A stretch of 35,836 bases of DNA from Gammaproteobacteria bacterium (GTDB taxonomy: Bacteria > Pseudomonadota > Gammaproteobacteria > SZUA-152), in assembly GCA_022627515.1 (NCBI GenBank), contig JAKEGK010000172.1, positions 1 to 35,836 of the forward strand, written 5' to 3'. Each line of letters starts with the position of its first letter. Position 1 is the first letter of the stretch. The notes below the pieces were generated by a model. That model was not told the origin of the DNA and did no database searches. It saw only the letters and a list, made by a program, of their open reading frames with translations. Position numbers and translations under genes: made by a program. Below, piece by piece: positions 1 to 35,836 of the stretch.

Positions 1-1853
1 GAACAGGCAATTTGCGAATTAAGATCCTTGATCGTGTTCACCGCCGCATTGATTTCTTCCAGCGAACTGCCGGCTTTGGCGGCCTGCCCAACCGTGGCTT
101 CCGCCATTTGACGGCTTTGATCCATCACGCTCACGGCATCACGGGTGCCGGTCTGCAGGCGCTCAATCATGGTTTGAATTTCCGCGGTGGATTGCTGGGT
201 GCGGGACGCGAGAGTGCGCACTTCGTCGGCCACCACCGCAAATCCCCTCCCCTGCTCCCCGGCGCGAGCCGCTTCAATGGCTGCGTTCAACGCGAGCAGG
301 TTGGTTTGTTCGGCAATGCCTTTAATCACATCCAGCACGCCACCGATGCTTTCGCTGTCCTTTTCCACGCGGTCAATCACAGTGCCCGCTTCCTTGACTT
401 CCCGGGCCAGGGAATCAATGGCTTCAATAGTATGCCCCACCACCTGGCGGCCGTTGTCCGCGGCCACGTCAGCGTTATGCGCCGCCTCCGCCGCGGCGTT
501 GGCGTTACGCGCGACTTCCTGACCCGAAGCTGCCATTTCATTCACGGCAATGGCTACCTCATCGGTTTCCTGCAGCTGGCGATCCGCGCCTTTTCTGGTT
601 TCATCAGTTACGACCGTCAGGCGTTCGGAGGCGCTGGCCAGACGGGTAGTAATGCCGGACACTTCCTTGATGATTATTTGCACCTTGCCGGCGAAATGAT
701 TGAATGCGTTCGCCAACTGGGCGATTTCATCATTGCCCAGCACGTTAATGCGTTTGGTCAAATCACCATTGCCGGATGCGATCGCCTCTATGGCAGCTTT
801 GGTTTCCACCAGTGGTGATACGATAGCGCGGCTGATGAAGAACGAACCGGCAAATCCCACCGCGACTCCCAGAATTGACAAAAATCCGACCAGGCTGATT
901 GTTTTGCCGACCTGGCTGGCCAATGCCATGCTGGTGCTGCTGGCGTTGTCACGCAGGGTTTCCACCATTTTACCAACATCCTGGCCAATTTCGTTGACAA
1001 GAGGGCCTATTTCAGTGCGGATCAAATAGGAGTCCATGCGCCATTTTTCACTGCTGTGGATTTTGATCATTTCATTCATGTGTTCGTTGAACGTGGCTTG
1101 CAGCGCTACAAACTGCTCCAGCGCATCCGCCTGTTCCAGCGTTAACAAATCCGAATCCGCTTTGATGCGATTAATGGCGCCTTTCAGGCTTTCAGTGTAT
1201 AAATTTATTTCATCGAGGGAAGACCGGCTTTTAAAGGCAAGATAGGCGCGCACACCATTCACCACGCTGGCCAGGGTGTAACGCATTTCTTCAATATCAA
1301 ATAGCAATTTACGCCGTTTGGCGGAAACATCCTGTTCGGTTTCTGACTGAATCATGATTTCCATATAATTCAGCATTTGCTGTGCAAGCGGGCTTAAATT
1401 CACCGCGGCATAACGAACTCCGGGAATATTTTCATCGCGGCTTTCCGCCAGCGTTAATACGCGGTCACGGTATTGCCTGAACTGATCCACGCCGCTGGCG
1501 ATTTCATGCACGTGGTCTTTTAATAAAGGCTGATCCTTCACCATTTGCAGGTTTTGCAGTTTACCCAGCACCACATCGACTTTCGACAGGCTTTCCAGGT
1601 AACGATCCTTGTGTGACTGCTCCTGGCTTAACAGGTAAAAACCCAGTGAGCTGTTGGCCCGCTCAATGTGATATTGCAATTCCGATGCTGCCAGCACCGC
1701 TGGCTGAATGTCCTCTGAAATAACCACCACATCGGTTTCAGTGGACGATAAACTGATTAACGTGCTGACGGCAACAGCAATAACCACGATCTGCATTAAG
1801 CCGAAACCGGCAAATACTTTCTGCTTGACGTTAAGCGCTGATAGAAAATTCAC
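1..1853 (-). CDS. Methyl-accepting chemotaxis protein (C-terminus cut by window edge)
   Basis: Transmembrane chemoreceptor that would pass ligand signals to CheA/CheW. The frame is open from a GTG start at 1853 to the left edge, giving at least 617 residues. The GTG is chosen because AGAAGGA lies seven bases upstream. In order: a first membrane helix at about residues 13-33, a roughly 280-residue helical periplasmic region, a second membrane helix near 312-338, a HAMP domain with the stretch [13 protein letters not shown], and the cytoplasmic signalling helices. The conserved hairpin tip, with [21 protein letters not shown], is encoded near 225-300. Only the last tens of residues are missing, so a C-terminal CheR/CheB docking tail cannot be judged. 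No che genes are adjacent; such orphan receptors are common. The sensed ligand is unknown. Confidence 0.95.
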
Positions 1854-2011
1854 GGTAATGTCCTTCTGATTCAAAAGCCCTGGCGCGCCAGTGCCCGGCC
1901 GGCGGTATTTTCTGCGTGCGGCCAACGAGCCATAGAGTTGGTTTATCACCAACATATTCGGCTACCTGTTGAAAAACCTTTAATCAAACTTGCTTGTTTG
2001 ACGAACAGAAA

Positions 2012-2031
2012 GCCCGGTATGTTGACCGGGC
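2012..2031 (-). terminator. Hairpin downstream of purC, possible weak terminator
   Basis: GCCCGGT and ACCGGGC form a perfect 7-bp stem with a 6-base loop about 100 bases beyond the purC stop. On the minus strand it is followed by TTTCTGTT, a poor U-tract. It may end the dapA-purC transcript before the chemoreceptor gene. The rest of 1854-2128 is AT-rich near purC and holds no gene I can support. Confidence 0.35.
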
Positions 2032-2128
2032 GATTCAGGTTCCCTGCGGATTATAACTTATTGTGTTTTATATAATTATTGATATATCCTATATAAGCGC
2101 TTTATTCATTTCCCGCCGCGCCGGTTGA

Positions 2129-2842
2129 TCAGGATAGATCCACCCCCAGCCGATGTGCGACTTCTTCATACGCTTCCACCACGCCCCCCAGCCCCTGGCG
2201 GAAGCGGTCCTTATCCAGCTTTTTGCGTGTTTGCGCATCCCACAAACGGCAGCCATCCGGCGTGAACTCGTCGCCCAGCACCAATTGGCCGTGATAAACA
2301 CCAAATTCCAGTTTGTAATCCACCAATAACAAACCCGCCTTGGCGAACAGCGCTTTCAACACATCATTCACTTTGAAGGCCAGGCTTTGCATCTGTTTGA
2401 TTTGTTCATCCGTGGCCCAGCCAAATGACCGAATGTGAAATTCGTTGATCATCGGGTCATGCAATGCGTCATTTTTCAGAAAAAATTCGAAGGTCGGAGG
2501 ATTAATATCAATCCCTTCTTTCAAGCCCAAACGCTTGCAGATACTGCCGGCGGCAATGTTACGCACCACGCATTCCACAGGCAGCATAGTGAGTTTTTTC
2601 ACCACAGATTCCTGCGCCGACAGCAGCGATTCGAAATGGGTTGGAATCCCCGCCGCGGAGAGTTTTTGCATAATGAACGCGTTGAACTTGTTGTTCACTT
2701 CGCCCTTACGCTCAAGTTGTTCGATCTTTTCTCCGTCGAATGCCGAGGTGTCGTTGCGGAAGTGCAAGATAAGCTTGTCCGCATAGTCAGTGCGGAATAC
2801 GGATTTCGCTTTGCCTGAATAAAGTTGTTCCCGTTTCTCCAT
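2129..2842 (-). CDS. purC: Phosphoribosylaminoimidazole-succinocarboxamide synthase (SAICAR synthetase)
   Basis: Cytoplasmic purine biosynthesis enzyme that joins CAIR and aspartate using ATP to make SAICAR. The protein begins [16 protein letters not shown], the family's usual N-terminus with the nucleotide-binding YSGKAK motif, followed by [14 protein letters not shown] and, in the middle, VVRNIAAGS. From this ATG it has 237 residues, the same length as the E. coli enzyme. The frame stays open for 26 more codons upstream, but the start at 2842 is preferred because GAGGAA lies just upstream and the family begins there. It is the last gene of a minus-strand run with dapA, bamC and a metallo-hydrolase, 78 bases after the latter. 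The same neighbourhood (dapA, bamC, purC) is known in E. coli and Pseudomonas. Confidence 0.97.
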
Positions 2843-2920
2843 GGCTATTCCTCGTTGTTCGTTCTTTCTATTCGATAAATAATATTCTGTAAATAATTTT
2901 TTAGCTGTTGAGACAGCCAA

Positions 2921-3682
2921 TTAATTCACATCCCGCCAGTTGAGTCCGCTCTGCTGACCGGCGACGGCGATCCACTCACGCTGGCAGCAAAGCGCGGCGC
3001 TCAGGCTCTGTTGCGCCAACGCTGGCGTATTATGTTTCTCGCTGATATGCGCGGCCACTATATGCTGCAGGCTCGACGTATCGATCCGCCGCAGCAGTGA
3101 TGCGGCTTGTTCATTATTCAGATGGCCATAATCGCCGGCAACCCGTAGTTTCACGTGATAGGGATAGCCGCCCTGCGCCAGCAGGGTTCTATCATGATTG
3201 CATTCCAGCACCAATGCATCACATCCGGTCAGTTGTTCTTCGATATGCGCGGTGCTTGAGCCGGTATCCGTCAGGATTCCCAAACGCCGGTTGCCATCGC
3301 AGAATACGAATTGGCAAGGCTCCCTGGCGTCATGCGGCACCGGGAACGGATTTATCTGCAGGTCGCCGATGGAAAAACTCTGATGACTGCTGATCAGCCG
3401 GATATCCGGCAACTCACCCAAACGGCTACTGTTGTATGTTCCCATGGTGGCATAAACCGTCAGCCCGTACTTTCGGGCAAAAGCGCCAACACCATTGACA
3501 TGATCCGCATGTTCGTGGGTAACCAGGATCGCATTAATGGAACCGGCATCGGCGCCCATTAGTCCCAAACGTTTTTCGGTTTCCCGAAGGGAGAAACCAT
3601 TATCCAGCATAAGCCGGGTGTGCCGGGCCTCGATTAGCATCGCATTGCCGCGGCTGCCACTGCCCAGGGCGCAAAACCTCAA
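2921..3682 (-). CDS. MBL-fold metallo-hydrolase (YycJ-like group)
   Basis: Predicted dinuclear-zinc hydrolase of the metallo-beta-lactamase fold, 253 residues, cytoplasmic, with no signal peptide. It begins MRFCALGSGSRGNA, typical of the YycJ-like subgroup, and carries the metal motif THEHADH at residues 55-61. Later ligand candidates are the His in VPHDAREP, the Asp in LTDTGS and the His in AAHISEKH. The start is TTG at 3682, supported by AAAGGGGA just upstream and by the fit to the family N-terminus. It lies between bamC and purC, as an uncharacterised homologue does in Pseudomonas. Related proteins are reported as nucleases or phosphodiesterases, but the substrate of this group is not settled and I assign none. 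Confidence 0.9.
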   Translation of the reverse strand: MRFCALGSGSRGNAMLIEARHTRLMLDNGFSLRETEKRLGLMGADAGSINAILVTHEHADHVNGVGAFARKYGLTVYATMGTYNSSRLGELPDIRLISSHQSFSIGDLQINPFPVPHDAREPCQFVFCDGNRRLGILTDTGSSTAHIEEQLTGCDALVLECNHDRTLLAQGGYPYHVKLRVAGDYGHLNNEQAASLLRRIDTSSLQHIVAAHISEKHNTPALAQQSLSAALCCQREWIAVAGQQSGLNWRDVN

Positions 3683-3713
3683 TTGTATCCCCTTTTAAAT
3701 TGATTGGTATTAA

Positions 3714-4430
3714 TCAGCTTTTATCTTGGGATTTCTGTCCGGGATTAGCCAATATTTCCCGTATTTGCAGCAATAAGTGATCAGTCAATCCCGACCCTTC
3801 CAGCACGCCGTCCTTATTATGCACGGTGATCCGGGTTTTTTCGTCCACTTCTTTCATATGGATCTGATATTCCAGAATCACCGGAGGCTTTTCGTCACCG
3901 GGATGCACTGGCTTGTCATCGATGTTAACCGTAATCAATTCCTTGGAAATCGTATACATCTGATTGCCCCGGCTGCTGTCGTCGATTGTAAATCCCAATT
4001 CCTGTAGCGCGGGACCCACCACCGGCCAAACCGTATCAAAATTACCATCAACCAGTAACATACTGGTTCCTTCCGGGGTTTTTGTCTGCGTTGACTGCAG
4101 CGCAACACTGGCTGGTTCCGCCGTTTCCGGCGGCCTGGATTCTGCCTGCGCCTGCGGTTTGGAATGGCCGGCATCAAGTTCGGAAAGATCGACGCTTTTG
4201 ACGATTTGTGGCGGCTCCACCAGATCATTTGTCAAATCTATGGTATCAACATGAACACCGGGCACGAACATGGGCTGACTGCCTTGCGGCGCATGCAGGC
4301 CTTCAGGCATCTGCAATGGCCTGGATGATTTAGCATTAAGATAGGCGTACTCATTTTTGTTATTAAACATGCCGCAGGCTGTCAGGGAAATGCTTAACAG
4401 CATCAGAACAATCACACGAATCAAAAACAT
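3714..4430 (-). CDS. bamC: Outer membrane assembly lipoprotein BamC, short single-domain form
   Basis: Lipoprotein component of the BAM complex, which inserts beta-barrel proteins into the outer membrane. The N-terminus is a lipoprotein signal ending in the lipobox LTAC, followed by a low-complexity tail (about residues 22-125) corresponding to the segment that binds BamD in E. coli. One folded domain follows, beginning SMLLVDGNFDTVWPVVGPAL; this aligns best with the C-terminal helix-grip domain of E. coli BamC. At 238 residues it is about 100 shorter than E. coli BamC (344), which has two such domains. The ATG at 4430 has GAG upstream; a GTG three codons earlier (4439) is an alternative. It follows dapA by 24 bases. 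Identification rests on the conserved position after dapA plus the domain pattern. Confidence 0.85.
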   Translation of the reverse strand: MFLIRVIVLMLLSISLTACGMFNNKNEYAYLNAKSSRPLQMPEGLHAPQGSQPMFVPGVHVDTIDLTNDLVEPPQIVKSVDLSELDAGHSKPQAQAESRPPETAEPASVALQSTQTKTPEGTSMLLVDGNFDTVWPVVGPALQELGFTIDDSSRGNQMYTISKELITVNIDDKPVHPGDEKPPVILEYQIHMKEVDEKTRITVHNKDGVLEGSGLTDHLLLQIREILANPGQKSQDKS

Positions 4431-4454
4431 GGCGCTCACTAAAATCCGTCTATT

Positions 4455-5330
4455 TTAAAGTATGTTGGCTTGCTTTAGCGCCTGACGGACCGCCTCATGG
4501 TGCTGTTCCGACAACACGGTCATCGGCAGGCGGATGCCGGACCTGATGAGACCCATTTCGTACAGCGCCCATTTCACGGGAATCGGATTGGCTTCAAGAA
4601 AAAGGTTCTTATGCAAACTCATCAATGGTTCATTGATCCGCTGCGCGCGCGCTTTGTCTCCTTGCAGTGCCGCCGCGCACATATCATGCATGGCGCGCGG
4701 CGCCACGTTGGCGGTTACCGAAATGTCGCCTTTGGCCCCTGACAGAATCAGGTCCATTGCCGTTGCGTCATCGCCGCTATAAACATCGATCTTGTCACCG
4801 CAAAGTTCAAGAATCTTTTTGGCGCGTTCCAGGTTGCCGGTCGCTTCCTTGATGCCGATGATATTGGGCAATTCCGCCAGGCGCGCCACGGTTTCCGGCA
4901 GCATATCCACTGCGGTGCGGCCCGGTACATTGTACAGAATCTGTGGAATACCCACGGCTTCAGCCACCGCGCGGTAATGCAGATACAAGCCTTCCTGTGT
5001 TGGCTTGTTGTAGTAGGGCGTCACCAGCAGACAGGCATCGGCGCCTGCTTCCATGGCGCAACGGGTTAAATTAATCGCTTCTTTTGTGGAATTGGAACCG
5101 GTACCGGCTATCACGGGGATCCGTCCGGCCGCGGTTTTCACGGTTCTTTTAATCGTGGCGCAATGTTCTTCTTCGTCGAGCGTGGCGGATTCACCAGTGG
5201 TGCCCACCGCAATGATCGCATCGGTTTTGTTCTCCACATGAAATTCTATCAACCGGTCGAGCGATTCGAAATCCAGTCTGCCATCTTCGTACATCGGTGT
5301 TACGAGTGCGACCATACTGCCGTGAAACAT
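4455..5330 (-). CDS. dapA: 4-hydroxy-tetrahydrodipicolinate synthase
   Basis: Condenses pyruvate with aspartate semialdehyde in the first committed step of lysine and meso-diaminopimelate synthesis. The 291-residue protein has the full TIM-barrel signature: GTTGES with Thr44/Thr45, YNVPGRT with Tyr133, and the Schiff-base lysine Lys161 in GIKEATG. Length matches the family (about 292). The ATG at 5330 is preceded by GGAGAA at good spacing. It heads the minus-strand dapA-bamC-hydrolase-purC run and diverges from gcvR, exactly as in E. coli. A TACAAT box on the minus strand (5446-5451) is a possible -10 element, without a convincing -35. Confidence 0.98.
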
Positions 5331-5568
5331 TAATTTTCTCCAAAGGTGTTGAGGCGTTGTCTGCGGCGGTGTACATCAAGCGCCAGGTAAAATTCCGCTT
5401 AATGGTACTGAGCCGTTACTGTGAAGACAAGCGCGCAGACCGCATATTGTACCTATCCTGCTTGCACAAAACATCCGGCATTGTGACTATTAATTAACCA
5501 ATGCGGTCGTGTTATACTGGCAAAAAAATTTCACTGTCATTTTTCACAACCACTACTAAAATACCGCG
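5331..5568. promoter_or_regulatory. Divergent dapA / gcvR intergenic region
   Basis: This 238-base spacer must hold promoters for both directions. For gcvR, TATACT at 5513-5518 is a good -10 candidate about 50 bases before the start, but the matching -35 (TTAATT at 17-base spacing) is weak. For dapA, TACAAT on the minus strand at 5446-5451 is a candidate. No riboswitch-like structure is evident. Only the element sequences are seen; promoter activity is inferred. Confidence 0.4.
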
Positions 5569-6099
5569 ATGGATAATCTACTTGTAATTACAGCCGTTGG
5601 AAAAGACCGCCCGGGCATCGTCGATAACCTTTCGCAAGCGATTCTCGAAAGCGGTTGTAATATTAACGATAGCCGCATGACGGTGTTGGGCGGCGAATTT
5701 GCACTGATATTGATGATCTCCGGAAAATGGAATGCGCTGGCCAAACTGGAGAATCAGTTGCCGGCGCTCGGTGACCGGCTTGCTCTTAACGTTACTTCAA
5801 AACGCACTGAGCAAGAAGCCCGGCCGCAAAATTTGTTGTCGTATTCCGTGGACGTGATCTCCATGGATCACCCGGGCATCGTGTACAAGATTGCCAATTT
5901 CTTTTCCAGCCGCAACATCAACATTCGTGAACTCAATACCAACCGTTACGCCGCTGCCCACACCGGCACGCCCATGTTCACAATGAACATGAGCATAAAC
6001 GTTCCATCCGATATTCGTATTGCGGCATTACGGGAGGACTTTCTGGATTTTTGTGACAGCCTGAACATGGACGCGGTCCTGGAACCTTCCAAAAGTTAA
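5569..6099 (+). CDS. gcvR: Glycine cleavage system transcriptional repressor GcvR-like, two ACT domains
   Basis: The 176-residue protein consists of two ACT domains, at about residues 4-80 and 92-170. The first opens LLVITAVGKDRPGIVDNLS and the second has ISMDHPGIVYKIANFF, the glycine-containing ligand loops expected of ACT folds. In E. coli GcvR binds GcvA and glycine to control the gcv operon. The assignment follows from domain arrangement and from position: gcvR lies between dapA (divergent) and bcp there too. No gcvA or gcv operon is in this window, so the glycine role is carried over, not shown. The start ATG has no clear ribosome-binding site. bcp follows 28 bases downstream, probably in one transcript. 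Confidence 0.9.
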   Translation: MDNLLVITAVGKDRPGIVDNLSQAILESGCNINDSRMTVLGGEFALILMISGKWNALAKLENQLPALGDRLALNVTSKRTEQEARPQNLLSYSVDVISMDHPGIVYKIANFFSSRNINIRELNTNRYAAAHTGTPMFTMNMSINVPSDIRIAALREDFLDFCDSLNMDAVLEPSKS

Positions 6100-6127
6100 T
6101 TGCATCACTGAACCATACAGGATTCCT

Positions 6128-6598
6128 ATGAGCACAGTTGCTATCGGCAAAAAGGTTCCCGCTTTCAATTTGCCCGCCACCGGTGATCAACAAATCAAAC
6201 TGGAAGATCTCAAAGGCAGCAAGGTGGTACTGTATTTTTACCCCAAGGACAGCACGCCGGGATGCACTACCGAAGGCCTGGACTTTCAGGCCAGCCTCAG
6301 CAAATTCAAACGCGCCGGTGCGATTGTATTAGGCGTATCACGCGACAGCATCGCATCGCACGGTAAATTCAGGGACAAGCAGGGATTTCAATTCGACCTG
6401 CTGTCCGACACTGACGAAACCCTGTGTAAAATGTTCGATGTCATTAAAGAAAAAAACATGTACGGTAAAAAAGTCATGGGCATCGAACGCAGTACTTTTC
6501 TGATTGATGAGCAAGGCATACTGAGACAGGAATGGCGCAAGGTCAAAGTGGCGGGACATGTGGATGAGGTGTTGGCCGCAGTGAAAGCCCTGAAATAG
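6128..6598 (+). CDS. bcp: Thioredoxin-dependent thiol peroxidase Bcp (peroxiredoxin)
   Basis: Peroxiredoxin of the BCP/PrxQ class that reduces hydrogen peroxide and organic peroxides. It has 156 residues, the family's length. The peroxidatic cysteine is Cys46 in YFYPKDSTPGCTTEG. The resolving cysteine found five residues later in E. coli Bcp is absent (leucine or aspartate lies in that region). The only other cysteine is Cys100 in DETLCKMF, so resolution would involve that residue or an external thiol. The conserved FLIDEQG and final helix are present. It follows gcvR as in E. coli, and a GG-containing stretch precedes the start. Confidence 0.95.
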   Translation: MSTVAIGKKVPAFNLPATGDQQIKLEDLKGSKVVLYFYPKDSTPGCTTEGLDFQASLSKFKRAGAIVLGVSRDSIASHGKFRDKQGFQFDLLSDTDETLCKMFDVIKEKNMYGKKVMGIERSTFLIDEQGILRQEWRKVKVAGHVDEVLAAVKALK

Positions 6599-6606
6599 TT
6601 GTTTGG

Positions 6607-6630
6607 CCGGGTATTTGAAAATTCCGGTTT
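6607..6630 (+). terminator. Possible weak terminator after bcp
   Basis: CCGG, an ATTT/AAAT inner stem and a second CCGG form an imperfect hairpin eight bases after the bcp stop, followed by TTTTC on the plus strand. The stem has mismatches, so this is only a candidate. Confidence 0.3.
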
Positions 6631-6715
6631 TCATTGCGCGGACTGCTGGAAACTATCTCAAACATTGCAAGCGCACACGGCGCAAGGTTTATACCCCAAG
6701 TGCAAAATAAACGAA

Positions 6716-6742
6716 AACCACAACAACCACAACAACCACAAC
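6716..6742. repeat. Three tandem copies of a 9-bp unit
   Basis: AACCACAAC is repeated three times without mismatch (6716-6724, 6725-6733, 6734-6742), followed by a partial copy (AACA). It sits seven bases past the permease stop codon (minus strand), between two convergent genes. On the minus strand it reads as GTTGTGGTT units. No function is apparent; slippage-prone tracts of this kind can vary between strains. Confidence 0.9.
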
Positions 6743-6749
6743 AACACCG

Positions 6750-7826
6750 TTACGTTTCAGCCGCGGGTTGCGCGACCGGTTGCAGGCTCGGCCACGCATT
6801 CAACACCGCTTTCACCAGTGTCGCCAGCGGAATCGCAAAAAACACGCCCCAAAAACCCCATATGCCACCGAACACGATAACCGCCACAATAATGGCGACC
6901 GGATGCAGATTAACAGCCTCGGAAAACAGCAACGGCACCAGCACATTCCCGTCCAGGGCCTGAATAATGCCGTATGCCAGCATCAGCCAGGCAAAATCCG
7001 CACCCCAGCCCCATTGAAAATAGGCAATCATGGCAACCGGAAAGGTGACGGCGGCTGCGCCGATGAAAGGAATGATAACCGACAAACCAACGAGCACGCC
7101 CAATAACAAGGCATAGTTCAAACCCATCACCAGAAACGTCACGTAGCTGACCACACCGACAATAATGATCTCGGTAATCTTGCCGCGGACATAGTTACCG
7201 ATCTGCAAATCCATTTCCTGCCACACCTGCGAAGCCAGGCCGCGGTCCTTGGGCAAATACTTTTTCAGCCAGCTTATAATCACCGCCTTGTCCTTGAGGA
7301 AAAAAAACACCAGCAATGGCACTAAAATACAGTAAACGACGATGGCGAAAAGGATTGGTATTGATGACAGCGAAACGGAGAGAACCGCCTGACCCATACC
7401 GGTAATTTGTTTTTTGAAATCCGTTACGATGTCGTTAACCTGTGACTCGGAAAATATTTGAGGATACATTTCCGGCAGTTGCGCTATCGTCTGCTGCACT
7501 TTGTCCAGTTGTCTGGGCAATTCCTGAATCAATTGCGTAATTTGTTGCGACAATACCGGAATCATCAACAGGATTAAAAACAGCAATATCAGCAGAAACA
7601 GCAAACAGACTACAATAACCGCGCTTAGCCGTGGAATCCGGTATTGTTCAAACAGGGCAACTATGGCTTCCAGCAGATAGGCGATTGCAATCGCGATAAG
7701 AATGGGGGCCAACATGCCACCCATATAGATTATGGTCAAGAGTCCGAACAGCAGCAAAACCGCCAGTATTACCGCCTGCGGATTGGAAAAATTCCTTTGA
7801 TACCAGGTTTTAAAGACTTCAAGCAT
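6750..7826 (-). CDS. AI-2E/PerM family membrane permease
   Basis: Integral membrane protein, 358 residues, of the PerM/AI-2E transporter family. Hydrophobic segments appear in the family pattern: two near residues 15-55, one near 68-92, one at about 148-175, then a dense C-terminal set from about 215 to 345. The family's LDGNVLVPLLFSEAVNLHP stretch is present, followed by GGIWGFWGVFFAIPLA. Reported roles in the family range from autoinducer-2 export to sodium/proton exchange, so substrate is unassigned. The start ATG lacks an obvious ribosome-binding site. It lies 18 bases after the small gene at 7845-8222, probably co-transcribed. Bcp-like and PerM-like genes also neighbour each other in Pseudomonas, as far as I recall. 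Confidence 0.93.
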   Translation of the reverse strand: MLEVFKTWYQRNFSNPQAVILAVLLLFGLLTIIYMGGMLAPILIAIAIAYLLEAIVALFEQYRIPRLSAVIVVCLLFLLILLFLILLMIPVLSQQITQLIQELPRQLDKVQQTIAQLPEMYPQIFSESQVNDIVTDFKKQITGMGQAVLSVSLSSIPILFAIVVYCILVPLLVFFFLKDKAVIISWLKKYLPKDRGLASQVWQEMDLQIGNYVRGKITEIIIVGVVSYVTFLVMGLNYALLLGVLVGLSVIIPFIGAAAVTFPVAMIAYFQWGWGADFAWLMLAYGIIQALDGNVLVPLLFSEAVNLHPVAIIVAVIVFGGIWGFWGVFFAIPLATLVKAVLNAWPSLQPVAQPAAET

Positions 7827-7844
7827 ACTGTTCGTTTAACTAAT

Positions 7845-8222
7845 TTATTGTTCCGAATCTTGCTGCTGATCGCTAATCAGCGCTTCGTAGTGACGCTGAA
7901 ACAAAATTTCCAGTTCATCAATGACCAGATTAGCGGCATGACCCTGCATGACATGTTTCGTCATTAATATCGAGGTTTCATTAAATAACTTGTCTTTTTC
8001 CAGCATGGGATAACTGGACGTCAGGCGTTTAATGGCTCCTACCACGGTTTCTTCCGTGGGCCGTTTGGCAAGCACAGGCTTTGGCAATTCCGTCTTACCT
8101 TTTGCGACGCCGGTATCATCGCCCCTTTCCGCCAGAAATTCTGCGAATTGAAGCAAGGTCTGCTGTTGGATTTCCGTTAAGCGGGAAAAAATTTTAAGCA
8201 GTTTTTTTTCAAGGGATTTCAT
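7845..8222 (-). CDS. Small conserved-looking protein of unknown function
   Basis: A 125-residue soluble, charged protein with no signal peptide. The N-terminus (EKKLLKIFSRLTEIQQQTLL, then QFAEFLAERG) is an amphipathic helical pattern seen in small proteins next to perM-type genes in Pseudomonas relatives. A Pro/Lys-rich linker (about residues 40-58) leads to a second helical region containing MTKHVMQGHAANLVIDELE. No catalytic motif is visible. It lies 18 bases upstream of the permease gene on the same strand, so co-expression is likely. Its bias toward long helices suggests a protein-interaction role, but I do not assign one. Confidence 0.75.
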   Translation of the reverse strand: MKSLEKKLLKIFSRLTEIQQQTLLQFAEFLAERGDDTGVAKGKTELPKPVLAKRPTEETVVGAIKRLTSSYPMLEKDKLFNETSILMTKHVMQGHAANLVIDELEILFQRHYEALISDQQQDSEQ

Positions 8223-8419
8223 GAAACTAAATCATAGCTGATTAAAGCGGGTCATGTGGATATGTGCACTTCGCGTATTGGCGGACGGCCGGAAAAAAAC
8301 ACGTCAATAAAAGGAATTATAGCCAGAAAAAATCCAGTGCGATGACAGGACACTCCGGTAAGAGAAATAAAACCCCAGTGCACACTGTTGCGGGCAACCA
8401 CAGCGAATGTTTGGATTCC

Positions 8420-9331
8420 TTACATTTCGGGAGCCTGATGGGTTTCGCAATAGTTACGCGCAAAATCCAGGAGTTCTTCCATGGCGCGCTGCCGGAACTT
8501 ATGCTTTTGGTGGACAAACGAAAACGGACGTTCCAGCGGAGGATCAAGTTCAAGCACTGCCAGTGTACCCAATCGAATTTCTTTTGATAATGTCGCGCGG
8601 GAAATAATGCTCACACCAATGCCTGCTTCCACGGCGCCTTTTAAAGCTTCCAGGCTGCCCAGTTCCATTATGACATTCAGCTGACTGGCATCCACGCCCG
8701 CTTCCTTAAGATAATCCAGAATAACCTCGCGGGTGCCGGAACCTTCTTCACGGCAGATATAAGGATATTCAACCAGCGTATTCAGGGAAATTTTATCCTG
8801 TCCAGCCAGTACGTGCCCGGGTGGCACAATAGCAACCAACCGGTCAGTACGGCAGATTTCGACCGATAAATTCTTGTTTGCGACGGGAGCTTCCACCACG
8901 CCCAGATCGATCACGTTATGCTCGACCATTGAGACAATGCCATCGGTATTTGAAACTTTGAGCCGCAGATTGACATCCGGATATTTGGCTTTGAAGTCAC
9001 CGAGCAAGGCCGGCAACATGTATTCCGCGATGGTGGTGCTTGCTCCAAGAATGAGTACTCCGCTGATTTCTCCGGTCAGTTCCCGGACAGCGTTTTCCAA
9101 TTCGTTATAAAGTTGAAAAATGCGATCGGCGTATTCATAGACTTTCTGACCAGCCTCGGTCAGGCTAATGCGGTTATGGGTCCGATCGAACAGACGGGTG
9201 TTGAAATGTTCTTCCAATTGCCGAACTTGAAAAGTCACGGCTGGCTGGGTCATGTGCAACGTTTCAGCAGCTTTTGTGAAACTGAGCAGCCGCGCAACCG
9301 TATAAAAAACGTGGAGTCTTCGATCTGCCAT
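8420..9331 (-). CDS. LysR-type transcriptional regulator (CysL/YeiE-like group)
   Basis: A 303-residue LysR regulator. The winged helix-turn-helix spans about residues 4-62, with SFTKAAETLHMTQPAVTFQV as the recognition region. The effector-binding domain runs from about 92 to 295, starting GVLILGASTTIAEYMLP and including REEGSGTREVILDYL, a pattern shared with CysL/YeiE-type regulators linked to sulfur or selenium metabolism. That subgroup call is from resemblance only. AAAAGG precedes the ATG at suitable spacing. LysR genes often face their target, but upstream here is an 800-base gap with no recognisable divergent gene, so the target is unknown. Downstream, 8223-8419 contains nothing I can name. 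Confidence 0.93.
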   Translation of the reverse strand: MADRRLHVFYTVARLLSFTKAAETLHMTQPAVTFQVRQLEEHFNTRLFDRTHNRISLTEAGQKVYEYADRIFQLYNELENAVRELTGEISGVLILGASTTIAEYMLPALLGDFKAKYPDVNLRLKVSNTDGIVSMVEHNVIDLGVVEAPVANKNLSVEICRTDRLVAIVPPGHVLAGQDKISLNTLVEYPYICREEGSGTREVILDYLKEAGVDASQLNVIMELGSLEALKGAVEAGIGVSIISRATLSKEIRLGTLAVLELDPPLERPFSFVHQKHKFRQRAMEELLDFARNYCETHQAPEM

Positions 9332-10135
9332 AGCATATAACCTTTTGATGGACAGTTAGATAGTATAGATGATAATAGCAATTAATCTTTATAATAGAAA
9401 TGTTTAATGGGTATTGCATAGTTAAGAAGATATATCTGTATTCGTAACGATAATAATATTTTTATCAATTGAGTATTTAATAATCAATTTTTGCAATTAA
9501 AATTCGATTGGTTTTTCGTATAGGTTGTATATTTCATGCGGTGATAAATCAATCACACCGATTGGTTTTGGTGAACACGCCGCAGAAGTTAATATTTAAT
9601 TCCTGGAATTCATCGCATCCATAGGATTTCGGAATCCTCGAATTAGTTACAGCGTATACGTATTCAACCATTGCTGCGGATAAGCGCCCCAAACGCCGCC
9701 TACCCTTTGCTGATGACGGATTAAATCCGGAAATGCCGCACAGCACACAAACACACTGACACTGTTGTTGACCAAAGCCGCTTTGTTTTAGAACGCCTGT
9801 CTAAATCCTGGCTGGCGCGTATCCAAAGCAATAAACTGCTGCGGATGAGTATATCCGTTGTTTAACCCGCCTGTACCCTTTGGCTAAGCGTTCCCGTGCA
9901 GCCGCCGGCTTTATCACGCGGATGCCAATCGCAGGAGATAAATCATCAGAACTTTCAATACGACAGCAAAATCGGGGGGATGCAATACAAAATTGGACGG
10001 GTAAAAACATTGCGCGATTCTCCAGAACATTCCACAATGTCCTTGTTCTAAATCAGTACAAACTCAGGGAGCGATTGCTTTTCCTTTTCTTTCCCGGCCT
10101 GGTAATAAAGTTAAATCTTCCATTGAGGTATCATA
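9332..10135. other. Long intergenic region without a supported gene
   Basis: About 800 bases. The first 200 (9340-9540) are strongly AT-rich, as expected for the regulatory region of the LysR gene. The remainder has ordinary composition. Small open frames on both strands (such as 9549-9746 and 9801-10037, minus) have no recognisable protein features. A 6-bp hairpin with a TCGG loop (AGGATT/AATCCT, 9623-9638) lacks a T-run. CGCCTACCCTTTG (9697-9709) and a similar CGCCTGTACCCTTTGG (9868-9883) recur as short related segments. The last bases carry GAGG as ribosome-binding site for the lipoprotein gene at 10136. Confidence 0.7.
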
Positions 10136-10870
10136 ATGAGGACTGGTTTAAAAGCGCGTTCGCTTGGTGTGTTACTGCTTGCAGGCGGCCTTAATGCCTG
10201 CGTGTCACATATTGTGGTGGACGTCAACGCCATTTCCGATCCCCAGGTAACGCAATATGGAAAACGTTACTTCCTTACAAATATTGCCGATATGAACACG
10301 GACACGGCCGCAAAAGATCTTTATTTTCTGGAATTCCGCCGCTACTTTGATCACATCCTGCAAAAGCAGGGCTTTATATTGAGCGAGTCCCGTGACAATG
10401 CGGATATTGAAATCCAGTTTCACTACGGTATCTCGGATGGCCGAACCGGTATCCAGACATATTCGTGGCCAATCTACGAGACCTTTGGCGGACACACCGT
10501 TACCGTGACAGAGAACGTAACCGACAGCTCGGGTCAATCCCGGACCGTTCAACGAACCGTGTACGTCCCTGCTTATTTGCAGCGAGTCGGCAATAGTTAC
10601 GAAACACGCAGTTATACGGTTTACAACCGTTACGCCAGTCTGGCCGCGTTACCGATTCGCAGCGCACCGGATAAACCCGTCTCTACTATCTGGAGTGTCA
10701 ATATTCAAAGCGTGGGAGAATCCAACGATCTGCGCGCAATCATGCCATATCTCGCCGCGGCCAGCATGCCTTTCATGGGCCGCAACAGCGGGCAACAACA
10801 GACAGTTAAATTGCGCCACGACGATCCCATCATCGTTGAACTGCGCGGACTGGTCGTCAACGCCCGCTGA
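10136..10870 (+). CDS. Lipoprotein, DUF4136-like
   Basis: A 244-residue predicted lipoprotein: signal peptide with hydrophobic core LGVLLLAGGL and lipobox GLNAC, then an acylated cysteine followed by Val-Ser (not the inner-membrane retention Asp), so outer-membrane targeting is likely. The mature part resembles DUF4136 proteins: an extended start (DVNAISDPQVTQYGKRYFLT), the FRRYFDHILQKQGFILSE motif, NADIEIQFHYGISDG, and a late segment PVSTIWSVNIQSVGES. Function of the family is unknown. GAGG precedes the ATG. Its stop codon overlaps the end of glpD on the opposite strand by 14 bases. The DUF4136 call is by pattern and moderately sure. Confidence 0.8.
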   Translation: MRTGLKARSLGVLLLAGGLNACVSHIVVDVNAISDPQVTQYGKRYFLTNIADMNTDTAAKDLYFLEFRRYFDHILQKQGFILSESRDNADIEIQFHYGISDGRTGIQTYSWPIYETFGGHTVTVTENVTDSSGQSRTVQRTVYVPAYLQRVGNSYETRSYTVYNRYASLAALPIRSAPDKPVSTIWSVNIQSVGESNDLRAIMPYLAAASMPFMGRNSGQQQTVKLRHDDPIIVELRGLVVNAR

Positions 10871-12056
10871 TTGCCTGCCCGGCCGGTTGCAACGCCAATG
10901 AACGCGTGTTACCGCGGGGCTTGCGTGAGGGCATACTGCCGCGCAACCGTTGCATTACTTTCTCCGCTGTGGAGCGGTAGGCCGTTAATTTACCGCCGTA
11001 GATCGAAATCAAACGCGGCCTGCTTTGCGTGTTTGCCAGCAGCAAAGTATCGCGCGCGCGCTTGAATGGTGTCTTCGAATCGCGCGGCAATACCCGCAGT
11101 CCGGCAAAGGCGCTGACAATATCGGACTCTGCCCTGGCGGTGCAAAAATAATGATTGTAGGTGTCGAGTAAATAGTTTTTTTCGGCGGCAAGCGGCCTGA
11201 CATCACCCGCATCGCCATGAAACACGGTTTCTGTTGTTCCTATCATGCATTGCCCTTTCCAGGGCATGACAAACACCGCCCGTTGGTCCTGCGGCGCTTC
11301 CAGATAAAATACACCCGGCTTCGCCGGTTCGTTGACCACAATGTGGGTTCCCTGCACGTAATCCACTTCCAGCGGGCATTGCCGGGGTGAACAGTTCCGC
11401 AGTATTTCATTGACCCAGGCGCCGGCGGCATTGACCAGTACGGCGCTGGTATAAGTGCGTTTTTTCCCACTTACAGCAACGTGTATTTCACACTGATCCT
11501 GGTGAATCACCGCGCCTTCAAAGGCGGCGGGCAACAACACCTCGGCGCCCAGCTGTTGTGCTGACTGTAATACCGCTTTAGTCAGCGCAATGTCATCAGT
11601 CTGCGCATCATAGTACTGGAATACCGCCTGCAGATCAGTCTGTATCAATCCATTCAGGGATTGCCATTGCCGCCTGGTCAGCCTGCGAAAACGGGAATCG
11701 CTGTTGAATCCGCCAAGCCAGCGATACAGCTGCAGTCCAAGCCCGATTTTCCAGGGCCTGCGTGATGTATGTTGATAAACGGGAATATAAAACGGCGCCA
11801 GTTTTACCAGCTCCGGTGCGTTGCGCAACAATAACGCGCGTTCCCGCAGGCATTCCCTCACAAGCCCGAACTGGAAACTCTCAAGATACCGCAAACCGCC
11901 ATGAATCAGTTTGCTGGATTTACTGGAGGTCGCCGAACCAATTGCGGATTTTTCCAACAAAAGCACCGAGTTGCCGCTGGCCGCGGCGGCCTGGGCCACA
12001 CCCGCGCCATGAATACCGCCGCCGACAACAATCATGTCGTAATGGGTTTCAGCCAT
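10857..12056 (-). CDS. glpD: Glycerol-3-phosphate dehydrogenase (FAD-dependent), short form without cap domain
   Basis: FAD-linked enzyme that oxidises sn-glycerol-3-phosphate to dihydroxyacetone phosphate and passes electrons to the quinone pool. The protein begins MAETHYDMIVVGGGIHGAG with the FAD-binding glycine motif, continues with SKSSKLIHGGLRYLE, typical of GlpD, and ends soon after YGGKLTAYRSTAEKVM. It has 399 residues; E. coli GlpD has about 500 because of a C-terminal cap domain that is missing here, replaced by a short Arg-rich tail. No frameshifted remnant of a cap is seen downstream, where the antiparallel lipoprotein gene begins. The ATG at 12056 overlaps the end of the phosphodiesterase gene by 8 bases, implying translational coupling. 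The frame is open further upstream, but that would lie inside the upstream gene. Confidence 0.9.
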   Translation of the reverse strand: MAETHYDMIVVGGGIHGAGVAQAAAASGNSVLLLEKSAIGSATSSKSSKLIHGGLRYLESFQFGLVRECLRERALLLRNAPELVKLAPFYIPVYQHTSRRPWKIGLGLQLYRWLGGFNSDSRFRRLTRRQWQSLNGLIQTDLQAVFQYYDAQTDDIALTKAVLQSAQQLGAEVLLPAAFEGAVIHQDQCEIHVAVSGKKRTYTSAVLVNAAGAWVNEILRNCSPRQCPLEVDYVQGTHIVVNEPAKPGVFYLEAPQDQRAVFVMPWKGQCMIGTTETVFHGDAGDVRPLAAEKNYLLDTYNHYFCTARAESDIVSAFAGLRVLPRDSKTPFKRARDTLLLANTQSRPRLISIYGGKLTAYRSTAEKVMQRLRGSMPSRKPRGNTRSLALQPAGQAISGR

Positions 12057-12843
12057 CACAGCGGCTTTTTTGAAAATCGGGCGCTGACAATAATCCGCCG
12101 ATATCATTGGTCTCAATGAAGCTGGCGCCTCTGGCAATCCACTTGCCTGCAGTGACGGGATCATCGATCTCATACAGCGCCCAGCGCCAATTTGCCTCAG
12201 GCAGTCTGGCTAGATCATCCGGGATGCATTCATGATCCACAAACATGTACTCCGGCTCCAGATGTTCCGCCAGCATCAAATCCGCTGGATTCCATTGTTC
12301 GATTACCCATCCTGTGCGAAGCGTGGTTTGTTCTTTTACCCGCAGCATAATACCGTAATCAAATGAAATAATAATGACCTGATCCGCGGCGCCACTCACC
12401 GCCTCAACAATAGTGTTGAACACCAGCTCCACGCCGAATTTCCTGATACTGGCGCGCTTGATTTCCACGAACACCTGGCGCCGCGGCCAGCGGCTCATTA
12501 ACGCCAGCAACTCCGGCAATGACGGAATATGCACCCTGCCATGTTGCGCGCCGAACTTTGACGCATAGTGCGCGCTCACATCGTTTAATTGCGTCCGGGT
12601 CATTTCAGTAATATTGCCAGGCACACCACAGACTCTCGTCAACTCCGAATCGTGAAACAGCACGGGAACCCCGTCCTGTGTCAGTTGCACATCACATTCC
12701 ACATAACAGGCGCCCGCCTGGAACGCCCGCCCCATACCGAGCAATGTATTCTCGGGGTAGCGGGCGCTGTATCCCCGGTGCGCGACCAACTGCGGAATAT
12801 TAACTTTGGAAGTTGAAACCTGAGGAATTAAATCCTGCGGCAT
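12049..12843 (-). CDS. ugpQ: Cytoplasmic glycerophosphodiester phosphodiesterase
   Basis: Hydrolyses glycerophosphodiesters (deacylated phospholipid head groups) to glycerol-3-phosphate and an alcohol. The 264-residue protein carries the GDPD signature in order: AHRG with His22/Arg23, YPENT with Glu31, ECDVQLTQDG with Glu49/Asp51, and FHDSELTR with His64. A lysine in EIKR and a late ETNDIG close the barrel. There is no signal peptide, so it resembles cytoplasmic UgpQ more than periplasmic GlpQ. It lies 19 bases after the kinase gene and overlaps glpD by 8 bases. Its product is the substrate of the next enzyme, which supports the operon interpretation. No glycerophosphodiester transporter is in the window. 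Confidence 0.94.
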   Translation of the reverse strand: MPQDLIPQVSTSKVNIPQLVAHRGYSARYPENTLLGMGRAFQAGACYVECDVQLTQDGVPVLFHDSELTRVCGVPGNITEMTRTQLNDVSAHYASKFGAQHGRVHIPSLPELLALMSRWPRRQVFVEIKRASIRKFGVELVFNTIVEAVSGAADQVIIISFDYGIMLRVKEQTTLRTGWVIEQWNPADLMLAEHLEPEYMFVDHECIPDDLARLPEANWRWALYEIDDPVTAGKWIARGASFIETNDIGGLLSAPDFQKSRCDG

Positions 12844-12862
12844 AGAAATATAATCCCGGTTG

Positions 12863-14314
12863 TCAGGAAGATTGATAATGTTTCAGTTCCGCCTGCATCG
12901 CTTCCTGCCACCTGGAAAAACGCGCACAGAGGGCGGGTTCCTCCTGAACCTGGAACCGTGTGCCCGTGTCGAGATTCCCCCAGGATTGAGGCATTCCGGC
13001 CGCCAAATACGCGACCCCCATTGCGGTAGCTTCACGTTGCAACGGGCGATAGACTGGCAGTTGCACCAGATTCGCCAGTTTCTGGCACAATCCATCACTG
13101 TTGGATAAGCCGCCGGTCACTACAATTTTTTTCATTGGCGCGTATTGTTCCTGCAACATTTGCAGATTCACAAAGATGAGAAACAATATGCTTTCCGCAA
13201 CCGCCACGATTTTTTCTTCCGCTGCGCCATCACCAATAAATTTGCAGGGGAAGTCCGGCACCCAGTATGGCGTGCCCAATCCCGCAACGCCGTTTAAAAA
13301 CAACGGTGGATTGTCCAGTCGTTGCAGCCAGTCATCAAATTGCCGCTCTGCGTCAGCGCCGGAAATTCCCAGCGCGTCCTCCACTTCCATTAATGCATTG
13401 GCCGCGCCATTCACGGTGCATTCAATAACATATTGGCTCTGCTGTTCATTCTGATACACCACGCTGCACAATAAACGGGGAATATCTATTTTGCGGTTTC
13501 CGGTTGGACGCTGAATGAATGCGCCGGTGCCCAAATTAATATAAACCGTTTCATCATCCGGCCAGCCAAACGCGTACAACGCCGCCGATTGATCTCCCGT
13601 CACTACCGACAGAGGTACCCGATGGTTGCGCATTTTTATTGTTCCGTAAAACGCGGCACTGGCAACACACCGGGGCAGATATTGCACGGGAATATCAAAC
13701 AATGACAACAGATCTGCGTCCCAGTCTTTTGTGTCGATATTCCACAGCAGGGTACGCGATGCGTTGGCGGGATCAACGAGGTTTGCCGGATGCTCAACCA
13801 GGCGATACACAAGATAACTGGCCAGCGGTCCATAGGCCAGGTAATCCTGCCACCTTGCATCCTGCACTTGAACAAGATTGTCCAGACACCATTTCAACTT
13901 GCTGACACCATAGTGCGCCGTAAGCAACAAGCCGGTTTTGTTGCGGATCAGCTGATTTTGGGGCTGGAATTGCGCGATCCATTGATAAGCCCGCCGGTCT
14001 TGCCAGCTGATCGCCGGCGACAGCGCTTTGCCATTGTGCTTATTCCAGCAGACAATATTGGAACGCTGCGTGGCCATGCCTGCGGCACGCAAATGTTCCA
14101 CGCCGGAGTTCAATTGGCCGCAGATTTGTTCCAACACCTGACGCACGGACGCCGCCAGTTCCTCCGCGTCCTGCTCAATCCATCCCAGGCGTGGGTGCTC
14201 AACGCTAACCGCTTGTTGAGCTTGCGCGATGATCCTGGCCTCCCCATCGAAAACGATGGCGCGCGTGGATCCGCCACCCTGGTCGATCGCCAAATACCAC
14301 TGCTGATTAGCCAT
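12863..14314 (-). CDS. FGGY-family carbohydrate kinase, glycerol kinase-like
   Basis: ATP-dependent sugar or polyol kinase of the FGGY family, 483 residues (E. coli GlpK has about 500). Seen: YLAIDQGGGSTRAIVFDG at the N-terminal phosphate loop, GWIEQD, SWQDRR, the catalytic Asp241 in VTGDQSAALYAFG, YINLGTGAF, GLGTPYW, and VVTGGLSNSDG near the C-terminus. By gapless comparison with E. coli GlpK, Arg83, Trp103 and Asp245 are kept (Arg84, Trp104, Asp241), but the glycerol contacts Glu84 and Tyr135 become Ser85 and His134. Glycerol as substrate is therefore probable from operon context but not secure. First gene of the operon; no strong ribosome-binding site precedes the ATG. Confidence 0.88.
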   Translation of the reverse strand: MANQQWYLAIDQGGGSTRAIVFDGEARIIAQAQQAVSVEHPRLGWIEQDAEELAASVRQVLEQICGQLNSGVEHLRAAGMATQRSNIVCWNKHNGKALSPAISWQDRRAYQWIAQFQPQNQLIRNKTGLLLTAHYGVSKLKWCLDNLVQVQDARWQDYLAYGPLASYLVYRLVEHPANLVDPANASRTLLWNIDTKDWDADLLSLFDIPVQYLPRCVASAAFYGTIKMRNHRVPLSVVTGDQSAALYAFGWPDDETVYINLGTGAFIQRPTGNRKIDIPRLLCSVVYQNEQQSQYVIECTVNGAANALMEVEDALGISGADAERQFDDWLQRLDNPPLFLNGVAGLGTPYWVPDFPCKFIGDGAAEEKIVAVAESILFLIFVNLQMLQEQYAPMKKIVVTGGLSNSDGLCQKLANLVQLPVYRPLQREATAMGVAYLAAGMPQSWGNLDTGTRFQVQEEPALCARFSRWQEAMQAELKHYQSS

Positions 14315-14730
14315 GGAAACGCAATGCCGCTTATGTTGTAGGGTTATGCCACGCCGTCTTGAAATTGCGCGTTACGCATTGGCTTAAGTGTAGTAAAAAA
14401 GCATTGTCACTACCTGCTTCCTCGACAAATATTACCCGCAATTACAGCCACTTAATGAAATACAAGGGAATGAATTGCATATTTCATTCCCGCATCCGAA
14501 TTGCCGTTGCCGCCTAAGGGGTTTTCAAGCTCAATCCGCAGGTCATAACTGGCTGAATAAAATACAGAAAATAGCTGAACAAAAACGCAAATCTCATCCG
14601 CGCAGGCATAAAGATCCGCATCAAACCGCCGTTAAATAACATAGTGTTGCAGGACTGTATTTTGCTTCACCGCCGGCGCCTCAAGCAGGCCGCCGCGGCA
14701 GCAAAGTTGATTCGTTGAATAAGGCGTAGA
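14315..14730. other. Divergent intergenic region of kinase operon and HPt/HD-GYP gene
   Basis: About 416 bases without a supported gene. It must contain promoters for both divergent units. The only strong structure is the dyad listed at 14466-14491. AAGGCG precedes the HPt/HD-GYP start. Confidence 0.6.
14466..14491. promoter_or_regulatory. 26-bp dyad with perfect 9-bp arms, candidate operator
   Basis: GGGAATGAA, an 8-base spacer (TTGCATAT) and TTCATTCCC form a perfect inverted repeat about 150 bases upstream of the kinase ATG and 240 bases upstream of the divergent HPt/HD-GYP gene. Arm length and spacing suit a dimeric regulator. No T-run follows on either strand, so a terminator is less likely. 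No regulator gene lies next to the operon. Confidence 0.45.
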
Positions 14731-15876
14731 ATGTCAAATCTAAATATTAAAATTTCAATTGATGACGAGATCATCACCGACTACCGGGAAAACTTTGCCG
14801 ACCAGTACGAAGTGGCGGCAAACAGCATTTTGCAACTGGAAAACAATCCAGGCAATACCGACGCAATACATGCCATGTTCCGCGCCCTGCACACCATCAA
14901 GGGAAATTCCAATCTATGCCGCCTGGATATCCTCACCAAGTTCTCGCACGCGGTGGAAGAAATCACCGTTGCAATACGCCAGGATGAATTGAAATATTCG
15001 CCGCTGCTTGGCGAAGTGATTTTATTGTGCCTCGACAAGATCAAGGAAGTAAGCGAAGACCTGTTTAATAACCGGGATGTCGACACTGAACTGCTGAATG
15101 AAATAGAAAACACACTGATCGCGATCAGCAAAAACCCGAAACAGGATTGCAGCAAAAAAGCCACCCGTATCATAGCGCTGATCGCCAACCGCGCCATAGC
15201 CGGAGACAATCTAGCGGTATATGGAGTTGATCAACTCGACTCGGGCAATCATACGCAGACTGCCGATACGGAAATTAGAGCGCCCCAGGACAAAATCAAA
15301 AGCCTCGACTATTTTCAGCAACTCACTTTATTGATCGAAGCCAAGTTCCCTTACTGGAAAGGCCGCTCACGGCGCACCTTGCCTCTGGCGATCGGATTAA
15401 ACCAGATGATGGGTACTGTCGAAGATCCGGTGCAGCTTCAAGCGGCTGTGTACATGCATGACATCGCGTTTGCTTTTATGGACGAGCAAATCTGGCAAAA
15501 GCAAGCCAAATTCGATCCGAACGAAATTACCAGTATGCAGCAGCATCCCGAACTTTCCGCGAAGCTGCTGGAGTTGATTCCCGGCTGGGAAGACGCAACG
15601 CAAATCGTGCTGCAACATCATGAACGATGGGATGGCGCCGGTTACCCTCATGGAATCAAGAGAGATCAGATGCGCGCCGGCGCCCAGTTACTTGCGGTGG
15701 TTGACGCTTTTGAATCGATGACGCACGCACGGCCGGATCGGCATTACCGGCGCTCGATACTGCGCGCCATGACAGAAATAAATAACTGCAGTGGAACCCA
15801 GTTCTCCCCCCACGTCACGTCGTTATTCAACTCTGTGGTCAAGGATACGCTGGCGCAACGCAAAAAGTCGTCGTGA
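14731..15876 (+). CDS. HPt / HD-GYP-like fusion protein with degenerate metal site
   Basis: A 381-residue cytoplasmic protein. Residues about 10-130 form a histidine phosphotransfer domain with the phospho-acceptor His54 in FRALHTIKGNSNLC, the CheA/HPt pattern. Residues about 195-370 resemble an HD-GYP domain: HD at 243-244, His272 in MQQHPELSAKLL, HHERWDGAGYP at 296-306, then VVDAFESMTHARPDR. The usual HDIGK is HDIAF, and the histidine expected in the first helix (before RRTLPLA) is absent. HD-GYP domains normally hydrolyse cyclic di-GMP; loss of ligands suggests reduced or regulatory activity. No histidine kinase is adjacent. AAGGCG precedes the start. Confidence 0.88.
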   Translation: MSNLNIKISIDDEIITDYRENFADQYEVAANSILQLENNPGNTDAIHAMFRALHTIKGNSNLCRLDILTKFSHAVEEITVAIRQDELKYSPLLGEVILLCLDKIKEVSEDLFNNRDVDTELLNEIENTLIAISKNPKQDCSKKATRIIALIANRAIAGDNLAVYGVDQLDSGNHTQTADTEIRAPQDKIKSLDYFQQLTLLIEAKFPYWKGRSRRTLPLAIGLNQMMGTVEDPVQLQAAVYMHDIAFAFMDEQIWQKQAKFDPNEITSMQQHPELSAKLLELIPGWEDATQIVLQHHERWDGAGYPHGIKRDQMRAGAQLLAVVDAFESMTHARPDRHYRRSILRAMTEINNCSGTQFSPHVTSLFNSVVKDTLAQRKKSS

Positions 15877-15959
15877 GAAAATTTTCCGGTTAGCGCCAGA
15901 TGAAAGCCGCGGAACCCCAGCCATACTGATAACTGACGGTTTAACACCAGCGAACAACA

Positions 15960-15979
15960 GGTAACAGGAAGACGTTACC
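15960..15979 (-). terminator. Small hairpin between convergent genes
   Basis: GGTAAC/GTTACC form a perfect 6-bp stem with an 8-base loop, 12 bases beyond the stop of the DUF1631 gene. On the minus strand it is followed by TGTTGTT, a poor U-tract. Possible terminator of the DUF1631 gene. Confidence 0.3.
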
Positions 15980-15991
15980 AGTTTCCGCGTA

Positions 15992-18313
15992 TCATGAATT
16001 TGGCGTCAGGAGATTGTTCGCGCTCTGCATGCATTTGTTCATGCTGCCGACAACCGCATTGATGGCGCGATCCAGCAGAGGCAACTCCTTGACAATAGCT
16101 ATGGTTCCGTTATCCAGCCGCTTGATCAATTCATCCATTGAAATATCGGCGACCAGTCGAAAACGCCAGTCCACAAAGGTATAGTCGCCGGTAAAGTCAC
16201 ACTTCCACGAAAGTTTGCCACGCCTGGTTTTGCCGTCATTGATAAACTCGAGCCAGGTCCCCATTGCCATATCGCGGACCACCGCATGGTTCTTGCTGCG
16301 TTTGGCTTCGGGTGAAAGTTTTATTTGAGTGAAATCATCACTTACTGAAAAATATTCGAAGTCGCCCAATTCAGCCGCGAATGGATTGCCGCCGGTGTCA
16401 CATTCAGAATCATCTTGTTTGGCGTCGTCCCTGACCGGCTCCGGCGCTTTTTTCCGGGGTGAAAAGTCCGCAGTGCCTTTCAGGCATTTCAGATGCAGCG
16501 TTCCCAATTGATCCAGAAATTCCTGAATAGTCTTCTGATCAACGGAAATCAGTTTCAATCCTTCCTGCAGCCGTTTGATAATTTTGGGTATCAGCCGCGT
16601 TAAAGCCTGCTTTTCACTGGCCATCAGTTTGGGCTGAACGCTCCAGACCAGGTCATTTACGACATCCAGGCAAGCTGACCAAACCGGGCCTTTGCAGCCA
16701 TGACGCATACCCACCGCTGTAAGCACATCTTTCCATTTGCCGACTAACAGGTCATATATCAGCTTAGGCACGCGGTACTCTCGAATGCGGGATTCGATTT
16801 CATCCGAGACTTTTTGCTTGGTCTGTTCCAGCAGTTTTTCCGAACGCTTGTTGTCCTGCAGTTCGGAATCCACAAAATTCTTGAACTCCTCCAGCAGTTC
16901 ATCAAATATACCGACATTGGTCTGGAATTCGGACAACACCCGGTTAACCACATATTCCACTTTATGGAATATTACATCGTCCTCGCTCTGTTCCGATGAA
17001 CTGAATGCTGTGCCCGCGTAAGCCAATTCGTTCAACAACAAACGCGCCGGATGGCTTTGCTGGTCGAAAAACTTCTTGTCGAGAATGGCAACTTTAATGA
17101 TGGGAATCTGCAAGCGCGCGATTTCCGCGCGGATCCTGTCGGACAGGGTTTTGTCCTCCAGGATAAACTCAAACATCATGCTGACAATATCAATAACATC
17201 CGATTGTTCATTTTCAATGCCCTTGACCTGTCCGTCTTCCTGGCCTTTGTTCAGCGCGCTTAGTAAATTGTTTTTGATCTCTTGTACGGATACATGCCCG
17301 GGAACACCCTCTCCCAAATTGAGAAAGTCGCCCTGTAACGCAGTAAGTCCGGACAATACATCATTTGCCACATAGAATCCGCCACCTCCGCCACCCGGAC
17401 CACCCGCCCCTTGTGGCGCGCCCGGCTGATCGGTGCCCGGTTGTGGATTTGATTGCCCACGGTGCATGGAAAGCAACTGCCGCAGTGAGTCAAAGGAAAC
17501 ATCTTCATCGGTTCCCGCGCGGGTTTGCGCGGTTTTTGGCGCAACGGAAGGTTGTTGGGATTTTTCCTGCACCGGCTTTGCCTTGACTTCCTGAGCCTGT
17601 GACTTGACCGGTCCTTTGAATTTAATGGTCGGCAGCACACCTTCCGCAACGAACATATCATTGATTTCCCGGTACATCGGTTCCAGCTGACCGGCCACCT
17701 GTTTTTCAAACAGCTTGTAGATAATCAATTTAATTTCCAGCGCGATGGCGAGTTTTTCAGTTGCTTGCTCAAAGGCGCGGCAAATATTGTCCGGTGATAC
17801 AGGGTTGTTATCCGGAGTGATTTCCGCGTTGTTAACGACATGATTTAACCGCTGCGAAATGGCTGACAGGTATTCACGGTACAGGCCATTCGACTTTTCA
17901 ACCATGTTAGTTACGGCTAGCGACTCTTCGAGATCGTCTTCTTCAACCAGACTCAGGGTAGCGTATGAAAAATCCTGGGAATCATCCGGCGAGCTTTTAC
18001 CGTGATGTTTAACGCCTTTCAATGCATCGGTAAAGTATTTATCGAACACCTTGAAATAATGCTGAGCGGCGCCTTTTTTCTCGGCGCGCAACTGACGCAT
18101 TGCATCAAAATAAAGAGTCTGTTTCTCACTACTATCAGCTTTGTTCGCATACTCGAAAATATTGTCATCGATACTCGAAAATAAAGATTGAATACGCTTT
18201 TGCAGATGCTTGAGACTGATTCGTCTAACTGACTGAATCAGCGCCGGGAATTCACCCCCTGCAGGCGGCAAATCGAAAGTTAATTCTTCCGCAAGATTCT
18301 TGTTCTCTGACAT
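15992..18313 (-). CDS. DUF1631 family protein
   Basis: A 773-residue protein without signal peptide or membrane segments. Family marks: YFDAMRQLRAEK near residue 70 and a C-terminal domain with GTWLEFINDG, GKLSWKCDFTGDYTFVDW and PLLDRAINAV. The middle is helical and separated from the N-terminal part by a low-complexity linker with six consecutive glycines (about residues 305-312). The C-terminal domain resembles PilZ-type barrels in layout, but the RxxxR and D/NxSxxG ligand motifs of cyclic di-GMP binding are not recognisable. Some databases label such proteins thymidine phosphorylase, which the sequence does not support. Convergent with the HPt/HD-GYP gene. Confidence 0.85.
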   Translation of the reverse strand: MSENKNLAEELTFDLPPAGGEFPALIQSVRRISLKHLQKRIQSLFSSIDDNIFEYANKADSSEKQTLYFDAMRQLRAEKKGAAQHYFKVFDKYFTDALKGVKHHGKSSPDDSQDFSYATLSLVEEDDLEESLAVTNMVEKSNGLYREYLSAISQRLNHVVNNAEITPDNNPVSPDNICRAFEQATEKLAIALEIKLIIYKLFEKQVAGQLEPMYREINDMFVAEGVLPTIKFKGPVKSQAQEVKAKPVQEKSQQPSVAPKTAQTRAGTDEDVSFDSLRQLLSMHRGQSNPQPGTDQPGAPQGAGGPGGGGGGFYVANDVLSGLTALQGDFLNLGEGVPGHVSVQEIKNNLLSALNKGQEDGQVKGIENEQSDVIDIVSMMFEFILEDKTLSDRIRAEIARLQIPIIKVAILDKKFFDQQSHPARLLLNELAYAGTAFSSSEQSEDDVIFHKVEYVVNRVLSEFQTNVGIFDELLEEFKNFVDSELQDNKRSEKLLEQTKQKVSDEIESRIREYRVPKLIYDLLVGKWKDVLTAVGMRHGCKGPVWSACLDVVNDLVWSVQPKLMASEKQALTRLIPKIIKRLQEGLKLISVDQKTIQEFLDQLGTLHLKCLKGTADFSPRKKAPEPVRDDAKQDDSECDTGGNPFAAELGDFEYFSVSDDFTQIKLSPEAKRSKNHAVVRDMAMGTWLEFINDGKTRRGKLSWKCDFTGDYTFVDWRFRLVADISMDELIKRLDNGTIAIVKELPLLDRAINAVVGSMNKCMQSANNLLTPNS

Positions 18314-18626
18314 ATCGTTTCGTTGATGTTTTTGATGTTAACGCCAAGACCGGTTTATTCAGCCCATAATTATCCTTACTTATAGACTAGGACAGGCTAT
18401 TGGAATTATCTGCGGCCGCAAACTGGAATTTAGTGTGAAGTGGTTCTCAAAATCGCTCGCTCAGCAGGAGAATTCTGACGCCACATTATGTTGATTTACG
18501 CGGAAGAGAAATAAAGTTTTAATTAATTTGGAATAACGGCCGGCAACGGGGCGCCGGACGATGCCCCGTCAGCAACAAGACCGTCAAATTAATGGATTAT
18601 CGTTTTGTAAGGCAACAATCGGAGAA
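18314..18626. other. Intergenic region with GC-rich hairpin
   Basis: About 310 bases without a supported gene. ACGGGGC/GCCCCGT (18546-18569) is a perfect 7-bp stem with a 10-base loop, downstream of the minus-strand lipoprotein gene at 18627; it lacks a T-run on either strand but could still stop or stabilise that transcript. The rest, toward 18313, should hold the promoter of the DUF1631 gene. Confidence 0.5.
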
Positions 18627-18980
18627 TTAACGAACCTGACCCTGCCTGGCTTTAACAACATATGCGATTTCTTCTTTCAAAATCTCTTCATCAATCTGCT
18701 TTTCGAAGTTTTCACGCCAGCTTTTCGGATAGTCTTTTAACATGGCGTATTTTGATGTTCTGCACCGGTCCATGGAATCCCTGACGATTTCCTCAGGATC
18801 GCGATTCTGGTTGATGCTCTGGTTGGTGGCGTACGCTACACATTGCCTGTAGGTGTCCGTTGCGGCAACACGCTGCTGTTTGTTCGGCAGGATAAGTTCC
18901 TGTTCAGCGGTGCAGCCGGTCAGGAAAACAAAACCCGCAAATATCAGACCCCTTTTTGAAATGTTAAATATGCCAATCAT
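18627..18980 (-). CDS. Small lipoprotein of unknown function
   Basis: A 117-residue predicted lipoprotein: hydrophobic signal (GLIFAGFVFL) with lipobox LTGC at Cys23, then Thr-Ala, so outer-membrane sorting is likely. The mature part is charged and helical, with two further cysteines (in YRQCVAYA and DRCRTSKY) that could form a disulfide. No family recognised. AGAGGTAA just upstream of the ATG is a good ribosome-binding site, which supports the gene. It is isolated on its strand, between the DUF1631 gene and the GGDEF-EAL gene. Confidence 0.75.
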   Translation of the reverse strand: MIGIFNISKRGLIFAGFVFLTGCTAEQELILPNKQQRVAATDTYRQCVAYATNQSINQNRDPEEIVRDSMDRCRTSKYAMLKDYPKSWRENFEKQIDEEILKEEIAYVVKARQGQVR

Positions 18981-19542
18981 CAGATTACCTCTTTCCGTCT
19001 GTTTATTACCTGAAACTCAAGGCGTGCCGCTGCGATGTTTTAATCAAATTAAAGATGAAAATCCTGAGTACTTACGAAATCAACCACCGGATATTATTGT
19101 CTGCCGCCAACCAGTAGGAGAGCACGAAATTTTAAGTTGCCGATATTTTAATCAGCCGGGTAATGAACATCATAAAAAACTGCAAAATTTATTTCCACCA
19201 CCAAATCAGTAGCATTTCGAAATTTGTGAGACCAGACGCTGTAGCTGAATTAATCTATTGTTTTTAATATCAATTATGATTGGCTTCATAGACCTCAGTA
19301 CGCGATTATTTGCGCTTTCACACCGTTACCCAGATGCGCGCAGGCTTTTTATCAAACTGGAATATCATATTTATACTAATGATAACGAGTGTGTTTTATT
19401 GACCAATCTTATAAATTAACTATAGTTAACTCAGTAATTTAGTAAGAAATACTACTTAGTCTGCACTTTTTCCTGATTCAGAATTAGTCAATTCAACCGG
19501 GACTGCTGCCTCGGGTTCCAGTAAAAAGGATCTACCACTGCG
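18981..19542. other. Intergenic region upstream of the GGDEF-EAL gene
   Basis: About 560 bases, AT-rich in its right half, with no supported gene. An open plus-strand frame ending at 19212 overlaps the lipoprotein gene and shows no protein features. The candidate promoter of the GGDEF-EAL gene is listed separately at 19399-19429. Confidence 0.6.
19399..19429 (+). promoter_or_regulatory. Candidate sigma-70 promoter overlapped by a palindrome
   Basis: TTGACC (19399-19404), a 16-base spacer and TATAGT (19421-19426) match the sigma-70 boxes at five of six positions each. A perfect 14-base palindrome, TTAACTATAGTTAA (19416-19429), covers the -10 box and could be a repressor site. The start codon lies about 115 bases downstream. 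Confidence 0.5.
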
Positions 19543-21840
19543 ATGATCCAGACAACGTCCACCAGGCAAAAACGTAGTCTGATCCGGCGGGTTAAAACCG
19601 CACTGACCGGCGCGCCTGAAAATCGTGTGCAGAACCTGAACGCAGACTCGGCATCCCTCAACCAGCAAATCGACATGCTGAACAAACAACTTAAGTCCCA
19701 GGACCTGCAATTGAGAAGGAAAACACAACTATTGCAGCGCACCACGTGGGAACTTAACAGAGCATACGAGAAATACGCCGAGCTTTATGAGCTAACGCCG
19801 GCGGGCTATTTTAATTTGTCCCGCACCGGTATAGTGTTAAACGCCAACAGTAGAGCGGCGGCCTTGTTAAACTGGAATGTGGAACAGATTATTGGCAAAC
19901 CATTATCCAATTTTGTTCATCACAGCAGTTTGAATACCTATTATGGTTTCGTCAACAATCCGAAAGTATTCCATCCCCCCTCAGTGTGTGAACTTAAATT
20001 TGTGCGGCAACGCGGACTGCCATTTGACGCATTAATGGAGTTAACCTGCAAACGCAACAAACGCGGCGCAATAACTGAAATCATGGTGCTGTTAAGCGAT
20101 ATCACGGAAAGCAAGGAATACGAACACGCGTTATTGGCGGAAATGGACCGCGCCCAGGTGACACTACACTCCATTGGCGACGGCGTGATTACCACGGATG
20201 CCGATGGCGTTATTGATTACTTGAATCCTGTGGCCGAGAATTTGACTGGATGGTCTGCCCAAATGGCCATTGGCAACCGGTTGCAAGCCGTGTTTCATGT
20301 GGTAAACGCGAATTCAAAAAGACCCATTGCCAATGCGGTGCGAAAGTGCCTGAAGGCGAACCAGGTCATTTCCCTGGGTGAAGATTGCGTGCTGATTGGA
20401 AAGCACGGACAGAAATACGCCATCCAGCATTCCATCGCGCCACTCAAACACAGAAGCGGTAAAACGCTGGGTGTGGTGGCGGTTTTCAGTAATGTGACCG
20501 AAGCAAGAAACATGGCCAAACAAATCATTCATCAGGCGACACATGATTCGTTAACCGGCCTGGTCAATCGCCGTGAATTCGAAAGGCGCCTGAACAACGC
20601 CATAAAAAGCGCCAAAGACAGTAATACCGAACATTGCCTGTGTTATCTCGATCTGGATCAGTTCAAGATCGTCAATGATACCGCAGGTCACGTTGCCGGT
20701 GATGAATTGCTGCGTAAAATCACCATTTTGCTCAAATCTAACATTCGTTCACGTGACACACTGGCGCGTTATGGCGGCGATGAATTCGGCTTGTTACTGG
20801 ATAATTGTCCCCTGGACCGGGCGTACAAAATCGCGAACACGCTGCTCGTTGCGGTACAAAACCTGAATTTTGAATGGGAAGGCCGCACCTTCCAGGTCGG
20901 TGTCAGTATCGGACTGGTTCCTGTTACAAACAAAACCGCCAACACGGCTGAAATCATGAGCCAGGCCGACGTGGCCTGTTATGCGGCAAAGGATCTGGGG
21001 CGGAACCAAGTTCGCATTTATGAAAACGAGGACAATAATCTCACCCGGCGTCACACCGAAATACTGCGCGTGGCCGACATCAACGATTCCGTTAAGGCCA
21101 ACCGTTTCCGGCTGTATTGCCAGTCAATCAAGCCGCTGGCCCCGAACAGCGCCGAGGCTCCTCATTATGAGTTATTGATCCGCGCCGTAGGTTTGGACGG
21201 CAAAATCGAACTCCCGGCAACATTTATTCCCGCCGCCGAGCGCTATGGCATGATGGCCGCCATTGACCGTTGGGTGATTAATAGCGCTTTTTACCGCTAT
21301 GTGGAGCTTTTTGATACGGCGGACAACATTAAAATCGCCATCAACCTTTCCGGCAACTCCCTGGCTGATTCCACTCTGCTGCATTTTGTCCGGCAGAATA
21401 TTATTGATTCCGGCATTCCATCGCATAATGTCTGTTTTGAAATCACGGAAACAGCCGCTATCAGCAATCTGGAACACGCGAGAATTTTCATTACCGAAAT
21501 GAAAGAACTGGGATGCCAGTTTGCGCTGGATGACTTTGGCAGCGGGCTTTCTTCGTTTACATATCTTAAAAATCTTCCTGTCGACTACTTAAAGATTGAC
21601 GGCAGTTTCGTACAGGACATGATTGCCGATCCCATTAACCAGGCCATGGTCGCGGCCATTAATGAAGTGGGCCATATTATGGGTATACAAACCATCGCGG
21701 AATGCGCGGAAAGTCCCGCGATTGTCAATCAACTAACGAAGTTGGGAGTGGACTACGCCCAGGGATACGCTATCAGCACACCCATGCCTATCGAAAGCAT
21801 TGCCAGCCGTTTGAATCACTACAAAACCGTCAGTGTCTAG
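19543..21840 (+). CDS. PAS-PAS-GGDEF-EAL cyclic di-GMP turnover protein
   Basis: A 765-residue cytoplasmic sensor. A coiled region (about 30-80) leads to two PAS domains (about 82-190 and 205-322; the second opens HSIGDGVITTDADG), then a GGDEF domain with intact GGDEF at 411-415 and the inhibitory RxxD site RSRD at 402-405, five residues before it. The EAL domain has ELLIR (Glu543, fitting ExLxR), NLSGNS, EITET, DDFGSG at 663-668, LKIDG, IAECAE and YAQGY. All catalytic positions appear present, so both synthesis and hydrolysis of cyclic di-GMP are possible. No membrane segment. AAGGA lies 12 bases before the ATG, rather far. Monocistronic, convergent with a lipoprotein gene. Confidence 0.96.
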   Translation: MIQTTSTRQKRSLIRRVKTALTGAPENRVQNLNADSASLNQQIDMLNKQLKSQDLQLRRKTQLLQRTTWELNRAYEKYAELYELTPAGYFNLSRTGIVLNANSRAAALLNWNVEQIIGKPLSNFVHHSSLNTYYGFVNNPKVFHPPSVCELKFVRQRGLPFDALMELTCKRNKRGAITEIMVLLSDITESKEYEHALLAEMDRAQVTLHSIGDGVITTDADGVIDYLNPVAENLTGWSAQMAIGNRLQAVFHVVNANSKRPIANAVRKCLKANQVISLGEDCVLIGKHGQKYAIQHSIAPLKHRSGKTLGVVAVFSNVTEARNMAKQIIHQATHDSLTGLVNRREFERRLNNAIKSAKDSNTEHCLCYLDLDQFKIVNDTAGHVAGDELLRKITILLKSNIRSRDTLARYGGDEFGLLLDNCPLDRAYKIANTLLVAVQNLNFEWEGRTFQVGVSIGLVPVTNKTANTAEIMSQADVACYAAKDLGRNQVRIYENEDNNLTRRHTEILRVADINDSVKANRFRLYCQSIKPLAPNSAEAPHYELLIRAVGLDGKIELPATFIPAAERYGMMAAIDRWVINSAFYRYVELFDTADNIKIAINLSGNSLADSTLLHFVRQNIIDSGIPSHNVCFEITETAAISNLEHARIFITEMKELGCQFALDDFGSGLSSFTYLKNLPVDYLKIDGSFVQDMIADPINQAMVAAINEVGHIMGIQTIAECAESPAIVNQLTKLGVDYAQGYAISTPMPIESIASRLNHYKTVSV

Positions 21841-21871
21841 CCGGTTCCGGCGGTAAACGAATCGCTGCCGC

Positions 21872-22546
21872 TCATGGCTGGCTATCCAGAAACTGTACGG
21901 CAACAGACATTTCGGGGCATATCAGCTCATCCGCCGCGCACGCCCTGAATATGAAATAGCTGACAAAAGGAAATCCTGTTGACTGCACGGAATCGGTAAT
22001 CTCCGCGATTCTTACCGTCGCCGGCCCATCCGCACAACGTAAATAATAGTGATCCTCCAGCACCACGAAATAACCTTTGGCGTCGACAACCCTCTCCTCA
22101 ACAGGGAGGCCATTCTCATCCAGAACAGGGTCGCCATTTTCGTCAAGCACCGCAACCATTTCATACACCGGCTCATATGCAACAACGCAGGGAATTTCGC
22201 CGATTTGTCCGCAAATAAACTGACTGCGGTCACTGCCGCATTGCATCTGCAGAAACAGCGTATCAATAGGGTCCTGAATAACGTTGCTGCTAAAGTATAC
22301 TTCTATTGTATAGGGGTCGCTGGAGGTCACATCCCACAGCAAATTAAAGATGCCGCTGACCTCTACGTTATTGGGCTGCAGGGGAAGAACTATCTGTTCA
22401 TTCTCATTGACGGTATTCCCCGACACTTCGAACGAATTGATAATGGATGCCGTCACTTCGGCATTTTCGTCAGGCGTGTCGAGTTCACACCCAAACAGTG
22501 CAATTACCAAAGCAATCAAAAAAAGTAACGCGAAATAATGTTTCAT
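21872..22546 (-). CDS. Lipoprotein of unknown function with acidic repeat
   Basis: From the ATG at 22546 the protein starts MKHYFALLFLIALVIALFGC, a clear lipoprotein signal with lipobox ALFGC, followed by Glu-Leu-Asp; total 224 residues. The frame is open to an earlier ATG (22618), but that would add 24 residues ahead of the signal. The mature region is beta-rich with six or more cysteines and a duplicated acidic unit, LDENGDPV then LDENGLPV. Family not recognised; such sequence is typical of secreted or surface proteins. Convergent with the GGDEF-EAL gene, 31 bases apart. No good ribosome-binding site is visible. Confidence 0.72.
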   Translation of the reverse strand: MKHYFALLFLIALVIALFGCELDTPDENAEVTASIINSFEVSGNTVNENEQIVLPLQPNNVEVSGIFNLLWDVTSSDPYTIEVYFSSNVIQDPIDTLFLQMQCGSDRSQFICGQIGEIPCVVAYEPVYEMVAVLDENGDPVLDENGLPVEERVVDAKGYFVVLEDHYYLRCADGPATVRIAEITDSVQSTGFPFVSYFIFRACAADELICPEMSVAVQFLDSQP

Positions 22547-22738
22547 AAACGCAATCTGGCGGTGAATTAATTCGGTATTGTTACTGAAGCATTTGCAAAA
22601 AAAAATCGAGCATAGCACCGGTACAATAATCGCATATTTTGTTGCGGTGCGCGATCTATTTGCAAAGCTAAGAACATATATCGGATTTACCCACTATGAG
22701 CAATAGGCAATGAAAAAAAGCGCAAATCTGATAAATGG

Positions 22739-24130
22739 TTATCGAGTGGGGGCAAACCAGGCCAGCTTGTTGTGCAATTGCACCACCTCACCCACAATAA
22801 TCAACGTGGGCGGTTTAATGATATTTTGCTCAATTATTCCGGGCATCGTCCGCAAAGTGCCGATAAACACTTTTTGCTGCGGTGTGGTGGCCTGCTGCAC
22901 CAGCGCGATCGGCATGTCCGGACGCATGCCATGCTCAATCAGCTTCCCACACAGTAATTTCGCGCCCAGCAATCCCATATACACAACAACGGTTTGATTG
23001 GGTTGCACAAGGGCTTTCCAGTTGAGGTTCATGCTGCCGTCTTTCAGATGACCGGTGACAAACAGAACAGATTGCGCGTAATCGCGATGGGTCAACGGAA
23101 TACCACCATAGGAAGCGGCGCCCGCCGCCGCCGTGATGCCCGGAACGATTTGAAACGGAACCCCGGCCTGCATCAGGGTTTCGATTTCCTCCCCGCCGCG
23201 GCCAAAGATAAAGGGATCACCGCCTTTCAACCGCAATACCCGCTTGCCCTTTTTGGCGATACGCGCCAGCATCTGGTTGATATCTTCCTGCGGCAGGGTA
23301 TGCCTGTCGCGTTCCTTACCGACATAGACAAGATCCGCATCGCGCCGCGCCAACTCGAGGATTTCTTCCGAAACCAGCCGGTCGTAAACAATCACATCCG
23401 CCTGTTGCAGCAGGCGCAGCGCACGGAAGGTCAGTAAATCGGGATCACCGGGGCCGGCGCCCACAAGATAAACTTCACCGCGGCTGGAAGATGCATGTTC
23501 TCCCTGATCAATCGCAGTGTGCATCGCTTCCCGCGCCGCTTCTTCCTTGCCGGAGAAAACCATTTCCGCAATCGGCCCCTGCACCACGGTTTCCCAAAAA
23601 TGCCGGCGCTTGTCCGGATCCTTGACATGCTGCCTGACCTTGCCGCGGAACTCTTCCATTAACGACGCCAGTTTGCCATACGCTGATGGAATCATGGTTT
23701 CCAGACGCGCCCGCAACAAGCGCGCGAGGACGGGCGAAGCGCCGCCTGTCGATACCGCCACCTGCACCGGGGACCGGTCGATGATGGAAGGCACAATAAA
23801 ACTGCATAATTCCGGTTGATCAACCACATTGACGGGAATATTTTTCTGCTGCGCGAGTTCTGAAATCGTGCGATTAATGGACTTGTCGTCGGTCGCCGCG
23901 ATAATGACTGCATGGTCCCCAATATCCGCGGCTTCGAATTTTTTTTGTTGAACCTTAATGTCGCCGGCATTGAGCCGGCTTTGCAGGCTTTCACACAGGC
24001 TGGGCGCAATTACAGTCACCTTGCCGCCGGCGCGCAATAACAGCGACACCTTGCGAGCCGCCACATCACCGCCACCCACCACCAGACAGGGCCGCCCTTC
24101 CAATTTTAAAAACATGGGGAAATATTGCAT
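22739..24130 (-). CDS. cysG: Siroheme synthase, trifunctional
   Basis: Makes siroheme, the cofactor of sulfite and nitrite reductases, from uroporphyrinogen III. The 463-residue protein has both halves of E. coli CysG: an N-terminal dehydrogenase/ferrochelatase part (about 1-205) with the NAD-binding VVGGGDVAARK and IIAATDD, and a C-terminal SAM-dependent methyltransferase (about 217-463) with VYLVGAGPGDPDLLT, LRLKGGDPFIFGRGGEE, PGITAAAGAASYGGIPLTHR and VVVYMGL. It follows serS by 22 bases and is likely the last gene of the ftsK-to-cysG run. A GG-rich stretch precedes the ATG. Downstream (22619-22738) there is a T-run but no hairpin. Confidence 0.98.
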   Translation of the reverse strand: MQYFPMFLKLEGRPCLVVGGGDVAARKVSLLLRAGGKVTVIAPSLCESLQSRLNAGDIKVQQKKFEAADIGDHAVIIAATDDKSINRTISELAQQKNIPVNVVDQPELCSFIVPSIIDRSPVQVAVSTGGASPVLARLLRARLETMIPSAYGKLASLMEEFRGKVRQHVKDPDKRRHFWETVVQGPIAEMVFSGKEEAAREAMHTAIDQGEHASSSRGEVYLVGAGPGDPDLLTFRALRLLQQADVIVYDRLVSEEILELARRDADLVYVGKERDRHTLPQEDINQMLARIAKKGKRVLRLKGGDPFIFGRGGEEIETLMQAGVPFQIVPGITAAAGAASYGGIPLTHRDYAQSVLFVTGHLKDGSMNLNWKALVQPNQTVVVYMGLLGAKLLCGKLIEHGMRPDMPIALVQQATTPQQKVFIGTLRTMPGIIEQNIIKPPTLIIVGEVVQLHNKLAWFAPTR

Positions 24131-24152
24131 AACCTGACCGCAGTGTTAACCG

Positions 24153-25466
<1,314 letters not shown>

Positions 25467-25499
25467 TTAACATTGTTGATTATTAACTTTGCAAATCTT

Positions 25500-25886
25500 C
25501 TATAACGCCCTGGCAAGCAGCACGCCGATCCATGCTGCAAAAACACATAGCCCGACGTTTAAAATCACATTCAATAAGGCTTTTAAAAGGTCACGCTTTT
25601 CCAGCAATTCCAGCGTCTCTATGGAAAACGTGGAGAACGTGGTGAACGCGCCCAGCACACCGACAATAAGCAATGCGCGCCAATGCGCCGCTAGGGCAAA
25701 TTTTTCATTGAACAACACGTACAATAATCCGACGCTGAGCGAACCCAGTACGTTCACCGTCAGGGTGCCATAAGGGAACGACCGGCCAAAAATATGATGA
25801 ATCCCGCTGGACACCCAAAAGCGTAACAATGCTCCAAGAGCCCCGCCACTTGCGATAGCTGCAAAGGTTACTAACTGTAAATGCAT
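25500..25886 (-). CDS. crcB: Fluoride ion channel CrcB/Fluc
   Basis: Small inner-membrane protein that forms dual-topology dimeric fluoride channels and protects against fluoride. The 128-residue protein has four membrane helices and the family motifs GGALGALLRF, GTLTVNVLGS (with the pore Asn) and GAFTTFSTFS (the phenylalanine box). Length is typical. It lies between rarA and serS, with 102 and 72-base gaps. No fluoride riboswitch is visible in the AT-rich spacer upstream (25887-25988). The ribosome-binding site is weak (GGATCG). Confidence 0.96.
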   Translation of the reverse strand: MHLQLVTFAAIASGGALGALLRFWVSSGIHHIFGRSFPYGTLTVNVLGSLSVGLLYVLFNEKFALAAHWRALLIVGVLGAFTTFSTFSIETLELLEKRDLLKALLNVILNVGLCVFAAWIGVLLARAL

Positions 25887-25988
25887 ACCATGCGATCCAC
25901 GTATTGTTGTATTTCAATATCAATGATGATTTTCGCTGGTTTCATATTATTTTTGCTTTTTTATTTTATTGCGCTGGACTGCGTTCCT

Positions 25989-27362
25989 TCATCCGGTTTT
26001 ATCTTTATCCTGCACTTCTTTTTTCGACACGGCCTGTTGATCCAGCTGCCGCAAATACCGCAATTTTTCCGCGATTTTCTGCTCCAGCCCCCGGCCGGCC
26101 GGTTGATAGTATAGCTTTTCAGGCATGGCATCGGGAAAATATTTTTCGCCCGCCGCGTAGGCATCCGGCTCATCATGCGCATAACGATAGGCTTCGCCGT
26201 AGTTCAAGTCTTTCATCAGGCGGGTGGGCGCGTTACGCAATTTGAGCGGCACGTCCAGCGAACCATACCGCTGCGCATCCTGCATTGCCGCATTATAGGC
26301 AACATACACGGCGTTGCTTTTCGCCGCGCACGCGAGATAAACCACCGCCTGCGCCAGCGCCAATTCGCCTTCCGGGCTGCCCAGCCGTTGTTGCGTATCC
26401 CAGGCATTCAGCGCCAGTTGCAGCGCGCGCGGATCCGCGTTGCCAATATCCTCCGACGCCATGCGCACAATTCTTCGGGCGAGATACAGGGGATCACAAC
26501 CCCCGTCGATCATGCGCGCCATCCAGTACAGGGCGGCGTCAGGATCGGAACCGCGCACGGATTTATGCAGCGCGGAAATCTGGTCGTAAAAGGCTTCTCC
26601 TCCCTTATCGAAACGGCGCAAGTTTCCGGTGAGGACTTCATTTAACAAATCCGGCGTAATGGTGATTCGGCCGTCCGCGGAGGGTTCAGCGAGATCACTG
26701 CAAATTTCCAGCACATTGAGCGCACGCCTGGCATCGCCATCGGCAAACTGCGCCAGTGATTTGCGTAATTCCAGCGGCAAATCAATAGCCAGTTTTCCGA
26801 GTCCCCGTTCGCTGTCAGTCAATGCGCGGCCGATTATAGCCAGCAACGCGTCCGTATCCAGGCTTCTTAGCACGTACACCCGGGCGCGGGACAACAAGGC
26901 GTTATTCAGTTCGAAGGAAGGATTTTCAGTGGTGGCGCCAACAAAAATCACCGTTCCATCCTCGACGAAAGGAAGAAAGGCGTCCTGTTGCGCCTTGTTG
27001 AAGCGGTGCACCTCATCCACAAACAATATCGAATCCTGCTGATGCAGTTCACGATGCCGCTGCGCCTGATCAATGGCATGACGAATTTCCTTAACTCCGG
27101 AAAGCACTGCGGACAGCGTCAGAAACTGCGCGTTGATGGTTTGCGCAATCAGGTAGGCCAGGGTGGTTTTGCCCGTTCCCGGAGGTCCCCACAAAATCAT
27201 GGAGTGCAAGCGGCCCGATTCAATGGCCTGCCGCAATGGTTTGTTCACACCGAGCAAATGTTGTTGGCCAAAAAACTCATCAATTCGCGCCGGACGAATC
27301 CGGTCCGCAAGCGGCCGCTGGTTTAAATCGGGGTCTGTTGCCAGTAAATCGGGATTATTCAT
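25989..27362 (-). CDS. rarA: Replication-associated recombination protein A (AAA+ ATPase)
   Basis: AAA+ ATPase related to clamp loaders and RuvB (MgsA, WRNIP1 homologue) that acts at stalled replication forks. The 457-residue protein has the N-terminal RPLADRIRPARIDEFFGQQH segment, Walker A GPPGTGKTT at 59-67, Walker B in LFVDEVHRFNK, sensor 1 GATTENPSFE and the tetramerisation region with SVRGSDPDAALYWMARM. Length fits the family (about 447). It follows lolA by 37 bases, as in E. coli and Pseudomonas. The C-terminus has a Lys/Asp-rich tail. Confidence 0.98.
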   Translation of the reverse strand: MNNPDLLATDPDLNQRPLADRIRPARIDEFFGQQHLLGVNKPLRQAIESGRLHSMILWGPPGTGKTTLAYLIAQTINAQFLTLSAVLSGVKEIRHAIDQAQRHRELHQQDSILFVDEVHRFNKAQQDAFLPFVEDGTVIFVGATTENPSFELNNALLSRARVYVLRSLDTDALLAIIGRALTDSERGLGKLAIDLPLELRKSLAQFADGDARRALNVLEICSDLAEPSADGRITITPDLLNEVLTGNLRRFDKGGEAFYDQISALHKSVRGSDPDAALYWMARMIDGGCDPLYLARRIVRMASEDIGNADPRALQLALNAWDTQQRLGSPEGELALAQAVVYLACAAKSNAVYVAYNAAMQDAQRYGSLDVPLKLRNAPTRLMKDLNYGEAYRYAHDEPDAYAAGEKYFPDAMPEKLYYQPAGRGLEQKIAEKLRYLRQLDQQAVSKKEVQDKDKTG

Positions 27363-27399
27363 GAAAGGTTCGCCGGCGGTTTGTATTTATTCCGGCGAT

Positions 27400-28059
27400 T
27401 TATTTTTCTTTGGACTCACCGGTTTCATTGATCACGTCAACGCCCGGGGGCGGTTCAAACGTAAATACCGAAGGATCGATAACCGGATTCCGTTCCAGAT
27501 GCGAGAACGTCAGACGGGTAATTTGTCCGAAAGCGTCCTTGAGTTCCATGATTTGCAGATTGTCTCCGGAAAACGCCAGCAGTAATTTCTCGAAACCCGC
27601 CTCCTGTTGTTTGGGCATTAACTGCAGCCAGAACAGCGATGATTCACCTTGCATGACCTCGGTAATTTCCCTGACTTCAAACCGGTCAGTAATAGCGGCA
27701 TCGCCGCTTAATAACACCGCAGGGGTATCGCCTAGCGCCAAATCAAGGTTTTTGACGATAACCTGCTCCATTTCCACATCATAAATCCATAACTTTTTAC
27801 CGTCGGCAATAATTTGCTGTTCATACGGTGTCTGATACTGCCAATTAAACTTGCCGGGACGCTGCATTTGCAGCACTCCCTCGGATTTTTCCACCGCGCG
27901 CTTGCTTTCGCTGATCACGGATTGTGTGAAATCCGCGCGCATGCTGCGGACCTGCGTGAAAAACTTTTCCAATTGCTGTTCGGCCGTACCCGCCGGCACA
28001 ACAACTGAATTGAAAAGACCCAACAACAGACAGACGAGCAACACAACGGGCTTTTTCAT
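27400..28059 (-). CDS. lolA: Outer-membrane lipoprotein carrier protein
   Basis: Periplasmic chaperone that takes lipoproteins from LolCDE in the inner membrane to LolB. The 219-residue protein has a cleavable signal (MKKPVVLLVCLLLGLFNSVV), then the family's start (QQLEKFFTQVRSMRADFTQ), GVLQMQRPGKFNWQY, IIADGKKLWIYDVEMEQV and FTFEPPPGVDVI. Length is typical. It lies between ftsK and rarA. The several lipoproteins in this window (BamC and those at 10136, 18627 and 21872) would depend on this pathway. Ribosome-binding site weak. Confidence 0.97.
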   Translation of the reverse strand: MKKPVVLLVCLLLGLFNSVVVPAGTAEQQLEKFFTQVRSMRADFTQSVISESKRAVEKSEGVLQMQRPGKFNWQYQTPYEQQIIADGKKLWIYDVEMEQVIVKNLDLALGDTPAVLLSGDAAITDRFEVREITEVMQGESSLFWLQLMPKQQEAGFEKLLLAFSGDNLQIMELKDAFGQITRLTFSHLERNPVIDPSVFTFEPPPGVDVINETGESKEK

Positions 28060-28131
28060 AGTAAGCGATCAACTCAACAGTAAGGGAAAAGAATGGTTAA
28101 GAAAATATTGATTATGTTTTTTTAAATTAGT

Positions 28132-28146
28132 TTGTCTTGAAGACAA
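28132..28146. terminator. Perfect short palindrome after ftsK
   Basis: TTGTCTT and AAGACAA flank one base, nine bases beyond the ftsK stop codon. Read on the plus strand it is followed by GTTTTTT; on the minus strand (the ftsK direction) it is followed by ACTAATTT. It may attenuate transcription between ftsK and lolA, or stop antisense transcription entering ftsK. Confidence 0.4.
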
Positions 28147-28154
28147 GTTTTTTA

Positions 28155-30461
28155 TCACAGCTCCGGCGGTGGCGGCGCCAGCACTTCACGGCTGCCGTTG
28201 GATTGCAGCGGCCCGACAACGCCATTTTTTTCCATTTCCTCCACCATGCGGGCCGCGCGGTTATAGCCAATCTTCAGGCGGCGTTGCACGCCGGATATGG
28301 AAGCGCGCCGGGATTCGGTGACAATCGCAACCGCCTGGTCATACAATTCATCGACGTCACTGCTGTTCTCTTCCAGCACCGGATAGCCTTTATCCGTAAT
28401 TGCGGATGAACCGGCAAGTATATCTTCATCATAATCCGGTGCGCCGCGGCTCTTCAGATCGGCAACCACCCGGTGCACTTCTGCGTCGGAAACAAAAGCG
28501 CCGTGCACACGCACTGGAATGCCTGTGCCTGGCGCAAGATAAAGCATATCGCCATGACCCAGCAGTTGCTCGGCGCCGCCCTGATCCAGGATCGTGCGCG
28601 AATCCACTTTGGCGGATACCTGGAAAGCAATCCGTGTGGGAATATTCGCCTTGATCAAGCCGGTCAACACATCCACTGACGGGCGCTGCGTGGCCAGAAT
28701 CAGGTGGATACCGGCGGCGCGGGCTTTTTGCGCCAGGCGCGCAATCAGCTCTTCCACTTTCTTGCCCACCACCATCATCATGTCGGCCAGTTCATCGATC
28801 ACGATAACAATCAACGGGAACGGTTCCAGATAGCGTTCTTCGGCGTCATCCAGCAATTCATTTGGCGTATAGGTGGGATCGGCAATCCACTCCTCCCTGT
28901 CAGCGGCGTCTTTCACCTTTTTATTGTATCCCGCCAGGTTGCGCACTCCGAGATACGCCATCAGGGTATAGCGTCGTTCCATTTCCGCGATCGCCCAGCG
29001 CAACGCGTTGGCGGCCTGTTTCATGTCGGTCACCACCGGGGCCAACAGATGCGGAATACCTTCATACACCGAAAGCTCGAGCATTTTCGGATCTATCATG
29101 ATCAGGCGCACTTCGCTGGGCGTGGAGTTATACAACAGGCTCAAGACCATGGCGTTCAGGCCCACCGATTTACCGGAGCCTGTGGTGCCCGCCACCAGCA
29201 AATGCGGCATTTTTTGCAGATCGGCGATAATCGGTTGGCCACTGATATCTTTTCCCAGCGCAACGCTCAGGGGCGAATGCGCGTTCTCGTATTGCCTGGA
29301 GCGCAGCACTTCACTCAGACGCACTACTTCGCGCACTTCGTTGGGCACTTCAAGTCCGATAGTGGATTTGCCCGGTATTACCTCAACCACCCGCACACTT
29401 ATGGCTGACAGGGAACGCGCCAGGTCCTTGGCAAGCGCGCTGATTTGGCTGACTTTCACGCCCGGCGCCGGATCCAGTTCATACCGGGTGACGACAGGCC
29501 CGGGGTGCACGGCAACCACCTGCACTTCGATGCCGAAATCCAGCAGCTTTAACTCAACGGTGCGTGATATGGCTTCGAGCGCTTCCTTGGTCATCGGGTT
29601 TTTCCTGGTTTCCGCCACATCCAGCAAGGACAACGCAGGCAGGGCCTCTTCCGCCGGTGGTTCGAACAACGGCACCTGACGCTCCTTGTCTTCGCGCTCG
29701 GAGTATTCGATCTTTTCCACGACCGGCTCGATCTTTATGGGTTTGCGTTTTTCCTTTTTCTTTTTCTGCACTTCAACAACTTCTTCTCTCTCCAGTTTCG
29801 CACGGCGGCCCTCAATATAGTCACGCAGCCGGTACCATTGATCAATGCTTCTGTTGAACAAACCGAAGGTCAGCCGTCCGGTTTCGTCCATCACCCGGAA
29901 CCAGGATAAGTTGGTAAACAGAGTAACGCCTGTTAAAAACAATGCGACCAGTAACAGCGTGCCGCCGAGAAAACTGAAAACGCCGATCAAGCCATTGCCA
30001 ACGACATCACCCAGAATCCCGCCGGAATTTAATGGTAATTGGGAGATATCCGCGAAATGCAGCGTGGCCAGTCCCGTTCCGGCGCACAGCGTCAAAACAA
30101 AACCGATGGCCCGCAATATACCTGTCCGCATATCAACGCTTGTTGCATCGTCGCGGCCTTTAAACGTCAGCCAGCCCACGTAGGCGACCATGATGGGAAA
30201 CAGATAAGCCAGATAACCAAACAAATAAAGAAATGAATCCGCGAACCAGGCTCCGGCAACACCACCGGCGTTGCGCACGTTATCGGTTGTTTCACTGTGT
30301 GACCAGCCGGGATCGGCGCTGTCATAGGTAATTAACGAAGCCAGTAAATAGATCGCAATCGCGCCGAAGACAATTAACGCACCTTCACGCAAGCCCCGCA
30401 CAGTAGTTTCCGACAAGGGCGCGGAGTTTTTATTGGACGCTTTCGCTGTTGCTTGAGCCAA
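28155..30461 (-). CDS. ftsK: DNA translocase FtsK
   Basis: Septal DNA pump that clears chromosome dimers and activates XerCD. The 768-residue protein has four hydrophobic segments (about 27-46, 68-98, 117-133, 150-183), a charged linker (about 220-270, Lys/Glu rich), and the motor with Walker A GTTGSGKS at 425-432 and Walker [15 protein letters not shown] at about 550-563. The C-terminal gamma domain (about 700-760, [20 protein letters not shown]) reads KOPS sites. The linker is much shorter than in E. coli FtsK (1329 residues) and like that of Pseudomonas. The start is TTG at 30461, with AGAGG nine bases upstream. First gene of the run to cysG; its promoter should lie in 30462-30645. Confidence 0.98.
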
Positions 30462-30645
30462 ATTCCTTTACCTCTGTGTGTGTCCTGCAATCGTTATGTG
30501 AGTTGCATCTCAGTTTAGCCGCATTGGCCCGTAAAAGCCCTAAGCCGGAATTACATTCCGCCACCTGCATGAACAATAAATCTGATTGTATATAGTTTGG
30601 TAAATCTAACGCATTTTGCAAATTTAGTTCATAAAAATCCACATT

Positions 30646-31707
30646 TTATAACTTTTGCAGCGCCGGATGCACGATTTTACCCTGCTTTACGTTAATGCCC
30701 GCGGCTAAATCAGGCTGACGCTCCCAATCCGGCCCCGCCAGACGCAACACATAAGGTAATAACGATGCAGACAGAGCTTGTGATGCGGTATGGGGCACCG
30801 CTCCCGGCATATTGGTCACGCCAAAATGCACCACGCCTTCCCATTCAAAGGTGGGGTTTTGATAGTTGGTGGGACGCGTCGTTTCCACGCAACCGCCCTG
30901 ATCCACGGAAATGTCGACAATGACACTGCCTTTTTTCATAGAGCGCACCATGTCCGCTGTGACGATTTTTTTCGCGCGCTCACCGGCCACCAGGATGGCG
31001 CCCACCAGTAAATCCGCTTGTTTCACGTGCTCGGCCAGGCTGTGCTGATAGGGATACAGCGCCGTCACGTTGTTCCCCAAAGCGCGCATGTGTTCCAGCT
31101 TATTGCGCTGACGATCGAAGACCACCACTTCGGAGCCGATATTGGCCGCATATAAAGCCGCATTGCCCCCGGCAACGCCCGCCCCCAGAATCACCACACG
31201 GCCGCGCTCCGCCGCCGGTAAGCCACCCAGCAAAATGCCGCGCCCTCCCTGCGGGCTATGCAGCAGATGAGCGCCCACTTGCACGGATATGCGTCCGGCT
31301 ATATCACTCATGGGCGCCAGCAGCGGCAACTGGCCATCGGGAAGTTGCACCGTTTCAAATGCCACTGCCGTCAAACCAATCTGTTGCAGCGCTTTCATCA
31401 ACTGTATTTCCGCCGCAAGGTGCAGGTAGGAAAACAGAATCTGACCGGAACGCAGTAATGCCAGCTCGGACGGCTGCGGTTCCTTTACTTTCACGATGAT
31501 CTCACCGGCATCATAGAGCGCCCTGGCATCGGGCACTATTTGAGCGCCTGCCTGTCTAAAATCAGCGTCGCTGTAACCGCTTGGCACACCGGCATCATGT
31601 TCAATAAAAATGTCATGACCATACTGCACTAGATCAGCGACAGCATCGGGAATTAATGCGATACGGCCTTCGAGAGTTTTTATTTCTTTTGGAATACCAA
31701 TGCGCAT
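30646..31707 (-). CDS. ald: Alanine dehydrogenase
   Basis: NAD-dependent enzyme that interconverts L-alanine with pyruvate and ammonium. The 353-residue protein begins MRIGIPKEIKTLEGRIALIP, has the pyruvate-binding lysine in IIVKVKEPQ, the catalytic His in FSYLHLAAE, the Rossmann motif VVILGAGVAGGNAA, and the catalytic Asp in DISVDQGGCVETTRPT. It is slightly shorter than usual (about 370). AAAGGAGATG before the ATG is a near-ideal ribosome-binding site, and TATACT (minus strand, 31741-31746) is a possible -10. In several gammaproteobacteria ald and lrp sit beside ftsK; lrp is absent at this spot. Divergent from trxB. Confidence 0.96.
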   Translation of the reverse strand: MRIGIPKEIKTLEGRIALIPDAVADLVQYGHDIFIEHDAGVPSGYSDADFRQAGAQIVPDARALYDAGEIIVKVKEPQPSELALLRSGQILFSYLHLAAEIQLMKALQQIGLTAVAFETVQLPDGQLPLLAPMSDIAGRISVQVGAHLLHSPQGGRGILLGGLPAAERGRVVILGAGVAGGNAALYAANIGSEVVVFDRQRNKLEHMRALGNNVTALYPYQHSLAEHVKQADLLVGAILVAGERAKKIVTADMVRSMKKGSVIVDISVDQGGCVETTRPTNYQNPTFEWEGVVHFGVTNMPGAVPHTASQALSASLLPYVLRLAGPDWERQPDLAAGINVKQGKIVHPALQKL

Positions 31708-32817
<1,110 letters not shown>

Positions 32818-32828
32818 CCTGCATGGCG

Positions 32829-32865
32829 CTGGCAACTGAGCTGTCAGTTGCCAGTAATCCTTTCG
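32829..32865 (+). terminator. Perfect 11-bp hairpin after trxB
   Basis: CTGGCAACTGA and TCAGTTGCCAG pair perfectly around GCTG (32829-32854), 11 bases after the trxB stop, followed by TAATCCTTTCG. The stem is strong but the T-run is weak, so partial termination or 3'-end protection is plausible. It precedes the start chosen for the next gene. Confidence 0.6.
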
Positions 32866-32885
32866 TCATTCCAGCCTTATTCAAC

Positions 32886-34025
32886 ATGAACATCACCATC
32901 GCCGGCGCTATTAAGGAAATCGGAGCGGATGAATGGAATGCCCTGGCGGGACTGAACTGTCCCTTTGTACGTTACGAATTTCTCTCGGCGCTGGAAACCC
33001 ATCACTGCGTGGGGGAACGATACGGCTGGATTCCGCAACACATTACGTTGCGTGACGGCGATCAGAAACTCATTGGCGCCGTGCCGCTCTACCTAAAAGA
33101 CAACTCTTACGGCGAATTCGTGTTTGACTGGGGCTGGGCGGAAGCTTATCACCGCAGTGGCCTGCAATATTACCCCAAGCTGGTAGTAGCCACGCCTTAC
33201 ACACCGGCTACCGGTCCACGCTTATTGATAGACAGTAATCAAGACTATAACACGATTGCCAAACATTTGATTGCCGCCAGCCTGCAACATGCCGATAGCC
33301 TGAAAGTCTCTTCGCTGCACTGGCTGTTCACCAATGCGCGGGACACGCAACAACTGACGCAACAGGGTTTCATGCAGCGCCTGGGCTGCCAGTTTCATTG
33401 GACCAACCACGGTTACGAAAGCTTCGAACACTATTTGCAGGCGTTAAGCCGAAACAAACGCAAAAACATTGTGCGTGAACGCCGTCATGTCAGTGACGCC
33501 AATGTGCAACTGGAAATAGTCAATGGGCATGAAGCAGCGGAACAGCACTGGCATATCTTTCACCGCTATTACGAATCCACCTTTATGAAGCTGGGCGGTT
33601 ATGCCACCTTATCGGAAGATTTTTTTCAGGAAGTCGCATCGGCGATGCCTGATAGTATCGTGCTGGTCATGGCCAAATTGGATAAACAGTACATTGCCGC
33701 CGCATTAAGCTTCCGCGGCAGTGATACCCTTTATGGCCGGCATTGGGGTTGCGAAAAAGAAATCAACAGCCTGCATTTTGAAGCCTGTTATTACCAGGGC
33801 ATCGAATATTGCATCAGGTATGGCTTGCGGCGTTTTGAACCGGGCGCGCAAGGGGAACATAAAATCGCCCGTGGTTTTTTACCCGCCCCCACCTGCTCAG
33901 CCCACTGGATCGCCAATCCAAGGTTTAAAGATGCCATCAGCGAATTTCTGGACCGCGAAACGCGCGGCATGCAGCACTACATGCAACAGCTGCAGGAACA
34001 CTCGCCGTTTAAACAATCAAATTAA
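32886..34025 (+). CDS. COG3146/DUF482-type N-acyltransferase (GNAT fold)
   Basis: Predicted acyltransferase of the FemAB/GNAT-like COG3146 family, 379 residues. Family marks: PFVRYEFLSALE, GWIPQHITLRD, PLYLKDNSYGEFVFDWGWAEAY (split across residues about 63-85), YYPKLVVATPYTPATG, and RHWGCEKEINSLHFEACYYQGIEYCI. The late segment FEPGAQGEHKIARGF is characteristic. The ATG at 32886 is chosen because the protein then starts like its family and because an earlier in-frame ATG (32823) would translate through the trxB hairpin. No clear ribosome-binding site. Often found beside trxB or aat; the acceptor substrate is unknown. Confidence 0.88.
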   Translation: MNITIAGAIKEIGADEWNALAGLNCPFVRYEFLSALETHHCVGERYGWIPQHITLRDGDQKLIGAVPLYLKDNSYGEFVFDWGWAEAYHRSGLQYYPKLVVATPYTPATGPRLLIDSNQDYNTIAKHLIAASLQHADSLKVSSLHWLFTNARDTQQLTQQGFMQRLGCQFHWTNHGYESFEHYLQALSRNKRKNIVRERRHVSDANVQLEIVNGHEAAEQHWHIFHRYYESTFMKLGGYATLSEDFFQEVASAMPDSIVLVMAKLDKQYIAAALSFRGSDTLYGRHWGCEKEINSLHFEACYYQGIEYCIRYGLRRFEPGAQGEHKIARGFLPAPTCSAHWIANPRFKDAISEFLDRETRGMQHYMQQLQEHSPFKQSN

Positions 34026-34605
34026 ACCTTAGTGTTGCAAAAAACACACTCGTTTGCCGTAAGCCGTCTTGGGATAGGCCTTGCCGGACACGCTGTGAAT
34101 ACTTCCGTTCTTGTCTCCAGGAGAATGCTCTGGCGCGGCGTCCATGCCGCGCACGGTCCGTCAACGCCTATCCCAAGGCGGCTTCATCGGGTCACCGGTA
34201 AAACTCACCCAACGTGAGTTTATCCGGCTGCCCATGCTTGTGTGTTTTGCTCGATATTTTTCGCAACATGGTTAAATTTACAAACAATTTTTATGCAACT
34301 GTAAGGTAAATCGATAAATCAATGTTAATAAAACCACAAACTGAATTCACAGAAATCACTATATTCATAAAAATATTTTCGAATTTCCCAGATTGTCCTC
34401 TATAAAAAATTTAGTAATTGACGATACAGAATCGATTTTCAGCCTGTTGGCACTATGGCATCGGGGTTTTTATAAACCACCTCTTAAGTTTCTGTTAAGA
34501 ATAGAAGCCGATATAACGGGTATTCCGATTGAGAAAATCAGTCACTAAATAAATTCATCAATTTAATTCATGATTTAAATCGTTGCTTGCACAGGAGTAA
34601 GAAAA
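34026..34605. other. Intergenic region with repeat and AT-rich upstream segment of the CZB gene
   Basis: About 580 bases without a gene. The left part (34054-34184) is the repeat copy listed separately. The right part (34250-34605) is AT-rich and should hold the promoter of the CZB gene. GCCGATAT at 34507-34514 looks like the -10 box of flagellar sigma-28 promoters, but the nearest -35-like TTAAGTTT (34484-34491) is four bases too far. Confidence 0.6.
34054..34184 (+). repeat. Dispersed hairpin repeat, copy 1, with 19-bp inverted termini
   Basis: AAGCCGTCTTGGGATAGGC (34061-34079) and its inverse (34166-34184) pair over 19 bp with one mismatch around an 86-base core. The core contains ACACGCTGTGAATAC (34088-34102), CAGGAGAATGCTC (34118-34130), a perfect 7-bp hairpin GCGCGGC-GTCCAT-GCCGCGC (34133-34152) and CCGTCAACG (34158-34166). 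TTGCCGTAAGC (34054-34064) overlaps the left arm. All four modules recur in copy 2 on the other strand. No open frame and no target-site duplication seen. Confidence 0.8.
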
Positions 34606-35046
34606 ATGAGTTTGTTAAATTGGTTGGAAAGAAAGTTAGCTGGTGATAATTCCGCTAAATTAACATTCGATAAAGGACAAGAAGAATTTGCGGGACTGAA
34701 TTTAAAACAGGTTCTCGACGCCCATCTGGCATGGAACGACCGGTTGACAAAATATCTGGATGGAACCAGTCAGGAAAATCTGGATGTACATCAAATTGCC
34801 CCTGACAACCTTTGCATACTGGGCAAGTGGATCTACGGGCCGGGTGGAAAACAATTTGCACAACAGCAAGAGTTTAAAGATCTTCGGCAAACACATAAGG
34901 AATTTCATTTGACTGCCGGGCAGGTGCTTGTTGAACACAACCAGGGCAATAAACAAGCTGCCAATCAATTGCTGGCAGGCAAATTCAGAGCGCTTTCCAG
35001 CAAGATACAACTTAATCTTGTCCGCCTGTATGCATCAGCAAACTGA
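34606..35046 (+). CDS. Stand-alone CZB (chemoreceptor zinc-binding) domain protein
   Basis: A 146-residue cytoplasmic protein consisting essentially of one CZB domain. Likely zinc ligands are His40 in LDAHLAWNDRL, Cys70 in CILGKWIYG, and His97/His101 in THKEFHLTAG, the 3His/1Cys set known for the family. CZB domains occur at the end of chemoreceptors and in diguanylate cyclases such as E. coli DgcZ, where zinc or oxidation of the cysteine controls output. Here no output domain is attached, so it may act as a partner protein; the chemoreceptor and GGDEF proteins in the window are far away. CAGGAG precedes the ATG. Flanked by both copies of the hairpin repeat. Confidence 0.9.
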   Translation: MSLLNWLERKLAGDNSAKLTFDKGQEEFAGLNLKQVLDAHLAWNDRLTKYLDGTSQENLDVHQIAPDNLCILGKWIYGPGGKQFAQQQEFKDLRQTHKEFHLTAGQVLVEHNQGNKQAANQLLAGKFRALSSKIQLNLVRLYASAN

Positions 35047-35559
35047 CTGATACCCCTGTTAAGGTGAATAAGCTGGATCGATCGTAACTTTGATATCTAT
35101 AACACAGGGATCAGTACCGTATGCTGCTTACTTACACCCTCGCCTTACCAATACCAACAAAACGAAGTTTGACATCTAACCGCGGATGCGAGATACAAAG
35201 AAAAAACCGTTGACGGCGCAGCTGCGGGATGCAGCAGGTACGAGCACAAGGATGTGCGAGGCAGACTTCGTCTAAAACGAGAAGTCAAGAGTAACGCAGG
35301 AGCAGTTACCGGTGGATGCCGCCGTCGAGCATTCTCCTGCAAACAGGAATGGACGGCCGCTTACGGCAAGCTGCCTCCTGCGGCACTTGTGCATCCATGC
35401 ACTGCGTATTTACAGCGTGTATTGCAATGCACTACCCGGAATCGCTAACCAGCTCACCGCGGCTTCTTTTGCTGAATTGTAATTTTGCGATAGGTTTTAG
35501 TTTGTTTTCTTACGTCAGTACCATTCGGATCAGTGCGCAATATTTGCTACTAACAGAAT
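35047..35559. other. Intergenic region dominated by the second hairpin repeat
   Basis: About 510 bases with no supported gene. 35208-35420 is the repeat listed next. Short open frames across it (such as 35254-35448, plus) follow the repeat sequence and look non-coding. 35421-35559 shows nothing recognisable. Confidence 0.6.
35208..35420 (-). repeat. Dispersed hairpin repeat, copy 2, expanded
   Basis: On the minus strand it carries ACACGCTGTAAATAC (35420-35406), TTGCCGTAAGC (35369-35359), CAGGAGAATGCTC (35339-35327) and CCGTCAACG (35216-35208), shared with copy 1. Between them lie short perfect hairpins: GCTGC/GCAGC (35221-35235), GCAC/GTGC (35244-35257), GTAAC/GTTAC (35291-35309), TCCTG/CAGGA (35335-35348), GCCG/CGGC (35356-35367) and GTGCAT/ATGCAC (35389-35402). 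It spans 213 bases against 79 between the outer shared modules of copy 1. Confidence 0.75.
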
Positions 35560-35836
35560 TTATTTTGCGCTGTCCCTGATTACTCCTCCTTTGAACGTCT
35601 GAATACCGCCTTCGGCGCCGGCGGCCTCGATGACTGCTACTGCGTTACTTTCGGCGCTTTTTCCAAACAACGTCCGACCTGGCACATCCATATACGCGTT
35701 TTCGCCGAGATGGCGTAAAATTGGTTTACTCAATTTCAGCGCGACCAATATCCACATTTTATTATCGAGATTGTTGAAACCTGTGTCGATTTCAGCCGCC
35801 CTAAATCGACAAGATAGTACTAACGCAACATAGTAC
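35560..35836 (-). CDS. Unidentified open frame, C-terminal part, N-terminus beyond right edge
   Basis: The minus-strand frame ending in TAA at 35560-35562 is open to the right edge, at least 91 residues. An internal ATG at 35757 would give 65 residues, but the frame continues upstream in the same style (AAEIDTGFNNLDNK before that Met), so it is more likely the end of a longer gene. The C-terminal part (GRTLFGKSAESNAVAVIEAA) looks protein-like, with a helical Ala-rich stretch and a final GGVIRDSAK. No family recognised. It might also be a remnant: the sequence lies beside repeats and has no seen start. Confidence 0.4.
   Translation of the reverse strand, partial: YYVALVLSCRFRAAEIDTGFNNLDNKMWILVALKLSKPILRHLGENAYMDVPGRTLFGKSAESNAVAVIEAAGAEGGIQTFKGGVIRDSAK

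Follow-up and report, generated by a model that had tools for sequence, protein, structure and literature searches.

The open reading frame described here lies on the plus strand of the window, by which the whole stretch of 35,836 nucleotides that was analysed is meant, and encodes a protein called P0001 (Table 1). The original prediction, made from the letters of the DNA, had proposed an HPt domain fused to a degenerate HD-GYP domain, and the fusion as such is borne out by two Pfam matches above their gathering scores: Hpt (PF01627) at residues 15–104 with 29.7 bits (E 7.5e-7, gathering score 24.6) and HD_5 (PF13487) at residues 201–361 with 89.1 bits (E 3.5e-25, gathering score 27.2). In addition to the score, the HPt part carries HTIKG at positions 54–58, in agreement with the HxxKG motif, and has a predicted CheA-P1 fold, and the HD-GYP part combines its profile match with the HD dyad and the GYP motif. 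A response regulator receiver domain (Response_reg) was not found by Pfam in P0001 at E values up to 0.1. In two-component systems an output domain is normally attached to a receiver and not to an HPt domain, and HPt domains usually serve as phosphate carriers rather than as inputs of output domains.

Table 1. Features of P0001 and their positions in the window
Feature	Position	Strand	Basis or conservation
Whole open reading frame, HPt plus pseudo-HD-GYP protein P0001, 381 amino acids, ATG start	14731..15876	+	Translation, Pfam
CheA-P1-type HPt domain, residues 11–134, five helices in the model	14761..15132	+	Pfam, phmmer, model compared with 1i5n_A
His54, predicted phospho-accepting histidine (HTIKG)	14890..14892	+	Sequence; His in 38/48 members
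Interdomain stretch, residues 135–185	15133..15285	+	Low model confidence around 151–180
HD-GYP-like domain, residues 186–380	15286..15870	+	HD_5 E 3.5e-25; model matches DvhD, PA4781, PmGH
Phe206, PmGH D183 position (general-acid candidate), lost	15346..15348	+	No Asp/Glu in 48 members
Arg212, PmGH H189 position (H-site metal ligand), replaced	15364..15366	+	R 44, K 3, H 1 of 48
His243-Asp244, HD dyad, kept	15457..15462	+	H 46/48, D 46/48
Phe247, PmGH K225 position, lost	15469..15471	+	M 44, L 2, F 1, Y 1 of 48
His272, PmGH H250, metal ligand, kept	15544..15546	+	48/48
His296-His297, PmGH H276-H277, metal ligands, kept	15616..15621	+	48/48 and 42/48
GYP motif, residues 304–306, kept	15640..15648	+	Y305 in 46/48
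Asp325, PmGH D305, metal ligand, kept	15703..15705	+	44/48
R334-P-D-R337, PmGH guanine contacts R314 and K317, intervening Tyr replaced	15730..15741	+	Alignment; contacts from PMC4159591

For structure prediction 84 rows were prepared, of which the alignments took 52 and 36; the one for P0001 consisted of 52 sequences from the window and related loci. The AlphaFold2 model of P0001 had a mean pLDDT of 90.0 and a pTM of 0.85, with a linker of low confidence around residues 151–180. Residues 9–137 of the model matched the P1 domain of CheA (1i5n_A, Z 17.2, rmsd 2.3, 128 residues aligned), although high Z values come easily for helical bundles and designed bundles in the same match list reached up to 16.5. 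The assignment as HPt is supported by a separate sequence match of this part to CheA P1 (2ld6, phmmer E 2.3e-8), which is independent of the fold match. P0001 thus resembles the known CheA P1 structures (1i5n, 1tqg, 2ld6) in sequence and predicted fold, but unlike in CheA no kinase, P2 or CheW-like domain is detected by Pfam after its HPt domain. The C-terminal domain of the model yielded three tied best matches, DvhD (9rbz_D, Z 21.7, rmsd 2.9, 189 residues aligned), PA4781 (4r8z_A, Z 21.0), and PmGH (4mcw_B, Z 20.8).

Positions of P0001 were mapped onto PmGH through a profile alignment. P0001 and PmGH share the fold and most of the metal ligands, six of eight being present in P0001, where the H189 position is occupied by Arg212 and the E185 position by Tyr208. 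Tyrosine at the E185 position is also common elsewhere (58 of 92 comparison HD-GYP domains). The catalytic pair of active HD-GYP domains, D183 and K225, is absent, so that P0001 has none of the three residues D183, H189, and K225 of PmGH. The changes that had been pointed out originally, HDIAF for HDIGK and a missing first-helix histidine, correspond to Phe247 and Arg212, and further changes beyond that list are Phe206 and Glu328, the latter aligned with PmGH D308. The residues described as intact are indeed all in place, with His54 embedded in FRALHTIKGN of the HPt part and, in the HD-GYP part, HD, His272, and HHERWDGAGYP, to which Asp325 is to be added. At the positions corresponding to c-di-GMP contacts, P0001 has Y305, R334, and R337 and lacks the tyrosine between the two arginines. 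Within its own family P0001 is atypical in having Phe247 together with Ala246.

In PmGH the mutations D183A, H189A, and K225A each abolish activity and D308A has a similar impact (PMC4159591). Mutation of the guanine-touching residues (R314A, K317A) does not substantially lower activity there (PMC4159591); this dispensability for catalysis says nothing about receptors. The same source assigns H189 to the H site and describes a PmGH monomer which held c-di-GMP with only the G-site iron bound, so an incomplete metal centre can still bind the ligand. The idea of a single-metal centre in P0001 was softened in view of the H-site assignment and of the six ligands which remain. RpfG, the paradigm of an active HD-GYP protein, likewise lacks H189 and has a phenylalanine at this position (PMC4159591). 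Loss of the first-helix histidine alone therefore proves nothing, and the losses of D183 and K225 weigh more. Of the original argument for possible inactivity, the loss of the H189 and K225 equivalents is borne out, but its H189 part is uninformative when taken alone.

Relatives of P0001 were found at several taxonomic levels. A search over 40 relatives yielded a full-length homologue with 37% identity in a genome of the same taxonomic family (G002) and a match in G030 covering P0001 residues 192–378, with an HPt domain in the same frame. Profile searches detected members in at least 18 of 369 genomes of the class (E 1e-40) and at least 18 of 398 genomes of a phylum sample (E 1e-45), the own genome included in both, these counts being lower bounds with at most five candidates scored per genome. 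Within the order, members were found in two of 24 genomes, the own genome and G002 only. The distribution of the family is patchy, and its named members come from Azonexus, Chromobacterium haemolyticum, Alteromonas, and Dasania. A scan of genome contigs with P0001 alone found no relative; an alignment-based contig scan gave at least 80 loci, with six full-length members (L066–L071) among the matches listed. Plasmids contained no match to the L051 member at E 1e-20. The own genome contains a probable second member that is truncated by a contig end, so that the HPt half alone, with HTIKGN kept, is present there (G000:C91:1-462, minus strand; L002, L183); an HD-GYP half matching it was not found in the own assembly at E 1e-5. 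The own genome has three other HD_5 proteins.

Altogether 48 distinct members were collected, counted after removal of two duplicates and including one doubtful member (L056), the match of which crosses one in-frame TGA and was used only up to this stop. Members scored at least 216 bits with the family profile and other HD-GYP proteins at most 163 bits; one kinase encoded in the own genome, which has multiple HPt domains and exceeded 200 bits by summed HPt matches, was excluded. A set of 32 members was made up of distinct rows with a profile score of at least 200 bits and a profile end of at least 320. It was compared with 92 other HD-GYP domains having a long HD-GYP match, shorter matches being excluded. 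Eleven of these 92 rows come from close relatives within the taxonomic family of the window, and many were obtained by a scan keyed on the HHE..DG.G and HD patterns, so that selection accounts for part of the HHE and GYP conservation in the latter. When a maximum-likelihood tree was built from 124 HD-GYP domains, a single branch (support 100/100, length 0.57) separated the 32 members from the others; the bootstrap of this tree is not fully settled and the branch of L056 is long. Two neighbouring HD-GYP genes of the metagenome-assembled genome of bacterium DOLZORAL124_64_63 (L143:3545-5872 and 6240-9020), which have M/L at the K225 and A/V at the H189 position, fall outside the family in the tree. 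Judged from the sequences collected, P0001 belongs to a conserved proteobacterial family of HPt plus pseudo-HD-GYP proteins and is not a lone decayed gene. The fusion thus occurs elsewhere, as a search proposed with the original prediction was to find out, and 38 of the 48 members keep the HPt histidine.

The replacements in the active site are a property of the family. An aspartate or glutamate at the D183 position is present in none of the 32 members as compared to 79 of the 92 comparison domains, a histidine at the H189 position in one as compared to 88, a lysine at the K225 position in none as compared to 89, and an aspartate at the D308 position in six as compared to 72. The same pattern was seen in 16 further members outside the profile-building set, and over all 48 members the D183 and K225 residues are found in none and the D308 aspartate in 15, with arginine prevailing at position 212 and methionine at position 247 (Table 1). 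As changes occur at the same positions throughout the family, the substitutions in P0001 are due neither to chance nor to sequencing error. The retained metal ligands and Y305 are accompanied by new near-invariant residues, N224 (47/48), W286 (47/48), and N351 (43/48), and the N224 position is usually occupied by alanine or glycine in the comparison set. Fixed replacements together with new near-invariant residues imply that the site has been remodelled and has not randomly decayed. The word degenerate in the original prediction therefore applies in that key residues are lost, but the pattern is fixed family-wide and is not that of one decayed gene. The guanine-contact positions are less uniform, with R334 in 33 and R337 in 27 of the 48 members and the tyrosine between them absent in 43 (two of these are gaps). 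In two members (L199 and L200, from G514 and G529) D244, H297, and D325 are lost as well, and the HPt histidine is retained.

His54 is accompanied by K57 in 36 of the 48 members and the histidine is absent in ten. For the 32 members in the tree, the presence or absence of this histidine requires six changes, at least four of them forced by well-supported branches; repeated loss would be the simpler reading, the change count as such being compatible with losses and regains alike. The HPt parts of His-less members have a mean identity of 0.195 to those of His-bearing members, as compared to 0.319 among the His-bearing ones, and for the HD-GYP parts the corresponding values are 0.377 and 0.413; these means are uncorrected for relatedness, and near-identical rows raise the His-bearing values. 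When nine other members were scanned with Pfam, Hpt was matched in three His-bearing and in none of six His-less members. One of the latter (L060:80-1189, in G254:C365) has N-terminal acidic repeats resembling DDELFGE in place of an Hpt match. The model of the His-less Dasania member (L070, mean pLDDT 85.9) still has a CheA-P1 fold (1i5n_D, Z 15.7, rmsd 2.7, 128 residues aligned). Within the ten His-less members arginine or lysine at 212 is kept in nine, methionine or leucine at 247 in ten, N224 in ten, and W286 in nine. Conservation of the HD-GYP part in these proteins implies that its function does not need phosphate on the HPt histidine, which favours the HD-GYP-like part as output and the HPt part as input or docking part. 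The HD-GYP part is thus probably the output. Phosphotransfer, pictured originally as feeding directly into the HD-GYP domain, would be at most an optional input, as the ten His-less members keep the HD-GYP pattern.

Gene neighbourhoods were compared for 26 members and then for 20 more, in 18 of which the gene was recovered (all except L208 and L212), giving a total of 44. Thirty chosen neighbours were annotated by Pfam and the others were compared by BLAST alone. A conserved operon was rejected, there being no family-wide gene order across the neighbourhoods examined, and the BLAST links which recurred between loci, ABC transporters and histidine kinases or receivers, belong to large common families. 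The family gene is mostly an orphan. An adjacent receiver or kinase gene on the same strand occurs in two of the 44 neighbourhoods, a count from partly annotated neighbours and without a background rate. In G254 the family gene stops about 10 bases before a same-strand gene for a REC-GAF-HisKA-HATPase-REC-GGDEF protein, and in G121 a lone receiver gene precedes it by 70–90 bases. A same-strand GGDEF gene lies within about 0.7 kb downstream in two genomes belonging to one genus, G631 and G756, in G631 with a ferritin-like gene in between. A kinase plus regulator pair adjoining the family gene on the opposite strand at some loci (L202, L203) is presumably a case of lineage synteny. In the window itself an operon was rejected as well, since glycerol kinase, GDPD, and DAO genes are divergent, the DUF1631 gene is convergent, and a PAS-GGDEF-EAL gene is 3.7 kb away. 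The DUF1631 protein is encoded at 15992-18313 on the minus strand (PF07793, E 1.1e-175; its NCBIfam PacR match is below the cut-off). The window also contains a small stand-alone chemoreceptor zinc-binding (CZB) domain protein at 34606-35046 on the plus strand and, near the opposite contig end, a methyl-accepting chemotaxis protein at 3-1955.

HD-GYP proteins without hydrolytic activity have been described. DvhD of Desulfovibrio vulgaris binds c-di-GMP without hydrolysing it, with an effective Kd of 99 nM for a PAS/HD-GYP fragment, and does so via R650, Y652, and R653 (PMC13090378). It differs from P0001 in having PAS, membrane, and periplasmic domains and no HPt, and in its substitutions: DvhD has SQ for HD and has lost the double histidine, whereas the HPt family keeps HD and mostly HH and is devoid of the first histidine and the lysine. 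HnoD, a response regulator in the nitric-oxide network of Shewanella oneidensis, has a degenerate HD-GYP domain without phosphodiesterase activity and suppresses an EAL enzyme by binding directly to it (PMC6335343). It resembles the HPt family, by description rather than by sequence comparison, in having a two-component input before a degenerate HD-GYP domain, the input being a receiver in HnoD and an HPt in P0001. The B. pseudomallei protein NosR is regarded as catalytically inactive (PMC12570481), and the NosR model (NCBIfam NF053512, REC plus altered HD-GYP) was the best NCBIfam match of the HD-GYP part in all six members scanned. Membership of P0001 in the NosR family was rejected on its score of 85.9 bits against a cut-off of 400 and on its lack of a receiver domain. 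In 27 matches of the NosR model (L222–L247 and L249, 24 of them over the cut-off) the equivalents of H189 and K225 are each kept in 21 and that of D305 is lost in 24, mostly to asparagine or serine, a pattern unlike that of the HPt family. A paper describing an HPt-HD-GYP fusion was not recognised among titles, abstract beginnings, and passages containing 'Hpt' in a literature coverage outside which most subscription journals lie, a weak indication that none exists.

The favoured reading, with a probability of roughly 55%, is that P0001 is a signalling pseudo-phosphodiesterase in which the HD-GYP-like part acts as output by binding a nucleotide or a partner and the HPt part receives input from a phosphorelay. 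A receiver domain, belonging to a hybrid kinase or to a response regulator, would dock on the CheA-P1-type HPt domain and phosphorylate His54, and this would alter the HD-GYP-like part. The latter would bind a nucleotide (c-di-GMP or pGpG), a partner protein of the GGDEF or EAL type, or both. Since the residues essential in PmGH, D183, H189, and K225, are replaced throughout the family, hydrolysis of c-di-GMP is most likely absent. Binding of c-di-GMP is possible, and uncertain as the guanine-contact positions are only partly kept and the tyrosine is mostly gone. By analogy, the best reading is a likeness in logic to HnoD or DvhD, a pseudo-phosphodiesterase serving as receptor or adaptor with, in addition, a phosphorelay input, and the binding module rather than enzyme of the original prediction is the likeliest interpretation. 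The kinase gene adjoining the family gene in G254 counts for a phosphorelay input and the rarity of such linkage counts against it. A bolder version, put forward only tentatively, is that a phosphorelay HPt and a c-di-GMP pocket were combined in one chain and that two fixed changes turned the enzyme into a receptor. Arg212, at the position of the H-site metal ligand, would hold the phosphate in its stead, and Met247 would remove the catalytic lysine, giving a node where a kinase pathway meets c-di-GMP directly.

Signal flow might also run in the reverse direction, the HD-GYP-like domain sensing c-di-GMP or another nucleotide and gating phosphotransfer by the HPt domain in a second-messenger-controlled phosphorelay node. 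The usual role of HPt domains as phosphate carriers would fit such a node, as would the joint retention of His54 and K57 in most members. A precedent is the reported action of c-di-GMP on HPt phosphotransfer via HapZ on SagS/HptB (review, PMC10333796). This reversal is unlikely in view of the ten members without the histidine, where the HPt cannot be a phosphate-carrying output and the HD-GYP pattern is unchanged across the at least four well-supported changes in the tree. That the protein is still an enzyme, a remodelled two-metal hydrolase with altered substrate, perhaps pGpG, or altered rate, appears more improbable still. Its metal ligands count against the pseudo-phosphodiesterase reading, as H243, D244, H272, H296, and D325 are each kept in at least 44 of the 48 members and H297 in 42, and they could form a working metal centre; RpfG, named as an active paradigm in spite of its phenylalanine at H189 (PMC4159591), also means that inactivity of the HPt family is likely at best. 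The joint loss of three residues, at any of which alanine abolishes PmGH activity according to that paper, speaks against an enzyme, and the additional losses in L199 and L200 suggest that catalysis is apparently not needed in these two. Least probable is that the whole protein is a scaffold for which phosphate and nucleotide are irrelevant, the HPt part being a bundle with no more than a docking or structural role. The CheA-P1 fold predicted for the His-less Dasania member, the six His-less members scanned which have no Pfam Hpt match, and the acidic repeats of L060 would suit a scaffold, but retention of His54 in 38 of the 48 members and of Arg212, Met247, Asn224, and Trp286 in at least 44 each would not be expected of it.

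Should the pseudo-phosphodiesterase reading be true, an apparently non-catalytic HD-GYP domain on an HPt domain would link phosphorelays directly to c-di-GMP signalling, and the naturally His-less members provide built-in controls on the requirement for phosphate. A Pfam HD_5 match alone does not separate pseudo-HD-GYP proteins of this kind from enzymes, and the fixed changes of histidine to arginine and lysine to methionine would give a sequence rule which does.
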